Origin: Bacteroidia bacterium
GTDB taxonomy: Bacteria > Bacteroidota > Bacteroidia > Flavobacteriales > Flavobacteriaceae
Length of the DNA stretch: 64,000 nucleotides
Reading direction: 5' to 3'
Assembly (NCBI GenBank): GCA_030427735.1
Contig: JAUIBP010000005.1
Span: 1 to 64,000 of the forward strand
Position numbers and translations under genes: made by a program
Notes under the pieces: generated by a model
The model's database searches: none
What the model was told of the DNA's origin: nothing
What the model saw: the letters and a program-made list of their open reading frames with translations, nothing else
Shown: positions 1-64,000 of the stretch, piece after piece
How the letters are laid out: each line of letters opens with the position of its first letter
Position numbering within the stretch: the stretch's first letter is position 1

Positions 1-809
1 ATAAACTGCCCCCTTTCATTTTCAGTAAAAAAACGTCTTTCGAAATCAAGCAACGTAAAAAAACACTTTATAAATACAATTATCCTAAAATAAAAAAGAT
101 ACTGTGTGTCTCCGAAGCAACTAAAAGCGTTTCAGAAAAAGCAATTACAGACCACAGCAAGCTACTTACCATTTATCATGGCACCAACTTAAGAACAAAA
201 AGTAGTGAAACAAGTTTCCAGCTACGAGAAAAACTTAATATCGAGAACCATAAATTAATTGTCGGAAACATTGCAAACCATATAAGGGCCAAACATCTGG
301 ACACCTTTATAGATGTAGCCGATAGAATTATTAATAAGGAAAAAAACACTAATTTCTTTTTTGTACAGATAGGTACTTTTACCGAACGCACACAAGCATT
401 TATAGACCGTATTAACGCACTTAATTTATCGAACCATGTCAAGTTTTTAGGGTATACACCTAACGCTTCAAATTTCATCCCGCAATTCGACATCTCTTTA
501 ATGACGTCGCAAAGTGAAGGTATTCCTCAGTTTATTTACGAATCGATGTACCATAAAACTCCCGTTGTAAGTACTAATGTAGGCGGTATTCCAGAAATTA
601 TCCAGCACGAAAATAATGGCTTATTAACCGAGCCATACGACGATAAAACACTGACGGAATACATTTTTAAAATCGCCGAAGATTCTAATTTAAAAACCCA
701 ATTCGTAAATCAGGCCCACAAAACCCTTATTAATACTTTTACAACAACCCAAATGGCTCAAAAAACCCTAGAAGTTTATCAAAATGTTTTAGAAGAGTCT
801 CTAAACTAA
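1..809 (+). CDS. Glycosyltransferase family 4-type, C-terminal part (5' end outside window)
   Basis: An open frame runs from base 3 to the stop at 807-809, giving 268 residues, so the gene begins upstream of the window. The visible part is the C-terminal Rossmann half of a GT-B glycosyltransferase. It has the sugar-nucleotide binding stretch SEGIPQFIYESM, with two glutamates seven residues apart (the E-x7-E motif of retaining GT4 enzymes), followed by PVVSTNVGGIPEII. Such enzymes transfer a sugar from a nucleotide donor onto a glycan or lipid acceptor on the cytoplasmic side of the membrane. The acceptor cannot be told from sequence. An internal ATG at 501 is not the real start, because the homology extends well upstream of it. 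There is no terminator before the next gene. Confidence 0.85.
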   Translation, partial: KLPPFIFSKKTSFEIKQRKKTLYKYNYPKIKKILCVSEATKSVSEKAITDHSKLLTIYHGTNLRTKSSETSFQLREKLNIENHKLIVGNIANHIRAKHLDTFIDVADRIINKEKNTNFFFVQIGTFTERTQAFIDRINALNLSNHVKFLGYTPNASNFIPQFDISLMTSQSEGIPQFIYESMYHKTPVVSTNVGGIPEIIQHENNGLLTEPYDDKTLTEYIFKIAEDSNLKTQFVNQAHKTLINTFTTTQMAQKTLEVYQNVLEESLN

Positions 810-886
810 AACCCTTTTCCATAAAACAACTAGCTGTTAAATTTCTGTTTCACCTTTTTACAAATAGATCTTAGAACAATAATAAT

Positions 887-894
887 TAAATTTG
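887..894 (+). promoter_or_regulatory. Bacteroidota -7 promoter element for tsaC
   Basis: The octamer TAAATTTG matches the Bacteroidota housekeeping -7 consensus TAnnTTTG and is followed by C. It lies 29 bases before the tsaC ATG. No clear -33 TTG box is visible at the usual spacing. Confidence 0.5.
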
Positions 895-923
895 CATCTT
901 GTATTAATCAGGTATAAACAATT

Positions 924-1484
924 ATGCAAAACGAAATCTCTAATGCCCTAAAAGTTCTAAAAGACGGCGGACTTATACTATACCCAACAGACACCGTTTG
1001 GGGTATTGGCTGCGATGCTACTAATCCAGAGGCTGTAAAAAAAATTTTTCAACTTAAACAACGCGAAGACAGCAAAGCCCTTATTTGTTTAGTGGCAGAC
1101 GACCGCATGCTAAAAAAGTATGTAAAAAAAATTCCTGAAGCTGCTTTTAGCATTTTAGATATTACCGAAGAACCCATTACCATTATTTACGACGAACCTC
1201 AAAATTTAGCTTCCAATTTAATTGCCGAAGACAATACCATTGCTATACGTATTCCCGACAACGATTTTTGTTTTCAACTGTTACGCAGGTTTAATGGCGC
1301 CATTGTCTCTACCTCAGCAAATATTAGTGGTTTCCCAACGCCAAAAAGCTTTAAAGAAATAGCACCAGAGATTTTAAAAGGTGTAGACTATGTCGTAAAT
1401 TTGCACCACGAAAAAATAAACACAAAACCGTCGTCTATTATAAAACTAAGTAACGATGGCATTGTTAAAGTGATAAGAGCTTAA
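924..1484 (+). CDS. tsaC: L-threonylcarbamoyladenylate synthase (YrdC/TsaC type)
   Basis: This cytoplasmic enzyme makes threonylcarbamoyl-AMP from threonine, bicarbonate and ATP. It is the first step of the t6A37 modification of ANN-decoding tRNAs, and TsaB, TsaD and TsaE complete the pathway elsewhere in the genome. The 186-residue protein is a single YrdC domain. Visible are the N-terminal GGLILYPTDTVWGIGCDA strand-loop, the basic K-x-R segment (KQREDSKAL) and the C-terminal TSANISG motif carrying the Ser-x-Asn pair. It lacks the C-terminal extension of long Sua5 proteins. The ATG at 924 sits at the expected family start. The gene has its own promoter-like element and is followed 54 bases later by the GxxExxY cassette. 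Confidence 0.95.
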   Translation: MQNEISNALKVLKDGGLILYPTDTVWGIGCDATNPEAVKKIFQLKQREDSKALICLVADDRMLKKYVKKIPEAAFSILDITEEPITIIYDEPQNLASNLIAEDNTIAIRIPDNDFCFQLLRRFNGAIVSTSANISGFPTPKSFKEIAPEILKGVDYVVNLHHEKINTKPSSIIKLSNDGIVKVIRA

Positions 1485-1487
1485 ATA

Positions 1488-1933
1488 GCCACAAATACAC
1501 GAATAATTGTATTTGATATAGCAAAAACCATATTAAAATGTCGAAAATTATTTACAAAGACGAAAGCTATACGATTATTGGTGTATTATTTGAAGTTTAC
1601 AATAATTTAGGAAGTGGTTTTTCCGAAATTGTTTATAAAGATGCTATTGAATATGAGTTTAAAACACAAAACATTCCATTTTTAAGAGAAAAAGAGTATT
1701 TAGTAAATTATAAAGACACTGTTTTACAACATAGATTTTATGCCGATTTTGTTGTTTTCGATAAGATTATTTTAGAAATTAAATCGGTAGATTCGCTAAA
1801 CGATAAACATACTGCTCAATGCTTAAATTATTTAAAAGTATCTAGCTGCAAATTATCTATACTTGCTAATTTCCATAAAAATTTTCTAGATCATAAACGA
1901 ATAGTTTTATAATAACATTTGTGCATTCGTGGC
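1488..1933. mobile_element. Inverted-repeat cassette carrying the GxxExxY gene
   Basis: The 18-base left arm (1488-1505, GCCACAAATACACGAATA) and the right arm (1916-1933, CATTTGTGCATTCGTGGC) are inverted copies with 14 of 18 bases matching. All four differences are transitions. They enclose exactly the GxxExxY gene and begin 3 bases after the tsaC stop. No transposase is present. If mobile, it would need to be moved in trans. Arms with this base pattern resemble palindromic intergenic repeats of flavobacteria, but I could not check copy number. Confidence 0.5.
1538..1912 (+). CDS. GxxExxY family protein (PD-(D/E)XK nuclease-like)
   Basis: A 124-residue protein with the family signature G-x-x-E-x-x-Y seen as GFSEIVYKDAIEYEF near residues 28-42. 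The C-terminal half has a nuclease-like core: D at YADFVVFDKIILEIK (an acidic residue followed by E-x-K), then a conserved LNYLK segment. The family is placed in the PD-(D/E)XK nuclease superfamily, but its physiological substrate is unknown. There is no signal peptide or membrane helix. The gene lies between tsaC and the CCA-type nucleotidyltransferase and is enclosed by 18-base inverted repeats, which suggests it arrived as a cassette. A nuclease activity is inferred from the fold only. Confidence 0.85.
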   Translation: MSKIIYKDESYTIIGVLFEVYNNLGSGFSEIVYKDAIEYEFKTQNIPFLREKEYLVNYKDTVLQHRFYADFVVFDKIILEIKSVDSLNDKHTAQCLNYLKVSSCKLSILANFHKNFLDHKRIVL

Positions 1934-1950
1934 AAAAAGATGTTTAAAAA

Positions 1951-3375
1951 ATGAATTACAAAGACGCCTTACAACATCCCATTTTCAAAATTATCTCGCA
2001 AGCAGCTAAAGAGCTTCAAATAGACAGCTATGTTATTGGTGGCTTTGTTCGCGATTTTATTTTAAACCGCGGTACTGCCAAAGATATCGATATTGTTGCC
2101 GTAGGTAGCGGTATTGCCTTAGCCAAACAGGTGGCCAAAAACTTACCAAAATCGCCTAAAGTACAAGTATTCAAAACCTATGGCACTGCCATGCTTCGTT
2201 ATAAAGACATAGAAATTGAATTTGTTGGAGCACGCAAAGAATCGTATAACGAAAACAGCCGTAATCCGGTAGTCGAAAACGGCACTTTGGAAGACGACCA
2301 AAACCGCCGCGACTTTACCATAAACGCATTGGCTCTTAATTTAAATGAAAACGCTTTTGGCGATTTACTAGATCCGTTTAATGGAATTACAGATTTAGAA
2401 AACAAAATTATTCGTACGCCATTAAATCCAGACATTACGTATAGCGACGATCCGTTACGTATGATGCGTGCTATTAGATTTGCCACACAGCTTAACTTTA
2501 ACATAGAAAGCGAGTCGCTACAAGCCATCGCCAGAAACAACAAACGCATTACCATAATTACCAAAGAACGCATTGTCGTAGAACTCAATAAAATTTTGGA
2601 AAGCGACACGCCGTCTATTGGTTTTTTACTGTTGGAGCAAACTGGCTTGTTAGACATTATTCTGCCTGAATTAACAGCATTAAAAGGCATAGACGAAGTT
2701 GAAGGGCAACGCCACAAAGACAATTTTTATCACACACTAGAGGTGGTCGATAATATTGCAAAAAACACGAACAATTTATGGTTACGCTGGGCAGCACTAC
2801 TTCATGATATTGGTAAAGCGCCTACAAAAAAATTCAACAAAAAAATAGGATGGACGTTTCATGGGCATGAGTTTGAAGGCTCTAAAATGACCTATCACTT
2901 GTTTAAACGCTTAAAAATGCCATTAAACGACAAGATGAAATTTGTTCAGAAAATGGTATTAATGAGTTCTCGCCCCATAGTTCTGGCACAAGATATCGTA
3001 ACCGATTCGGCCGTAAGACGTTTGGTATTCGATGCGGGAGATGCGGTAGAAGACCTTATGACTTTGTGCGAAGCAGACATCACCACTAAAAATCCTAAAA
3101 AATTTAAAAAATACCATAACAATTTTAAAATTGTACGCGATAAAATTGTTGAAGTGGAAGAACGCGACCATATACGTAACTTTCAACCCCCAATTTCTGG
3201 CGAAGAAATTATGCAAACCTTTAATTTAAAACCTTCCAAAGCGATAGGTATTATTAAAGAACGCATTAAAGAAGCCATTCTTGAAGGCGAAATTCCAAAT
3301 GAATTTGAAGCTGCTCACGCACTAATGCTTAAAGAAGGTGAGCGATTAGGGTTATCTGTTAGTCCGCGCACGTAA
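1951..3375 (+). CDS. cca: CCA tRNA nucleotidyltransferase / poly(A) polymerase family protein with HD domain
   Basis: A class II nucleotidyltransferase of 474 residues that adds or repairs the 3' CCA of tRNA. It has the nucleotidyltransferase head with GGFVRD at residues 30-35 and the metal-binding D-x-D (DIDIV) at about 45-47. The RRDFTINALALNL segment and the DDPLRMMRAIRFA segment typical of the family follow. A C-terminal HD domain has LLHDIGK at about residue 283-289. In families with this HD domain the protein may also have phosphatase or phosphodiesterase activity. Separating CCA-adding from poly(A) polymerase activity is not possible by eye. It ends 10 bases before heme A synthase, suggesting co-transcription. 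Confidence 0.9.
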   Translation: MNYKDALQHPIFKIISQAAKELQIDSYVIGGFVRDFILNRGTAKDIDIVAVGSGIALAKQVAKNLPKSPKVQVFKTYGTAMLRYKDIEIEFVGARKESYNENSRNPVVENGTLEDDQNRRDFTINALALNLNENAFGDLLDPFNGITDLENKIIRTPLNPDITYSDDPLRMMRAIRFATQLNFNIESESLQAIARNNKRITIITKERIVVELNKILESDTPSIGFLLLEQTGLLDIILPELTALKGIDEVEGQRHKDNFYHTLEVVDNIAKNTNNLWLRWAALLHDIGKAPTKKFNKKIGWTFHGHEFEGSKMTYHLFKRLKMPLNDKMKFVQKMVLMSSRPIVLAQDIVTDSAVRRLVFDAGDAVEDLMTLCEADITTKNPKKFKKYHNNFKIVRDKIVEVEERDHIRNFQPPISGEEIMQTFNLKPSKAIGIIKERIKEAILEGEIPNEFEAAHALMLKEGERLGLSVSPRT

Positions 3376-3385
3376 TTATAGAACA

Positions 3386-4402
3386 ATGAAAACAAAAGAC
3401 AATAAAAAAGTAATCTACTGGCTGCTTACCGGATGCTTTTTAATATTTATAATGGTAATTGTTGGTGGTATTACACGACTTACAGATTCTGGTTTATCGA
3501 TCTCTAATTACAAACTTATTACAGGCACCATCCCGCCTTTAAACGACACCGAATGGCAAGAGGCCTTCCAGTTATACCAACAACACCCAGAATTTAAACA
3601 TTATAATTCGCATTTTACATTAAGCGATTTTAAAAGTATTTATTTTTGGGAATGGCTTCACCGTTTAATAGGCCGAGTTATAGGTTTGGTATTCTTTTTT
3701 CCTTTTGTATATTTTTTAATCACCAAACAACTTACAAAATCAACTATAAAAAAGAGCTTAATTCTTATGGCGCTTGGTGCTTTTCAGGGATTTTTAGGCT
3801 GGTATATGGTAAAAAGCGGATTAGTAGAGATGCCCGATGTAAGCCACTATCGCCTAGCCGCACATTTAACCACAGCATTTTTAACCTTTGCCGCAACCCT
3901 TTGGGTGGCTTTAGATTTAATTTACCCCAACACAAAACCAGCCAATACCACGATGAGGAATCTTATAACTGTTGGCTACATCGCTCTAGTTTTTCAAATA
4001 ATTTACGGAGCCTTTGTTGCTGGGTTAAAAGCTGGTTTGCTACACAACCATTGGCCTTTAATGAATGAAGGTAAATTTATTCACGAATCGGCTTATATTG
4101 TAGAGCCTTTTTATAAAAATTGGATAGAAAACCCTAGTGGCATTCAATTTATACACAGAACATTTGCTTATGTAGTTGTAGCACTAATACTATACATTTA
4201 CTATAAATCCCGCCAATTTAAGTTAACACCAAACCAACAAAAAGGAATTAATTCGCTGGTTATTCTGGTTGGCATACAATTTTTATTAGGTGTTTTTACC
4301 ATTTTATTGTACGTCCCGATCTGGCTTGGAATACTTCACCAAATAGGCGCTTTTTTCTTGTTAACCGCCATGACATTTACTTTACATCGCTTCAGTAAAT
4401 AA
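3386..4402 (+). CDS. ctaA: Heme A synthase (COX15/CtaA family)
   Basis: A polytopic inner-membrane enzyme that oxidises the C8 methyl of heme O to make heme A for cytochrome c oxidase. The 338 residues hold about eight hydrophobic helices in two four-helix bundles. The N-terminal GGITRLTDSGLSI motif is characteristic. Histidines expected to bind heme or cofactor are seen at EWLHRLIGR, AAHLTTAFL, FIHRTFAY and LHQIGAFF. The C-terminal half repeats the layout of the N-terminal half, as in the COX15 type. It lies directly after the cca gene. Cytochrome oxidase and heme O synthase genes are not in this window. Confidence 0.93.
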   Translation: MKTKDNKKVIYWLLTGCFLIFIMVIVGGITRLTDSGLSISNYKLITGTIPPLNDTEWQEAFQLYQQHPEFKHYNSHFTLSDFKSIYFWEWLHRLIGRVIGLVFFFPFVYFLITKQLTKSTIKKSLILMALGAFQGFLGWYMVKSGLVEMPDVSHYRLAAHLTTAFLTFAATLWVALDLIYPNTKPANTTMRNLITVGYIALVFQIIYGAFVAGLKAGLLHNHWPLMNEGKFIHESAYIVEPFYKNWIENPSGIQFIHRTFAYVVVALILYIYYKSRQFKLTPNQQKGINSLVILVGIQFLLGVFTILLYVPIWLGILHQIGAFFLLTAMTFTLHRFSK

Positions 4403-4413
4403 GTATAAAATAG

Positions 4414-4421
4414 TATATTTG
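4414..4421 (+). promoter_or_regulatory. -7 promoter element for the pRiA4b ORF-3-like gene
   Basis: TATATTTG followed by CC, an exact TAnnTTTG match, lies 17 bases before the ATG at 4439. It predicts a very short leader of roughly 14 bases. Confidence 0.5.
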
Positions 4422-4438
4422 CCACTTAAATTTTCAGC

Positions 4439-4957
4439 ATGATTTACAGATTTAGAGTTATTTTAGATAACGACACCGAAGACGATGTATTTCGAGATTT
4501 AGAAATAAGACATACCGATACTTTAGAAGATCTTCATAACATTATAACCCAATCTTTTGGGTTTGATGGTGCTGAAATGGCTTCGTTTTACAGAAGCGAC
4601 GACGAATGGAATCAAGGCGAAGAGTTTTCTCTTTTCGATTTAAGCGACGGCCAAGACGATGTGAGTTTAATGAACGAAACGACACTCGATAGTATTTTAA
4701 ACGAAGAGCAAACCAAATTAATTTACGTATACGATTTCTTTAACATGTGGACCTTTTTTGTTGAATTGGCCGAAATTGTTGAAGCATCAGAAGGTGTAGA
4801 CTACCCGAATTTAATGTTTGTTCACGGACAAATTCCTGAACAAGCTCCAGAAAAATCTTTTGAAGCCGACGACGCTTTTAATGATTTTAACGACTTTGAC
4901 GACGATTTAGACTACGACGATTACGAAAGTCTGGATTTTGATGAAAACTGGAACTAA
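4439..4957 (+). CDS. pRiA4b ORF-3-like (IS1096 TnpR-like) family protein, acidic
   Basis: A 172-residue cytoplasmic protein matching the plasmid pRiA4b ORF-3 / IS1096 TnpR-like family. It opens with the family strand pattern MIYRFRVILDNDTEDDVFRDLEI, followed by LHNIITQSFGFDGAEMASFY and a central IYVYDFFNMWTFFVEL segment. Despite the database name there is no transposon here, and the function is unknown. The last 30 residues are almost entirely Asp, Glu, Phe and Tyr, so the tail is strongly acidic. Its stop codon overlaps the stop of the convergent gene by two bases, leaving no room for a separate terminator between them. Confidence 0.85.
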   Translation: MIYRFRVILDNDTEDDVFRDLEIRHTDTLEDLHNIITQSFGFDGAEMASFYRSDDEWNQGEEFSLFDLSDGQDDVSLMNETTLDSILNEEQTKLIYVYDFFNMWTFFVELAEIVEASEGVDYPNLMFVHGQIPEQAPEKSFEADDAFNDFNDFDDDLDYDDYESLDFDENWN

Positions 4958-6015
4958 CTGAAGTTTTTCATATTAACATCCTCGTAATTTCGTTTCACAA
5001 AATCTAAGGCAAACTTTAAAATTTCGCCCATACTGGTACTGTGCCGTATATTCTTATCTAAAGTATAATCGTAAATACTAGCAGATAATTGTGCAATATT
5101 TTCTTGAGTAGAAAGGGTTTCATGGGTCATACATTCTATTAATTTCCCTAAACGCTTTTGGTAACTAATAGCGCGTTTGGCAATAATGGAACGTTCTTCA
5201 ATTTTATACTGGTCTATAGAAGCCTTGGTTATTTTTTCTTTAACCAATTGCACCATGGTATAATTTTCCTTAAAAAACTGTGGGCGGTAAATATTAAACT
5301 TGCCTTCGTAGCATTGCTGATCGAAATCTATAGCGCGTACTTTATACACTACATGATCGAAATCGTGGGTAGGTACAACTACATAATTATAAGAACGCAT
5401 ATCGCCTAAAAGCCGAATCATACAACGTTCGTTAAATTTCACAAACTCTTTAGCTATTTGCGATTTTTCTGAAGGCAAACAATTGGGCAACATATTTTTA
5501 ATAAACTCATCGCCTGGTATACCTGCAATATGCTCCTCAATCAATGTATCTTTATACACCAAAAAGTTAAGGCTGTTTGGCGAGAGCATATGTTCGAGTT
5601 CCAAACCATAAATTCGCGAAGCATCGGCCTTTTTTACATAAAAATAGGTGTAATTATCGTTTAAGGTATTTCTGACTTTAATTCGGAAAGGTTTCGAGTT
5701 GCCGAAAGTGCAAAAGTCTATACAATCTACACTTAAATATTTAAAAATGGTTTCGTTACCATCTGACACCAAATTGGAATACACCCGTTTTAAACTTAAC
5801 TCAATTTCTTCGCGCTCAAAATCGTTGTAATACACGCGTAACCAAAGGGTATCTTCATCATTTTTATCGTATACGACTATAGACCCTTGAAAACGCAACA
5901 AATCGTCGTAAAAAATCGGTAATCTAAAATTCCTATTATATTCAGACAAATACTTGTTCAGTTTAGGCGTAATTGGGTAAGAAGGTTTCTTTTTCGAAAT
6001 TTTTAAATCGTCCAT
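4954..6015 (-). CDS. Conserved unknown protein with kinase-like motif order
   Basis: I do not recognise a named family for this 353-residue protein. It has no signal peptide or membrane helix. Several elements occur in the order of a protein or aminoglycoside kinase fold: lysines 128-129 in a strand (YFYVKKA), acidic residues 139 and 141 in a following helix, a hinge-like IEEHIAGIPG at 159-168, a catalytic-loop-like LLGDMRSYNYVV with D205 and N210, and RAIDFDQ with D230 in the metal-binding position. The first 115 residues look like a separate beta-rich domain. Kinase-like activity is inference only. It is convergent with the acidic gene at 4439 and divergent from the ABC transporter, with its own promoter. 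Confidence 0.6.
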   Translation of the reverse strand: MDDLKISKKKPSYPITPKLNKYLSEYNRNFRLPIFYDDLLRFQGSIVVYDKNDEDTLWLRVYYNDFEREEIELSLKRVYSNLVSDGNETIFKYLSVDCIDFCTFGNSKPFRIKVRNTLNDNYTYFYVKKADASRIYGLELEHMLSPNSLNFLVYKDTLIEEHIAGIPGDEFIKNMLPNCLPSEKSQIAKEFVKFNERCMIRLLGDMRSYNYVVVPTHDFDHVVYKVRAIDFDQQCYEGKFNIYRPQFFKENYTMVQLVKEKITKASIDQYKIEERSIIAKRAISYQKRLGKLIECMTHETLSTQENIAQLSASIYDYTLDKNIRHSTSMGEILKFALDFVKRNYEDVNMKNFS

Positions 6016-6031
6016 AATTATAATATTCTCT

Positions 6032-6039
6032 CAAATTTA
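6032..6039 (-). promoter_or_regulatory. -7 promoter element for the kinase-like gene
   Basis: On the minus strand the sequence reads TAAATTTG, an exact TAnnTTTG match, 16 bases before the ATG at 6015. Confidence 0.5.
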
Positions 6040-6111
6040 CGCTTTTATTTATTAGCTTGTAACAAATTTAACCAAGAGTCGTCGTACTAACATAACCAAA
6101 AACATGCCAAT

Positions 6112-7008
6112 TTGGAATCTATTTTAACCATCAATAATCTCACCAAAACATTTGGATCGTTAACTGCGGTAAACGATTTATCGTTCACTATAAATAAAGG
6201 AAATGTTTACGGCATTTTAGGCCCTAACGGCAGTGGTAAGTCTACCACTCTCGGTATCGTTTTAAATGTTGTAAATAAAACCTCTGGAACCTTTAGCTGG
6301 TTTGACGGCACAACAACTACACATGATGCCCTAAAAAAAGTAGGTGCTATTATAGAGCGACCTAATTTTTATCCGTACATGACCGCTTATCAGAACTTAA
6401 AATTAGTCTGTAAAATAAAAGAGATTGATTTTAGTAAAATAGATGAAAAATTAAACATTGTTGGACTGCTAGACAGAAAACACAGCAAATTTGCAACCTA
6501 TTCGCTAGGCATGAAGCAACGCCTTGCTATAGCCTCTGCCCTACTTAACGATCCAGAAATTTTAATACTAGACGAGCCCACCAATGGCTTAGACCCGCAA
6601 GGGATTCACCAAATTAGGGAAATTATAAAACAAATTGCAAAAACCGGTACTACCATTTTATTGGCTTCGCATTTGCTAGACGAGGTTGAAAAAGTATGCT
6701 CGCATGTGGTGGTACTAAGAAAAGGTGTAAAATTATATTCTGGTCGCGTAGACGAAATGGTTGCCAGTCATGGTTTTTTAGAGCTTAAGTGCGAAAATAA
6801 CAACACTTTAATTCAGTTTTTAGAAAATCATTCGGCATTTGGCTCTATTACGCAAGACCAACAACTTATAAAAGTATTGCTTAACGAACCTATGGAAGCT
6901 TCGGAATTTAACACATTAATGTTCCAGAAAGGCATTGTATTATCGCATTTGGTAAAACGCAAACAAAGTTTAGAAGAACAATTTTTACAACTAACAGACC
7001 ACAATTAA
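6112..7008 (+). CDS. ABC transporter ATP-binding protein (ABC-2 exporter type)
   Basis: The 298-residue ATPase subunit of a two-gene ABC-2 type exporter. It shows Walker A GPNGSGKST, signature YSLGMKQRLAIA, Walker B LILDEPTNGLD and the switch histidine in LLASHLLDEVE. The C-terminal third after the ABC domain is the regulatory tail common in BcrA-like ATPases. The only start compatible with the full ABC domain is TTG at 6112, since no in-frame ATG precedes Walker A closely. The permease gene follows after 18 bases. The substrate cannot be assigned. Relatives export peptides, antibiotics or lipids. Confidence 0.9.
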   Translation: MESILTINNLTKTFGSLTAVNDLSFTINKGNVYGILGPNGSGKSTTLGIVLNVVNKTSGTFSWFDGTTTTHDALKKVGAIIERPNFYPYMTAYQNLKLVCKIKEIDFSKIDEKLNIVGLLDRKHSKFATYSLGMKQRLAIASALLNDPEILILDEPTNGLDPQGIHQIREIIKQIAKTGTTILLASHLLDEVEKVCSHVVVLRKGVKLYSGRVDEMVASHGFLELKCENNNTLIQFLENHSAFGSITQDQQLIKVLLNEPMEASEFNTLMFQKGIVLSHLVKRKQSLEEQFLQLTDHN

Positions 7009-7026
7009 GCCACAAAATCCATTGTT

Positions 7027-7851
7027 ATGCTACGACTTTTAAATTTAGAATTACAAAAACTTTTACTAAATCGCGCCAGTAAAATTCTTATTTTCATATC
7101 CTTCATTTTACCTTTTACGGTACTTATCTTATCGTCTATAAAAATAAATTTCTTTGGTTTATTTACGTTGGAATTGGGCGAATTAGGTATTTTTAACTTT
7201 CCTATAATTTGGCACATTACCACTTTTTTTGCATCTCAGTTTAAATTCTTTTTTGCCATAGTTGTAGTGAGCATGATTGGCAACGAGTACAGTAATAAAA
7301 CCATTAAACAGAACTTAATAGACGGCCTTAGTAAAAAGGAATTTATACTCTCTAAATTTTACACCATAGTCTTTTTCTCGCTTATTGCCACCGTTTTAAT
7401 TGGCATTGCGACATTCTGCATTGGGTTGTACTATTCTAGTTACACCGAGCTTCAAATTATTTTTCGGGAAACCAGTTTTTTATTAGCCTATTTTGTAAAG
7501 TTGGTGGGCTTTTTTAGCCTGTGTTTATTCTTAGCTATGCTGGTAAAACGCTCTGCTTTTGCATTAGGAGCTCTTTTTGTACTCTTTATTTTAGAATGGA
7601 TTTTGTTTGGCGTTATGGCTTGGCAAATGAATACCGATATTGCTGAAAAAATCCAGCGTTTCTTCCCACTAAAATCCATGTATAATTTAATTAAACAGCC
7701 GTTTCAGCGTGTTATGATTACCAAATTTCCAGAAAAGACTGAAATGATGTACGATTACGCGGTACATGGCTTAGATGTTTGTATTGTGGTTATTTGGACT
7801 GCTATTTTTGTGTTTTTAGCCTATAAATTATTAAAGAAAAGAGATTTATAA
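7027..7851 (+). CDS. ABC transporter permease (ABC-2 family)
   Basis: A 274-residue integral membrane partner of the ATPase encoded just upstream. It has about six hydrophobic helices: one near residues 19-38, and others near 60-85, 110-133, 150-172, 178-198 and 250-268. The cytoplasmic segment GNEYSNKTIKQNLIDGLSK is typical of ABC-2 permeases and likely contacts the ATPase. It carries no extracytoplasmic domain that would hint at a substrate. The two genes form an operon ending in a hairpin region before the T9SS gene. Confidence 0.88.
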   Translation: MLRLLNLELQKLLLNRASKILIFISFILPFTVLILSSIKINFFGLFTLELGELGIFNFPIIWHITTFFASQFKFFFAIVVVSMIGNEYSNKTIKQNLIDGLSKKEFILSKFYTIVFFSLIATVLIGIATFCIGLYYSSYTELQIIFRETSFLLAYFVKLVGFFSLCLFLAMLVKRSAFALGALFVLFILEWILFGVMAWQMNTDIAEKIQRFFPLKSMYNLIKQPFQRVMITKFPEKTEMMYDYAVHGLDVCIVVIWTAIFVFLAYKLLKKRDL

Positions 7852-7854
7852 TAT

Positions 7855-7886
7855 ATTAGGGCACTAATAGCTTAGTTCTCCCTAAT
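7855..7886. other. Two-tier hairpin ending two bases before a start codon
   Basis: The outer stem pairs ATTAGGG (7855-7861) with CCCTAAT (7880-7886). The inner stem pairs ACTAA (7863-7867) with TTAGT (7872-7876) around a TAGC loop. It has no T-run after it, so it is not a standard terminator. It sits between the ABC permease stop and the ATG at 7889 and could affect mRNA processing or translation initiation. Confidence 0.45.
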
Positions 7887-7888
7887 TC

Positions 7889-10660
7889 ATGAAATACATA
7901 TTAACAGCTATTGTAGCCTTGTTTCATGGTGTAATTTTTGCACAATTTGAAGCTGCCAATTGGTATTTTGGCGAAAATGCAGGTATACAATTCAACTCTA
8001 ACACTGGTGCAGTTTCTGCACTCACAAACGGACGCTTAAACACTAAAGAAGGAGCTTCTTCGATTTCTGACGAACAAGGTAACTTATTATTTTACACTGA
8101 TGGGTTAACCGTTTACAATAAAGACCACGGCCTTATGGATAACGGTAGTAACCTGTACGGTAATCCGTCTAGTACTCAATCGGCTATAGTTGTCCCTAAA
8201 CCAAACTCCAGCGATATATATTATATTTTTACAGTTGGTTCTGGAGTGCCCATTAATGGTGTGTCTTTTAATGGTGGCTTTCGGTATTCCATAGTAGATT
8301 TATCTGAAAATTCAGGCTTAGGAAAAGTAATAGAAAAAAACACAAAACTCTTAGATTACAGCTCCGAAAAAATAAGTGCAGTTGTTAAAGACTGCCATAC
8401 GCAATCTATATGGGTAATCACGTTATCTACGTACAACGGCCAAGATAACCAATCAGCATTAAACACTTTCTATGCTTACGAAATTAACGATACCAATATC
8501 AACCACACTCCAGTTGTTTCTAACTTCGCCACATCGTTTACAGATCCGCGCGGAGCTTTAAAATTATCTCCAGACGGCACAAAAATGGTGAGTGCCAATA
8601 TGGACGGCGGTTTATTAATATACGATTTCGATGCCGATACGGGTAAAGTTTCTAATCAACAAGAGCTTACCATTTCTACATCTACAAGTAACAGACCTTA
8701 TGGCGTAGAATTCTCGTCTAACAATCGCTATTTATACATTCATGCCTCTAACGATTACAATGGCAACGATGCTAATAATGAAACCAGACACCGTTCGGCT
8801 TTAATTCAATACGATTTAAAAGCTTTAGACATATCGGACTCCCAAGTTGTATTAGACGACAGGAACCTATTTAGAGGCGCTTTACAATTGGGTCCTGACG
8901 GAAAAATATATCGAGCCCTGTCTGCAACCTACGAACGTGGTTTACCTTATTTAGGCGTTATACAAAACCCAAATGCTAAAGGAACTGCCGCACAATACAG
9001 ACACAATGCAATAGATTTAGGCGGAAAAAATTCTACACAAGGCTTACCCCCATTTATTCAATCATTCTTCAATCAAAAAATAGATATCATTCATGCCAGC
9101 GACGGTGTTGAAACCAATAATTTAGCACTCTGTACGGGAGACACATACACTCTAACTTCAGAAGAAATTCCAGATGCCACCTATGAGTGGACTTTAAATG
9201 GAAACACAATTAGCCCGACTTTAAACGATTGGGAGATGGACGTTACAAAACCAGGATATTACAAAGTTATTATCACACCTGTAAGCGGTACCTTTTGCGA
9301 TATTAAAGAAGGTGAAGCGTATGTGAGTTATTACGACATCCCGATAGCCCATTCGACTTCAGACATTACTAATATTTGCGATTGGGATAACGATGGAACA
9401 GAAACCATAGATTTAAGTATTAAAAATGCTGAAATTTTAGGCGCCCAAAACCCTAGTGATTTTACAGTAAGTTATTTCGAAACAGAACCAGATGCTTTGG
9501 CAAATACAAACAAAATTAGTGCGTCCAATGCTTACAACACAACAACTAGCAACAAAGCTATTTTTGCCAGAGTCGAAAATAATAATAACACCAATTGCTT
9601 TGCCACCACATCTTTTAATATAACACTAATCCCGACACCAACCTTAACGGTTCAAGATTTAAATCGTTGCGATGTCTCTATGCCTTATAACGATGGTATT
9701 TCTGTTTTTAATCTGGAAGAAAGTATCACTTCAACAGATGCTTCCATTGCATTTTACGAGACCAATCCAGAAGGTACAGCATCAGCTAATAGTATTGAGA
9801 ATCCGCAACACTACATAAACAGTAACAACAATCAAGTTATATACGTAAGAGCCACAAACGATAAAACGGGATGCTATACAGATCAAACCTTTAACCTAAC
9901 AGTAACAGACGCCCCCGAAACCTTTGATACCGCTTATTTTTGTACCGATGCCAACGTTGCTTTACATGCAGATATTTCGAATGGAGATGTGTCTGCTTAT
10001 TCATTTCAGTGGTATAACGAACAGCAAATAATTCCAGACGCGACAGACGCCACTTTAACGGTTAACCAAACAGGAACCTATTCCGTAGCCATTATAAACA
10101 ACACGAGTAACTGTGTAACCTTAAACACATTTACTACCGAAGAATCTGGAATAGCAGTTATAGACAACGCAAAAGTATCTTACGCTAGCGACCTAAATAC
10201 TGTAAGCATTTCGGCAAGCGGACTAGGTATTTACGAATATGCCTTATATACAACTAACCAAGAGCAAACCAACCACACACTCTATCGCGACTACCAAAGC
10301 AACCCGGTTTTTAATAATGTACAACCAGGTATCTATACGGCGCGTGTAAAAGATATAAAAAACGATTGTGGCATTGCCGAAACAGTAGTTTACGTTGTAG
10401 GGTTTACTAAATTCTTTACCCCTAACAACGATGGCTATAACGACACTTTTAAAATAGAAGGCGCCTCCGAGGTGTTTATGGCAAGTTCCAATGTGTACAT
10501 TTTTAATCGTTATGGTAAACTATTAAAACAAATCACATTAAACGATTCTAGTTGGGATGGCACATTTAACGGACAAAATTTACCCGAAGACGATTATTGG
10601 TTTACTGCAACCTTGGCTGATGGTCGTAACTTTAAAACACATTTTACCCTAAGACGTTAA
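7889..10660 (+). CDS. T9SS type B sorting domain surface protein with N-terminal propeller-like region
   Basis: A 923-residue protein with a signal peptide (about residues 1-18, ending FAQ). It is exported by Sec and then by the type IX secretion system to the cell surface. Residues about 20-395 look like a beta-propeller-type domain with repeated strand blocks such as LKLSPDGTKMVSAN and LQLGPDGKIYRAL. Next come Ig/PKD-like modules, each with a Cys pair. The last 85 residues are the type B C-terminal sorting domain, with TKFFTPNNDGYNDTFKI, YIFNRYGKLL, WDGTFNG and DDYWFTATLADGR. The next gene starts one base after the stop, so the two are translationally close. Ligand and role (adhesion, gliding or polymer binding) are unknown. 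Confidence 0.9.
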   Translation: MKYILTAIVALFHGVIFAQFEAANWYFGENAGIQFNSNTGAVSALTNGRLNTKEGASSISDEQGNLLFYTDGLTVYNKDHGLMDNGSNLYGNPSSTQSAIVVPKPNSSDIYYIFTVGSGVPINGVSFNGGFRYSIVDLSENSGLGKVIEKNTKLLDYSSEKISAVVKDCHTQSIWVITLSTYNGQDNQSALNTFYAYEINDTNINHTPVVSNFATSFTDPRGALKLSPDGTKMVSANMDGGLLIYDFDADTGKVSNQQELTISTSTSNRPYGVEFSSNNRYLYIHASNDYNGNDANNETRHRSALIQYDLKALDISDSQVVLDDRNLFRGALQLGPDGKIYRALSATYERGLPYLGVIQNPNAKGTAAQYRHNAIDLGGKNSTQGLPPFIQSFFNQKIDIIHASDGVETNNLALCTGDTYTLTSEEIPDATYEWTLNGNTISPTLNDWEMDVTKPGYYKVIITPVSGTFCDIKEGEAYVSYYDIPIAHSTSDITNICDWDNDGTETIDLSIKNAEILGAQNPSDFTVSYFETEPDALANTNKISASNAYNTTTSNKAIFARVENNNNTNCFATTSFNITLIPTPTLTVQDLNRCDVSMPYNDGISVFNLEESITSTDASIAFYETNPEGTASANSIENPQHYINSNNNQVIYVRATNDKTGCYTDQTFNLTVTDAPETFDTAYFCTDANVALHADISNGDVSAYSFQWYNEQQIIPDATDATLTVNQTGTYSVAIINNTSNCVTLNTFTTEESGIAVIDNAKVSYASDLNTVSISASGLGIYEYALYTTNQEQTNHTLYRDYQSNPVFNNVQPGIYTARVKDIKNDCGIAETVVYVVGFTKFFTPNNDGYNDTFKIEGASEVFMASSNVYIFNRYGKLLKQITLNDSSWDGTFNGQNLPEDDYWFTATLADGRNFKTHFTLRR

Positions 10661-10661
10661 C

Positions 10662-12272
10662 ATGAAACATTACCCCGCTGTAAACAGCATATCGCTTTTC
10701 ATTCTATTTCTATTTCTTAATAATTTTATCCTGCATTCACAACAATCCAACGATTGTTTAGGTTCGGTAACAGTTTGTGGAAATTCGAATGTAGATTCTA
10801 ATGTTTCTGGTAGCGGAACACAAGAAATTTCTTATTTAAATTCTTGCGGAAGCCAAGAACACAACAGCCTTTGGTTAAAAGTTACCCCAATAACATCGGG
10901 AACTTTAGGATTCACCCTGAAGCCTAACAGCAGTAACATTAATGAAGACTACGATTTTTTTGTGTTTGGTCCAAACCGACCTTGCAACAACCTTGGTATG
11001 GCAATACGCTGCTCTACAACTAATCCTTCGCAAGCAGGACTAACATCTAATCATACAGGCATGAATGGAACAGAAACCGATGCTACCGAAGGCCCTTCTG
11101 CCTTAGGTAACAGTTTCGTTAAATGGCTAGATGTAAACGCAGGAGATACGTATTACATTGCTATAGATCGCCCAATAGGCACTAGTAGCTTTACACTAGA
11201 GTGGACTGGAACAGCTGAGTTTGCGTCGTCTCCGTCAGATCAATCTTCTTCAGAAAAGCCTTCAGATATTACTACTTGCGATATCATTGCTCCTTATTCC
11301 GATGGCATTTCTTCGTTTAATTTAGAAACAAATGAATCTGCTATTCTAGGTACGCAAAGCGGTATTTCATTAACTTATCATACCAGCATAGCCGATGCCA
11401 ATCAAAAACTAAATCCGTTATCGAGTCCTTACATCAATGAAGACAACGGAAAAGTGGTTTCAACAATTTATGTACGAATGACCAATACGACTACAGAATG
11501 TTTTGAAATTACAAGTTTTAATCTACTAGCTACACCAATTTATACAACAGAAGCAAGCGTAAACTATTGCAGCAATTTGTATCCGGAAACCATTACAATA
11601 GATGCAGGAATAGCGCCCGAAAATCAAGATAATTACACCTACTTATGGGAATCTGGAGAAAATACACCTACATTAAACATTAACCAAGCAGGCACCTATA
11701 AAGTAACTATAGCCGATAAAATTACTGGTTGTATAGAAACACATATCGTAACCGTTATAGAGGTATCTACCGCTACCATTGTAAATGTAAATGTTAAAGA
11801 CCTAGCCGACAACAACTCTATAACAGTAGAAGTTGACGGTACCGGAATTTACGAATACGCTTTATACTATAATGAAGATGATAATGAGGGCGAATATTTC
11901 CCCTACCAATCCAGTAATACTTTCGAGAATGTAGCTGCTGGAGTTTACACTTTAAAAGTGATGGATGTTAAAAATAATTGTGGCACCACCGAAGAAACAG
12001 TTTATGTAGTAGGCTTTACCAAATTTTTTACGCCCAACGGAGATAACTACCACGATATTTGGAGAATTGAAGGCATTCCAGATACTTTTATGCCAAACAC
12101 TAAAGTTTATATTTTTGACCGTTATGGTAAATTAATAAAACAAATATCGCCTTACAACGATGGTTGGGACGGCACTTTTAAGGGACAACCTTTGCCAAGT
12201 GACGATTATTGGTTTACTGCCACCTTAGCCGACGGCCGCCACTTTAAATCGCACTTTACCCTAAAACGTTAA
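10662..12272 (+). CDS. T9SS type B sorting domain surface protein
   Basis: A 536-residue exported protein with a signal peptide of about 26 residues (hydrophobic stretch SLFILFLFLNNFIL). Residues about 30-180 form a beta-sandwich region with paired cysteines (CLGSVTVCGNSNV, SLWLKVTPITSGTLGF) common at the start of flavobacterial T9SS type B proteins. One Cys-containing repeat module and an Ig-like segment follow. The C-terminal sorting domain is nearly the same as that of the upstream neighbour, sharing VVGFTKFFTPN, YIFDRYGKLIKQI and DDYWFTATLADGR. That points to a tandem duplication of the C-terminal half. It is expected at the outer surface or released. Confidence 0.88.
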   Translation: MKHYPAVNSISLFILFLFLNNFILHSQQSNDCLGSVTVCGNSNVDSNVSGSGTQEISYLNSCGSQEHNSLWLKVTPITSGTLGFTLKPNSSNINEDYDFFVFGPNRPCNNLGMAIRCSTTNPSQAGLTSNHTGMNGTETDATEGPSALGNSFVKWLDVNAGDTYYIAIDRPIGTSSFTLEWTGTAEFASSPSDQSSSEKPSDITTCDIIAPYSDGISSFNLETNESAILGTQSGISLTYHTSIADANQKLNPLSSPYINEDNGKVVSTIYVRMTNTTTECFEITSFNLLATPIYTTEASVNYCSNLYPETITIDAGIAPENQDNYTYLWESGENTPTLNINQAGTYKVTIADKITGCIETHIVTVIEVSTATIVNVNVKDLADNNSITVEVDGTGIYEYALYYNEDDNEGEYFPYQSSNTFENVAAGVYTLKVMDVKNNCGTTEETVYVVGFTKFFTPNGDNYHDIWRIEGIPDTFMPNTKVYIFDRYGKLIKQISPYNDGWDGTFKGQPLPSDDYWFTATLADGRHFKSHFTLKR

Positions 12273-12338
12273 TATTAAAGCATCATACAATCTATAAGGT
12301 ATTTCATCGTTATTCCAATGTATTTTATCTAAAAACCA

Positions 12339-12346
12339 TATATTTG
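12339..12346 (+). promoter_or_regulatory. -7 promoter element for the large T9SS protein
   Basis: TATATTTG followed by C, an exact TAnnTTTG match, lies 69 bases before the ATG at 12416. It indicates transcription separate from the two upstream T9SS genes. Confidence 0.5.
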
Positions 12347-12415
12347 CATTTTTCTTTTTTTCCACTAGAAATTCTTCATGTATATTGATTTAATTTAACT
12401 GAATTTGAAGCTTTT

Positions 12416-15400
12416 ATGAGAACAGGTTTTTACATTATGTGTTTATGCTTTTTTATAAGCAATAGCCTGTTTTCGCAAAACCTGATTTCTGTTAACTCCT
12501 CATCCGATCCGAAATCTTTAATAGAAGACTATTTAATATCTGGTTGTGGTATAGCATTGTGCGAAGCAGATTCGCCTGTAAATGCCTTTGTTGCGGGCGA
12601 AGCGTTTTCTAGTTTTGGAGCTTTTAGTAAAAATAACTCAAATTTTCCGTTCGACGATGGTATTATTTTAACTACTGGAAACGTTATTGAAGCAGGAAAT
12701 GCCCCTGTTGCCAACTTAAACGCAGGTGGTAATAGTTGGGGAACAGACCCCGATTTAAATACGACCTTAGGCATTTCCGACACCAGAAATGCCACCACTT
12801 TAGAATTCGAATTCGTAGCCATAACCAATACCATTGCTTTCGATTACATACTCGCTTCAGAAGAATACAACAGTCCGAATGTTTGTAGTTATGCCGATGG
12901 CTTTGCCTTTTTAATTCAAGAAGAAGGCAATAGTAATTTTAAAAACATTGCCCTTATACCAGATTCAACTACACCTGTAAACACGGTAAATATTAATGGT
13001 AACAGTTGTGCGGGCGATAACATACAGTTTTACGAAAATGAAGTTGCTCAATTAGGCAATACCAATTTTTACGGGCGCACCAAAGTGTTAACTGCCCAAG
13101 CATCGATTACACCTTATAAAAAATATAAAATTAAGCTTATTGTTGCCGATCATGGCGACACTAATTACGATACTGCTGTTTTTATAAAAGGAAGCAGTTT
13201 TAACACATCTGTAGATTTAGGTGAAGATATTACAGACACCTGTACCTCAATTACATTAAACGCAGACATTGGCAACTCCTACATTACAAATTACAACTGG
13301 TATAAAGACGGCGTACGCATAACCGATGGCGGAGCGCCTTACAACAAAGCACAATATACGGTAACCGAATCGGGAACTTACAGTATTCAAATTAACGTAC
13401 CTCAACCCGATTGTATAAATGGTGTAAGTACTACTAATGCCTGCCCCATTAGCGACGAGGTTACTATAGCATTTAAACCCGCTACCAGTGTTGATATCGA
13501 TCCTAACCAAGATTTTTCACGCTGTAGCTCGGAAGACGAAGTGTTTAATCTACAAGATTACAACTCCTATATTACCAGCCAGATTAGAAATGAAATACCA
13601 GACACAGGCTACACCATTTCGTATTTCGATAGTAACGACAATCCCATTACATCGCCAATTACATTAGGCCCAGGCGATTCCAAACTCATTAAAGCCTCTG
13701 TACTTGGCGATAGTTATGCCTGTACTGTAAATTTAGAGTTTACCTTAATGGTTAACCCACAGCCCACGGTACCAGACAATATTAGAGCATTTCGATGCGA
13801 TAACGATTTAAATTTCAGTTTACATAGTTTAGACGCGTTATTTGCCCCAACTAACACAGACGATTATATTATTACCTATCACTACACCGAATATCAGGCA
13901 GACGAAGGTATAAAACCCATTCCTGACCCTTACAGAAACATTAACACTTTAGACTTGTTGTATGTAAGAGTCGAAGATAAAATAACGGGGTGCGCAGGAA
14001 CCAACGATTTTTATTTAGAACAAACCGAAAGCCCTAAAATAAATAATTCGGATAGCTCGGTAATTGCTGGTTGCCAATTAACAACCGATGGTATTATTGA
14101 AGATTTAGATGAAGCCCTTGCAGCCATTTTAGATGGATTAAACCCCAATGACTACGACATTACTTACTACAGAAGTCAAGAAGATGCCGATAATAACGTT
14201 AATGAAATTACCGACATCGAAGACTATTTAGCAACATCACCTTCCGTCGTGTATGTTAAGGTTACCGATAAAAACAATCCCAATGCCTGCCCTTCTGTAG
14301 CACAAATAGACATTTTTCCAGATGTATTGATTGCTTTCGAGAACAACTTGCAAAATTATGCAACTTGTGGAGGCTCTACTTTCAATATGGTTGAAATTGC
14401 TAACGATATTTCAGAAGGAATAAACGATATAATCATTACGTTTTATGATGATAATACCTATACATCCGAAATTCCAAAATCAGAAAACTATACCATTCCA
14501 GATTTAAACGGCGATGGTGTTCCAGAAAAATTACAAACCATTTACATTCAAATAGAATATCCTGGATGCATGTCCATAAAATCTGATTTTGAAATTTTTG
14601 AAGCTCCAGATTTAGTATACAGCACCGATGGCCTTAAAGAATGTAGCAGTCCGCCTGTGTTAGATTTAGACTATTACAACACCCTAATAGATTACACTAG
14701 CAAAGGTTATAAAATAGACTATTATTTAACGCAAACTGATTTAGATTTAAACCAAAATAAACTCCCGCAATACATAGATAGCAACACGATTGTTGCAGAA
14801 GGCGGTTTGTATGTTAAAGTTACACAAAACGTAAGTGCTGTCTCATTACAAGGTATATGTTTCGACACCTTCTTTTTTCCTGTAGAAATTATACAATTAC
14901 CAGAGGTTAACATTACTTACGATACGTTTAGATATTGCGTAACCGACCCTGCGCTTGAAATTAATTTATCCGACATTGTAAACGACATTACATTAAATAC
15001 CGTACCAGAAACAGTAAATATTAAACTTTACGAAAATCAAAACGATGCCGTTTCTGGAAACAACAATTACATACAAGACCCAAACACCTATTACACCCCC
15101 TCTAAAACCATTTACAGCCGTGTAACCAATGTAAGGGATACAACAAGTTGTGCTGTTATCGATCCTGTTAAAATTGAAGTATATCTACAACCAGAAATCG
15201 ATAAAACTTCATTTTTTGCCTGCGACACTCCCGATTTTAAAATTGGAGATATAGATCGCAACGAATTATTGGTAAATTACTCGTCTGATATCAATGTATC
15301 ATTTTACACCGAAAAAGGAGGTCAACTATTAAGAAACGATGATGTTGTAAATGTTGCTAATGGCCCACAAACCATTTATGTTATTGCTAAAAACAACAGC

Positions 15401-16801
15401 AATCCTGCTTGTGCTATAGTAGAATCTGCCATAACCTTAAATACCATTATTTCTCCCGTATATAACATTGTAGACATACCCGTTTGCATTATTGCAGATA
15501 GCGCCAATACCACAATAGATTTAGAACAAACAGCAGACGAAATTGAAGGCGATGCAACTTTAGACATTACCTTTTACAAAACAGAGGCCGATGCCAATGC
15601 TAGAATCAATCAATTAAACTCAACATACACCATACAAACGTCTCCTACACTTCAAAATATTTGGGCAAGGATAGAAAATGCAGGAATTACCGATTGTTAT
15701 AAAGTACAACCCCTATTAATTAAAATTAACGAGCTTCCTGATTTTAGTAGTGCCACTATAGCTCCTGCTTGTGCCACCAATTACGATGGAGATAATGTAC
15801 ATTTCGACTTAACCCAAGCTGTAAAATCGATCAACTTAAACCCTAGACAAGTTTTAGAAGAATATTATTTTGAATCTCTCGAAGATGTAGCCAACATTCA
15901 AGATCCTACCAACATTACAACCAACATTCCCGATCCGGAAAACTACATTAAACCTGCAAACATTACCGAAGTGTTTTTAGCGGTATTTGATGCTGCAACA
16001 TATTGTTATACCATACAACCTATTGCCTTAAACACAACGCTACCACCACCGACAAAAGATTTATCGGATTTTCAATTTTGCGAAGATGGTACAGGCACAC
16101 TCAATTTAACAACTATAGATAATCGTTTGGTGTACGATTTAAATGCGGTTACCGTGAGCTACTACTCCACTTATTCCGATGCCGAAACTGCAAGTAATCC
16201 TTTAGTTTCTCCTTATGTTTACACACCCAACGAAACACTTTACGCTCGTGTACAGAGTAACGACACAGGTTGTTACATTATAAAAACATTCAATCTATTA
16301 CCTTACAGCAATCCAAACGGATCGAATTTAACAGTTACTGCCGATGCGACTTCGTTTTCGGAAGCCAATACCATTACCGTTTCTGCCTCTGGTGGTAGTG
16401 GCGATTATGTTTATAGCTTAGACCAAGGTGCGCCACAAACATCCAATACGTTTAATCAAGTTAACATTGGCGAACATACCGTAACAGTTAAAGACATTAG
16501 CGGATGTGCTATAGGAAGTACAGTTGTACAAGTAATAAACATTCCTAAGTTTTTCACACCCAACAGCGATGGTTTTCACGATACTTGGCATATTATTGGG
16601 GTTGAACATATTCCGGGTACTGTAGTCTTTGTTTTTGATAGATATGGTAAATTAATGACGACTTTAGATGCCGATGCCACAGGATGGAATGGCACCTACA
16701 GAGGTCAGCCCATGCCAACAGATGATTATTGGTATGTAGCCGACATTATTCAAAACAACAAATCGTTTCAAGTAAAAGGGCACTTTACTCTAAAACGATA
16801 A
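12416..16801 (+). CDS. Large T9SS type B protein with choice-of-anchor L domain and repeated modules
   Basis: A 1461-residue exported protein with a signal peptide ending about residue 20 (NSLFSQ). Residues about 35-265 match the choice-of-anchor L domain, with DDGIILTTGNVIEAG, FDYILASEEYN and DGFAFLIQ. A first Ig-like segment follows. Then come about a dozen modules of 70-100 residues, each with a Cys near the start, a strand of the type ITYYxSxxDA and an end like IYVRVxNxxTGC. The last 90 residues are the type B sorting domain (PKFFTPNSDGFHDTW, FVFDRYGKLM, DDYWYVADI). It is likely a long surface stalk or adhesin exported through T9SS. Its sorting domain is more diverged than those of the two upstream neighbours. 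Confidence 0.9.
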   Translation: MRTGFYIMCLCFFISNSLFSQNLISVNSSSDPKSLIEDYLISGCGIALCEADSPVNAFVAGEAFSSFGAFSKNNSNFPFDDGIILTTGNVIEAGNAPVANLNAGGNSWGTDPDLNTTLGISDTRNATTLEFEFVAITNTIAFDYILASEEYNSPNVCSYADGFAFLIQEEGNSNFKNIALIPDSTTPVNTVNINGNSCAGDNIQFYENEVAQLGNTNFYGRTKVLTAQASITPYKKYKIKLIVADHGDTNYDTAVFIKGSSFNTSVDLGEDITDTCTSITLNADIGNSYITNYNWYKDGVRITDGGAPYNKAQYTVTESGTYSIQINVPQPDCINGVSTTNACPISDEVTIAFKPATSVDIDPNQDFSRCSSEDEVFNLQDYNSYITSQIRNEIPDTGYTISYFDSNDNPITSPITLGPGDSKLIKASVLGDSYACTVNLEFTLMVNPQPTVPDNIRAFRCDNDLNFSLHSLDALFAPTNTDDYIITYHYTEYQADEGIKPIPDPYRNINTLDLLYVRVEDKITGCAGTNDFYLEQTESPKINNSDSSVIAGCQLTTDGIIEDLDEALAAILDGLNPNDYDITYYRSQEDADNNVNEITDIEDYLATSPSVVYVKVTDKNNPNACPSVAQIDIFPDVLIAFENNLQNYATCGGSTFNMVEIANDISEGINDIIITFYDDNTYTSEIPKSENYTIPDLNGDGVPEKLQTIYIQIEYPGCMSIKSDFEIFEAPDLVYSTDGLKECSSPPVLDLDYYNTLIDYTSKGYKIDYYLTQTDLDLNQNKLPQYIDSNTIVAEGGLYVKVTQNVSAVSLQGICFDTFFFPVEIIQLPEVNITYDTFRYCVTDPALEINLSDIVNDITLNTVPETVNIKLYENQNDAVSGNNNYIQDPNTYYTPSKTIYSRVTNVRDTTSCAVIDPVKIEVYLQPEIDKTSFFACDTPDFKIGDIDRNELLVNYSSDINVSFYTEKGGQLLRNDDVVNVANGPQTIYVIAKNNSNPACAIVESAITLNTIISPVYNIVDIPVCIIADSANTTIDLEQTADEIEGDATLDITFYKTEADANARINQLNSTYTIQTSPTLQNIWARIENAGITDCYKVQPLLIKINELPDFSSATIAPACATNYDGDNVHFDLTQAVKSINLNPRQVLEEYYFESLEDVANIQDPTNITTNIPDPENYIKPANITEVFLAVFDAATYCYTIQPIALNTTLPPPTKDLSDFQFCEDGTGTLNLTTIDNRLVYDLNAVTVSYYSTYSDAETASNPLVSPYVYTPNETLYARVQSNDTGCYIIKTFNLLPYSNPNGSNLTVTADATSFSEANTITVSASGGSGDYVYSLDQGAPQTSNTFNQVNIGEHTVTVKDISGCAIGSTVVQVINIPKFFTPNSDGFHDTWHIIGVEHIPGTVVFVFDRYGKLMTTLDADATGWNGTYRGQPMPTDDYWYVADIIQNNKSFQVKGHFTLKR

Positions 16802-16834
16802 ATTAAGCTACATTTACAGCATTATAAAAAAGCG

Positions 16835-16842
16835 TAAATTTG
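16835..16842 (+). promoter_or_regulatory. -7 promoter element placing the uvrB start at the transcript 5' end
   Basis: TAAATTTG, an exact TAnnTTTG match followed by C, ends 4 bases before the uvrB ATG at 16847. With usual spacing the transcript would begin at or within a base or two of the start codon, implying a leaderless or near-leaderless mRNA. Confidence 0.5.
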
Positions 16843-16846
16843 CAAT

Positions 16847-18847
16847 ATGCGTTTTAAAATCAAATCAGAGTTCCAACCTACGGGCGACCAACCTAATGCC
16901 ATCAAACAATTAACTGCTGGCATTACCGCCAACGAAAAATATCAAACCCTCTTAGGGGTAACAGGTTCGGGTAAAACCTTTACCGTAGCCAATGTTATAC
17001 AAGAGGTACAACGTCCAACTTTGGTCTTGGCACACAACAAAACTTTAGCCGCACAGTTGTATTCGGAGTTTAAACAATTTTTTCCAGATAATGCTGTCGA
17101 ATATTTTGTATCGTATTACGATTATTATCAGCCAGAAGCCTACATTCCTGTTTCGGGTACCTACATAGAAAAAGATTTATCGATTAACGAAGAAATAGAA
17201 AAACTACGTTTAAGCACAACCTCATCCCTACTTTCAGGGCGTCGCGATGTGCTGGTTGTAGCTTCGGTATCCTGCTTATATGGTATTGGAAATCCTGTGG
17301 AATTTCAAAAAAATGTCATTTCATTACAACGCGATCAAGTCATTTCCAGAACTAAATTATTGCATCGTTTAGTGCAAAGTTTGTACGCCAGAACAGAGGC
17401 CGAATTTAATCATGGGAATTTCAGAATAAAAGGAGATACTGTAGATATTTTCCCAAGCTATGCCGATGATGCCTTTAGAATCCATTTTTTTGGAGATGAA
17501 ATTGAAGAAATTGAAGCTTTTAATGTGCAAACCAATGCCATTATTGAAAGATATGACCGTTTAAACATTTACCCTGCAAACATGTTTGTAACATCGCCAG
17601 AAGTGCTACAAAATGCTATAAAAGACATTCAGGACGATTTGGTGAAACAACATGATTACTTTAAAGACATCGGTAAACATTTAGAAGCGAAACGCCTGAA
17701 AGAACGCACCGAATTCGATCTCGAAATGATTCGAGAACTGGGATATTGTTCTGGGATTGAAAATTACTCGAGATATCTAGATGGCAGACAACCAGGCACC
17801 AGACCATTCTGCTTGTTAGATTATTTTCCTGACGACTATTTAATGGTTGTAGACGAAAGTCATGTTACCGTATCGCAGGTACACGCCATGTATGGCGGAG
17901 ACCGCAGCCGAAAAGAAAATTTGGTTGATTATGGTTTTAGACTTCCTGCTGCGATGGATAACAGACCTTTAAAATTTGAAGAGTTTGAAGCCCTGCAAAA
18001 CCAAGTAATATATGTTAGTGCCACTCCAGCCGATTACGAACTTCAAAAGAGTGACGGTATTTATGTCGAGCAGGTTATTCGTCCCACAGGACTTTTAGAT
18101 CCGATTATAGAAGTGCGCCCGAGCTTAAATCAGATAGACGATTTAATTGAAGAAATTCAACAACGCGTAGAGAAAGATGAAAGAACTCTGGTTACGACAT
18201 TAACCAAACGCATGGCCGAAGAATTAACCAAATACCTAGACCGCATCCAAATTCGTTGTCGTTACATACACAGCGATGTCGACACCTTAGAACGCGTAGA
18301 GATTATGCAGGATTTACGCAAGGGATTGTTTGATGTATTGGTTGGTGTTAACTTACTTCGTGAAGGATTAGATTTACCAGAAGTATCGCTTGTGGCCATT
18401 TTAGATGCCGATAAAGAAGGTTTTTTACGTTCGGCTAGATCGTTAACGCAAACCGTTGGTCGAGCTGCAAGAAACATAAATGGTAAAGCCATTATGTATG
18501 CAGATAAAATTACCAACAGCATGCAGAAAACCATTGACGAAACCAATTACCGGCGCGAAAAGCAAATTAATTACAATACCAAACATAATTTGGTACCAAA
18601 AGCACTAAACAAAAGTTTAGATAGTGCATTGGCTAAAAACTCGGTAAGTACTTACCATTACGAAATAGAGGCTAAAAAAGCCGCAGAACCAGAGAGTGAA
18701 TACTTAACCAAACCGCAGCTAGAAAAAAATATTCGAGAACAAAGAAAACTCATGGAAGCCGCCGCAAAAGAATTAGACTTTATGCTGGCCGCTAAATACA
18801 GAGATAAAATTCAATATTACCAAGACAAGTTAAATGCACTTAAGTAA
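16847..18847 (+). CDS. uvrB: Excinuclease ABC subunit B
   Basis: The damage-verification helicase-like subunit of nucleotide excision repair, 666 residues, full length. Walker A GVTGSGKT is at residues 37-44. The beta-hairpin segment YYDYYQPEAY, which clamps one DNA strand, lies at about 92-101. The DEXX-type motif is VVDESHVTV, and motif VI is QTVGRAARN. A C-terminal UVR domain (about residues 625-663) mediates contact with UvrC. The start at 16847 matches the conserved FKIKSEFQPTGDQP opening. The gene stands alone. uvrA and uvrC are not in the window. Confidence 0.97.
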   Translation: MRFKIKSEFQPTGDQPNAIKQLTAGITANEKYQTLLGVTGSGKTFTVANVIQEVQRPTLVLAHNKTLAAQLYSEFKQFFPDNAVEYFVSYYDYYQPEAYIPVSGTYIEKDLSINEEIEKLRLSTTSSLLSGRRDVLVVASVSCLYGIGNPVEFQKNVISLQRDQVISRTKLLHRLVQSLYARTEAEFNHGNFRIKGDTVDIFPSYADDAFRIHFFGDEIEEIEAFNVQTNAIIERYDRLNIYPANMFVTSPEVLQNAIKDIQDDLVKQHDYFKDIGKHLEAKRLKERTEFDLEMIRELGYCSGIENYSRYLDGRQPGTRPFCLLDYFPDDYLMVVDESHVTVSQVHAMYGGDRSRKENLVDYGFRLPAAMDNRPLKFEEFEALQNQVIYVSATPADYELQKSDGIYVEQVIRPTGLLDPIIEVRPSLNQIDDLIEEIQQRVEKDERTLVTTLTKRMAEELTKYLDRIQIRCRYIHSDVDTLERVEIMQDLRKGLFDVLVGVNLLREGLDLPEVSLVAILDADKEGFLRSARSLTQTVGRAARNINGKAIMYADKITNSMQKTIDETNYRREKQINYNTKHNLVPKALNKSLDSALAKNSVSTYHYEIEAKKAAEPESEYLTKPQLEKNIREQRKLMEAAAKELDFMLAAKYRDKIQYYQDKLNALK

Positions 18848-18887
18848 CTAAGTACTCTTAACTTCTCTTGAAATAATTCTAAAAATT

Positions 18888-19289
18888 TTAATTGTATTGT
18901 ACCTTAAAGATGTCTATTAACACATCTGGTGGTACAATTTTATTTGGGAAACCATCCATAAGGTATAACACTTTGTTTATAGACTCGTGGCTTAACCCCA
19001 TTTTAAGACCAAAGTTAAACAACTTAATAATTTCTTTTTCAGATCTCTCGTTATCCAAATTCATTAATAAAACCAACCTATGAAATTGCACAATACGCTC
19101 GCTGTAAGACGCGACGTGTTTATAAGCAATAGGATGTTTTAACAAGTACTCAAAATCTTCCCTAGAAATATCTAATTGCTGAGAAACTCCTAAAAGAAAA
19201 TTATATTCTATGGATTTAATGCTGGCATCGGTTTTTGCGAAAGCTATCATTTCAGATAGCAAACTCAATTTTTCAACACGGTTTATCAT
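18888..19289 (-). CDS. Small TerB-like helical protein next to uvrB
   Basis: A 133-residue all-helical protein convergent with uvrB. Its N-terminal LSLLSEMIAFAKTDASIKSIEYNFL and later SEKEIIKLFNFGLKMGL blocks form the duplicated helix pattern of TerB-like tellurite-resistance-type domains. Flavobacterial relatives are sometimes labelled 'excinuclease ABC subunit B' only because of their position, and the protein has no UvrB features. I place the start at the ATG at 19289, because relatives as I recall them begin close to LSLLSEMIAF. Upstream in-frame ATGs at 19316 and 19340 would add 9 or 17 residues of less typical sequence. Function is unknown. Confidence 0.7.
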   Translation of the reverse strand: MINRVEKLSLLSEMIAFAKTDASIKSIEYNFLLGVSQQLDISREDFEYLLKHPIAYKHVASYSERIVQFHRLVLLMNLDNERSEKEIIKLFNFGLKMGLSHESINKVLYLMDGFPNKIVPPDVLIDIFKVQYN

Positions 19290-19671
19290 AACAGAGGGAG
19301 TGATTAATTTTAACATTATAAAGTTACTGATATTAAGCATTTTATAATCGTATATATATTGTAACTCGTCGAAAAATAAATGGTACTTTATCGGATTTTT
19401 CGAACGTTCATCTTTCGTAACTCCCTAAAAACATGGTGTTTACACAGTGAATTCACTTGAAATTATTTCTAAAAACAGCAAACCAAACACAATCAACACA
19501 TTGATTTACAGTAATTTAAATTAAAATTAAAAACTGAAAAATATTACCAAAACGCGACAATAAAAACTACATTTGTAGCATAAATAGTAAAAAAGTCTAA
19601 AACGCAGATTTTAAACAATTAAAACCACTATTTATGTTAAATTATTGATATAAGATTAAAATTTTAAGAAT
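19290..19671. other. Divergent intergenic region between the TerB-like gene and the DUF1456 gene
   Basis: This AT-rich stretch of about 380 bases separates two divergent genes. The only element I can support is the plus-strand promoter at 19568-19575. I see no minus-strand TAnnTTTG match for the TerB-like gene, no ORF with coding character, no tRNA and no strong hairpin. Confidence 0.5.
19568..19575 (+). promoter_or_regulatory. -7 promoter element for the DUF1456 gene
   Basis: TACATTTG, an exact TAnnTTTG match, lies 96 bases before the ATG at 19672. It implies a 5' leader of about 90 bases, longer than most in this window. Confidence 0.45.
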
Positions 19672-19998
19672 ATGACAAATAATGATATTTTCAAAAAATT
19701 ACGTGTAGCACACAAATTAAGAGATGAAGATATTGTAAGCATTTTAGCCTTGGTAGACTTTAGAATTAGCAAGAGTGAACTCGGTGCTTTTTTTAGAAGA
19801 GAAGACCATCCTAAATACATGGAATGTGGCGACCAGATTTTAAGAAATTTCCTAAACGGATTAATTATTCATTTACGTGGCCCAATGCAGAAGAAAGATA
19901 AACCCAAAGCCAACAATATACCCACATCTAATAAAACGACATCACCCAAAGGGAAATCTCCTAAAAAGTCTTCAAATAAAAAAGCGTCTAACTCTTAA
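19672..19998 (+). CDS. DUF1456 (YehS-like) protein, single-repeat form
   Basis: A 108-residue cytoplasmic protein. Residues 1-68 match one DUF1456 module, with NNDIFKKLRVAHKLRDEDIV, DFRISKSELGAFFR and an RNFLNGLI end. Typical YehS proteins of about 155 residues have two such modules, so this one is half length. The second module is replaced by a 35-residue tail rich in Lys, Ser, Pro and Asn that looks disordered and basic. The last codons and the stop lie inside the terminator hairpin, so the terminal KKAS residues are encoded by its left arm. Function is unknown. Confidence 0.8.
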   Translation: MTNNDIFKKLRVAHKLRDEDIVSILALVDFRISKSELGAFFRREDHPKYMECGDQILRNFLNGLIIHLRGPMQKKDKPKANNIPTSNKTTSPKGKSPKKSSNKKASNS

Positions 19999-20014
19999 AT
20001 TAGACGCTTTTTTT
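19978..20014. terminator. Bidirectional terminator overlapping the end of the DUF1456 gene
   Basis: AAAAAAGCGTCTAA (19978-19991) pairs perfectly with TTAGACGCTTTTTT (20000-20013) around an 8-base loop. The stop codon of the DUF1456 gene at 19996-19998 is in the loop. The A-run before and the T-run after serve both this gene and convergent sucC. Confidence 0.85.
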
Positions 20015-20036
20015 AAGTTATGCTTTAGCTTTTATT

Positions 20037-21227
20037 TTAAGCTAATACTTCTTGTACTTTATCGGCAGCCTCTTGGAATTCTGTTGCGCTTAACACGTCT
20101 AATCCAGAGTTATCGATTAATTCTTTAGCTATATCTGCATTGGTACCTTGTAAACGTACAATAATTGGCACATTAATCGTTCCCATGTTTTTATAAGCAT
20201 CAATAACGCCTTGTGCTACACGGTCGCAACGTACAATTCCACCAAAAATATTAATAAGAATAGCCTTTACGTTAGGGTCTTTTAAAATAATTTTAAAAGC
20301 AGCCTCTACACGAGCAGCATCGGCAGTACCACCAACATCTAAAAAGTTAGCTGGCTCTCCACCTGCTTGCTTAATTAAATCCATAGTAGCCATGGCTAAA
20401 CCAGCACCGTTAACCATACAACCAACGTTTCCGTCTAAATCTACATAGTTTAAACCTACTTCTTTAGCTTCAACTTCTATTGGGTTTTCTTCGCGTAAAT
20501 CGCGTAAATCTGTATAATCTTTATGTCTGTAAAGTGCATTATCGTCTATAGTAACTTTAGCATCTACAGCCATAATTTTATTATCGCTTGTTTTTAAAAC
20601 TGGATTAATTTCGAATAAAGACGAATCAGATTTTACGTAAGCAGTGTATAAATTAGTTACGAATTTCGTCATTTCTTTAAACGCATTACCAGAAAGACCT
20701 AAATTAAAAGCAACACGTCTTGCTTGAAATGGTAAAATACCAACAGCAGGATCTATTTCTTCAGTAAAAATTAAATGTGGCGTTTCTTCGGCAACAGTTT
20801 CAATGTCCATTCCACCTTCGGTAGAATACATAATCATATTACGGCCAGTACCACGGTTAAGTAATACAGACATGTAATATTCTTCGGTTTCACTTTCTCC
20901 TGGATAGTAAACATCTTCAGCAACTAATACTTGGTGTACTTTTTTACCTTCGGCAGATGTTTGTGGAGTTACAAGGTTCATACCTATAATTTGTCCAGCA
21001 AGTTCTTCAACATCTTTTAGATTTTTAGCAAGCTTAACACCGCCTCCTTTACCACGTCCACCAGCGTGAACCTGAGCTTTTATAACATGCCAACTTGTTC
21101 CAGTTTCAGAGGTTAATTGTTTTGCAGCAGCAACCGCTTCTTGAGCATTTTGAGCTACAATACCACGCTGAATACGTACGCCAAAACTGCTTAAAATTTC
21201 CTTTCCTTGATATTCGTGTAAATTCAT
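20037..21227 (-). CDS. sucC: Succinyl-CoA synthetase (ADP-forming) beta subunit
   Basis: The nucleotide-binding subunit of the TCA cycle enzyme that interconverts succinyl-CoA and succinate with ATP or GTP formation. The 396-residue protein has an N-terminal ATP-grasp domain, beginning MNLHEYQGKEI with the GGRGKGGGVKLAK loop. The C-terminal CoA-ligase domain carries GCMVNGAGLAMATMD and NIFGGIVRCD. The start at 21227 matches the invariant NLHEYQ opening. An upstream in-frame ATG at 21254 would add nine atypical residues and lies over the promoter. sucD is not adjacent, so the alpha subunit gene is elsewhere. Confidence 0.96.
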   Translation of the reverse strand: MNLHEYQGKEILSSFGVRIQRGIVAQNAQEAVAAAKQLTSETGTSWHVIKAQVHAGGRGKGGGVKLAKNLKDVEELAGQIIGMNLVTPQTSAEGKKVHQVLVAEDVYYPGESETEEYYMSVLLNRGTGRNMIMYSTEGGMDIETVAEETPHLIFTEEIDPAVGILPFQARRVAFNLGLSGNAFKEMTKFVTNLYTAYVKSDSSLFEINPVLKTSDNKIMAVDAKVTIDDNALYRHKDYTDLRDLREENPIEVEAKEVGLNYVDLDGNVGCMVNGAGLAMATMDLIKQAGGEPANFLDVGGTADAARVEAAFKIILKDPNVKAILINIFGGIVRCDRVAQGVIDAYKNMGTINVPIIVRLQGTNADIAKELIDNSGLDVLSATEFQEAADKVQEVLA

Positions 21228-21251
21228 TACTTTATAAAATTTATTGCAAAA

Positions 21252-21259
21252 CAAATGTA
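21252..21259 (-). promoter_or_regulatory. -7 promoter element for sucC
   Basis: The minus strand reads TACATTTG, an exact TAnnTTTG match, 24 bases before the sucC ATG at 21227. Its position also argues against the longer ORF start at 21254. Confidence 0.5.
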
Positions 21260-21375
21260 AACATCCTATAGGTTTTAACCAATAATTTTTAACATGTATT
21301 ATGCATATTAAACATATCTTATTCTTTTTACTGATTTTTTGACAAATAATACCGTTTAAACTGATAAAAACTTTA

Positions 21376-21383
21376 TAGATTTG
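21376..21383 (+). promoter_or_regulatory. -7 promoter element for lysA
   Basis: TAGATTTG followed by C, an exact TAnnTTTG match, lies 23 bases before the lysA ATG. No lysine riboswitch-like structure fits in the short predicted leader. Confidence 0.5.
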
Positions 21384-21406
21384 CGCCGAATTTAATTTAA
21401 CTTAAA

Positions 21407-22612
21407 ATGAATAATAACACTTTATTAAAAATTGCAAACGACTTTGGAAGTCCGGTGTATGTGTATGACTCTGAAAAAATAGTGTCGCAGTATAAACGTT
21501 TAACATCTGCATTTAATAAGGTGAAACAGTTAAAGATAAATTATGCTGTTAAAGCGTTATCTAACATTTCTATTTTAAAATTAATGCACACGCTTGGTGC
21601 TGGCTTAGATACTGTGTCTATTCAGGAAGTGCAACTCGGACTAAAAGCAGGGTTTGCGCCAGAACAAATTATATTTACTCCAAATGGTGTTTCGTTAGAA
21701 GAAATTGAAATCGCATCTAAACTTGGTGTACAAATTAATATTGATAACCTTTCTATTTTAGAACAATTTGGAACCAAACACCCAAAGGTACCTGTTTGTA
21801 TTCGTATAAACCCACACGTTATGGCTGGTGGTAATGCTAATATTTCTGTAGGCCACATCGATTCTAAATTTGGTATTTCTGTACATCAAATACCACATAT
21901 TTTACGCATTGTAGAAAACACCAATATGCATATTAACGGTATACACATGCATACTGGAAGCGATATTTTAGATATCGACGTATTTTTATATGCTAGTGAA
22001 ATTTTATTCGATACCGCTAAACATTTTAAAGATTTAGAATTTTTAGATTTCGGTTCCGGATTTAAAGTACCATATTCTGAAGGTGATATCGAAACTAACA
22101 TCGAAGAATTCGGCACAAAGCTATCAAAGCGTTTTAATGCCTTTTGTAAAGAATACGGCAAAGAATTAACCTTAGGTTTCGAGCCAGGTAAATTCTTGGT
22201 TAGCGAAGCTGGTGTATTTTTAGCCAAAGTAAATGTTGTAAAACAAACTACATCTACCGTTTTTGCTCAAATAGACACTGGATTTAACCATTTAATTCGC
22301 CCGATGTTATACGGTTCGCAACACATGATTAGTAATATATCTAATCCAAAAGGACGCGAGCGCTTCTACTCGGTAGTAGGCTATATTTGCGAAACCGACA
22401 CTTTTGCCAATAACCGTAGAATAAACGAAATTAATGAAGGTGACATATTGTGCTTTAAAAATGCTGGCGCTTACTGTTACTCGATGTCTTCTAACTACAA
22501 TTCCCGTTACAGACCAGCAGAGGTACTTTGGCATAAAGACCAGGCCTTGTTAATACGTGAACGCGAAACCTTCGATGATATCATCAAAAATCAGATAGAA
22601 GTTTCTCTATAA
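21407..22612 (+). CDS. lysA: Diaminopimelate decarboxylase
   Basis: A PLP-dependent fold-III decarboxylase of 401 residues converting meso-diaminopimelate to L-lysine, the last step of lysine synthesis. The PLP-binding lysine lies in INYAVKALSN (about residue 47). The phosphate-binding glycine-rich segment is LDFGSGFKVPY, and EPGKFLVSEAG follows in the C-terminal part. Substrate-binding CETDTFA and the YNSRYRPAEVL end are present. It is monocistronic with its own promoter and terminator. Confidence 0.95.
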   Translation: MNNNTLLKIANDFGSPVYVYDSEKIVSQYKRLTSAFNKVKQLKINYAVKALSNISILKLMHTLGAGLDTVSIQEVQLGLKAGFAPEQIIFTPNGVSLEEIEIASKLGVQINIDNLSILEQFGTKHPKVPVCIRINPHVMAGGNANISVGHIDSKFGISVHQIPHILRIVENTNMHINGIHMHTGSDILDIDVFLYASEILFDTAKHFKDLEFLDFGSGFKVPYSEGDIETNIEEFGTKLSKRFNAFCKEYGKELTLGFEPGKFLVSEAGVFLAKVNVVKQTTSTVFAQIDTGFNHLIRPMLYGSQHMISNISNPKGRERFYSVVGYICETDTFANNRRINEINEGDILCFKNAGAYCYSMSSNYNSRYRPAEVLWHKDQALLIRERETFDDIIKNQIEVSL

Positions 22613-22624
22613 ATCATTTACAAC

Positions 22625-22656
22625 AAACGTTACTTTAATCAGGTAACGTTTTTTTT
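22625..22656 (+). terminator. Rho-independent terminator of lysA
   Basis: AAACGTTAC (22625-22633) pairs with GTAACGTTT (22643-22651) and is followed by further T residues. It ends 27 bases before the SRPBCC gene. Confidence 0.85.
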
Positions 22657-22683
22657 GATATCTTTATAAGAAAGCTATCCATC

Positions 22684-23196
22684 ATGACTTCTCTATCTTG
22701 GCAATCGTTCACTAAAAAAATATTTATTAAAGCCTCTCTAGAACAGCTCTTTTGGTGTTGGACTACCGAAGCAGGAATTACAGCTTGGTTTTTAAAAGAT
22801 GCCAAATTTTTAAGAGCAGACAGTAAATTATCTCCTTCCAGTACCATCAAAAAAGGAGACAGCTACGTCTGGCAATGGCACAATTGGGATGGTAAAGAAG
22901 AAGGCCGTATTCTAGATGTGCAAAACAACACCTCGGTTAGCTTTTCGTTTGCAGGATCTTGCGAGGTAACTGTAAGTTTAGAACAACACGACACTGCTAT
23001 TCTGGTTACGCTAACACAAACTAAAATTCCTAACGACGATAAAAGTAAACTAGAAATTTTTTATGGTTGCAGTAACGGATGGACCTTTTGGCTGGCCAAT
23101 TTAAAAGCGTATTTAGAGCATGGCATTGTGCTTAACGAAACCGAAATAGACTTACGTCCCTATCCGCTTTCTGGTTTCGAATTTGTAAATATGTAA
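22684..23196 (+). CDS. SRPBCC / START-like domain protein (AHSA1-type)
   Basis: A 170-residue cytoplasmic protein of the SRPBCC superfamily, which forms a helix-grip cavity for hydrophobic ligands. It has the typical opening strand KKIFIKASLEQLFWCWTTEAGITAWF, central GDSYVWQWHNWDGKEEGRILDV, and the long C-terminal helix starting GCSNGWTFWLANLKAYLEHG. Ligand and process are unknown. It ends 10 bases before the convergent nadB stop, with no terminator in between. Confidence 0.85.
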   Translation: MTSLSWQSFTKKIFIKASLEQLFWCWTTEAGITAWFLKDAKFLRADSKLSPSSTIKKGDSYVWQWHNWDGKEEGRILDVQNNTSVSFSFAGSCEVTVSLEQHDTAILVTLTQTKIPNDDKSKLEIFYGCSNGWTFWLANLKAYLEHGIVLNETEIDLRPYPLSGFEFVNM

Positions 23197-23206
23197 GACT
23201 CAAAAA

Positions 23207-24778
23207 TTATTCTGTTAATAAATCGGTATTGTAAAAGCCACCCATGTTTTCTTTTCGCATTTGCGATTGCATAACAATTAAATTTGCAATGGTATTAAGG
23301 TTTCTAAGTTCGCAAATTTGCACCGATAATTTAGAACCTACATACAGCTCCAGCGTAGAATCTTCTACATACTTTAAATGCTTGGCAGCTTCCCTTAATT
23401 TACTATCTGTACGCACAATTGCAACCAGATCGGACATGATATGCTGAATGGTGTTTCTGTAATGGGTAATTAAAATAAGTTCTTTAGGTTTAGAGGTTCC
23501 GTCATCGTTCCAATCTGGAACAGAAATCAATGCTTCACTTAAATCAGACTTCAATTCAATAATATGGTCGGCGATATGATTTGCATAAACCAAAGCTTCC
23601 AATAACGAGTTTGAAGCCAGACGGTTTGCACCGTGAAGCCCCGTACTAGAGCATTCGCCAGCAGCGTATAAATTTTTAATAGAGGTTAATCCATTTTTAT
23701 CTACTTCTATACCACCACACGCATAATGGCAAGCTGGCACAACAGGAATCATGTGCTTTCTAATATCAATTCCTATTTGCAGACATTTGTCGTTAATATT
23801 TGGGAAATGTTTTAAAAAGGCATCATAATCTAAATGTGTGCAATCTAAATACACAAAACGTTCGCCAGTAGCATTTATTTCGTGATCTATGGCTCTAGCA
23901 ACAACATCGCGCGGCGCAAGTTCTGCACGCTCGTCTATAGCCAACATAAAACGTTCGCCATTTTTATTTCGTAAGTATGCACCAAAACCTCTAACGGCTT
24001 CGGAAATTAAAAACGAAGGACTTTGTTCGGGCTCGAAAAGTGCTGTAGGATGAAACTGAACAAATTCCATATCCTTTATATTTGCTTTGGCACGATACGC
24101 CATGGCTATACCATCGCCAGTGGCAATTAACGGATTTGTTGTTGAAGCGTACACCTGCCCAATGCCACCAGTACACAATATAGTTTTCGCAGCAATGTAA
24201 GGCTCTATCGCATTTGTTTTTTGATTGAGTATATACGCCCCATAACATCCTATATCGGTTTTATCGGCTACGGATTTTCCTAATTGATGATCTGTAATCA
24301 AATCGATAGCAAAATGATACGGTAGTAACTTAATATTTTTAAGCCCTGCCACTTTATCTAATAAAGTACGCTCTACCTCTAAGCCTGTAATATCTTTATG
24401 ATGAATGATGCGATTGGCCGAATGCCCACCTTCTTTACCTAAATCGAATTCACCAACTTTATTATAGTCAAAATCTGCACCCCAAGCCATCAATTGGCGC
24501 ATGCAAGCTGGGGCTTCTTCAATAACCATTTTAACCACATCGGGATCGTTATGGTGTTCTCCGGCAATTAAGGTATCGTTAATATGATCTTCGAACGAAT
24601 CAAGCTTGTCCCAAACCACGGCTATACCGCCTTGTGCATATTTGGTATTCGATTCACTTTTATTGGCTTTAGTGACTACTAAAATTTCTTTATTGGGCAA
24701 AGCTTGGGCTAAACGAATGGCTGTGGTTAGTCCAGCAACACCCGAACCTAGTATTAAAAAATCGGTATGGTTACTCAT
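23207..24778 (-). CDS. nadB: L-aspartate oxidase
   Basis: An FAD flavoprotein of 523 residues that oxidises L-aspartate to iminoaspartate in de novo NAD synthesis. The FAD-binding ILGSGVAGLTTAIRLAQ loop is at the N-terminus, with KYAQGGIAVV nearby. The flavin domain motifs FVQFHPTAL, YACGGI and GANRLASNSLLEALVYA are also present. The succinate dehydrogenase-like C-terminal helical domain completes the protein. It starts 7 bases after the nadA stop, so the two NAD enzymes are co-transcribed and probably act in sequence. Confidence 0.96.
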   Translation of the reverse strand: MSNHTDFLILGSGVAGLTTAIRLAQALPNKEILVVTKANKSESNTKYAQGGIAVVWDKLDSFEDHINDTLIAGEHHNDPDVVKMVIEEAPACMRQLMAWGADFDYNKVGEFDLGKEGGHSANRIIHHKDITGLEVERTLLDKVAGLKNIKLLPYHFAIDLITDHQLGKSVADKTDIGCYGAYILNQKTNAIEPYIAAKTILCTGGIGQVYASTTNPLIATGDGIAMAYRAKANIKDMEFVQFHPTALFEPEQSPSFLISEAVRGFGAYLRNKNGERFMLAIDERAELAPRDVVARAIDHEINATGERFVYLDCTHLDYDAFLKHFPNINDKCLQIGIDIRKHMIPVVPACHYACGGIEVDKNGLTSIKNLYAAGECSSTGLHGANRLASNSLLEALVYANHIADHIIELKSDLSEALISVPDWNDDGTSKPKELILITHYRNTIQHIMSDLVAIVRTDSKLREAAKHLKYVEDSTLELYVGSKLSVQICELRNLNTIANLIVMQSQMRKENMGGFYNTDLLTE

Positions 24779-24785
24779 TAGTGTG

Positions 24786-25799
24786 TTATGAAATGTCTAG
24801 CATGCGCTGTATAGGCAACAGGGCACGCTCTTGTATGGCTTTATCAACCTGAATTTCTGGCAACTCGTATTTCATACAAGTATATAGTTTTTGAAGGGTA
24901 TTCATTTTCATGTAAGCACATTCGCTACATGCGCAGGTATTATTTTCCTTAGCTGGTGCTGGAATTAAAATTTTATGAGGTACTTCTTTCTGCATTTCAT
25001 GTAAAATCCCTACTTCTGTCGCCACAATAAACTCGTTTGCTGGACTGGTTTTTACATAGTTAATTAACCCTGCTGTAGACCCTACGTACTCGGCTATTTT
25101 AAGTAGATGCGCTTCCGACTCTGGGTGTGCAATAATTCTGGCTTTAGGGTGCTCTTTATACACAGCCAATAATTTATCCATCGAAAATGCTTCGTGTACC
25201 ACGCAGGCACCGTCCCATAACACCATATCGCGACCAGTTTCTTTCTGAATCCAAGCCCCCAGATTACGATCTGGAGCAAAAATAATTGGTTGATCTAAAG
25301 GCACCGAGTCTACAATTTTTCTTGCATTAGACGACGTGACACACAAATCGCTAATCGCCTTCACCTCGGCCGAAGTATTTACATAAGTAATAACAATATG
25401 GTCTGGATATTTCTTCTTGAATTCGGCTAAATCTTCTGCACTACAAGCATCTGCTAAAGAACAACCTGCATTTACATCTGGTAAAACCACTTTTTTGGTC
25501 GGATTCAATATTTTGGCCGTTTCAGCCATAAAATGCACACCAGCAAACACTATTAAATCAGCTTCGGTTTCTTGCGCTTTATAAGACAATCCCAAACTAT
25601 CGCCAACGTAATCTGCCAAATCCTGAATAACTGGATCTTGATAATAATGCGCTAAGATAACCGCATTCTTTTCTGTCTTTAATTTTTTAATTTCAGCAAC
25701 ATAATCTATTTCACCAACAGATTCTTTAACTGGAATATAGCCCAGTTCTTTTATACTTTCTTCTGCAAAATCCATAATATCATTATAAATAGATTTCAA
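24786..25799 (-). CDS. nadA: Quinolinate synthase
   Basis: An iron-sulfur enzyme of 337 residues condensing iminoaspartate with dihydroxyacetone phosphate to quinolinate. It has AHYYQDPVIQDLADYVGDSL near the N-terminus. Three cysteines placed for the [4Fe-4S] cluster lie in NAGCSLADAC, GACVVHE and the C-terminal CACSECAYMKM segment. The start could be 25799 or the second ATG at 25775. I keep the upstream one. It forms an operon with nadB. nadC is not in the window. Confidence 0.95.
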   Translation of the reverse strand: MKSIYNDIMDFAEESIKELGYIPVKESVGEIDYVAEIKKLKTEKNAVILAHYYQDPVIQDLADYVGDSLGLSYKAQETEADLIVFAGVHFMAETAKILNPTKKVVLPDVNAGCSLADACSAEDLAEFKKKYPDHIVITYVNTSAEVKAISDLCVTSSNARKIVDSVPLDQPIIFAPDRNLGAWIQKETGRDMVLWDGACVVHEAFSMDKLLAVYKEHPKARIIAHPESEAHLLKIAEYVGSTAGLINYVKTSPANEFIVATEVGILHEMQKEVPHKILIPAPAKENNTCACSECAYMKMNTLQKLYTCMKYELPEIQVDKAIQERALLPIQRMLDIS

Positions 25800-25889
25800 A
25801 AATAATGATTTTTATAACGATTTTTTAATCTTTAGTTAAGGAATTGCATATAATAAAAGTTACTCTTATACCTCAAAAAAATGCTATGG

Positions 25890-26477
25890 TTACTTTTGTA
25901 CCGTTCCCATAAAATGATTCACTTTTGAATTTATAGGATTTCCCGAAGCGCGCCTAAATGAAGCTATTTGCCCGCAATGCCAAACAGCATCTGCTACGGG
26001 GCCGTTTATGGCATTCCAAAATGGCACTGTATTATTACCATTAGGTGTTTTAAACACCATGTTAAAAGCCTCCAAATCGGTTTGTTGTTTAAAAATATCG
26101 GAAGCTGTTTTTAAATTATTAAGGGTTAACGCTCGCAATTCGCAATAGGTTAATGCCTTTTTTAAGGTTTCTTTTGTGTGAGGCACCTGCAATGCGGCAT
26201 CCTTAATTACTGTAGACAAGTCGTAAATATGTGCCATCGTTTCTAAGGTAGAACGTGTATCATCGCCCAACTTAAACTCTAAATCTGTATCACTCAACCC
26301 TTCTGTTGCCCAATAATAACGAAACCCTAATCCATCTATTAACCTACCCGTTACTGTACCTGCCGTATAAGCATTTGAATATTCTGGGAGTTCGTAATAC
26401 GGTAAGTCTGTACTATTTTGGGCATTCATAAAGGATAGGGTTACAAGTGTAAAACCGAGAAGTAGTGTACATTTCAT
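25890..26477 (-). CDS. Exported DinB-like helical bundle protein
   Basis: A 195-residue protein with a signal peptide (residues 1-19, ending FMNAQ). The mature part looks like a DinB/YfiT four-helix bundle: TMAHIYDLSTV places H83 and VWHCGQIASFRRASGNP places H167 where metal-binding histidines of the family lie. Most DinB proteins are cytoplasmic, so an exported one is less usual. I choose the ATG at 26477 because the longer ORF start at 26498 overlaps the end of the upstream peptidase and would bury the signal peptide. The peptidase stop lies one base upstream of this start, so the two form an operon. Confidence 0.7.
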   Translation of the reverse strand: MKCTLLLGFTLVTLSFMNAQNSTDLPYYELPEYSNAYTAGTVTGRLIDGLGFRYYWATEGLSDTDLEFKLGDDTRSTLETMAHIYDLSTVIKDAALQVPHTKETLKKALTYCELRALTLNNLKTASDIFKQQTDLEAFNMVFKTPNGNNTVPFWNAINGPVADAVWHCGQIASFRRASGNPINSKVNHFMGTVQK

Positions 26478-26478
26478 A

Positions 26479-27849
26479 TTAAATTCCGTATTTATCAAAC
26501 AAATATACTAACGCCGCCATAGAAGCGCCACCTAATTCTAGTTCGCGTTTATTTACAGCATCGAAAGTATCGCTAGCAGCATGATGATGATCGAAATAGC
26601 GCTGCGAATCTGGACGCAGCCCTATAGTAGCATTGGTATTGGTTTTAAGCGGGCCAACATCGGCTCCTGCATGACCTTTCTCGAAATAATGAATGAAATA
26701 CGGTTTAAACAAATCTTGCCAGCTTAAAACTTTATCGAAAGTTTTTTGTGTACAATCGAACGAAAAACCTCTGGGTGTAAATCCACCGGCATCGCTTTCT
26801 AGAGAGACTACATGCGTTTCTCCTTTTTGCTTAGCGGCCTCGGCATAGGCGTTTGCACCACGCAATCCGTTTTCTTCGTTCATAAACATTACAACGCGTA
26901 TACTGTGTTTAGGCTTAATATTTAAAGATTTAAAAAGATGCAAAACTTCCATAGACTGCACTATTCCTGCGCCATCATCGTGAGAACCATCACCTAAATC
27001 CCACGAATCTAAATGTCCGCCAACAATAATATAGTCGTTTGGATATTGTGTACCGGTAATTTCTCCAATAACATTATAAGATTTCACATCTGCTAACTGC
27101 TTACAATTTTGTTTAAAATAAAATTGAATGGATGTATCTATACTTAACATATGACTTAGCAAATCGGCATCTTTAGTACTAATGGCTGCAGAAGGGATTC
27201 GTTTTGAAACCGGCAAATCATCATAAGTCATACTACCTGTATGTGGCAAATCATCTATTTTTAAGGACATAGATCTTACAATAATACCCACAGCACCAAA
27301 TTTTGAAGCTTCAACCGCCCCTTTATAACGCTGATTAACACAGCCGCTATACGCTTCGAAAGTATCTATTAAATCGGCTTGCATTGGTCGGTTATAAAAC
27401 ACAATTTTACCTTTAATTGCAGATTCGCCCAATTGTTGCAACTCTTCAAAATTTTTAACCTCAACAATCTCGGATTTAAGTCCTAAGGCAGGTGTGGCTA
27501 CAGAGCCGCCCAAAGCACAAATATTTACAGGAGTAGTTTGTCCGCTAGCAGATGCTACATAAGCATATTCTTTAGCTCCTCTTATCCATTTTGGCACCAT
27601 AACGGGTTGCAGCCAAACGTTGTCTAAACCTAATTCTTTTAAGGCCGATTCGCCCCATTCTACAGCGCGCTCGGCATTTAAAGACCCTGAAAGTCGTCCA
27701 CCTATGTTATTAGAAAGATAGTCTAACCATTCGTAACTTTTACCCTGTGTTAATGCCGTATTATAAATTGACTTAATAACGGCTTCGTCGGTTTGACTAA
27801 ATAAAATGGAAGACCACACCGTAAGCATTAGGGCAAGTAGTTTTTTCAT
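26479..27849 (-). CDS. Exported M28-family zinc peptidase
   Basis: A 456-residue protein with a signal peptide (residues 1-19, SSILFSQ). Zinc-binding residues of family M28 are clear: HLDSWDLGDGSHDDGAG (His and Asp), the catalytic Glu pair in FMNEENGLRG, an ESDAGG segment, and HHHAASDTFDAV near the end. A protease-associated-type insert lies between residues about 110 and 240. It likely works in the periplasm or outside the cell as an aminopeptidase or carboxypeptidase. The DinB-like exported protein follows in the same operon. Confidence 0.9.
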   Translation of the reverse strand: MKKLLALMLTVWSSILFSQTDEAVIKSIYNTALTQGKSYEWLDYLSNNIGGRLSGSLNAERAVEWGESALKELGLDNVWLQPVMVPKWIRGAKEYAYVASASGQTTPVNICALGGSVATPALGLKSEIVEVKNFEELQQLGESAIKGKIVFYNRPMQADLIDTFEAYSGCVNQRYKGAVEASKFGAVGIIVRSMSLKIDDLPHTGSMTYDDLPVSKRIPSAAISTKDADLLSHMLSIDTSIQFYFKQNCKQLADVKSYNVIGEITGTQYPNDYIIVGGHLDSWDLGDGSHDDGAGIVQSMEVLHLFKSLNIKPKHSIRVVMFMNEENGLRGANAYAEAAKQKGETHVVSLESDAGGFTPRGFSFDCTQKTFDKVLSWQDLFKPYFIHYFEKGHAGADVGPLKTNTNATIGLRPDSQRYFDHHHAASDTFDAVNKRELELGGASMAALVYLFDKYGI

Positions 27850-27943
27850 AACAATACAATATGTTTAGGTTAATTTATGGGTAAATATAAGTGTAACGCG
27901 ACTTTCCTATCTAAAAAAAATCATAAAACTAATCGTTAAGACA

Positions 27944-28822
27944 TCATTCATTTTCTAACGAGGCTCTGTATTTAGCAATATTGTCTTTAGTATTATCGTC
28001 TAATTCAGGCTCTTTAATATCGGTATATGCTTTTAAAGTATCGTACAGAATGTTGGCTACAATTAAACGGGCTGTAGGTTTATCGTCGGCAGGAATATTA
28101 TACCAAGGCGCATGTGGCTTAGACGTTTTATTAATAGCGTCTTGGTAACAAAACTGATAGTTATCCCATAAACCCCGTTCTTTCAAATCGCCAGCAGAAA
28201 ACTTCCAATTCTTATTAGGTTTATCTAATCGTCTTAACAAGCGATGCTTCTGCTCGTCTTTAGACAGATTTAAAAAACATTTAAAAATGATGGTTCCGTT
28301 ATCGGCTATATGCTTTTCAAAATTATTGATTTCATTAAATCTGCGCTCCCAAAACGCGTCATTAACATCCGATATATCTGTAACATCTGGTAAATTTTCG
28401 CTTAACACATATTGCGGATGCACACGAGTTACCAAAACATTTTCGTAATGCGTACGATTAAAAATTCCGAATTTACCTCGCGCTGGTAAAGCAATATAAT
28501 GTCTCCATAAATAATCGTGTTTTAACTCTAAAGCCGTTGGCGATTTAAAGCTATGGGCAACAATACCACGCACATTAAAATCTTTAAAAACTTCGCGAAT
28601 TAAACTGTCTTTTCCTGCGGTATCCATCCCCTGAAAACACACTAAAACAGCGTATTTACCATGCGCATACATGGTGTCTTGCAAATCGCCTAATTTTGCA
28701 CGAATTTTTTCTAATTTCTTTTCTATTTTCTTTTCTGAAGCCTCTAAATCTACGCTTGTTTTTAAATCTTTAATGTTTATTTGCGACGTAATTTTATAAT
28801 CATCTATACTAATATCTTTCAT
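27944..28822 (-). CDS. ppk2: Polyphosphate kinase 2 family phosphotransferase
   Basis: A 292-residue cytoplasmic enzyme of the PPK2 family, which transfers phosphate between inorganic polyphosphate and nucleotides. Walker A appears as FQGMDTAGKDSLI, the lid region as FKSPTALELKHDYLWRHY, and the Walker B-like segment as IFNRTHYENVLVTRVHP. A coiled segment rich in Lys and Glu covers residues about 28-46. One PPK2 domain and about 290 residues fit the class that regenerates nucleotides from polyphosphate. The preferred nucleotide (AMP or ADP) cannot be read by eye. Confidence 0.9.
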   Translation of the reverse strand: MKDISIDDYKITSQINIKDLKTSVDLEASEKKIEKKLEKIRAKLGDLQDTMYAHGKYAVLVCFQGMDTAGKDSLIREVFKDFNVRGIVAHSFKSPTALELKHDYLWRHYIALPARGKFGIFNRTHYENVLVTRVHPQYVLSENLPDVTDISDVNDAFWERRFNEINNFEKHIADNGTIIFKCFLNLSKDEQKHRLLRRLDKPNKNWKFSAGDLKERGLWDNYQFCYQDAINKTSKPHAPWYNIPADDKPTARLIVANILYDTLKAYTDIKEPELDDNTKDNIAKYRASLENE

Positions 28823-28941
28823 AATTTCGGAATCATTTTTAGGGTTCTAAACCTGTAAATTACGAAAACGAACTAAAAAATAGATTGTATTGTTAATTTT
28901 TTTACTAATTTTATCCTAACCTATTTATAACCCCAAATACT

Positions 28942-29670
28942 ATGAAAAACTACTACGCTCTAGGTGTAGCATTGTTTCTATGCACATCTATTAAAGGATT
29001 TTCGCAATGTTCTGATGTTCAATCAGACTTATCTTATGCCTATTCGCATGTAAAAGATGCGTTCGAGGCAAATAACTTAACGCATTTACAATATTATGCC
29101 AACCGGTCTTTAGAAGCTTTTAAACGCGCACAAGAAAAATTTAAAACTTGTAAATGTGAAGTGGCAGACAATCTTACCTACGACAATATTATTACTCTCG
29201 AAAAGGTAGAAACTTCTGAAACTTTTGAAGATGGCCGCTTTTATATTAAACGTGCTATTGAAGGCGCCAAAAATACGATGAATGCCTTAGATAAGTGTAC
29301 AGCTGTAAGCAGCACATCTAACTACTCGGCGGCAAGTACAACAATTAACACTACTATGGTAGCCCAAACAGATGCATCTGGACTAGACCCATTGCAACTA
29401 GCGGCACAAAAAGAACAAGAATTAAAGCAAATTAAACAATTGCTAATAGGAAAGAACAAAGCTGTTGTCCTTTCTAATATTGAAGTTTATAATCAGGCTT
29501 TAGAAATCTGTAATTGTAAATCTAAAATTTTGGACATCACCCAAAACGAAGAAGAAAACGAACTTATTTCCAAAAGTATCGAAGATATTAAATCGCATTA
29601 TTTAAATACGCTAAAAGAATTAACTTCAAATTATTTAACACAATTAAACCAATGCGCATCTAGCGATTAA
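28942..29670 (+). CDS. Exported protein of unknown function with paired Cys motifs
   Basis: I do not recognise this family. The 242-residue protein has a signal peptide (about residues 1-21, SIKGFSQ) and a helical mature part. Two halves share a layout: a C-x-C pair (CKCEVADNLTYDNI and CNCKSKILDITQNE), then about 45-50 residues with many acidic positions, then a final Cys (ALDKC and QLNQC). This suggests an internal duplication with intramodule disulfides. It ends before the compound terminator at 29703. Confidence 0.65.
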   Translation: MKNYYALGVALFLCTSIKGFSQCSDVQSDLSYAYSHVKDAFEANNLTHLQYYANRSLEAFKRAQEKFKTCKCEVADNLTYDNIITLEKVETSETFEDGRFYIKRAIEGAKNTMNALDKCTAVSSTSNYSAASTTINTTMVAQTDASGLDPLQLAAQKEQELKQIKQLLIGKNKAVVLSNIEVYNQALEICNCKSKILDITQNEEENELISKSIEDIKSHYLNTLKELTSNYLTQLNQCASSD

Positions 29671-29702
29671 CTGTTTAAGGCAGATTTAATGCGTCTTAAA
29701 AC

Positions 29703-29833
29703 AAAAAAGCCTGAAAAGTTAAATTTTCGTCAATCTGAATTTATTTCAGATCCTCATAATCATTGATTTTCAATATGATGAGATTCTGTGTCAAGCACAG
29801 AATGACGCACTGTTTTACTTTTCAGGCTTTTTT
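29703..29833. terminator. Long-loop bidirectional terminator (perfect 17-bp stem)
   Basis: AAAAAAGCCTGAAAAGT (29703-29719) pairs over all 17 positions with ACTTTTCAGGCTTTTTT (29817-29833). The arms are separated by 97 bases that hold a separate REP-like palindrome. The stem serves the convergent genes on both sides. Normal terminator loops are 3-10 bases. Confidence 0.75.
29728..29807. repeat. REP-like imperfect palindrome inside the terminator loop
   Basis: An 80-base element begins CGTCAATCTG and ends CAGAATGACG. Each half contains its own small hairpin: TCTGAATTTATTTCAGA on the left, and ATTCTGTGTCAAGCACAGAAT on the right. The halves also pair with each other via GTCA..TGAC and CTCAT..ATGATGAG. 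This two-hairpin design is typical of REP-type elements. No second copy was seen in the window. Confidence 0.65.
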
Positions 29834-29851
29834 TATTATTCAACAGCAAGC

Positions 29852-31015
29852 TTACTTTGTTGCATACAATTTTACATCGCTTTCTGTTACTTCTGTATTA
29901 CTTAAAATAATTAAACGCTCTACAACATTACGCAACTCTCTTATATTACCCGTCCAGTCGTAATCTTGTAATAAACTGATCGCTTTACCCGAAAATGTTT
30001 TTTTAACCGTTCCGTGCTCTGCTGCTATTTTATCGGAAAAATAATCTATTAATAATGGAATATCTTCGCGTCTATCGTTTAAACTTGGCACTGGAATTAA
30101 AATAACTGCCAATCTGTGATATAAATCTTCTCTAAATCGCCCTTCTTCAATTTCTTTTTTAAGGTCTTTATTGGTAGCAGCAACAACACGAACATCTACT
30201 TTAATATCTTTATCGCTACCTACCCTTTGCACCTTATTTTCTTGCAGGGCACGTAAAACCTTTGCTTGGGCAGATAAGCTCATGTCTCCTATTTCATCTA
30301 AAAAAATAGTCCCTCCGTTGGCTGTTTCAAACTTCCCAGCGCGATCTTTATTCGCACTTGTAAAAGCGCCTTTTACATGACCAAACAATTCGCTTTCTAT
30401 TAATTCGCTAGGTATTGCAGCACAATTTACTTCTATCATCGGGCCTTTTGCACGATCGCTTTTTTGGTGCAGCCAGTGCGCCACCAACTCTTTACCTGTA
30501 CCATTACCTCCCGTAATAAGCACCCGAGCCTCTGTAGGGGCCACTTTATCGATTATCTCTTTTATATTGGAAATGGCGCTGCTTTCTCCAATCATCTCGT
30601 AATTTTTACTCACTTTAGTTTTTAAAATCTTGTTTTGCACTACAAGATCTTTTTTATCTAAAGCATTTCTTACTGTGTTTAATAATCGGTTTAAATCTGG
30701 GGGTTTAGAGATATAGTCGAATGCTCCCAAACGCATCGTTTGCACAGCGGTATCTAGATCGCCATGGCCAGAAATCATAACTATGGGAGTTTCTGGTTTA
30801 GCAATTTTTGAAGCTTCTAAAACTTCAACCCCATCCATTTTAGGCATTTTAATATCGCAAAGCACCAAATCGAAATCGTCGTTTTTTATTTTTTCGATTC
30901 CCAGCAAACCATCTTCGGCTTCATGCAACTCGTAAGTATCATTTTCTTCGGAAAGAATTTTCACTAAAACCCGTCTAATGGCAGCTTCATCTTCAATTAT
31001 TAAAATTTTTGGCAT
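29852..31015 (-). CDS. Sigma54-type response regulator, REC-AAA+ without DNA-binding domain
   Basis: A 387-residue orphan response regulator. The receiver domain (1-118) has the acidic cluster EDE, the phosphoacceptor D54 in VLCDIKMPK and K104. The AAA+ sigma54-interaction domain (about 140-380) has Walker A-like GGNGTGKE at 169-176, Walker B FLDE at 238-241, and WTGNIRELRNVVERL at the end. The loop that contacts sigma54 reads GAFTSA (216-221) rather than GAFTGA. The protein stops right after the AAA+ domain, so the usual Fis-type helix-turn-helix is absent, and no such sequence follows in frame. The start at 31015 (MPKILIIEDE) fits receiver domains better than 31039. No histidine kinase is adjacent. 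Confidence 0.92.
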   Translation of the reverse strand: MPKILIIEDEAAIRRVLVKILSEENDTYELHEAEDGLLGIEKIKNDDFDLVLCDIKMPKMDGVEVLEASKIAKPETPIVMISGHGDLDTAVQTMRLGAFDYISKPPDLNRLLNTVRNALDKKDLVVQNKILKTKVSKNYEMIGESSAISNIKEIIDKVAPTEARVLITGGNGTGKELVAHWLHQKSDRAKGPMIEVNCAAIPSELIESELFGHVKGAFTSANKDRAGKFETANGGTIFLDEIGDMSLSAQAKVLRALQENKVQRVGSDKDIKVDVRVVAATNKDLKKEIEEGRFREDLYHRLAVILIPVPSLNDRREDIPLLIDYFSDKIAAEHGTVKKTFSGKAISLLQDYDWTGNIRELRNVVERLIILSNTEVTESDVKLYATK

Positions 31016-31142
31016 ATCATCAATTTTACATGGTATCAAAAAAATATCAACCCAATTTAATATTTTAATTTTAGATCTTTTGGTTTTCTAAAAGTAATCT
31101 CAACATTATAAACGCGGAAACTTTAAAAATAAACGAGATATT

Positions 31143-32456
31143 TTAGTATTTAATCCACTTGATTAATTCTTTATAGGTAGGTCGTTTTCCGTACATTAAA
31201 ATCCCGACTCTGTAAATTTTGGCGGCAAACCATACGGTTAGAAAAAATGTGCCTAAAAGCAACAAAAACGATAGCAGTTGCTCCCAAATAGGTACACCAA
31301 ACGGAATACGCATTAACATAACTACAGGAGATGTTAACGGAATAAACGAAAACACTCTAGATACCATGCCGTGAGGATCTTCTATTACTGTAAAAAAACC
31401 GATATAAACGGCTAAAATCAAAGGTACCAATAACGGAAATACGAATTGCTGCGTGTCGGTTTCGTTATCGACCGCAGCTCCAATTGCAGCATACATCGAG
31501 CTGTACAACAAATACCCACCAATAAAAAACAATACAAATGCAAAAATTAAATTAGCTATTGGTAAATGATAAAATGCGGTTATAATAGATTGTGCTTGCT
31601 CGCTTAAGGGTTGCCCGTTCATAGAATGTTTTACCAATTCTTGTTGAGGCGTTTGCACCTGCGTCATGTCTAAGCCAAAAATAGAACTTACCAAAAACAT
31701 TAAAACGCTTCCTAAGATAATCCAAATAATAAACTGCGTAATTCCGGCCAGCGACGTGCCTATAATTTTCCCTAACATTAATTGTATCGGCTTAACAGAC
31801 GAGATAATTACCTCTATAACACGACTTGTTTTTTCTTCAATTACCGAGCGCATAATCATGTTACCATAAATAATTATAAACATGAACAATAAATAGCCTG
31901 CCGCACCACCAAATGCTAATTTTATAACACTCTCTATTTTAGAAGTCGTTTCGCCAGAAAAGTTTTCTTGGGCTATATTTACTTTTATTTTAGACGATTC
32001 TATTTTATTTAGATCTACGCCTTCTTGAAGCAGTTTTAAATTGGTTAACGATTTTTCCAACTTACCTTCTAAACCCGAAATGATTGAAAGCGATGGCGAC
32101 TCCTCAGAAAAAAATGTAATACCACCTTCTATCGCATCTACATCACTCTGTTCTCTTACATATAAAAGTCCATAATCTTCTTCTGCTCTTACCAATACCT
32201 TAGCCGCTTCAAGTTCTATGTGCTCTAACACTTTATACTTAGTCGTTTCGGTATCCTCGAACGTTTGCCCTAACACTCCTGTTTCGTCTAAAATGGCAAT
32301 GGTGCGAACTTTATCGTTATTAACTTGAGACAAATAAGCAACTACCGCAATAAGTGCAATAAGTATAACTGGGCTTAAAATCGTCATAACTATAAAGGCC
32401 TTATTTTTAACCTTTGTTAAGTATTCGCGTTTTATAATAAGTGGCAAATGGTTCAT
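31143..32456 (-). CDS. ABC transporter permease, NatB-like
   Basis: A 437-residue ABC-2 type permease. It opens with PLIIKREYLTKVKNKAFIVMTI, typical of NatB-like exporters, then one membrane helix (about 22-44). A large extracytoplasmic region (about 45-170) is followed by five or six helices from residue 180 onward. It pairs with the ATPase gene immediately upstream, with a 2-base gap. NatAB systems export sodium or other small substrates, but the substrate here is not determined. Confidence 0.88.
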   Translation of the reverse strand: MNHLPLIIKREYLTKVKNKAFIVMTILSPVILIALIAVVAYLSQVNNDKVRTIAILDETGVLGQTFEDTETTKYKVLEHIELEAAKVLVRAEEDYGLLYVREQSDVDAIEGGITFFSEESPSLSIISGLEGKLEKSLTNLKLLQEGVDLNKIESSKIKVNIAQENFSGETTSKIESVIKLAFGGAAGYLLFMFIIIYGNMIMRSVIEEKTSRVIEVIISSVKPIQLMLGKIIGTSLAGITQFIIWIILGSVLMFLVSSIFGLDMTQVQTPQQELVKHSMNGQPLSEQAQSIITAFYHLPIANLIFAFVLFFIGGYLLYSSMYAAIGAAVDNETDTQQFVFPLLVPLILAVYIGFFTVIEDPHGMVSRVFSFIPLTSPVVMLMRIPFGVPIWEQLLSFLLLLGTFFLTVWFAAKIYRVGILMYGKRPTYKELIKWIKY

Positions 32457-32458
32457 GC

Positions 32459-33388
32459 TTAGCTATTATTCTTTATGGCTTGAATAAAAATATCGTTTGT
32501 GCTAGGTAGCAACTCTACAAAATGAGACACTTCTCCTTTTGTCGTTAAATAACTTAACAAATCGTTAGGCTTTTCGTTGGCTGCCAATTTCACATTAAGT
32601 TTTAACTGTTGGTCTATAGTTTTAAATTGAGCAGGCGACACCGAAAATTTATGAGCTAAATCTTGATGTAAATGGTCTATCTGATCTGTTTTTACACCAA
32701 TTTCGTAAGTATTGTTTTTAAATTGACGCTTAATATCGGATAATTTACCATCTAATATTTTATTGGATTTATTTATTAACGCAATGTGGTCGCATAATTC
32801 CTCTACAGATTCCATTCTGTGAGTTGAAAAAATAACTGTCGCACCGTTATCGCGCAAACGTAGAATTTCGTCTTTAATTAAATTGGCATTTATAGGATCG
32901 AAACCCGAAAATGGTTCGTCGAAGATTAAAAGTTTGGGGGCATGTAAAACAGTAACTACAAACTGAATTTTTTGCGCCATACCTTTAGAAAGCTCTTGAA
33001 TTTTTTTATTCCACCAGTCGCCTATTTCTAAACGCTCGAACCAGTATTGGAGTCGCTTTTTAGCTTCGGCCTTACTCAAACCTTTTAACTGCGCTAAGTA
33101 CAATGCCTGCTCGCCAACTTTCATAGATTTGTACAACCCGCGCTCTTCTGGTAAATAGCCTATATCTTTTATGTGGTGGTTTTGTAATGGTTCGCCATCT
33201 AAAGTAACATAACCAACATCGGGCATTGTTATTTGATTTATAATACGAATTAGAGTCGTTTTTCCAGCACCATTGGGACCTAGTAAACCAAAAATACTTC
33301 CTTTAGGTACATTAATGGAAACTTGATTAAGCGCTGTAAAATCTCCAAATTTTTTAGAAATAGTATGCGCTTCTAAAATGTTACTCAT
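32459..33388 (-). CDS. ABC transporter ATP-binding protein, NatA-like
   Basis: The 309-residue ATPase subunit for the adjacent permease. It has Walker A GPNGAGKTT, signature LSKGMAQKIQFV, Walker B LLIFDEPFSGFDP and switch His in FSTHRMESVEELC. The signature reads LSKGM rather than LSGGQ, as is common for this exporter subgroup. A C-terminal extension of about 90 residues follows the nucleotide-binding domain. It is the first gene of the two-gene operon and lies downstream of the candidate small RNA. Confidence 0.9.
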   Translation of the reverse strand: MSNILEAHTISKKFGDFTALNQVSINVPKGSIFGLLGPNGAGKTTLIRIINQITMPDVGYVTLDGEPLQNHHIKDIGYLPEERGLYKSMKVGEQALYLAQLKGLSKAEAKKRLQYWFERLEIGDWWNKKIQELSKGMAQKIQFVVTVLHAPKLLIFDEPFSGFDPINANLIKDEILRLRDNGATVIFSTHRMESVEELCDHIALINKSNKILDGKLSDIKRQFKNNTYEIGVKTDQIDHLHQDLAHKFSVSPAQFKTIDQQLKLNVKLAANEKPNDLLSYLTTKGEVSHFVELLPSTNDIFIQAIKNNS

Positions 33389-33467
33389 GCTTTAGTTTAG
33401 TTAATTACGACTGTAAATATATTAAATGTTATTTTGCTAAAAACAGCCTATTGTTGCTTTATTCCTA

Positions 33468-33556
33468 AAAACACAAAACCCACCCTTAAATGAACCTAAG
33501 GATGGGAAAAAAATTGCTATGAAAAAGAAAAATTATCACTAAAGTGAATTAGTAAT
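33468..33556 (-). ncRNA. Candidate small RNA (promoter plus hairpin terminator unit)
   Basis: On the minus strand, a TAnnTTTG match (33568-33561) is followed by about 50 bases containing a small hairpin (TCACTTTAGTGA). Then comes a strong stem of CCCATCCTTA with TAAGGGTGGG (33506-33479) and a T-rich tail (TTTTGTGTTTTT). The unit would produce an RNA of roughly 85-90 bases. No ORF of useful size lies inside it. It could instead be a leader or attenuator of the NatA-like gene that starts at 33388. Prediction is from pattern only. Confidence 0.35.
33479..33506 (-). terminator. Hairpin terminator ahead of the NatA-like gene
   Basis: The arms 33479-33488 and 33497-33506 pair with one G-U when read on the minus strand, loop of 8, and are followed on that strand by TTTTGTGTTTTT. 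No T-run occurs on the plus side. Confidence 0.6.
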
Positions 33557-33560
33557 AATC

Positions 33561-33568
33561 CAAATATA
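33561..33568 (-). promoter_or_regulatory. -7 promoter element upstream of the candidate small RNA
   Basis: The minus strand reads TATATTTG followed by G, an exact TAnnTTTG match. It is 173 bases from the NatA-like ATG, with a terminator-like hairpin between them. Confidence 0.45.
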
Positions 33569-33630
33569 ACACTTTAAATTAAAAATTACTTAAAATTTTA
33601 ATAGATTTTTTTAGAATTAGATAAAAACTA

Positions 33631-33658
33631 AAAAAATCCGTCAGCTGACGGATTTTTT
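33631..33658. terminator. Perfect 28-base palindromic terminator of grpE-dnaJ
   Basis: AAAAAATCCGTCAG is followed directly by its exact complement CTGACGGATTTTTT, with extra T residues after. It lies 18 bases beyond the dnaJ stop on the minus strand. Confidence 0.85.
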
Positions 33659-33675
33659 TTAATCTTAAAATACGT

Positions 33676-34803
33676 TTAAGAAAACATATCTTTTACTTTC
33701 TCGAAAAACGATTTATCCGAACTTTCTGGTTTAGGATTAAAATGATCGTCTTCGCGCATCGATTCAAAAAATTCTTTTTGTTGTTTGCTTAAGGTTTTTG
33801 GAGTCCACACATTTACATGCACTAACAAATCGCCTGTACCATAACCATTAATACTAGGTATACCTTTTCCGCGTAAGCGTAAAATTTTCCCCGATTGTGT
33901 ACCTGCTTCAATTTTTATGCGCACCTTACCTGTAACTGTATCTATTTCTTTGGATGTACCAAGTACAGCATCTGGTAAACTTATGTATAAATCGAAATGT
34001 AAGTTATCGCCTTCGCGTTGTAAGCTGCTATGGTTTTCTTCTTCGATGGCAACTAAAAGATCGCCCGACAAGCCATTGGCTCCTGGAGCTTCGTTTCCTT
34101 TTCCTGTTACTTTAAGCTGCATACCATCTACAACTCCAGCAGGGATTTTTATTGAAACCGTTTCTTCTTTTACTACCAATCCTTGAGCATCGGCATCGTT
34201 AGGTTTTTTATCGATAATTTGTCCTGAACCACCACAAGCCGTACATGGTGCTGCGGTTTGCATACGCCCTAAAATGGTATTGGTTACACGCGTTACTTGC
34301 CCAGAACCATTACAAGTTGTACAGGTTTTATAAGTTGTTCCTTTAGCCTGAACTTTGCGTCTTACTTTAACTTTTTTCTCTACGCCATTGGCAATTTCTT
34401 CTAAAGTTAGCTTCACACGAATTCTTAGATTACTACCTTTAACACGTCGCTGACCACCGCCAAATCCGCCACCGAACCCAGAAAAACCACCGCCGCCACC
34501 AAAGGCGCCTCCAAAAATATCTCCAAACTGACTAAAAATGTCGTCCATATTCATATGGCCGCCACCAAATCCGCCGCCACCTTCGAAAGCCTGATGACCA
34601 AATTGATCGTAACGTGCTCTTTTATCTTGGTTACTTAAAATCTCGTAAGCTTCTGCTGCTTCTTTAAATTTTGTTTCGGCTTCTTTATCGTCTGGATTTT
34701 TGTCTGGGTGGAATTCTATAGCTTTCTTTCTGTATGCCTTTTTAATTTCGGCAGCAGTTGCATTTTTATTAACTCCTAATATTTCGTAATAATCTCTCTT
34801 CAT
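33676..34803 (-). CDS. dnaJ: Chaperone protein DnaJ with reduced zinc domain
   Basis: The Hsp40 co-chaperone of DnaK, 375 residues. The J domain (1-65) has HPD at residues 32-34. A Gly/Phe-rich linker spans about 74-118, and the C-terminal substrate-binding domains follow. The zinc domain has only two C-x-x-C-x-G-x-G motifs, at 161-168 (CTTCNGSG) and 187-194 (CTACGGSG). Classical DnaJ has four, so one zinc site at most can form. The start at 34803 matches the usual [10 protein letters not shown] opening. An in-frame ATG at 34815 adds four residues. It is downstream of grpE in one operon. Confidence 0.95.
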
Positions 34804-34864
34804 AGTGTGTGTCACTTTCGACCTTTATTAATTTCGCAATGTTTATAGTTTTGTTAAGGCTAGG

Positions 34865-35413
34865 TTATTGCCCAATAACCACTTTTGGAAAGCGTACAAC
34901 TTTATCGCCTAACTTATACCCTTTTTCTATAACATCTATAATTTTACCTTTTAAATCTTCGCTTGGAGCCGGGATTTGTGTAATCGCTTCATGATGGTCT
35001 GCATTAAACGCATGTCCTGCTTCTACTTCAATTTGCTCTAAACCTTTACTTTTTAAAACGGTTTTTAATTTATTACTGATAAGCTCTACACCTTTTAAAA
35101 GATCTTTTTCTTCGGTTTTAGAAATTTCGTTGTAAGCACGATCAAAATCATCTATTACAGGCAAAAGGGCTTTCATAACATCTTCGTTTGCTGTTTTAAA
35201 TAACTCTACACGTTCTTTTGCCGTGCGTCGCTTGTAGTTTTCGAACTCGGCAAATAAACGCAGGAACTTGTCTTTTTCTTCTTTCAATTGAACTTTCAAA
35301 CTGTCTTCTGCTGAAACCTCTTCCTTTTCTTCGGTTTGGTTTTCAACTTGTTCCTCTACTTGATCTTGTATATTATCGTCTAGAATTTCTTCTTGATTAT
35401 CTTTTTTACTCAT
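34865..35413 (-). CDS. grpE: Nucleotide exchange factor GrpE
   Basis: The 182-residue cytoplasmic exchange factor that releases ADP from DnaK. An acidic, Glu/Gln-rich N-terminal arm (1-40) leads into a long coiled-coil helix (about 40-95) containing LRLFAEFENYKRRTAKERVE. The beta-domain follows, with FNADHHEAI and the conserved ending KVIDVIEKGYKLGDKVVRFPKVVIG pattern. It is first in the grpE-dnaJ operon. dnaK itself is not nearby. No CIRCE-type inverted repeat is visible upstream. Confidence 0.95.
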   Translation of the reverse strand: MSKKDNQEEILDDNIQDQVEEQVENQTEEKEEVSAEDSLKVQLKEEKDKFLRLFAEFENYKRRTAKERVELFKTANEDVMKALLPVIDDFDRAYNEISKTEEKDLLKGVELISNKLKTVLKSKGLEQIEVEAGHAFNADHHEAITQIPAPSEDLKGKIIDVIEKGYKLGDKVVRFPKVVIGQ

Positions 35414-35450
35414 GTCTTTTTCTATTTAAATAAACACTATCGATGAACGG

Positions 35451-35458
35451 CAAAAGTA
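35451..35458 (-). promoter_or_regulatory. -7 promoter element for grpE-dnaJ
   Basis: The minus strand reads TACTTTTG followed by CC, an exact TAnnTTTG match, 37 bases before the grpE ATG. Confidence 0.5.
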
Positions 35459-35531
35459 CTGCCATGTTTCGATATTTGCCAAAATGTCACAAATATTTTT
35501 TATATTTTTTTACAGATACATTCTATTTCAG

Positions 35532-35539
35532 TAAATTTG
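35532..35539 (+). promoter_or_regulatory. -7 promoter element for the YceI lipoprotein gene
   Basis: TAAATTTG, an exact TAnnTTTG match, lies 24 bases before the ATG at 35564. Confidence 0.5.
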
Positions 35540-35563
35540 ATGATTAACAATAAATTTTAAACT

Positions 35564-36232
35564 ATGAAAAATAGAGTAATAACATTACTTAGTATACTTG
35601 CTATTGCTACCGCTCAAGTAAGTTGTAAATCCGATACAAAAAAAACTGAAGCTACCGAAGCCGAACCAGTTGCTGTTAGCGAAGTTACCGCGGTTAAATA
35701 CAAAATAGATACCACGAATTCTGTTATAGAATGGAAAGGGTTTAAACCAACAGGCACCCACAATGGTACAGTTAAAATAGATATGGGAGTTTTAACTACT
35801 GAAGACGGTACACTTACCAGTGGAACCGTTGTGATAGATATGAACTCTATTACTGCATTAGACGTTGAAGGCGACCAAAAAACTAATTTAGAAGCCCACT
35901 TAAAAGGAACTGTGAAAGGCAAAGAAGGCGACTTTTTTAACGTTACCGAATTTCCGAGTGCTGGTTTTGAAGTAACAGATGTTTCCACCGACGAAGCTGG
36001 AAAACACGTCTTGTCGGGCAACCTATCGCTAAAAGGCATTAAAAAGAACGTATCTTTTCCTGTGGTAATTACAACAACTGGAAACGAACTGACTTTAGTG
36101 AGCGAACCATTTACTATAGACAGAACCCAATGGGGCATAAATTATGGTTCTAAATCGGTTTTCGACAATTTAGGAGACAAATTTATTAACGATGGTATGG
36201 AGCTAAAAATTAGCGTAAAAGCCACAAAGTAA
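35564..36232 (+). CDS. YceI family lipoprotein
   Basis: A 222-residue lipoprotein: hydrophobic signal, then TAQVSCKSD with the lipidated Cys at residue 21. The mature domain is a YceI lipocalin-like barrel for isoprenoid or other amphiphilic ligands, with YKIDTTNSVIEWKGFKPTGTHNG at the start, TVVIDMNSI, and the ending strand pattern WGINYGSKSVFDNLGD. A Thr/Glu-rich linker of about 20 residues separates the lipid anchor from the domain. It is probably attached to the inner or outer membrane facing the periplasm. The ligand is unknown. Confidence 0.9.
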   Translation: MKNRVITLLSILAIATAQVSCKSDTKKTEATEAEPVAVSEVTAVKYKIDTTNSVIEWKGFKPTGTHNGTVKIDMGVLTTEDGTLTSGTVVIDMNSITALDVEGDQKTNLEAHLKGTVKGKEGDFFNVTEFPSAGFEVTDVSTDEAGKHVLSGNLSLKGIKKNVSFPVVITTTGNELTLVSEPFTIDRTQWGINYGSKSVFDNLGDKFINDGMELKISVKATK

Positions 36233-36252
36233 TTATATAACAACATCATCTT

Positions 36253-36286
36253 AAAAAAGCCATTCTTGATTAAGAGTGGCTTTTTT
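36253..36286. terminator. Bidirectional terminator between YceI and porin-like genes
   Basis: AAAAAAGCCATTCTT pairs with AAGAGTGGCTTTTTT across a GATT loop with one G-U pair. An A-run precedes and a T-run follows, serving both convergent genes. Confidence 0.85.
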
Positions 36287-36296
36287 GTGTTATAAA

Positions 36297-37667
36297 TTAA
36301 TTAAGTAAATACTGAAATTGTAAAACCCCCATCCATTTTCTATCAATTTCTACACTACTATCGTTAATAGTTGAAAAAACAGGACGATTTTGCCCACCAA
36401 TACTTAATTTCATTTTCTGGTTATTAATATACCAGTTCACCCCAAAACTGTAGGCAAACATGTTGTTGTTTAAGGCATCAAAATTACTCCATTGGCCTGT
36501 GTTGTATATTTGTATGTTTTTCCAAATTGTTTTAGTATGCTCTTGCCCTAAAAGTAATCCCAATTGCCAATACACAGAGGTTCCTGTACCCATTACAGGG
36601 AAAGCATTGCCCTTACCATTTAAACTTAAATAAGTATTATCGCCCCCTGAGGCTGGATTATTCACCCCTATATTTCGTAAATAATCGGGGCCAAAATCGT
36701 AATTAAAACACCCCACATACCCTGTAAACGCGCGAGCAAAAGACCAGTGTAATGGCAATTCTGTAAAAACATCTACAGCCCATAACCGCATGTCGTGGTA
36801 TTGCAACTCTTCTTCTTGTAAAAACGACATAGCATCTGGCTGATATTTAAACCCTGCACCTAACGCCAACACCTGTTTACTACCTAAAAACGTTCCGTTA
36901 AAATTAGGACCACTAGTATATTCCTTATCTAAAAAATCATACTTGAAATACCCCGTGTATTGCAGTTTCAATTTATCGTAAGAGAAATCACTTATTCCTT
37001 CAGCAGGGCTAACATTACTAGCTCCCGTGTACGAATAGCTATACGGATCTATAATTCCAATTCTATAATTTAACCGACCAAAATCCCCATACACAAAAGC
37101 ACTTAAATTGCGAGTAACGTCGTCTGTTTTGTTTAATGTGGGTTGAGCAATCAAAGGTAAATCTAAAGCCAACATTCGGGTTGTAGCTGGTGCGGTGTAT
37201 CGCGACAAACCATCCCAAGTAGATTTACCTAAAGCGATATTAATTTTATCACTAAACTTATAGGTACCGTATAAATCTAAAACTTTTAACAACGGAGATT
37301 TAGTGCTTGCTTTGTTGTAATTATTTTCGCCAAGTACAGTGTAAAACTTAAAACGCTCTCCTACACTCCATCTTGATCCTAAGCGCAATCGTCTTAAAGA
37401 TAAATCGAAATCGCTAGTCTGCAAATTTTGGTTACCATCTAAGCTTCCTGGGTTAAGTTCAGTATATCTATACCACAATTGTGCAGAGGCATTTAACTTC
37501 AATTTTATATTAGGCTTAGCACTTAATTGCCATTCTTTTGGTGTAGTTTCTGTTTGAGCGATTACAGAATACTTAAAAACACTACAACTACACATTACAA
37601 CTAAAGCCAAAACAAACCGTAGTCTACCTATGTATTTTTCAGCAATTATTTTAGGACGTCGTTTCAT
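36297..37667 (-). CDS. Outer-membrane porin-like beta-barrel protein
   Basis: A 456-residue protein with a basic N-terminus, a hydrophobic signal segment and cleavage near VIAQ. The mature sequence alternates polar and hydrophobic residues, rich in Tyr, Trp, Asn and Gly. Pairs of strands resemble those in OprO/OprP-like and phosphate-selective porins, for example FDLSLRRLRLGSRWSVG and INIALGKSTWDGLSRY. It ends in a hydrophobic aromatic strand (GVLQFQYLLN), as barrel proteins usually do. I start it at the ATG at 37667, since the upstream 37712 start would place 15 extra hydrophobic residues before the basic region. Substrate is unknown. Confidence 0.75.
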   Translation of the reverse strand: MKRRPKIIAEKYIGRLRFVLALVVMCSCSVFKYSVIAQTETTPKEWQLSAKPNIKLKLNASAQLWYRYTELNPGSLDGNQNLQTSDFDLSLRRLRLGSRWSVGERFKFYTVLGENNYNKASTKSPLLKVLDLYGTYKFSDKINIALGKSTWDGLSRYTAPATTRMLALDLPLIAQPTLNKTDDVTRNLSAFVYGDFGRLNYRIGIIDPYSYSYTGASNVSPAEGISDFSYDKLKLQYTGYFKYDFLDKEYTSGPNFNGTFLGSKQVLALGAGFKYQPDAMSFLQEEELQYHDMRLWAVDVFTELPLHWSFARAFTGYVGCFNYDFGPDYLRNIGVNNPASGGDNTYLSLNGKGNAFPVMGTGTSVYWQLGLLLGQEHTKTIWKNIQIYNTGQWSNFDALNNNMFAYSFGVNWYINNQKMKLSIGGQNRPVFSTINDSSVEIDRKWMGVLQFQYLLN

Positions 37668-37802
37668 AAAGCTCATTATAGTATTTAGCCACACCAACAC
37701 AACCACAAACACCTCAAAACCAAATACATAATTTCACAAAATTACATCCTAATTAAAGTTAAAACTATGACTTTTATCATACCCCACCTTCTTAATAAGC
37801 TC

Positions 37803-37810
37803 TAACTTTG
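37803..37810 (+). promoter_or_regulatory. -7 promoter element for the universal stress gene
   Basis: TAACTTTG, an exact TAnnTTTG match, lies 20 bases before the ATG at 37831 and may drive the stress protein-transporter-pckA run. Confidence 0.5.
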
Positions 37811-37830
37811 GTATATAAAAATAATTCATC

Positions 37831-38616
37831 ATGAAAACAATATCCACAATTTTAGTTCCTTTCGATTTTTCTGAAGTAGCTCTAAATGCCCTGAAATATG
37901 CATTACATTTTATAGAAAATGATGACCAAGCTAAAATCATTTTAGCTCATGTTGAAGAAGGTGAAATCACTGAAGAAAATAAAGAAAAATTAGACCAAGT
38001 TGTACAAGCTTTCGGCACATCGTTAAGACACCCCATTATACCTGTAGTGGTAAAAGGAAAAATGATAGACGCACTATTGCACATACAAGACGAAACACCA
38101 ATAGATTTAGTAGTTATGGGCACATGTCCAGACTACAACACTTGCAACTTGCAAACAAAAACTTCGGAGTTTGTGCTAATTGCCAAATGTCCTGTTATTG
38201 TTATCCCGAATGGCTACACCCAAACCAGTGTAAAAAAGATAGCCTTGATTATTGACAAAGAAAAAATTCACAACAACAAATTGCTAGGTATTTTATTAGA
38301 TGTTTCTAGACGTTTCAATGCTATAGTAAATGTACTTACCGTGGTTAATAGCGACGAGCATTATGGCTATACAGAAAACGACGAAAAAAACGAGAACGAT
38401 ATTATTTACTACCTAGAAAACTTTTATTCGCACCATGCCTTTATAGAAGACACCGATATTGTACATGGGTTATTTAATTATGTAGAAGATAACGATATAG
38501 ATCTGGTTGCTATTTTACCAAAAAACCATGCCCAAACACCAGTAACTTCGGAAGGTAAACTTACAAAAGCTTTAAGTCAGCAAACCAAAGTACCATTATT
38601 AGCTATAGATCTTTAA
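37831..38616 (+). CDS. Universal stress protein family protein
   Basis: A 261-residue cytoplasmic protein. The first 130 residues match the UspA fold: TILVPFDFSEVALNALKYAL at the N-terminus and DLVVMGTC toward the end of the first unit. The second half is a diverged UspA-like unit with weak motifs, ending in LTKALSQQTKVPLLAIDL. Single UspA units are about 140 residues, so this is a tandem form. The ATP-binding G-x2-G-x9-G(S/T) motif is not clear in the first unit. The gene sits 10 bases before the SLC13 transporter, suggesting a linked stress or nutrient role. Confidence 0.85.
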   Translation: MKTISTILVPFDFSEVALNALKYALHFIENDDQAKIILAHVEEGEITEENKEKLDQVVQAFGTSLRHPIIPVVVKGKMIDALLHIQDETPIDLVVMGTCPDYNTCNLQTKTSEFVLIAKCPVIVIPNGYTQTSVKKIALIIDKEKIHNNKLLGILLDVSRRFNAIVNVLTVVNSDEHYGYTENDEKNENDIIYYLENFYSHHAFIEDTDIVHGLFNYVEDNDIDLVAILPKNHAQTPVTSEGKLTKALSQQTKVPLLAIDL

Positions 38617-38626
38617 TTCCCGAAAC

Positions 38627-40480
38627 ATGTTAACTTTAGGCATAATATTAGCATTTACAATAGCTTTATTTGTCTGGGGAAAATTTTCCCCAGACATTGT
38701 TGCCATGATTTCGATGTTAGCTTTATTTCTAAGCGGAATCTTAAATTTAGACGAAACCCTTAGTGGGTTCAGTAACCCAACAGTTATTATGATTGCAGGG
38801 TTATTTATAATTGGCGAAGGCTTATCTAGAACAGGGTGGACAGCAATTGCAGGCCAAAAATTTGTAAAACTAGCAGGCAAAAGCACGTCTAAATTACTTG
38901 TAATTGTAACGCTAGGCTCTGGTTTACTCTCTGGTTTTGTTAGCAATACAGGTACGGTTGCGGCCTTACTACCAGTATCGATTACCGCAGCATGGAGCGC
39001 TGGCACATTACCGTCTAAATTGTTAATGCCTGTAGCTTTTGGCTCTAACGCAGGTGGCTTATTAACTCTTACAGGGTCGCCTACTAACATTATAGTAAGC
39101 GATTATTTAATAGAGCAACACCAAAACGGATTTTCATTTTTTGAGTTTGCTTTAATCGGTGTACCGTTATTAATTATAGCCATTTTGTACTTTAAATTTT
39201 TTGGCATGAAAATGCTTCCAAAAGTACAAACACAAAATAAGCCAGACGATCTCAATTCAGAAATGAGTAAATGGATTAAAGAGTTTAGTATTGGGGATAA
39301 CATGTATCGCTTAAGAATTAGATCGATGTCCCCCTTAATTAACACTCAAATTAAAACTTGGGATTTCGAAAGCCAATACAATATTTCTATTGTTAGACTT
39401 CGAAGACGCCACCCTAAACCGCTTAAAAGAGAACATGCATTTGTAGAGTTTCCCGACCATAATACAGAAATGAGATATCACGATATTATTACTGTTAAAG
39501 GAAATTTTGAAGATGTAGATCGTTTTATTCTGGATTATAAATTAGGCGTAATCCCTTCAGAATTTAATCAAAACGAATTAAAAAAAGAGTTAATCAACCA
39601 AGAAATTGGCTTAGTAGAAGTTTTAGTAACAGACACGTCTTATTTAATAGGAAAAAACGTTCCTTTAGGCACTTACCTTAGTAAGCAAGGCATTCAACTA
39701 TTAGGTGTAAAACGTGAAGGCAAACCAATAAACGACGACATTAACATTAATATTAAAGCAGGCGACTCGTTTATTATAAGAGGAAGTTGGGAGAAAATAG
39801 AAGATTTAAAGTCGGTATATCGAAACCTTATCATTTTAGGAAGTCCCGAAGCGATGTCTAAAAACGTAGATATTTTAAACACAAAATCCTATATCGCTTT
39901 AGGTATTATGCTACTCATGATAGTATTATTAGCTTTCAAACTGCTACCAGGAGCCATTGCCGTATTACTATGTGCAGGAATTATGTTACTAACAGGCTGC
40001 GTACCTATACAAAAAGCATATAAAGACATTAGTTGGGTAAGTGTGGTTATGATTGCCGCTATGATACCAATGGGTATTGCGCTTCAAAAAACAGGAGCTG
40101 CTCAAGAAATTTCTAACCTTTTAATTCAAACATTTGGAGAATCCCACCCTATAATACTAATGGGAGGCATCTTTATACTAACAACAATTTTTAGTCAAAC
40201 CATAAACAATTCAGCTACAGCTGTACTTATGGCACCTATAGCATATATGGCCGCAATTGGTATAGGTATATCGCCTAGACCATTTTTAATGACGGTGGCA
40301 GCAAGTGCCTCTACAGCGTATATGACGCCAATGGGAACAACAACAAACGCCATGGTTATGGGCGCTGGTGGCTATAAATTTATGGATTATTTAAAAGTTG
40401 GAACACCATTATTAATAATCACATTTTTAGCATCGTTAATTCTAATCCCATTATTCTGGCCTTTAGAGCTTATCGATTAA
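38627..40480 (+). CDS. SLC13 family anion transporter with RCK-C domains
   Basis: A 617-residue membrane transporter of the divalent anion:sodium symporter type, substrates typically di- or tricarboxylates or sulfate. An N-terminal group of about five helices (residues 1-200) contains SNTGTVAALLPVSITA and SNAGGLLTLTGSPTNIIVSDYL, the family's Asn/Gly/Thr substrate loop. A cytoplasmic insert of about residues 205-400 carries two TrkA-C (RCK-C) regulatory modules. The second membrane half has QTINNSATAVLMAPIA and TPMGTTTNAMV. It follows the stress protein and precedes pckA, so uptake of TCA-cycle acids is a reasonable guess. Confidence 0.9.
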   Translation: MLTLGIILAFTIALFVWGKFSPDIVAMISMLALFLSGILNLDETLSGFSNPTVIMIAGLFIIGEGLSRTGWTAIAGQKFVKLAGKSTSKLLVIVTLGSGLLSGFVSNTGTVAALLPVSITAAWSAGTLPSKLLMPVAFGSNAGGLLTLTGSPTNIIVSDYLIEQHQNGFSFFEFALIGVPLLIIAILYFKFFGMKMLPKVQTQNKPDDLNSEMSKWIKEFSIGDNMYRLRIRSMSPLINTQIKTWDFESQYNISIVRLRRRHPKPLKREHAFVEFPDHNTEMRYHDIITVKGNFEDVDRFILDYKLGVIPSEFNQNELKKELINQEIGLVEVLVTDTSYLIGKNVPLGTYLSKQGIQLLGVKREGKPINDDININIKAGDSFIIRGSWEKIEDLKSVYRNLIILGSPEAMSKNVDILNTKSYIALGIMLLMIVLLAFKLLPGAIAVLLCAGIMLLTGCVPIQKAYKDISWVSVVMIAAMIPMGIALQKTGAAQEISNLLIQTFGESHPIILMGGIFILTTIFSQTINNSATAVLMAPIAYMAAIGIGISPRPFLMTVAASASTAYMTPMGTTTNAMVMGAGGYKFMDYLKVGTPLLIITFLASLILIPLFWPLELID

Positions 40481-40512
40481 AATTGAAAACAAACAAATAA
40501 AAACAATATATT

Positions 40513-42147
40513 ATGGAAACAATAGCAGAACCAAAAACAACATTAAACTTAAACTCTTACGGTTTAAACAATGTTAATGTACACTGGAACTTGTCTCCAG
40601 AAGCATTACAAGAAATCACTATTAATGAAGGTATGGGTACCGAAACCGAAAACGGAACCCTATGCATAAATACTGGAAAATTCACAGGGCGCTCGCCTAA
40701 AGACCGGTTTTTAGTGAAAGATAATTACACGAAAGACAAAGTTTGGTGGGGACGAATAAACAAACCTATTACTCCTGAGCAGTTTGATGCTCTCTATAAC
40801 GAGGTTACAAACTACTTATCTGAAAAAGACGTATATGTAAGAGACGGTTATGTTTGCGCCCATCCAGAATACCAAATGAATGTGCGAACCATTACCGAAT
40901 ACCCTTGGTCCAACTACTTTGTAAAAAACATGTTTCTACGTTTTAACGACGCAGAATTAGAAAACTTTAAAGAAGAATGGCTCGTGTTATGTGCTCCTGG
41001 ATATACTGCACCAAATCCTAAAGCAATGGGACTAAGCGATGGTAATTTTTCCATTTTAAATTTTACCAAAAAAATTGCATTGGTGGCCGGTTCTGCCTAC
41101 ACAGGAGAAATGAAAAAAGGCATCTTTTCTGCCCTTAATTTAATTTTACCTGTAGAAAAAGATGTACTGCCCATGCATTGTTCTGCTAATGTTGGCGAAG
41201 ATGGAGACACAGCTATATTTTTTGGTTTATCCGGTACTGGTAAAACCACGTTATCTGCTGACCCCAATAGAAAATTAATAGGCGACGACGAACATGGGTG
41301 GACCAAAGAAAACATTATTTTTAATTTCGAAGGTGGCTGCTACGCGAAAGTTATAGACCTTACCGAAGAAAAAGAGCCAGACATTTTTAGAGCCATTCGT
41401 CCTGGTGCACTGTTAGAAAATATTTGTTTTAAAGAAGGCACTAAAGAAGTCGATTTTGCAAATAGCTCCATTACACAAAACACCCGTGTGAGCTACCCTA
41501 TTGATCATATCGATAATATTCAAACGCCTTCATACGCTTCAAACCCAAAAAACATCTTTTTCTTAACCTGCGATGCCTTTGGGGTTTTACCTCCTGTATC
41601 AAAATTAACTCCTGGTCAAGCAGCCTATCATTTCATATCAGGATATACCGCAAAAGTAGCTGGTACCGAAGCTGGTATTACAGAACCTGTACCATCGTTC
41701 TCCGCTTGTTTTGGGGAACCTTTTATGCCGCTTCACCCTACCGTATACGCCGAAATGTTAAGTAAAAAAATGCAAGATGCAGGTGTAAACGTTTGGTTAA
41801 TAAATACTGGATGGAGCGGGGGGCCTTATGGTGTAGGCTCCAGAATAAAATTGAAATACACTCGCGCTATGATTTCTGCTATTTTAAAAGGTGAATTAGA
41901 CAATATTCGTTTTAATGCACACCCTATTTTTGGGTTGTTTATGCCAGAATATTGCCCAGGTGTACCTACAGAAATCTTAGATCCAATTAATACGTGGCTA
42001 CAAAAAGGCGTTTATATTAGTAAATCCATTCAATTAGCCCATTCCTTCCACATTAACTTCGATAAGTTTGCTAATCAAGCTTCCGAAGATATTATTCAAG
42101 GCGGGCCACTAATTGATTCACACCATACGTTAGATGTAAATTTCTGA
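40513..42147 (+). CDS. pckA: Phosphoenolpyruvate carboxykinase (ATP)
   Basis: A 544-residue cytoplasmic enzyme catalysing oxaloacetate + ATP to phosphoenolpyruvate + CO2, the entry step of gluconeogenesis. Kinase motif FFGLSGTGKTTLSADP is at about residues 237-252, the metal-binding GDDEHGW follows, and the GCYAKVIDL strand is intact. Substrate-loop GKFTGRSPKDRF lies near residues 56-67. The SLC13 transporter upstream could supply C4-acids. It ends in a strong terminator. Confidence 0.97.
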   Translation: METIAEPKTTLNLNSYGLNNVNVHWNLSPEALQEITINEGMGTETENGTLCINTGKFTGRSPKDRFLVKDNYTKDKVWWGRINKPITPEQFDALYNEVTNYLSEKDVYVRDGYVCAHPEYQMNVRTITEYPWSNYFVKNMFLRFNDAELENFKEEWLVLCAPGYTAPNPKAMGLSDGNFSILNFTKKIALVAGSAYTGEMKKGIFSALNLILPVEKDVLPMHCSANVGEDGDTAIFFGLSGTGKTTLSADPNRKLIGDDEHGWTKENIIFNFEGGCYAKVIDLTEEKEPDIFRAIRPGALLENICFKEGTKEVDFANSSITQNTRVSYPIDHIDNIQTPSYASNPKNIFFLTCDAFGVLPPVSKLTPGQAAYHFISGYTAKVAGTEAGITEPVPSFSACFGEPFMPLHPTVYAEMLSKKMQDAGVNVWLINTGWSGGPYGVGSRIKLKYTRAMISAILKGELDNIRFNAHPIFGLFMPEYCPGVPTEILDPINTWLQKGVYISKSIQLAHSFHINFDKFANQASEDIIQGGPLIDSHHTLDVNF

Positions 42148-42170
42148 TGTATTTTTGAATTATTTTTATG

Positions 42171-42196
42171 AAGGCTGTCCATAGGGCAGCCTTTTA
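42171..42196 (+). terminator. Terminator of pckA
   Basis: AAGGCTGTCC (42171-42180) pairs with GGGCAGCCTT (42184-42193) with one G-U, then TTTT. It lies 14 bases before the stop of the convergent sugar-epimerase gene. Confidence 0.8.
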
Positions 42197-42209
42197 TATT
42201 GAAAACATT

Positions 42210-43190
42210 TTATTTATTAAACCAATTCCAAGTAATAGCCAAACCTTCTGCTACCGTAAATTGTGGCTTATACCCCATTAATGTTTGCGCCTTAGAAATA
42301 TCGGCTAAAGAATCACGAACATCGCCTTGACGCGGTGGCCCATAAACAGGTTCCAACTCCGAACTTGCAGCATCCTTTAATGCTCCCCATAATTGATTAA
42401 CACTAATGCGCTCGCCACAAGCCACATTAAACACTTCGTTTGCCGCTTCTTTAGGTGCAAAAAAACCTTTTACATTGGCCTGCACAGCATTATCTACAAA
42501 GGTAAAATCGCGTGTTTGCTCACCATCTCCATTTATTTTAGATGGTTTACCGTCTTTTAAAGCTTGCATAAACAACGGAATTACAGCTGCATATGCACCA
42601 TTCGGGCTTTGTTTAGGGCCAAACACATTAAAATAACGTAAGCCAATAACATCGGTGCCATAAGTTTTGCCAAAAACATCGGCATACAATTCGTTTACAT
42701 ATTTAGTGACGGCATAAGGTGACAAGGGTTTACCTATCACATCTTCTACTTTTGGTAAATTTTGACTGTCACCATAAGTCGAACTCGAAGCTGCATACAC
42801 CATACGTTTAACCGAACTACTCTCTTTTACAGCAACCAACATATTTAAAAATCCGTTGATATTAGCATTATTTGTTGCTATAGGATTCTCTATAGATCGC
42901 GGTACAGAACCTAAGGCCGCTTGGTGACTTACATAGTCTATTCCAGTTACCACCGCTTTACAGGTATCCAAATCGGTGATATCGCCCTCTATAAGTTCGA
43001 AGGCTCGATTCAATTTAAATTCCGATAAATTTTCACGATATCCATTAGAAAAATTGTCTAGAACCCTTACCTTTTTTGCGTTGTATTTTAAAAGATATTC
43101 TACAAGATTAGAGCCAATAAAACCTGCCCCTCCAGTAATTAAAAAACTTAAATTAGAAAGATCTTCTGAATGATAAATTGTATTATACAT
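42210..43190 (-). CDS. UDP-N-acetylhexosamine 4-epimerase-type SDR (WbpP/TviC-like)
   Basis: A 326-residue extended short-chain dehydrogenase acting on nucleotide sugars. The NAD-binding GGAGFIGSNLVEYL loop lies near residues 19-32. The active site shows SSSTYG and Y-x3-K in YAVTKYVNELYA. The ending pattern with PPRQGDVRDSLADISKA is typical of epimerases converting UDP-GlcNAc to UDP-GalNAc or their uronic acids. Next to a UDP-HexNAc 6-dehydrogenase it likely completes a uronic acid donor for the adjacent capsule or exopolysaccharide system. The exact sugar is not determined. Confidence 0.85.
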   Translation of the reverse strand: MYNTIYHSEDLSNLSFLITGGAGFIGSNLVEYLLKYNAKKVRVLDNFSNGYRENLSEFKLNRAFELIEGDITDLDTCKAVVTGIDYVSHQAALGSVPRSIENPIATNNANINGFLNMLVAVKESSSVKRMVYAASSSTYGDSQNLPKVEDVIGKPLSPYAVTKYVNELYADVFGKTYGTDVIGLRYFNVFGPKQSPNGAYAAVIPLFMQALKDGKPSKINGDGEQTRDFTFVDNAVQANVKGFFAPKEAANEVFNVACGERISVNQLWGALKDAASSELEPVYGPPRQGDVRDSLADISKAQTLMGYKPQFTVAEGLAITWNWFNK

Positions 43191-43200
43191 GGTTTTGGTT

Positions 43201-44493
43201 TTATAATCTGGCGTCTACAACATCTTTTGGCAAAAGCGACTTAACATCGAAAAGCACTCCTGAATCTGATTTTAATTGCTGGATATCTAATTTAAGAAAT
43301 TCCTTGTGGGAAACCGCTAAAATTACGGCATCGTATTTCGGTTTTAATTCGGATTCATCCGTTATTAAATCTAAATTATATTCGTGTTTCACTTCCTCGA
43401 CAGACGCCCACGGATCGAAAACATCTACATTAACATCGTAGGTTTTTAATTCTTCAATAATATCAATCACCCTGGAGTTTCTAATATCAGGACAGTTTTC
43501 TTTAAACGTAATGCCTAAAACCAAAGTGTTGGACCCTTTTATAGTTGCGCCTTTTTTTATCATCATTTTTACAGTTTCGGTAGCAACATAAGCTCCCATA
43601 CTGTCGTTCATTTTTCTACCAGCTAAAATAATTTCTGGGTTGTATCCAGACTCAATGGCTTTTTGTGCCAAATAATAGGGATCTACACCTATACAATGGC
43701 CACCAACCAAACCTGGCGAAAATTTTATAAAATTCCATTTTGTACCAGCGGCTTCTAGAACTGCTTTGGTATCGATATTCAGAATTCTAAAAATTTTAGA
43801 TAATTCGTTTACAAAAGCGATGTTAATATCGCGTTGCGAATTCTCTATTACTTTAGCTGCTTCTGCCACTTTTATAGAAGGTGCTAAATGTGTACCAGCT
43901 GTGATGATAGATTTATATAATTCGTCTACTCGAGTTGCAATCTCTGGAGTAGAACCTGAGGTTACTTTCAAAATTTTTGTTACCGTATGCGTTTTATCGC
44001 CTGGGTTGATGCGCTCTGGTGAATATCCTGCAAAAAAATCTGTATTAAATTTTAAACCAGAAAACGATTCTAGAATAGGCACACAAATATCTTCTGTAAC
44101 ACCAGGGTAAACAGTCGATTCGTAAATTACGATATCATCTTGTTTTAGAACTTTCCCTACAGTCTCACTGGCTTTAATTAACGGCGTAAAAATAGGTTTA
44201 TTTAAAGCATCTGTAGGAGTTGGAACCGTAATTATATAAATATTGGTAGATGTTAAGTCCTCAAGATTATCTGTCATGTATAATCCTGTTTCCGAAGTTT
44301 TATCCTGTGTTACGACTTCCTGTAATTCTGGAGTAGACACCTCTAACGTTCTATCTATAGCTTGTTTTAATTCCGACACACGTTTTGTATTGATATCAAA
44401 ACCTATTACAGCAAACTTTTTAGCAAACTCAACGGCTAACGGTAAGCCAACATACCCTAAACCAATTATGGTTATTTTGTCTTTTTTTTGCAT
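43201..44493 (-). CDS. UDP-N-acetylhexosamine 6-dehydrogenase (WbpO/TviB-like)
   Basis: A 430-residue nucleotide sugar dehydrogenase that oxidises C6 of a UDP-HexNAc to the uronic acid, with two NAD. NAD-binding GLGYVGLPLAVEFAKKF is at residues about 11-27, and the catalytic Cys lies in GGHCIGVDPYYLA. EAAKVIENSQRDINIAFVNE of the central helix is well conserved. The following gene starts 10 bases beyond the stop. It belongs to the minus-strand polysaccharide operon, but a gap of 113 bases separates it from the Wzc-like gene, so an internal promoter is possible. Confidence 0.9.
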   Translation of the reverse strand: MQKKDKITIIGLGYVGLPLAVEFAKKFAVIGFDINTKRVSELKQAIDRTLEVSTPELQEVVTQDKTSETGLYMTDNLEDLTSTNIYIITVPTPTDALNKPIFTPLIKASETVGKVLKQDDIVIYESTVYPGVTEDICVPILESFSGLKFNTDFFAGYSPERINPGDKTHTVTKILKVTSGSTPEIATRVDELYKSIITAGTHLAPSIKVAEAAKVIENSQRDINIAFVNELSKIFRILNIDTKAVLEAAGTKWNFIKFSPGLVGGHCIGVDPYYLAQKAIESGYNPEIILAGRKMNDSMGAYVATETVKMMIKKGATIKGSNTLVLGITFKENCPDIRNSRVIDIIEELKTYDVNVDVFDPWASVEEVKHEYNLDLITDESELKPKYDAVILAVSHKEFLKLDIQQLKSDSGVLFDVKSLLPKDVVDARL

Positions 44494-44606
44494 AAGATAT
44501 AATTAATAGCAAATATTATAAAATTCGTTTACACGAATGAATCTTTAGCTTTTTGGTTATAAAGCTTTTACAGTTTAAAGAACGTATGTTTAAGTTCTTT
44601 TTCCTA

Positions 44607-47096
44607 TTAAATTCGTTTTATAAAACGTTTTATTCGACCTATTACACCTTTATTTCCTTCAGATTCGTGATATGCATTACCATACATGCCATACCCATAT
44701 CCGTAACCATATCCGTAGCCGTAGCCATAACCGTAATTATGGTTGGTTTTGTGTTTATAAAAGTTAAGCACAAAGCTAATGTTCTTTACTTCACCCATAC
44801 GATATTTAGCATTAATAAGCGAGAGCATACCTTTTTTAGTGTAATCTAAACGCACCATAAAAATAGTTGCATCGGCAAATTGTGTTAACTGCAAAGCATC
44901 TGTTACCAATCCTAAAGGCGGCGTATCTAGAACTATCATATCGTATTCTTTACGTAATCTAGTAAGTAAGTGAGTCATGGTATCTCCCATCAACAATTCT
45001 GAAGGGTTTGGAGGCACAGGCCCAGAAGGTATAACAGCTAAATTTTCGATTTCTGTTTGATGTGTCACTTCTTCCAAACTATGTTCTCCTATCAAATAAT
45101 TCACCATTCCCAAATCGTTAGAAATACCAAAATCCCCAAAAATTTTAGGTTTCCGCAAATCCAATCCTAACAAAATTGTTTTCTTACCAGACAACGCATA
45201 CACTGTAGCCATGTTAATGGATGTAAACGTTTTCCCCTCACCACTTACCGACGAGGTAACCATAATGGTTCTTCCTAAACCCTGATCGACTTCGTGTTTT
45301 TTAAATATAAACTGTAAACTTGACCTAATAGCTCTGAACGATTCGGCTACAGCCGATTTTGGTTTTTCGAAAACCACTAAATTATTATGATACTTGTATT
45401 TACCTATTAAACCCAGAATTGGAATTCTTGATAAACGCTCTACTTCATCCGAGCCATGTATGGTATTATCTAATAGGTAAATGATAAAAATTATAAGCAT
45501 AGGTAAGAAAAAGCCAACCATTAAAGCCATCATATAATTAAGTGACTTGTTCGGACCAATAAGTCCGCCACCAATATCTTTAGCATCGTCTATTGATGTG
45601 ATATCCGATATGTTTGCTGCTTTTACAATAGCTGCCTCGCTACGTTTAGCCATATACACATTATACGCCTCTTGACTAATGTCTAGCTTACGCTGAATTT
45701 TTAAATATTCCTGTTGGTCTTCAGGCAGATTACTCAATTTTGCCTCAAGCGTTGCGGCTTGTTTTTGAATACTATTTAACTGAAGTCTAATGGTACTTTT
45801 AGTAGCATCAATAGTTTCTAGAAGCACTTTTTTCTCGGCATTTATTCTTCGGTCTAAATCCTTAAATAAATCCGAGCTTTCCTTCATAGTATATTCCAAA
45901 CTTTGTCGCTCTATCGCCAAGGCTGTAATTTTACCCACACTTTGCTGAATATTGGGCTCGTCTATACCTACAGATGATGGCGCTGCGATATTTACATAAT
46001 TTGTTTTGGTGCGTAAATAATCGTCTAACGCATTTAAGTAATTTAGCTTAGTCTGTTCTATTTCTTTAGCCATTTCGTACTCACGTAAACGCGACGAAAC
46101 CTCTGTCATTTCTGCATCAACATCAAATACCTTATTTTGTTTTCTAAAGGTGTTCATCTCGTCAGACACATCTTTCAAGTTGTTATTAACACTCGCCAAA
46201 CTACTATCTATAAATCGAATGGTATTTGTTGCATACAGATTTTTACGTTCTAATTCTGTTTTACTTAAAATAGCTGTTGTAGCATTAAGATAATCTACTA
46301 TTTTGGCTTTGTTATGTCCGGTTAACGAAAGTTTTAAAACCGATGAAGATTCTTTAGAAAAGGGCTCGGTTTTCACCGCATTTTTATAACTATTTACAAC
46401 CTGGTCGAAATCTAAAAATTTCACAAAATATTCGCTCCCATTTGTTACGGCCTGGTCTGGTTTTGTATACAACGTAAAATGGATAAATGATAAATTTACA
46501 GGCTTACCAACCTCGAAAACCTTATTAAAAATACCTACAGGCAAACTTACGCTACCCATATGTTTATCGCCATAAAACTGAACTTTTCCTTCAGATTTTT
46601 CGAATTCTGAAAACAACTCGAATTGTTTGTCATTTAAAAATCGGATGCCTAATGCATGGTTTAAAAGTTGTCCTTTTTCATTATCTATTTCAACATAAAA
46701 AGGGGCTGATTTATAAATATCTTCTTTCCTGTATTTACCTTCCTTTAAATACTCTAAGTAATACTGAAGCGAATCTACAACCTTCTCGTTATGGCTTCTG
46801 GTTTGTAAAGAGGTAATCACTTTGCCTACTTTTCCTGAGACACCTCCCCAGTTAAACGAAATACTGGTATTGGCTGTAAAAAATGGGTTTTGGTCGTTTT
46901 CTACAGAAATTAAAGAGTCTAATCTATAAATGTTTTGCTTTCTAATATTTATAAGGTAAGCAATTATTAAAGCGGCACCAATGCATAACAACACCAATTT
47001 CCACAGGTTTAACACTTTAAACAAATACCCTCTAAAATCGAAGGTCATGCCCCCCGATTCCATTTGATCCTGATCGTCATACTCGTACTGCACCAT
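44607..47096 (-). CDS. Wzc-like tyrosine autokinase (polysaccharide co-polymerase) with Tyr-Gly tail
   Basis: A bacterial tyrosine kinase of 829 residues controlling capsule or exopolysaccharide assembly and export. It has membrane helices at about 32-50 and 520-542, a Wzz-type periplasmic domain with coiled coils (about 290-480), and the cytoplasmic kinase domain (about 570-775). The kinase domain has Walker A SVSGEGKT at 616-623, Walker A' ILLGLDLRK at 641-649 and Walker B IVLDTPP at 721-727. The tail has eight alternating Tyr-Gly pairs (Y788 to Y802), plus Tyr 805 and 809, the likely autophosphorylation cluster. It lies 3 bases after the Wza-like gene in an operon. Confidence 0.93.
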   Translation of the reverse strand: MVQYEYDDQDQMESGGMTFDFRGYLFKVLNLWKLVLLCIGAALIIAYLINIRKQNIYRLDSLISVENDQNPFFTANTSISFNWGGVSGKVGKVITSLQTRSHNEKVVDSLQYYLEYLKEGKYRKEDIYKSAPFYVEIDNEKGQLLNHALGIRFLNDKQFELFSEFEKSEGKVQFYGDKHMGSVSLPVGIFNKVFEVGKPVNLSFIHFTLYTKPDQAVTNGSEYFVKFLDFDQVVNSYKNAVKTEPFSKESSSVLKLSLTGHNKAKIVDYLNATTAILSKTELERKNLYATNTIRFIDSSLASVNNNLKDVSDEMNTFRKQNKVFDVDAEMTEVSSRLREYEMAKEIEQTKLNYLNALDDYLRTKTNYVNIAAPSSVGIDEPNIQQSVGKITALAIERQSLEYTMKESSDLFKDLDRRINAEKKVLLETIDATKSTIRLQLNSIQKQAATLEAKLSNLPEDQQEYLKIQRKLDISQEAYNVYMAKRSEAAIVKAANISDITSIDDAKDIGGGLIGPNKSLNYMMALMVGFFLPMLIIFIIYLLDNTIHGSDEVERLSRIPILGLIGKYKYHNNLVVFEKPKSAVAESFRAIRSSLQFIFKKHEVDQGLGRTIMVTSSVSGEGKTFTSINMATVYALSGKKTILLGLDLRKPKIFGDFGISNDLGMVNYLIGEHSLEEVTHQTEIENLAVIPSGPVPPNPSELLMGDTMTHLLTRLRKEYDMIVLDTPPLGLVTDALQLTQFADATIFMVRLDYTKKGMLSLINAKYRMGEVKNISFVLNFYKHKTNHNYGYGYGYGYGYGYGYGMYGNAYHESEGNKGVIGRIKRFIKRI
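44691..44735 (-). repeat. Tandem Tyr-Gly coding repeat in the kinase tail
   Basis: The six-base unit TACGGn/TATGGn repeats about eight times, encoding eight alternating Tyr-Gly pairs. Synonymous changes break exact DNA identity, but slippage could alter the number of tyrosines. Confidence 0.7.
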
Positions 47097-47099
47097 GGG

Positions 47100-47894
47100 T
47101 TATAATCGATCTATTAATAATAATGTTGTTGTCCCTAAAGTAATAATGGTTGCAATAGTCGTTAAGGTTTGCATTCCTGTTTCGCCTGTTCCCCAAGATT
47201 TTTGTGGTAATGGTTTTACGTAAATAATATCGTTAGGCTGAATGTAATAATATGGCGAATCCATAACATCTTCACGCGTTATATCGATATGATGAATTTT
47301 TTGTCCTTGCGGATATTGCCGTATAATCATAATATCTTTTCGGTCTCCAGTAATAGGAATTTCTCCTGCATTGGCTATAGCTTCAAAAATATTTACCCGA
47401 TCTTGAAACAAGGTATTCGTTCCGGGCGCAGACACTTCTCCACTAACCGTATAGCGCAACCCCGTAAGCTTTACAGTTACAAATATGTTAGCCGTTTCTT
47501 TAAATTGTTCTTCTAAGAGTTTTTGCTCTAAGATTTTTTCAATTTCTTCAGTAGTATATCCTAACACATTTACTTTTCCCAATGCGGGAATTCTAATTTC
47601 GCCATGTAAATCTACCGTAAATCCATCAAAATAAGCACGCTCATCGCTATCTGCACTTAATAAATCTTCTCCTACCGGATTAAAGATTTGTACGGCATCC
47701 TGATCTAATGCTTTTACTCTAATATTTAAAATATCGTAAACCTGAACACGATAAGGCGCTTGGGCTGCCACGACTTTAGCAATAGAATCGGCCTCGGTTT
47801 CCGAAGGTTGTAAATACACCATATCTTTATGAGGAACACAGCCCGAAATGGCTAAACATAAAATGATGCAAATGGTCGTAAGGAATTTGGTCAT
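47100..47894 (-). CDS. Wza-like polysaccharide export lipoprotein
   Basis: A 264-residue lipoprotein of the polysaccharide biosynthesis/export family. The signal ends in AISGC, with the lipidated Cys at residue 19. The PES domain has YRVQVYDILNIRVKA and an SLBB-like region with YTVSGEVSAPGT and IFEAIANAGE. A C-terminal hydrophobic helix (TLTTIATIITLGTTTLLLI) probably crosses the outer membrane. It would form the export channel that works with the Wzc-like kinase just downstream. It is shorter than E. coli Wza (about 379 residues), so fewer SLBB repeats are present. Confidence 0.9.
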   Translation of the reverse strand: MTKFLTTICIILCLAISGCVPHKDMVYLQPSETEADSIAKVVAAQAPYRVQVYDILNIRVKALDQDAVQIFNPVGEDLLSADSDERAYFDGFTVDLHGEIRIPALGKVNVLGYTTEEIEKILEQKLLEEQFKETANIFVTVKLTGLRYTVSGEVSAPGTNTLFQDRVNIFEAIANAGEIPITGDRKDIMIIRQYPQGQKIHHIDITREDVMDSPYYYIQPNDIIYVKPLPQKSWGTGETGMQTLTTIATIITLGTTTLLLIDRL

Positions 47895-47918
47895 GAATAG
47901 CGATCAGTGATTTACTGA

Positions 47919-47926
47919 CAAATATA
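47919..47926 (-). promoter_or_regulatory. -7 promoter element for the polysaccharide export operon
   Basis: The minus strand reads TATATTTG, an exact TAnnTTTG match, 24 bases before the ATG at 47894. Confidence 0.5.
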
Positions 47927-48002
47927 AGTTTTCGACAGGAATATCAAAACTAATCGTTTACTTTTTGGATATTTGCAAAACAATTCTAAAACCTATCAAC
48001 TC

Positions 48003-49859
48003 TTGAATTATTTAACTGTAGAAAACATATCTAAATCTTACGGAGAACTTACCTTGTTCGAAAACCTATCGTTTAGCATTCATAAAGATCAAAAAATAGC
48101 TTTTGTTGCAAAAAACGGCACGGGCAAAACATCTATTTTAAATATTCTTGCAGGATTAGACCAACCCGATACAGGACAAATAATTTTCAGAAAAAACATT
48201 ACGGTTTCCTTCTTACCTCAAGAACCTAATCTAGACCCTAACTTAACGGTAGAAGACACCATTTTTGATGCCGATCACGATATTTTAAAAGTCATTAAAA
48301 ATTACGAAAAAGCATTAAACAATCCTGAACAAGTTGAAGCTTACCAAAAAGCATTCGAACAAATGGATCGGTTTAACGCTTGGGATTTCGAAACACAATA
48401 CAAGCAAATTCTATCGAAATTAAAACTCGATAACTTTTCGCAAAAAGTAAGCACCCTTTCTGGCGGACAAAAAAAACGCTTAGCCCTTGCCAACGCTTTA
48501 ATTAATAAGCCCGATTTATTAATTTTAGACGAGCCTACCAACCATTTAGACCTGGAAATGATAGAGTGGTTAGAATTGTTTTTTGCCAAGGAAAACATGA
48601 CCTTGTTTATGGTTACCCACGATCGGTTTTTCTTAGAACGGGTTTGCAACGAAATTTTAGAACTAGACCAAGGCGAATTATATAACTACAAAGGCAATTA
48701 CTCGTATTACCTTGAAAAAAAAGAAGCCAGAGTAAATCAAGAAGCGGTAGAAACAGGCAAAGCCAAACAACTCTTCAAGAAAGAATTGGAATGGATGCGA
48801 CGCCAACCCAAAGCCAGAACTACAAAATCAAAATCGCGTATAGACGATTTTCACGATATTAAACAACGTGCCCATAAACGCCGCAAAGAACATCAAGTAG
48901 AATTAGAACTTAACATGGAGCGATTGGGCAATAAAATTGTAGAACTACACAATTTAAAAAAAGTGTTTAAAGATAAAATCATTTTAAACGGCTTTACTTA
49001 TAATTTTCAACGTGGAGAACGTGTGGGTATTATTGGTAAAAATGGTACTGGAAAATCTACCTTTCTAAACATTTTAACTCAAAGCACGACTCCAGATAGC
49101 GGTAAAATAACTTTAGGAGAAACCGTAAAATTCGGCTATTACACACAAGCAGGCATAGCTGTCAAACCCGACCAGAAAGTAATAGATGTGGTACGCGAAT
49201 TTGGCGATTACATTCCGCTTAAAAAAGGGAGACAAATTAGTGCCCAACAACTTTTAGAACGCTTTCTATTCGACCGAAAAAAGCAATACGATTTTGTAGA
49301 AAAATTAAGTGGTGGCGAACGCAAACGCTTGTATTTATGTACGGTTTTAATTCAGAATCCTAATTTTTTAATTCTGGATGAACCTACAAACGATTTAGAC
49401 ATTGTAACGCTAAATGTTCTTGAAGATTTCTTACTAGATTTCCCAGGGTGCTTAATTGTTGTGACTCACGACCGTTATTTTATGGATAAAATTGTAGACC
49501 ATCTTTTTGTGTTTAGAGGCGAAGGTGTTATTGAAGATTTCCCTGGAAATTACAGCGATTTTAGAACTTACGAAGACAGTCCAGAAGTAACAATTTCTGA
49601 AGATAAAAAAGAAAAAAAACACTGGAAACAAGATTCTGGAGCAAAACTCTCGTACAACGAACAAAAAGAGTACAATAACATTGAAAGCAAACTAAAATCG
49701 TTAGCGTACGATAAAACCGAATTGGAAGCCAAGTTTAATAATCCCGATTTAACCCAAGACCAAATTAACGAGCTCTCTTTAAAACTTGAAGCCATTATTA
49801 ACGAAATAGACCAAAAAGAAGAGCGTTGGTTCGAACTTGCATCAAAATTAGAAGAATAA
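48003..49859 (+). CDS. ABC-F family ATPase (Uup/EttA-like)
   Basis: A 618-residue soluble protein with two ABC domains and no membrane segment. ABC-F proteins act on the ribosome in translation. The first domain has AKNGTGKTS, signature LSGGQKKRLALANAL and LLILDEPTNHLD. The second has GKNGTGKST, LSGGERKRLYLCTVL and FLILDEPTNDLD. The arm region between them is Lys/Arg-rich, and a C-terminal coiled coil (about residues 545-618) resembles Uup. I start at TTG 48003 (MNYLTVENISKSYGE), matching the family opening. The ORF's TTG at 47973 lies within a promoter-like GATATTTG. Confidence 0.93.
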   Translation: MNYLTVENISKSYGELTLFENLSFSIHKDQKIAFVAKNGTGKTSILNILAGLDQPDTGQIIFRKNITVSFLPQEPNLDPNLTVEDTIFDADHDILKVIKNYEKALNNPEQVEAYQKAFEQMDRFNAWDFETQYKQILSKLKLDNFSQKVSTLSGGQKKRLALANALINKPDLLILDEPTNHLDLEMIEWLELFFAKENMTLFMVTHDRFFLERVCNEILELDQGELYNYKGNYSYYLEKKEARVNQEAVETGKAKQLFKKELEWMRRQPKARTTKSKSRIDDFHDIKQRAHKRRKEHQVELELNMERLGNKIVELHNLKKVFKDKIILNGFTYNFQRGERVGIIGKNGTGKSTFLNILTQSTTPDSGKITLGETVKFGYYTQAGIAVKPDQKVIDVVREFGDYIPLKKGRQISAQQLLERFLFDRKKQYDFVEKLSGGERKRLYLCTVLIQNPNFLILDEPTNDLDIVTLNVLEDFLLDFPGCLIVVTHDRYFMDKIVDHLFVFRGEGVIEDFPGNYSDFRTYEDSPEVTISEDKKEKKHWKQDSGAKLSYNEQKEYNNIESKLKSLAYDKTELEAKFNNPDLTQDQINELSLKLEAIINEIDQKEERWFELASKLEE

Positions 49860-49871
49860 ATTTTAGTATTC

Positions 49872-50645
49872 GTGTTTTATCAAATTCAGCAGTATTTTAA
49901 ATACTTAAAACAATCTACCAATCAACACGGGGTACATTCGCCGTTTGTATATCATTTGGTAACACAATGTTTTTACAACAAAACCAAACCTAAGGCTTAT
50001 AACGCAATTAAAAATTACAAAGCAGAACTGCTAAACAACCAAAACAGCTTAACAATTACCGATTTGGGTTCAGGATCAGTTTACACAACAAATAAATCCC
50101 GCAAAATATCAAGCTTAGCGCAACATGCGGGAGCTTCAACAAAACACGCCAAATTACTTTTTAGACTTACACAATATTTTCAATTTAAAAATAGCTTAGA
50201 ACTTGGTACTTCTTTAGGCATATCTTCTCACGCCATAGGTCTAGGAAACCCTAACGGGCATCTCACCACGATTGAAGGTTGCCCAGAAGTTTCTAAATTC
50301 ACCGCACAAAATTTACAGAGCAAGCGCCTTAAAAACGTATCTGTTTTAACAGGAGATTTTGCGGATGTTCTTCCGCAATTAACAAACACATCTTTCGATA
50401 TGGTTTTATTTGATGGCAACCACAATAAAGCTGCAACTTTAAAGTATTTTAATCTGCTACTCCCCAAAACCCATAACGATACTGTTTTTATTTTTGATGA
50501 CATTTATTGGTCTAAAGACATGACAGAGGCTTGGCAAGCCATTAAAAATCATCCTAAAGTAACAGTCACTATAGACACCTTTCAATACGGGTTTGTGTTT
50601 TTTAGACAAGAACAAACCAAAGAACATTTTACAATACGCCTGTAA
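49872..50645 (+). CDS. Class I SAM-dependent methyltransferase
   Basis: A 257-residue protein with a class I methyltransferase core. A helical N-terminus carries NQHGVHSPFVYHLVTQCFY. The SAM-binding strand-loop is SLELGTSLGISSHAI (the E/DxGxxxG motif), with LTTIEGCPEV for the ribose-binding acid, FDMVLFDGNH for motif IV and HNDTVFIFDDIYW further on. The substrate is unknown. The start is GTG at 49872, since no ATG precedes the conserved N-terminal segment. It begins 12 bases after the ABC-F gene and so may be co-transcribed. Confidence 0.85.
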   Translation: MFYQIQQYFKYLKQSTNQHGVHSPFVYHLVTQCFYNKTKPKAYNAIKNYKAELLNNQNSLTITDLGSGSVYTTNKSRKISSLAQHAGASTKHAKLLFRLTQYFQFKNSLELGTSLGISSHAIGLGNPNGHLTTIEGCPEVSKFTAQNLQSKRLKNVSVLTGDFADVLPQLTNTSFDMVLFDGNHNKAATLKYFNLLLPKTHNDTVFIFDDIYWSKDMTEAWQAIKNHPKVTVTIDTFQYGFVFFRQEQTKEHFTIRL

Positions 50646-50779
50646 CCTTGTAACATTTTGCAACACTTAGCGTCTTATCGCAAAGACCAAGTTAAATTTA
50701 AGGCAAGTTAAAAATGTAAACTACTTATGTATTTTAAAAACCTGTATCTTGCACCTACCATAACCTCAGCATTTATTTT

Positions 50780-51484
50780 ATGAGCAACGTTATCGAAATT
50801 TCTAATATTATTCGCGATTTTAAACTCGGGCAAGAAACTGTTCACGTTTTAAAAGGCATTGACCTAACCATAAAACGAGGTGATTATATTGCCATTATGG
50901 GACCTTCTGGTTCTGGAAAATCTACGCTAATGAATCTTCTTGGTTGTTTAGACACCCCTACTGCAGGGACCTATATTTTAAACGGGAAAGATGTTAGTAA
51001 AATGACCGACGATGAATTAGCCGATATAAGAAACACCGAAATTGGTTTTGTGTTTCAAACCTTCAATTTACTACCCAGAACCACAGCTCTTGACAACGTT
51101 GCATTACCAATGGTATATGCTGGCCTATCTAAATCCGAACGCCATAAACGCGCAGAAGAAGTACTTACAGAGGTAGGGCTAGCCGACAGAATGGATCACA
51201 AACCCAATCAGCTTTCTGGAGGTCAAAGGCAGCGTGTTGCCGTTGGCCGTGCCCTTGTTAATAAACCTTCAATTATTTTAGCCGACGAGCCAACTGGAAA
51301 CTTAGATTCTAAAACCTCGGTAGAAATTATGGCGCTTTTCGACACCATACACAGCCAAGGCAATACCGTAATTTTAGTAACTCACGAAGAAGACATTGCA
51401 GAACATGCGCACCGCATCATAAGATTAAGAGACGGATTGATTGAAAGCGATAAACGCAACGAAAAATTAACGGTTAATCCTTAG
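50780..51484 (+). CDS. ABC transporter ATPase of the LolD/MacB type
   Basis: A 234-residue ATPase. It has Walker [10 protein letters not shown], signature [15 protein letters not shown], Walker [13 protein letters not shown] and switch His [10 protein letters not shown]. The Q-loop region [23 protein letters not shown] is the pattern of the LolD/MacB subfamily, whose members drive lipoprotein release or mechanotransmission rather than classical transport. No matching FtsX-fold permease is adjacent, so its partner is elsewhere. Confidence 0.9.
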
Positions 51485-51516
51485 CCTTAAAATTGGTCTA
51501 TTGCCCAGTAAAGTTT

Positions 51517-51524
51517 TATTTTTG
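51517..51524 (+). promoter_or_regulatory. Promoter of the PduO-type adenosyltransferase gene
   Basis: TATTTTTG matches TAnnTTTG, and a TTG (51493-51495) lies 21 bases upstream at a plausible -33 spacing. The ATG is at 51551. Confidence 0.5.
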
Positions 51525-51550
51525 ATACCTTACAACATCCAAACAAGGTC

Positions 51551-52123
51551 ATGAAAATATACACAAAAACAGGCGATAAAGGCACTACTGCTCTTTTTGG
51601 GGGCTCAAGAGTTCCAAAACATCATATTCGTATAGAAAGCTACGGCACTGTAGACGAACTAAACTCGCATATTGGTTTAATACGAGATCAAGACATTAAT
51701 ACAAACTACAAAACGCTTCTTAACAGCATTCAAGACAAATTATTCACTTTGGGCGCTATGCTGGCGACACCCCCAGAAAAAGAAACTTTAAAAAACGGAA
51801 AGGAACGCTTGAACATTCCTAAAATTTCGGCTCTAGATATTACAGCGTTAGAAAATGCTATAGATAGTATGAACGACGCATTACCACCTATGACGCATTT
51901 TGTATTACCAGGCGGACACCAAACCGTGTCATTCTGTCATATTGCGCGCTGTGTTTGCCGTCGTGCCGAACGTTTAGCCGCTGCTTTAAATGATATCGAG
52001 CCCGTTCAACCCGACGTTTTAACCTATTTAAACCGCCTATCTGACTATCTTTTTGTATTGGCACGAAAGTTGTCTCTAGACTTGCATGCAGACGAGATAA
52101 AATGGGTTCCGGAAAAACTTTAA
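51551..52123 (+). CDS. Cob(I)yrinic acid a,c-diamide adenosyltransferase, PduO type
   Basis: A 190-residue trimeric PduO-type ATP:corrinoid adenosyltransferase that makes adenosylcobalamin from cob(I)alamin and ATP. The ATP-binding N-terminus is MKIYTKTGDKGTTALFGG, followed by the E-S-Y-G-T-V-D-E-L-N stretch and ARCVCRRAERLAAAL in the C-terminal helices. No cobalamin riboswitch or other B12 gene is visible in this window, so it probably salvages imported corrinoid. Confidence 0.93.
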   Translation: MKIYTKTGDKGTTALFGGSRVPKHHIRIESYGTVDELNSHIGLIRDQDINTNYKTLLNSIQDKLFTLGAMLATPPEKETLKNGKERLNIPKISALDITALENAIDSMNDALPPMTHFVLPGGHQTVSFCHIARCVCRRAERLAAALNDIEPVQPDVLTYLNRLSDYLFVLARKLSLDLHADEIKWVPEKL

Positions 52124-52223
52124 GAAACTCTGCACAACAAGCCAAACACAACAAGCTTGAAGTCAACGTGTTCTATAACACATCGCGTTCTTTTATTTAA
52201 TGATGAAATAATTCATTTTTTTC

Positions 52224-52253
52224 TTGACTTTTTAAACTAAAAAATTATTTTTG
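52224..52253 (+). promoter_or_regulatory. Two-box promoter of the DUF2795 gene
   Basis: TTG (52224-52226) as -33 box and TATTTTTG (52246-52253) as -7 box are separated by 19 bases, the spacing expected for Bacteroidota sigma factor. The ATG is 23 bases downstream. It is the best-formed promoter I see in the window. Confidence 0.6.
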
Positions 52254-52276
52254 CACAAAATTAAAACGAATTACAA

Positions 52277-52498
52277 ATGTATTGGACTTTAGAATTAGCA
52301 TCTTATTTGAGCGATGCACCTTGGCCAGCGACTAAAGATGAGCTTATAGACTACGCAATTAGAACTGGAGCACCTCTAGAAGTTGTTGAAAATTTACAAT
52401 CCATTGAAGATGAAGGCGATTCGTACGACTCGATTGAAGAAATCTGGTCTGATTACCCGACTGATGAGGATTACCTCTGGAACGAGGATGAATATTAA
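52277..52498 (+). CDS. DUF2795 small acidic protein
   Basis: A 73-residue cytoplasmic protein matching DUF2795: MYWTLELASYLSDAPWPATKDELIDYAIRTGAPLEVVENL is the family core in a compact helical fold. The last 20 residues are Asp/Glu/Tyr-rich. Function is unknown. It has its own promoter and terminator and so is a single-gene unit ahead of secA. Confidence 0.88.
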   Translation: MYWTLELASYLSDAPWPATKDELIDYAIRTGAPLEVVENLQSIEDEGDSYDSIEEIWSDYPTDEDYLWNEDEY

Positions 52499-52517
52499 TA
52501 TACTATAAAGAAAAGTT

Positions 52518-52545
52518 AAAAAGTCTCATTACGAGACTTTTTTTT
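52518..52545 (+). terminator. Terminator of the DUF2795 gene
   Basis: AAAAAGTCTC (52518-52527) pairs with GAGACTTTTT (52533-52542) around ATTAC, followed by more T residues. Confidence 0.85.
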
Positions 52546-52578
52546 GTGCTATTCTTTATGAAACATAACAACAAACCG

Positions 52579-52586
52579 TATCTTTG
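52579..52586 (+). promoter_or_regulatory. -7 promoter element for secA
   Basis: TATCTTTG, an exact TAnnTTTG match, lies 83 bases before the secA ATG, implying a leader of about 80 bases. Confidence 0.5.
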
Positions 52587-52668
52587 GGTGCTTTGTTACA
52601 AAGCATTTAAAGACCTTAACTTTATACGTTAAGCCCTAGGCTTAACACAACCTTTAACACACATACTC

Positions 52669-55600
52669 ATGAATTTTTTAAATTCTGTACTAAAGCTATT
52701 TGTTGGTGATAAATCTAAACAAGATGTAAAATCCATCATGCCTTTAGTTGATAAAATTAAATCTTTTGAACAGGCTCTAGAAGCATTGTCGCACGACGAA
52801 TTAAGAGCAAAAACTGATGCTTTTAAAGCTCAGATTGCAGCAGGAAGACAGCCTTTCGAAGATCAAATATCTACACTCCTAGAAGAAGCCAATACTACCG
52901 AAGATATAGATAGACGCGAGGACATTTATCAAGAAATCGATAAATTAAAAGACGAAGCCTACCAAGCCACCGAAAATGTATTAAACGATATTCTACCAGA
53001 AGCTTTTGCTGTTGTTAAAGAAACTGCAAAACGCTTTAGAGATAACACCAACGTTACCGTAACAGCAAATGCTTTCGACAGAGAAATTTCTGGATCTAAA
53101 GACTATGTTACTCTAGAAGACAATAAAGCCATTTGGGCAAACTCTTGGGACGCCGCAGGTAAAGCCATAACATGGGATATGGTACATTACGACGTACAAC
53201 TTATAGGTGGTATTGCCATGCACCAAGGTAAAATTGCAGAAATGCAAACTGGTGAAGGTAAAACCTTAGTAGCCACCTTACCAATGTACCTTAATGCCAT
53301 TGCTGGTAAAGGCGTACACTTAGTAACGGTAAACGACTACTTAGCCAAACGTGATAGCGCTTGGATGGCACCTATATTCGAATTTCACGGTCTTACCGTA
53401 GATTGTATAGATTACCACCAACCCAATTCCGAAGCACGTAAAAAAGCTTATAACGCAGACATTACTTACGGAACAAACAACGAGTTTGGTTTCGATTACC
53501 TTCGCGATAACATGGCGCACTCGCCAAACGATTTGGTACAACGCCCACACCACTACGCCATTGTAGATGAGGTTGATTCTGTTTTAGTAGACGACGCCCG
53601 TACACCGTTAATCATTTCTGGCCCTATTCCGCAAGGCGATCGCCACGAGTTTAACGAACTAAAACCTAAGGTTGATGATATTGTTGGGGTACAACGCAAA
53701 TACTTAACCGGAGTACTTGCCGAAGCTAAAAAGTTAATCACCGAAGGCGACACCAAAGAAGGAGGTTTTCAGTTGCTACGCGTTTATCGTGGTATGCCAA
53801 AAAACAAAGCACTTATTAAATTTTTAAGTGAAGAAGGCATCAAACAACTCCTTCAAAAAACCGAAAACTTCTACATGCAAGACAATAACCGCGAAATGTC
53901 TAAAATTGATGCGGAATTGTTTTATGTTATCGATGAAAAAAATAATCAGATAGAATTAACCGATAAAGGTGTTGAATATCTTTCAGGAAAAGACGATCCG
54001 AACTTTTTTGTAATGCCAGAAATTGGCGTAGAAATTTCTAAAATTGAAGCTAAAGGATTAACTGCCGAAGAAGAAGCCAACGAAAAAGAAGACTTATTTA
54101 GAGACTTTGGTATTAAATCGGAACGCATACACACCCTTAACCAATTACTAAAAGCCTATGCCCTTTTTGAAAAAGACATTCAATATGTGGTAATGGACAA
54201 TAAGGTAATGATTGTTGACGAACAAACAGGTCGTATTATGGATGGCCGACGTTATTCCGACGGTCTTCACCAAGCTATTGAAGCTAAAGAAAACGTAAAA
54301 ATTGAAGCCGCTACCCAAACCTTTGCAACAGTAACCCTTCAGAATTACTTCAGAATGTATCGCAAATTATCGGGTATGACGGGTACTGCCATTACCGAAG
54401 CTGGCGAATTCTGGGAAATCTATAAATTAGATGTTGTTGAAATTCCTACCAATCGTCCAATTGCAAGACACGACCGCGAAGATTTAGTTTACAAAACCAA
54501 ACGCGAAAAATACAATGCGGTAATCGAAGAAGTAACTAAATTATCGCAAGCTGGTCGCCCAGTTTTAATTGGTACCACTAACGTAGAAATTAGTGAACTT
54601 TTAGGAAAAATGCTTGCTATGCGCAAAGTACCACATAACGTATTAAACGCAAAACTACATAAAAAAGAAGCCGACATTGTTGCCGAAGCTGGACAGCCTG
54701 GCCAAGTAACTATTGCCACAAACATGGCAGGTCGTGGTACAGACATTAAATTAACCGATGCTGTTAAAAAAGCAGGAGGTTTAGCCATTATAGGTACAGA
54801 GCGTCACGATTCGCGCCGTGTAGACCGCCAGTTACGTGGTCGTGCAGGACGTCAAGGAGACCCTGGAAGCTCTCAGTTTTACGTGTCGTTAGAAGATAAT
54901 CTGATGCGTTTATTCGGATCTGAGCGTATTGCTAAGATGATGGATAAAATGGGACTGGAAGAAGGCGAAGTTATTCAGCATTCTATGATTTCAAAATCTA
55001 TTGAACGTGCCCAGAAAAAAGTTGAGGAAAACAACTTTGGCGTTCGTAAGCGTTTATTAGAATACGACGATGTTATGAATGCGCAACGCGAGGTGGTTTA
55101 CAAACGTCGTCACCATGCATTATTTGGAGAGCGTTTAAGTGTAGATTTAGCCAATATGATTTTTGATACCGCCGAAGGTATTGCAGAATCTAACAAAGCA
55201 GCAAACGATTATAAAAATTTCGAATTCGAATTGATTCGTTATTTCTCTATGAGTGCGCCAATTACCGAACAAGAATTCAACAAGCTTAGCGCTCAAGACA
55301 TTGCTGCAAAAATTTACAAAGCCGCTTTCGATCATTACAAATCTAAAATGGCTAGAAATGCTGAAACTGCATTTCCTATTATAAAGAACGTATACGAAAC
55401 ACAAGGCGATAAATTTAAACGTATAGTTGTACCATTTACAGATGGTGTAAAAACCTTACAAGTTGTAACAGATTTACAACAAGCCTACGAAACCGAAGGA
55501 AAACAGTTAATAACAGATTTCGAAAAGAACATTACACTTGCCATTATAGACGATGCCTGGAAAACGCATTTACGTAAAATGGACGAGTTAAAACAATCGG

Positions 55601-56028
55601 TACAATTAGCTGTACACGAGCAAAAAGATCCGTTGTTAATTTATAAATTTGAAGCCTTCGAATTGTTTAAGGATATGATTAGCCAAGTTAATAAAGATGT
55701 AATTTCATTCTTATTTAAAGGCGAATTACCTGCAGAAGACACCAATACTATTAGCGAAGCCAGACAACAAGCGCCTAAAAAAGAGAACTTAGAAACCTCT
55801 AAAGAAGAAATTCCTAATTTAGACGAGCGCGCTGCGCAAAGCAGAGCTGCGGGACAAACCCAACGTCAGCCTGAAGTTATAGAAACCATTGTTCGCGACA
55901 AACCTAAAATTGGCAGAAACGACCGTGTTACTATAAAAAACATTAGAACTGGCGAAAATAAAACCGTTAAGTTTAAACAAGCCGAACCGCTTTTAGGTAA
56001 AGGCGAATGGGTAATTACCGAAGATTAA
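52669..56028 (+). CDS. secA: Preprotein translocase subunit SecA
   Basis: The ATPase motor of Sec export, 1119 residues, longer than E. coli SecA (901) because of inserts in the N-terminal part (about 50-100) and in the first nucleotide-binding domain. Walker A TGEGKT lies at about 194-199, the DEVDSVLVDDARTPLI motif starts at about 300, and the second motor domain has QLRGRAGRQGDPGSSQF. The C-terminus has no cysteines and lacks the usual SEC-C zinc motif, ending in a basic segment with RNDRVTIKNIRTGENKTVKF. It is monocistronic and has its own terminator. It feeds the Sec step that precedes T9SS export. Confidence 0.97.
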   Translation: MNFLNSVLKLFVGDKSKQDVKSIMPLVDKIKSFEQALEALSHDELRAKTDAFKAQIAAGRQPFEDQISTLLEEANTTEDIDRREDIYQEIDKLKDEAYQATENVLNDILPEAFAVVKETAKRFRDNTNVTVTANAFDREISGSKDYVTLEDNKAIWANSWDAAGKAITWDMVHYDVQLIGGIAMHQGKIAEMQTGEGKTLVATLPMYLNAIAGKGVHLVTVNDYLAKRDSAWMAPIFEFHGLTVDCIDYHQPNSEARKKAYNADITYGTNNEFGFDYLRDNMAHSPNDLVQRPHHYAIVDEVDSVLVDDARTPLIISGPIPQGDRHEFNELKPKVDDIVGVQRKYLTGVLAEAKKLITEGDTKEGGFQLLRVYRGMPKNKALIKFLSEEGIKQLLQKTENFYMQDNNREMSKIDAELFYVIDEKNNQIELTDKGVEYLSGKDDPNFFVMPEIGVEISKIEAKGLTAEEEANEKEDLFRDFGIKSERIHTLNQLLKAYALFEKDIQYVVMDNKVMIVDEQTGRIMDGRRYSDGLHQAIEAKENVKIEAATQTFATVTLQNYFRMYRKLSGMTGTAITEAGEFWEIYKLDVVEIPTNRPIARHDREDLVYKTKREKYNAVIEEVTKLSQAGRPVLIGTTNVEISELLGKMLAMRKVPHNVLNAKLHKKEADIVAEAGQPGQVTIATNMAGRGTDIKLTDAVKKAGGLAIIGTERHDSRRVDRQLRGRAGRQGDPGSSQFYVSLEDNLMRLFGSERIAKMMDKMGLEEGEVIQHSMISKSIERAQKKVEENNFGVRKRLLEYDDVMNAQREVVYKRRHHALFGERLSVDLANMIFDTAEGIAESNKAANDYKNFEFELIRYFSMSAPITEQEFNKLSAQDIAAKIYKAAFDHYKSKMARNAETAFPIIKNVYETQGDKFKRIVVPFTDGVKTLQVVTDLQQAYETEGKQLITDFEKNITLAIIDDAWKTHLRKMDELKQSVQLAVHEQKDPLLIYKFEAFELFKDMISQVNKDVISFLFKGELPAEDTNTISEARQQAPKKENLETSKEEIPNLDERAAQSRAAGQTQRQPEVIETIVRDKPKIGRNDRVTIKNIRTGENKTVKFKQAEPLLGKGEWVITED

Positions 56029-56056
56029 ATCTTCTTTATACATATACATTTAAAAG

Positions 56057-56088
56057 AAAGGTCTGCTAATTTTATAGCAGACCTTTTT
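56057..56088 (+). terminator. Terminator of secA
   Basis: AAAGGTCTGCTA (56057-56068) pairs perfectly with TAGCAGACCTTT (56075-56086), followed by TT. Confidence 0.85.
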
Positions 56089-56142
56089 AGTTTTCTACTA
56101 TTTACATATATTAGTTTTATTATCTTTAATAAAATTATTTGT

Positions 56143-58563
56143 ATGAAACGTGTAATTCTTCTCTTATTTCCCCTCTTATTATCTCAATTTATCTCTGCCC
56201 AAACCGACAGTTTAAACACCATATCAAAACCAATAAATTCAGATTATTTTAATCTTGAAGAAGAAGAAAAGTTTTTTTTACATACTAATAAAACAACTTA
56301 TTTTACGGGCGAGAGAGTTTGGTGGAAAGCCTATGTTGTTCAAGACATTAACGAAAAACCGTCTACAAATACATCAAACTTATACGTAAACTTTTACAAT
56401 CCTGAAAAAAAGCTAATATCCCATCAACTATTTTTTTGCGACAATGGTACTTCTAACGGAGAAATAGATCTTCCCGAAGACTTAAAATCTGGCACTTATT
56501 ATATTGCCTTAGACACACAATGGAACAGAAATTACAATAACCCCTATACGACATCTATACAAGTAATTAATACTAAAACCAACAACTCGCAAACACAAGA
56601 AAGCATTGCAAGTGTTAACGAAGATTCTAAAAACATTACTGTAGAATTTTATCCAGAAAGTGGCGCCTTACTCGAAAATATAAAAAACACTGTGTATTTT
56701 AATATTAAAAATAACGGTAAATACACGCCTAACCAAACCGTAAAAATTATAAACACAACCATACAAAAGCAAAAATTACAAACCAAAACAAACGCTTATG
56801 GTCATGGGCAATTTGATTTTGTTTACAACAGTAAGAATAATTATTCGCTAGAATTTAATTATAACAACAAAGATTATCGCTTTACCTTAAATACAAATAC
56901 AGACTCGGGCATTGTAATACATAAAGAAATAAAAGCAACGGAAAGTAGTCAAGAAAAATTTGTAATAAAATTTAGTGAGGAGGTAGTAAAAAAACATCAT
57001 GGCGAAAAGCTGTATACCATCGTGCACAGAAACCAAAAACCTATTTATATCAAGGCTTTCGAAATAGACAAACAATATCTTAATTACGGTTTACCTATAG
57101 AAAAACGCGAATTGTTTAATGGCGTTAACACGCTTACTATTTTCAATACAAAAAATCAACCTCTTGCCTAGCGTCACTTTTTTATACAAAATAAAAAACC
57201 AATCAATTTAGATACCAAACAGGTTAATGTAACTAAAGATTCTGTTACTATAGATTTTAAATTAAAAGATATTTATAGCCTAACCAATTTAAGCATTTCT
57301 GTATTGCCATCGGAATTCAAGCTAAACAATAACCCCAATACTATTCTAGATGATTTTTTAATAAATTCGTATACCAAAGAAAGGCTTCCAAATACATCGC
57401 AATTAAACTCCAATGAATTAGATTTATTTTTACAAACCCAAACAAAACCAACGTTAAAAAATAAATTTAAAGACAAAAAACCTTTCTTTACTCCAGAACG
57501 AGGATTAACCATTCACGGGGCGGTTAACGCGAATTCGGAAGGGCAATGTAAAATACTTTTAACTTCTAAAGAAAATGAAATTATAGAATTTGCTCCGCTT
57601 AAAGCAGACAAGACCTTTACTTTTAACAATTTAATTTTAAACAACACCTCTAATTACAATCTATCGCTAATAAACGAAAACGGAGAATTAATTAATGCTG
57701 CATTTTTTATATACAACTCCAATAAAAGCTACAAACCAGACAGTCTTTTAGTAAAAAACAAATCGTATTTAACCACCACGAACTCCAAAAAAACAGACAC
57801 CCATATAACACCAAACTACAATATTAGTTACCAAAATGCCGAAATTTTAGAAGAAGTTGTGCTAGAAGGCAAAAGTAAAACCAACAAAAATTTATACCCA
57901 AAACTACCTACGGGACCAGGGACAAATTTCTTTAAAAAATTAAATTTTGACGAGAAAGACGCCTACAACTTTACTGTAATAGAATACCTGAATAACCAGA
58001 GCGGCATTCATGCATTCGATCAAGCAAAAATAGACAGATCAGAAGGGTTTGAAAAAGTAGATTATATTAGTGTAATTTTTAGACGCAACAGAGCAGCATC
58101 GTTATACGGTAGTCCCGAAGCTTTAATTTTAATAGACGGACTTCCTGTAGATAATGAAATCTTAAAAAACATGAGATTAAATCAAGTTGAATCTATCGAA
58201 CTTAATCCAAATGGCTCTGGATATGGGTTTAGAGGTGGTAAAGGCGTGGTCGCTATACAATTAAAAAAAGGAGGAGAAAATAAAATAAAGACTTCTGGAC
58301 CTTCAACATCCTACACCAGTCTACCTGATTTTGGCTACACAGGATCTTCACCTTATTACTTCCCGCCTGCGTTAATTTTTAACACAAATACATCGCAACG
58401 GTTTTACGAAACTTTAGATTGGGTACCAAACTACAATGTACTTCCTAACATGTCTAACGAGTTAAAATTATACAAAGGCGATCACGATAATGTTACATTA
58501 TTTATTAACGGCATGAACAAAAATGGTGGCCTAGTTTACAAAGAAATAGAAATACCGTTATAA
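56143..58563 (+). pseudogene. MG2-like / TonB-plug domain protein interrupted by one in-frame TAG
   Basis: One continuous frame of 806 codons is interrupted only at 57169-57171 by TAG. Codons on both sides are in phase, and the 44 codons between the stop and the next possible start (57304) read as normal protein. The N-terminal half has a signal peptide ending SAQ and a macroglobulin MG2-like domain (HTNKTTYFTGERVWWKAYVV). The C-terminal half has a TonB-plug-like domain (SLYGSPEALILIDGLPVDNE, RGGKGVVAIQLKKG). Such exported proteins act at the outer membrane with an unknown partner. The stop follows LTIFNTKNQPLA and precedes RHFF, where relatives usually have Glu (LAER), so a GAG-to-TAG change is likely. 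Sequencing error or readthrough remains possible. Confidence 0.8.
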
Positions 58564-58657
58564 CAGATTTTTAACCTAAACACAATATTAGCTAACAAAA
58601 AAGCAATTCTTTTTTGCTTAATCTATCACATCTATTCTATTTTTAATCTTTTAATAT

Positions 58658-58665
58658 TACATTTG
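58658..58665 (+). promoter_or_regulatory. -7 promoter element for the TPR-AraC operon
   Basis: TACATTTG, an exact TAnnTTTG match, lies 22 bases before the TTG at 58687. Confidence 0.5.
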
Positions 58666-58686
58666 TAATAATAGAGAGAATTAAAA

Positions 58687-60327
58687 TTGAAAAACTTAAC
58701 CAACTACATGCGATTACTTTGCATTGGTTTTTTATGGCTTTTTACGAGCTACGTAAAAGCCCAACAACATACCGATGCCCAATTGTTACTAAACGATGCC
58801 GAAGCCTCTGTGTTTAATAACCCGAACTATGGTATTAAAATTTCAGAATTTACCTTAAACAATAACCCAAAAGCCAATATAAAATGTCAATCTTTTTATC
58901 TGTTGGCCAAAAGCCAATACATAAAAGGGAATTACAACGAAGCTTTTAAAAATTTAACGTCTGCTAAATCCATTGCAAAGCAATCTAACAACACTAAAAT
59001 CATATCGCAAATTAACATTCTTATTGCGGAAGTTTTATACCAGTTAGATTTGTTTAGTTTGGCCTCGTATTATTTAAATGAAGCCAAAAACCATACTAGT
59101 CCAGCAAATTTAAACTGGATTTCGGCCAAACAATTACAAAACAAAACACGTCTAGCCTATTTAGAGCAGAACAATAAAAAGGAAGCGATTTCTAATTTAC
59201 TCTCGGCTCGTTCGCAGTTTCAAACTTCTAAAGCAGAAATAGAAAACCTTTCTCCTGTAGAATTAGATTTAGCCACTTTTTATCTTAACCGATTTCAGTT
59301 AGACTCAGCCCTATTTTACCTAGATCGCCTAAACACAAAGCAATACCAGAACAACCAATACATAAGTATGTTTAGGCTAAACAAATACGCTGCTGTTTTG
59401 TTTCAAAAGAAGGAATTTTTTAGCGCTATAGACAGCCTTAAAAAAGCATATACTATCGCCGAACGCTTTAATCATGTTCCTTTAAAAAGTAAAATCAACG
59501 AACAATTAATCAGTAACTATATTGTTACCAACAACCCAAACGCTTTTTTAAAACAAAATTTAAACACAACTGTTTTAAATAACACAACCGAACAATTAAA
59601 AACCGAAGCAACAAACACGGTTTTAAATTATACGAAAGCAGACAAGACCAATACAATTACCGAATTAACAGCTTCGTATAAACGTAACATCATTTTTCTG
59701 TCAATATCAGCTGCATTATTATTAGGTTTTGGCTTATTCTACAAATACCTGAGAGATAAACGCATTAAACAATATTTAGACATTTTAAAATATTTTGAAA
59801 CTTCAAGAACAGTAGAAATCTCTACAGAAGAAGAACAGTCTTTACCGGTTAAAAATGTAGAAATCGATATCCCCGCAATCCAAGCAGCTCATAAAACTGT
59901 TGCTGCTGTTGCAAAACCAAGTTTAAACGTAAAATCCGAAGACAATAAATCTCCAAATATTCCCAAAGAAACAGAAAATATTATTTTATCGCGATTACAA
60001 CAGTTCGAAAAATCTAATAAATTTACATCTAAAGACATGTCTTTAGGGCAACTAGCTTCTAAACTAGACACAAATACTAAATACCTCTCGGAAATTATTA
60101 ATAAAACCAAAGGCAAGAATTTTAATGCGTACATAAACGAATTACGCATTAAATACATTATCGAAAAACTAAAAACAGAACCTAAATATTTAAATTATAA
60201 AGTGAGCTATTTAGCCGACGAGAGTGGTTTTTCTTCGCACAGTAGTTTTGCGACGGTATTTAAATCGGTTACTGGGCTATCGCCTACTGTATTTATAAAT
60301 ATTATAAAGAAAGAATTTAAAGCGTAA
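58687..60327 (+). CDS. Membrane TPR-AraC family transcriptional regulator
   Basis: A 546-residue membrane-bound regulator. The N-terminal signal (about residues 1-25, SYVKAQ) exports a TPR-type helical domain (about 30-330, repeated helix pairs such as FYLLAKSQYIKGNYNEAFKN). One membrane helix (about 338-356) follows, then a cytoplasmic linker and a C-terminal AraC helix-turn-helix (about 440-545, MSLGQLASKLDTNTKYLSEI, SYLADESGFSSHSSFATVFK). It could sense a periplasmic signal and act directly on DNA. TTG at 58687 is taken as start because a purine-rich stretch precedes it. An ATG at 58708 would also keep a shorter signal peptide. The related TPR gene follows after 14 bases. Confidence 0.88.
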   Translation: MKNLTNYMRLLCIGFLWLFTSYVKAQQHTDAQLLLNDAEASVFNNPNYGIKISEFTLNNNPKANIKCQSFYLLAKSQYIKGNYNEAFKNLTSAKSIAKQSNNTKIISQINILIAEVLYQLDLFSLASYYLNEAKNHTSPANLNWISAKQLQNKTRLAYLEQNNKKEAISNLLSARSQFQTSKAEIENLSPVELDLATFYLNRFQLDSALFYLDRLNTKQYQNNQYISMFRLNKYAAVLFQKKEFFSAIDSLKKAYTIAERFNHVPLKSKINEQLISNYIVTNNPNAFLKQNLNTTVLNNTTEQLKTEATNTVLNYTKADKTNTITELTASYKRNIIFLSISAALLLGFGLFYKYLRDKRIKQYLDILKYFETSRTVEISTEEEQSLPVKNVEIDIPAIQAAHKTVAAVAKPSLNVKSEDNKSPNIPKETENIILSRLQQFEKSNKFTSKDMSLGQLASKLDTNTKYLSEIINKTKGKNFNAYINELRIKYIIEKLKTEPKYLNYKVSYLADESGFSSHSSFATVFKSVTGLSPTVFINIIKKEFKA

Positions 60328-60341
60328 CACTAAAACTTAGT

Positions 60342-61484
60342 ATGAAAAACCATATTTTACCATATCTAATACTTACACTATTAACAGCTTTAAATCTGTC
60401 TTTCACCTGTTATGGCCAAAAAAATGTAGATTCAATAATACGTGTAAATTCTCAAGAAGTTTTAGTTAATCCAGATACTGCTATAGAAACTTTAACTAGT
60501 GTTTTTAACGATGCAGATACCAGTACAGACGATAAAATTTATGCTTTAATGCTTATTTCTACAGGGTATACTACCAAACGTGATTACCAGATGGCACTAA
60601 CTACCTCGTTAAGATTGTTAGATTTTATACCTTATACCACCAATTATAAATTAAAAATTAACGCTTTTAACCAAATTGGTGGACATTACCAACAAATTAA
60701 TTTAACAGACAAAGCCAACGAGTATTTAGACAAAGCTTTAAATTTAGCCCTAAAGCACGTTGCTACAGACACCACATTACATGGCCAATTAGGGATTAAT
60801 TACGGCTTAAAAGGTCAGTTGTTTAGAGAACAATTAAGCACTAAAAAAGCATTAAATTATTTTGACAAGGCCATTAACGAATTTAATCTCGTAACCGATA
60901 ACGAACGCCTAAAACTGATTAACCTTTGCATTATGTACTTTAATCAGGCGAATTGTTATATTGATAATAATGATTTAGTAAATGCGAAATATAGCTACGA
61001 AAAAAGCGCCAAATATGCTCAAGACATCCGATTAGAACGTTTAATTGCATCGACAAAAAAGGCATTAGCAAAACTTGAAGCATTAGATGGAAATCACGAA
61101 GCTTCTCTAGATTTATTATCTGGCATTGAAAGTAGCTTAGACAACATAAATGATTTAACCATTAAAGCAGGTGTTTATGCCGCAATAGCTAACGATTATT
61201 TGGTTTTAGGCAATGCCCAAAAACACGAAGTGTATTATCACAAATCGATTGCCAACGAAGAAGCATTAATAGCTTCAAAATTAAAAATTTCTAACGCCAC
61301 ACTTTCAGAACTTATTAATACTAAGATAAACGAAGTAAAAGCAATCAATAAAAAATCCACCTTATACCAATATCTAATTGTTGCCTTATTTTTTGTTTTA
61401 ATTGCGTTATTTTTTAATTATCATATCAAATCTCAAAAGCAACTAACACGCTTGCAAAAAGAAATAAAGTTTAAAAAAGCTTAA
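60342..61484 (+). CDS. Exported TPR protein with C-terminal membrane helix, no output domain
   Basis: A 380-residue protein with a signal peptide (about 1-25, FTCYGQ), a helical TPR-like domain (about 30-330, with AFNQIGGHYQQINLTDKANEYLDKALNLA) and one membrane helix (about 345-363). Only about 15 cytoplasmic residues follow. Its layout matches the sensory half of the neighbouring TPR-AraC regulator, but no DNA-binding or kinase domain follows, and none is encoded in frame beyond the stop. It may have lost its output domain or act as a partner of the upstream regulator. Confidence 0.75.
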   Translation: MKNHILPYLILTLLTALNLSFTCYGQKNVDSIIRVNSQEVLVNPDTAIETLTSVFNDADTSTDDKIYALMLISTGYTTKRDYQMALTTSLRLLDFIPYTTNYKLKINAFNQIGGHYQQINLTDKANEYLDKALNLALKHVATDTTLHGQLGINYGLKGQLFREQLSTKKALNYFDKAINEFNLVTDNERLKLINLCIMYFNQANCYIDNNDLVNAKYSYEKSAKYAQDIRLERLIASTKKALAKLEALDGNHEASLDLLSGIESSLDNINDLTIKAGVYAAIANDYLVLGNAQKHEVYYHKSIANEEALIASKLKISNATLSELINTKINEVKAINKKSTLYQYLIVALFFVLIALFFNYHIKSQKQLTRLQKEIKFKKA

Positions 61485-61675
61485 AAAATAAAGTGTAACA
61501 CAGAAAGTCACCCACCCACAATAAGGGCTTTTAAATTCAAGGAAAACCACACCCAAAACCCTAACAAACAATCACTTAAAAATCTGTTGAATTTTAAAAA
61601 TTCCAGAATTTAAAAAGACTACCTCTTTTACAGAACCCTTTTTATAGCTATACTTGTATAGACTTTAAAAAGCTC

Positions 61676-61780
61676 ATTTTCTCTATTTAATTTTTCTCTA
61701 TGCTTTTAAAGTTTTAAAAATTATTTGAGTTTAATCAACACTCAAAAAACAATAGTTTTTCAATTTTCTCTATTTAATTT
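61676..61780. repeat. Pair of 18-base direct repeats
   Basis: ATTTTCTCTATTTAATTT occurs identically at 61676-61693 and 61763-61780, 87 bases apart, and a partial copy (TTTTCTCTATG) overlaps the end of the first. The second copy directly abuts the plus-strand terminator stem. Confidence 0.6.
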
Positions 61781-61817
61781 ACCCTTAAATGCCACAAAGC
61801 GTTTGAGGGTATTTTTG
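61781..61817 (+). terminator. Plus-strand terminator far downstream of the TPR gene
   Basis: ACCCTTAAATGC pairs with GCGTTTGAGGGT over 12 positions with two G-U pairs, around CACAAA, and is followed by ATTTTTG. It lies 297 bases after the nearest upstream stop. Confidence 0.7.
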
Positions 61818-61869
61818 TTTATATAGTCTGCTAAAAAACAATTTACAATAAAATTACAACTCCTTATAA

Positions 61870-61903
61870 AAACAAAAAATCTAGACTATACAAAATAGAC
61901 TAG
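61870..61903 (-). terminator. Minus-strand terminator of the adhesin-like gene
   Basis: On the minus strand CTAGTCTAT pairs with ATAGTCTAG with one mismatch, followed by ATTTTTTGTTTT. It lies 33 bases after the stop of the adhesin-like gene. Confidence 0.5.
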
Positions 61904-61936
61904 ACATCATTAAAAGCAAAAAAATAAAACTATTTG

Positions 61937-63442
61937 TTATTGCATAGTTACCTTACTAAATTTTGCGTTTACTATAATGGATTTAGAGCTAAAGCTATCT
62001 CCAAAAGAGAAGTTAGACACAGACTCTGCAGACGACTTTTTAGGGTGTTTAAATCTCGTATTCTTGCCTTGATACTGTAAATTATAATCGGTCTTGGGCA
62101 AAGCAATTACAGCCTCGCTATTTTCTAAAACAATACTTAAATTCTGAAACGTATCTGCAATATTCTTAATTTGAAGATCGCCAAGGCTTCCGTTTATAAT
62201 TGCATTGTCTGTTAATTGCCCTACTCCAATATTTGAAGAATTTGCATTTAACACCAACCGTTTAGCGGTTTGCAATTCTGCATGCTCTACAAAGTTTAAT
62301 GCCAAATTCCCCTGATTCCAATTTATAATGTTTACAGGTGCATAAGACACATTGATGGAAGTCTGGCTTCCATCAATGGTATTTGCTGTTAATTTGGTAT
62401 GCGACATATCGGCTTTAACATTTTCTATTACAGAGACAAACTGTAGTTCACCATATTTTACATTCACCTTTAAATTCGCTTTTTTTGGCATATGTATTAT
62501 TAAAGTTTTCTTTACACTTGCTGGTATAGCCGATCTATTTCTTAAAACTTCTCGTCGTTTAGTCTGGGCATGCTCACGAGCTTCTCTATGGTGTTCTCTG
62601 GCTGCTCGCTCTGCCTCTCTAACTTCCCTTTCGGCTTCTCTAGCCTCCATCTGGCGTTCAAACGATTCTCCCCAAGCTTCCATTTCTCGCTCATAATCGG
62701 CTCCAAATTGCTCTTCAAACTGTTTTCCCCATTCTTCCATTTGCTTGCCATATTCTTTGCCGAATTTTTCGCCCCAAGCTTCCATTTGTTTTTCGTAGTC
62801 TTCAAAACCAGAGGCTTCAAAAGCTTTTGCCCAAGCTTTCATTTTTTCCTGAAATTCCTTTCCATATCTTTTCTGATAGGTTTTACTCCATGTTTCCAAA
62901 TATGCTTCACCTTCTTTTTTATACGCTTCGTAATCAAAATCTACTTGATCAATGCCTTTTGGCAATTCTGGAAGTTTCGGCATTTTAGGCATTTTTGGTA
63001 ACTCAGGCATTGGCACCATAGCTATATTTGGAATTGGCGGCATCGGTGGAATTGGTGCTAACTCTATTTCCAAATCTTTTAGAGCATCTACAGAGGCTAT
63101 ATCAAAAAACATGTCGCTTTCAAAAGCACCTGTCGCACCGCTAGAGGTTATGGTAACATAATCTTCAGATCCGCTTACATCTACACGCCATTGCTCTAAT
63201 GCTTTTTGCAAATCGTCTTTACTAAGTTTGTCGCTCTCTATAAATGCTTCAACTTCAATAATATCTTTATTCCACGTATCTATTTTTACGGTGGTATAAT
63301 CTGATTTTAAATTGATTGTTGCTGTCTTATCAACTTTTAATGATTGAGAAGCTTTGGTTAATTTTTGCTGCGCTTGTAACGATACCGACATGCAACATAG
63401 CATAAGCACGTTAAAAAGCGATAATATTGATAACTGTTTCAT
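61937..63442 (-). CDS. Exported adhesin-like protein (DUF4097-type) with Trp-periodic helical insert
   Basis: A 501-residue exported protein with a signal peptide ending LQAQ (residue about 25). The start (about 30-130) and the end (about 320-501) show beta-helix-like strands such as LIIHMPKKANLKVNVKYGEL and KRLVLNANSSNIGVG, resembling DUF4097-type adhesin domains. Between them are a Pro/Met-rich linker (PELPKMPKMPKLPELPK) and a charged helical region with repeated ME-x-W-G-x-x-F units at about 15-19-residue spacing, then a run rich in Arg, Glu and Ala. Such proteins often follow an ECF sigma/anti-sigma pair. It lies downstream of the membrane protein gene at 63458. Confidence 0.65.
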   Translation of the reverse strand: MKQLSILSLFNVLMLCCMSVSLQAQQKLTKASQSLKVDKTATINLKSDYTTVKIDTWNKDIIEVEAFIESDKLSKDDLQKALEQWRVDVSGSEDYVTITSSGATGAFESDMFFDIASVDALKDLEIELAPIPPMPPIPNIAMVPMPELPKMPKMPKLPELPKGIDQVDFDYEAYKKEGEAYLETWSKTYQKRYGKEFQEKMKAWAKAFEASGFEDYEKQMEAWGEKFGKEYGKQMEEWGKQFEEQFGADYEREMEAWGESFERQMEAREAEREVREAERAAREHHREAREHAQTKRREVLRNRSAIPASVKKTLIIHMPKKANLKVNVKYGELQFVSVIENVKADMSHTKLTANTIDGSQTSINVSYAPVNIINWNQGNLALNFVEHAELQTAKRLVLNANSSNIGVGQLTDNAIINGSLGDLQIKNIADTFQNLSIVLENSEAVIALPKTDYNLQYQGKNTRFKHPKKSSAESVSNFSFGDSFSSKSIIVNAKFSKVTMQ

Positions 63443-63457
63443 TGTTTTGATTGTTTT

Positions 63458-64000
63458 TTAAATGGATTGATGTGTTTCGTCTACTTCCGAACTTAAATCT
63501 TTAAGCTGATCGCGCAAACGGTACAAAAGGTTTAATCGCATTTTTAAATTATCGATAAGCGCATTAACGGTTAATTCGCTTGGTCCAGATGTTGTTAGTT
63601 CTATAGATAATTGCTTGTACTCGTTGGCTAAAACCTCTAAACGTTCTATATACCCATCTATTAACTCTTTATTTTCTGGGGTTAGCTCTAACTTAGATAA
63701 TTCGTTATGGATACTGGCTAAATAATAATCTTCTACTTTTTTAAAATCTGGAGATAAGTCTCCTAACGACTTTGTTTTCACCTCGGCAGAAGAGTCTTGC
63801 TCTACAACCGCAGGAGTGTTATCATCTGGCATAGCATCCGATGTAAAATACTTATAACCACCAAAACTTACGGCTACAAACACCACCATACTTGCCGCTA
63901 TATACAGCCAATGCATTTTAGATGTTTTTCGCTGTTCTGGCAAAGCTTCATTCAATTTGTCTAAAAAACGGGATTCGTGCCCATGCGACATGGTGTCTTG
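63458..64000 (-). CDS. Single-pass membrane protein, possible anti-sigma-type factor (start may lie beyond window)
   Basis: A protein of at least 177 residues. A cytoplasmic N-terminus (GHESRFLDKLNEALPEQ) leads to one membrane helix (about 27-46, WLYIAASMVVFVAVSFGGYKYF) and a periplasmic part of about 130 residues that is mostly helical and charged. An ATG at 63991 gives 177 residues, but the frame remains open to the window edge (Gln-Asp-Thr upstream). Relatives have a longer N-terminus, so the true start may be outside. The position upstream of the adhesin-like gene and the topology fit an anti-sigma-type or cell-envelope regulator, but this is inference. It ends 15 bases before the next gene. 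Confidence 0.55.
   Translation of the reverse strand, partial: QDTMSHGHESRFLDKLNEALPEQRKTSKMHWLYIAASMVVFVAVSFGGYKYFTSDAMPDDNTPAVVEQDSSAEVKTKSLGDLSPDFKKVEDYYLASIHNELSKLELTPENKELIDGYIERLEVLANEYKQLSIELTTSGPSELTVNALIDNLKMRLNLLYRLRDQLKDLSSEVDETHQSI

Follow-up and report, generated by a model that had tools for sequence, protein, structure and literature searches.

A small gene of the GxxExxY family, enclosed by two inverted copies of an 18-base arm, lies between tsaC and the gene of the CCA-adding enzyme in the 64,000-nucleotide stretch of DNA analysed here (the window), which raises the question of whether gene and arms form one unit and, if they do, what the encoded protein has to do with its own repeats. 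We know of no agreed role for GxxExxY proteins. In the accessible portions of open-access full texts, GxxExxY, PF13366 and TIGR04256 are named in passing in work on other subjects, with no mention of arms there; six of the repeat strings were absent from open-access full text, a body that leaves most subscription papers outside its scope, so that a description elsewhere is possible.

The arrangement in the window (Table 1) bears out what had been predicted from its letters: the two arms are identical at 14 of 18 positions, the four mismatches are all A/G, and three bases (ATA) separate the tsaC stop codon from the left arm. Each arm is made of two tandem 8-mers, CACAAATA followed by CACGAATA on the left and CACGAATG followed by CACAAATG on the right, of the common form CACRAATN. 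By eye, the leader motif resembles ATTTGACATAG, which is found in the loop of solo hairpins elsewhere in the genome. The arms are preceded by TAAATA on the left and by TCTTTTT on the right (minus strand), and GTAG is absent. No known RNA matched above its gathering score in positions 1-4000 of the window, nor did any rRNA. The restriction of the arm differences to transitions is a local detail of this cassette, the 90 genes with alignable arms having 287 transitions and 400 transversions between their arms.

Table 1. Features of the GxxExxY cassette and its neighbours (positions in the window)
Feature	Positions	Strand	Remarks
tsaC-type upstream neighbour, TIGR00057 L-threonylcarbamoyladenylate synthase	924..1484	+	stop TAA 1482-1484
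Left arm GCCACAAATACACGAATA	1488..1505	+	tandem 8-mer pair preceded by GC
Leader, left arm to start codon	1506..1537	+	contains ATTTGATATAG
GxxExxY gene, 124 aa, PD-(D/E)XK nuclease fold (predicted)	1538..1912	+	PF13366, TIGR04256
Right arm, GCCACGAATGCACAAATG as reverse complement	1916..1933	-	starts 3 bases past GxxExxY stop codon
CCA tRNA nucleotidyltransferase, downstream neighbour	1951..3375	+	

The family assignment also held, since the gene qualifies, at full length and above cut-off, as a member of both PF13366 (PDDEXK_3; E 1.2e-34) and TIGR04256 (E 9.3e-38; 129.2 bits against a cut-off of 35), two models that describe the protein alone, without arms. It has the GxxExxY motif (G27, E30, Y33) together with residues of the PD-(D/E)XK type (D70, E80-x-K82, Q94), and G25, G27, E30, D70, E80, K82, Q94, Y98, N111 and F112 are invariant among 70 sequences. 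A search by sequence found no solved relatives. The AlphaFold2 model (mean pLDDT 95) matches best, among solved structures, SSO0001 (4ic1; Z 9.9, 98 residues, rmsd 3.2; next Z 7.7), which we take to be a Cas4 nuclease; chains titled Cas4 also match with lower scores, and archaeal Hjc and type II enzymes score about 6-7, where the resemblance may be no more than a common fold. The protein is thus predicted to have a PD-(D/E)XK nuclease fold of the Cas4-like kind. From the structure alignment L158 and L194 were left out because of internal stops, and L155 and L191 were not carried in. Cas4 proteins have conserved cysteines for an Fe-S cluster, whereas the GxxExxY protein is shorter, its two cysteines both fall in columns that are unconserved in the family, and no cas gene directly adjoins it. 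A part in defence was set aside, PADLOC returning only Cas4b at E 0.012, and phage cargo found little support (two relatives in the viral collection by peptide pattern, and weak PHROGs matches only).

Are such arms a general property of GxxExxY genes? Matches to the family occur in 72 of 298 genomes of the bacterial family (71 of them over the cut-off), with one to six each, in a list that takes in fragments and decayed copies. The general build of the arms is an inverted array of degenerate 8-10-mers with the core CRCNRAK, and a double unit was accordingly scored as CRCNRAK-(1-3)-CRCNRAK within 160 nt of the gene, inverted on the downstream side. The sample comprised 68 genes from 67 of the 72 loci, with L054, L055, L076, L103 and L110 being without a gene call. 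A double unit was found upstream of 45 of the 68 genes, downstream of 48 and on both sides of 38, compared with 5 and 11 of 680 control windows from the same loci, by strand. The pattern had been composed after viewing 31 of the loci, and the held-out loci give the cleaner figure (upstream 23, downstream 26 and both 20 of 39). Neither arm was detected by the pattern in 13 of the 68 genes; in most of these, inspection by eye finds other units, which are weak in L102 and L116. Additionally, the wider sample, formed by 75 of the best 80 named loci (five being too near contig ends), spans several bacterial phyla and one archaeal bin, its non-Bacteroidota records being mostly metagenome bins in which single phylum assignments may be wrong; here a double unit stands upstream in 35, downstream in 48 and on both sides in 26, compared with 8 and 15 of 750 controls. 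Double units on the wrong strand also exceed the controls (11 and 10 of 68 in the family, 12 and 20 of 75 in the wider sample of the best 80 loci), in part because some flanks hold whole hairpins.

The same conclusion is reached without any pattern. When each upstream flank was aligned with its own inverted downstream flank, 38 of 141 genes scored at least 18, with about one expected from swapped flanks and none observed among 705 pseudo-genes (7 of the 148 genes were left out for short or N-containing flanks). In direct orientation 21 of the 141 genes reached this score, and several of them have a copy of an entire hairpin at each side of the ORF: the 98-bp copies of L064 and L083 abut the start and stop codons within a base, and L085 has the order hairpin, gene, hairpin, gene, hairpin. 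Relatives on plasmids (8 and 6 records) are all below 60% identity, which excludes them as a source of near-identical empty sites. Among eight plasmid relatives whose flanks were read, those of Bacteroides finegoldii and Bernardetia have clear inverted arms, the Fusobacteriota and Prevotella records have flanks with direct repeats, Sphingomonas has an arm upstream only (by eye), and Treponema, Persicobacter and Gemmatirosa have weak arms or none, the last of these with a broken frame as called. What other GxxExxY genes share with the cassette is thus the build of the arms.

The letters of the repeat unit differ between genes in a regular manner. Classified by unit letters 5-7, 107 of 149 genes fall into AAG (41), GAG (39), GAT (16) and AAT (11), the remaining 42 being left out for want of a clear class. 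Of 97 genes, 80 have one and the same class upstream and downstream (mean 29 and maximum 44 in 2000 shuffles), and on the protein tree (129 columns; 66 of 146 inner branches open) the class requires 20 changes, compared with a shuffled mean of 52 and a minimum of 43 in 200 shuffles. These comparisons show, at the level of sequence, that unit and protein change together, each lineage apparently with its own version of the repeat, and that gene and arms go together. Since joint inheritance as one unit would yield an equal signal, the fit of class to tree shows linkage and not binding.

The arms are not confined to the cassette. In the 64 kb of the window the degenerate pattern GCCACRAATNCACRAAT matches exactly at the two cassette arms only (none in 100 shuffles), and at 3 mismatches it finds 3 sites where 2.1 are expected, i.e. 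chance level; over the whole genome 3 mismatches give 209 sites versus 165 for the reversed pattern, so that only exact and 1-mismatch sites are informative. The 3.64-Mb assembly holds 62 exact sites, both cassette arms included, and a single GxxExxY gene. In the genome stretches that were read, 43 convergent arm pairs of 50-61 bp (at most 3 mismatches per arm) and 11 single sites (at most 1 mismatch, both cassette arms among them) were found, and none of the 43 hairpins lies inside an ORF of at least 100 aa. Folded as single-stranded DNA, one hairpin of this genome gives z = -7.0, and two of genome G031 give -9.2 and -9.6.

About 38 of the 43 hairpins, by reading, sit within all or part of a dispersed element of about 205 bp, whose left half is present in 34 copies (at most 3 mismatches). 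A search of the window's own genome (G000) for Y1 genes revealed a Y1 transposase gene (PF01797) outside the window, at G000:C18:41202-41561 (L332), with a copy of the 205-bp element directly upstream and the right end of the element directly downstream; the centre of the upstream copy is a GxxExxY-type hairpin. Judged by these flanks the transposase is best read as RAYT-like, and the 205-bp copies would be its REP-type units, enclosing a GxxExxY-type hairpin. The original description of a cassette free of transposase is thus correct for the cassette itself, whose gene belongs to PF13366, and not for the genome. Because most hairpins lie in the RAYT-linked element, their number is no proof that the GxxExxY protein moves them, and as evidence of its mobility most of them were dropped. 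Over the contigs, the left halves of the element are oriented 30 forward and 4 reverse, which is odd if contig orientation is arbitrary. At G000:C12:402757-402814 (L033) the 58-bp hairpin is inverted relative to its composite flanks, unlike in the other composites as read.

Among the 298 genomes, the exact arm CCACRAATNCACRAAT, derived from the window and its genome, occurs in 65, compared with 22 hits in 8 genomes for the reversed pattern, and genomes with GxxExxY genes have matching arms more often: 38 of the 65 arm-bearing genomes have a GxxExxY match versus 34 of the 233 others. With at least 4 arms, a threshold that exceeds the cassette's own two, the figures are 22 of 25 versus 50 of 273 (Fisher p ~2e-12, kinship being ignored and the rows being mostly one per genus). 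The 27 arm-bearing genomes without a match include G100 (13 arms), G101 (8) and G282 (5). Of the 298 genomes, 6 contain the strict hairpin and 5 of these have a GxxExxY gene; the two richest, G000 (17) and G031 (7), both carry the gene with the same arms. G131, G213 and G011 have window-type hairpins, yet the GxxExxY genes read there have other units. A GAT-type hairpin pattern occurs in 3 of the 298 genomes, each with a GAT-type gene at most 9 kb away, and G238 (L111) has 13 listed arms in both orientations within 1.5 kb around its gene and 18 in the genome. Five bare hairpins of G031 have their arms in common, and their loops and flanks differ; simple copying of an element does not explain hairpins that share arms only.

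Whether the cassette has moved is best judged at its junctions. In the 110 nt ahead of the CCA gene in 28 relatives, the cassette was seen by eye in the window and G012 only, and a later reading found it also in G264 and G031. Five genus mates and G011 (L124-L129) have no GxxExxY gene between tsaC and cca, in a spacer of about 80-95 nt by eye. This spacer holds, also by eye, a different inverted repeat of the AAATTTCAAGCACTAAATTCCAAA type in the place of the cassette. Identity to the window for tsaC, CCA and GxxExxY is 81/86/79 in G264, 62/77/73 in G012 and 63/77/65 in G031, i.e. the divergence of the GxxExxY gene roughly tracks that of tsaC and cca in the four genera, so that one old insertion followed by losses also fits. 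The empty junctions of the genus mates and the abundance of arms elsewhere agree with the original prediction of a mobile or self-maintaining cassette, of which the part that makes gene and arms one unit stood, and movement at this site was left with two fitting accounts.

The junction between map and a methyltransferase gene holds 22 of the 149 genes (GAG 14, AAT 7, GAT 1), and the presence of such distant lineages suggests repeated insertion there. In 60 genomes searched, 30 such junctions were read, with ORFs named by eye: 16 are tight (<50 nt), 2 hold an intact and 2 a decayed GxxExxY gene, 4 a cupin-like ORF, 1 a cupin remnant, 2 another ORF, 2 an HNH-like ORF, and 1 is a contig end. The HNH/NUMOD4-like ORFs (by eye) are those of L290 (G012) and L300 (G035), at a junction that is a GxxExxY site elsewhere. 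Both neighbours are co-directed with the GxxExxY gene in 100 of 128 cases, the background being 22 of 44 for gene triples of the window and 159 of 222 for neighbouring pairs elsewhere in the loci. A target-site duplication was not seen, the empty sites being too diverged to read one. Patchy junctions, decayed copies and hairpin-ORF-hairpin loci suggest that the cassette may have been mobile.

The reading that we prefer, at what we regard as even chances, is that the arms serve the nuclease as DNA sites of its own and that arm, GxxExxY gene and inverted arm form a selfish, mostly site-bound cassette. We infer that the cassette operates in three steps: its units are recognised, the DNA is cut close to the arms, and repair makes the copy. 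On this view the protein would be a small DNA endonuclease of defined sequence specificity, built on a Cas4-like core; it would bind the tandem units in its own arms, either in duplex form or extruded as a hairpin, and would cut the arms internally or alongside. When the broken arm is repaired or replicated, the cassette, or a gene-less hairpin, would be copied to nearby or homologous intergenic sites. The preferred target would lie behind a stop codon within an operon, where the gene could be expressed by read-through, and the cassette would be gained, would then decay and would finally be lost. Its working mode may approach that of a REPtron or a homing cassette, with the nuclease replacing the HUH enzyme. 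As a genome holds dozens of arms, free cutting would be lethal: an enzyme attacking all of them would fragment the genome that encodes it, a point that counts against this reading unless cutting is limited to a special state of the DNA, for example an extruded hairpin or the single strand at a fork. The arm controls, flank scores, class agreement, tree fit, duplicated hairpins and co-occurrence count in favour of the cassette, as do the classes and decay at the map junction, the co-direction, the fold with its motif and the lack of a G.U bias (see below). Against it count the RAYT-linked hairpins, the arm-bearing genomes without a GxxExxY match, the differing units of G131, G213 and G011, the wrong-strand excess, the fit to an old insertion, the lack of a readable target-site duplication, the family genes in which the pattern detects neither arm and the differing loops and flanks in G031.

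Alternatively, the arms could be operators, with a GxxExxY protein that serves the cell in repair or in immunity against foreign DNA, units that regulate its own expression, and solo hairpins that act as genome marks or terminators. We consider this unlikely. Arms near start and stop codons, a unit class that tracks the protein, a gene co-directed with its neighbours, and invariant catalytic residues that suggest long purifying selection would all be expected; so would a bias to the upstream side, and yet arms occur downstream no less often than upstream (48 versus 45 of 68 in the family, 48 versus 35 of the 75 from the best 80 loci), some loci have entire hairpins in duplicate around the ORF, and the gene is patchy, with decaying copies.

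It is still less probable that the hairpins are part of the RAYT/REP system, with a GxxExxY gene caught between two such hairpins. Most hairpins of this genome do lie inside the element that frames the Y1 transposase gene, but GxxExxY genes of many phyla share the arm build, the unit follows GxxExxY phylogeny, and the five G031 hairpins that were read have unrelated flanks; with a Y1 search that covered the window's own genome, this account may still apply to others. The cassette system shares several features with a REPtron. The accessible text on REPtrons (TnpA_REP/RAYT) describes a single gene with many dispersed short palindromes, some beside the gene, and GTAG as the tetranucleotide that usually precedes a REP palindrome (PMC8266576). 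Here, one GxxExxY gene accompanies 43 hairpins, most of them in the RAYT-linked element, and local clustering is seen in some genomes; the differences are that the GxxExxY enzyme is of the predicted PD-(D/E)XK type and not HUH/Y1, that Y1 genes lie elsewhere in the genome, and that the cassette arms are tandem 8-10-mers without GTAG.

An element acting in RNA, like the intervening sequence (IVS) of 23S rRNA, in which the arms would pair in the transcript and be cut by RNase III with the ORF as a passenger, we regard as improbable to a similar degree. The anatomy is the same, a small ORF within terminal inverted repeats and with tandem short repeats adjoining it, as far as the available part of a report on the Coxiella IVS and its S23p ORF goes (PMC4990558). 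Strong co-direction with the neighbours would fit as well, and TIGR02436 genes of the window's own genus have the same flank build; the IVS protein presumably belongs to TIGR02436. The cassette, however, lies outside rRNA, between protein genes, it encodes an unrelated protein, and its nuclease motif is invariant, unlike that of a decaying passenger. Moreover, the sense-strand arm differences in the 90 genes comprise 132 that are G.U-compatible and 155 that are not; this lack of a G.U bias speaks against an RNA hairpin under sense-strand selection and favours a DNA site over an RNA hairpin. Chance or AT-rich low-complexity similarity, for which only the 3-mismatch count in the window speaks, has a negligible probability and is refuted by the shuffles and control windows, in line with the low flank swaps and the 8 versus 65 of 298 genomes for the reversed arm.

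Homing endonucleases of the PD-(D/E)XK fold are free-standing or intron-encoded. The proposed cassette resembles them, by its occupancy pattern alone, in that a nuclease gene stands at the same junction in several genera, with empty and decayed sites; it differs in that no intron or intein was seen at the cassette and that the predicted target is not evidently split. If gene and repeats are linked as proposed, the GxxExxY protein gains a testable substrate and a class of short intergenic repeats gains an owner, and a REPtron-like unit of repeat and enzyme may have arisen with a nuclease instead of an HUH transposase.

A broader form of the cassette reading, which we offer as a tentative and rather doubtful extension, is that GxxExxY is the enzyme of a new and very widespread class of minimal elements, an Fe-S-free Cas4-like nuclease that would recognise lineage-specific tandem 8-10-mers in inverted arms and spread both the cassette and gene-less hairpins. 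TIGR02436 genes would show this architecture again, with an unrelated protein and different units. If true, arms of this design would be a solution of general use, and a large part of the short intergenic repeats in such genomes would have an owner. The TIGR02436 (four-helix-bundle) loci of the window's own genus (L253-L269) reach an inverted flank score of at least 14 in 9 of 17 cases, up to 26.5, with direct scores of at most 9; the best inverted scores are those of L263, L269 and L264. On either side these genes are flanked by tandem 8-10-mers in inverted arrays, whose units (GTTAGTTGT, TTATGAATTATGAG and GTCGGTTGTCGG) differ from those of GxxExxY genes.
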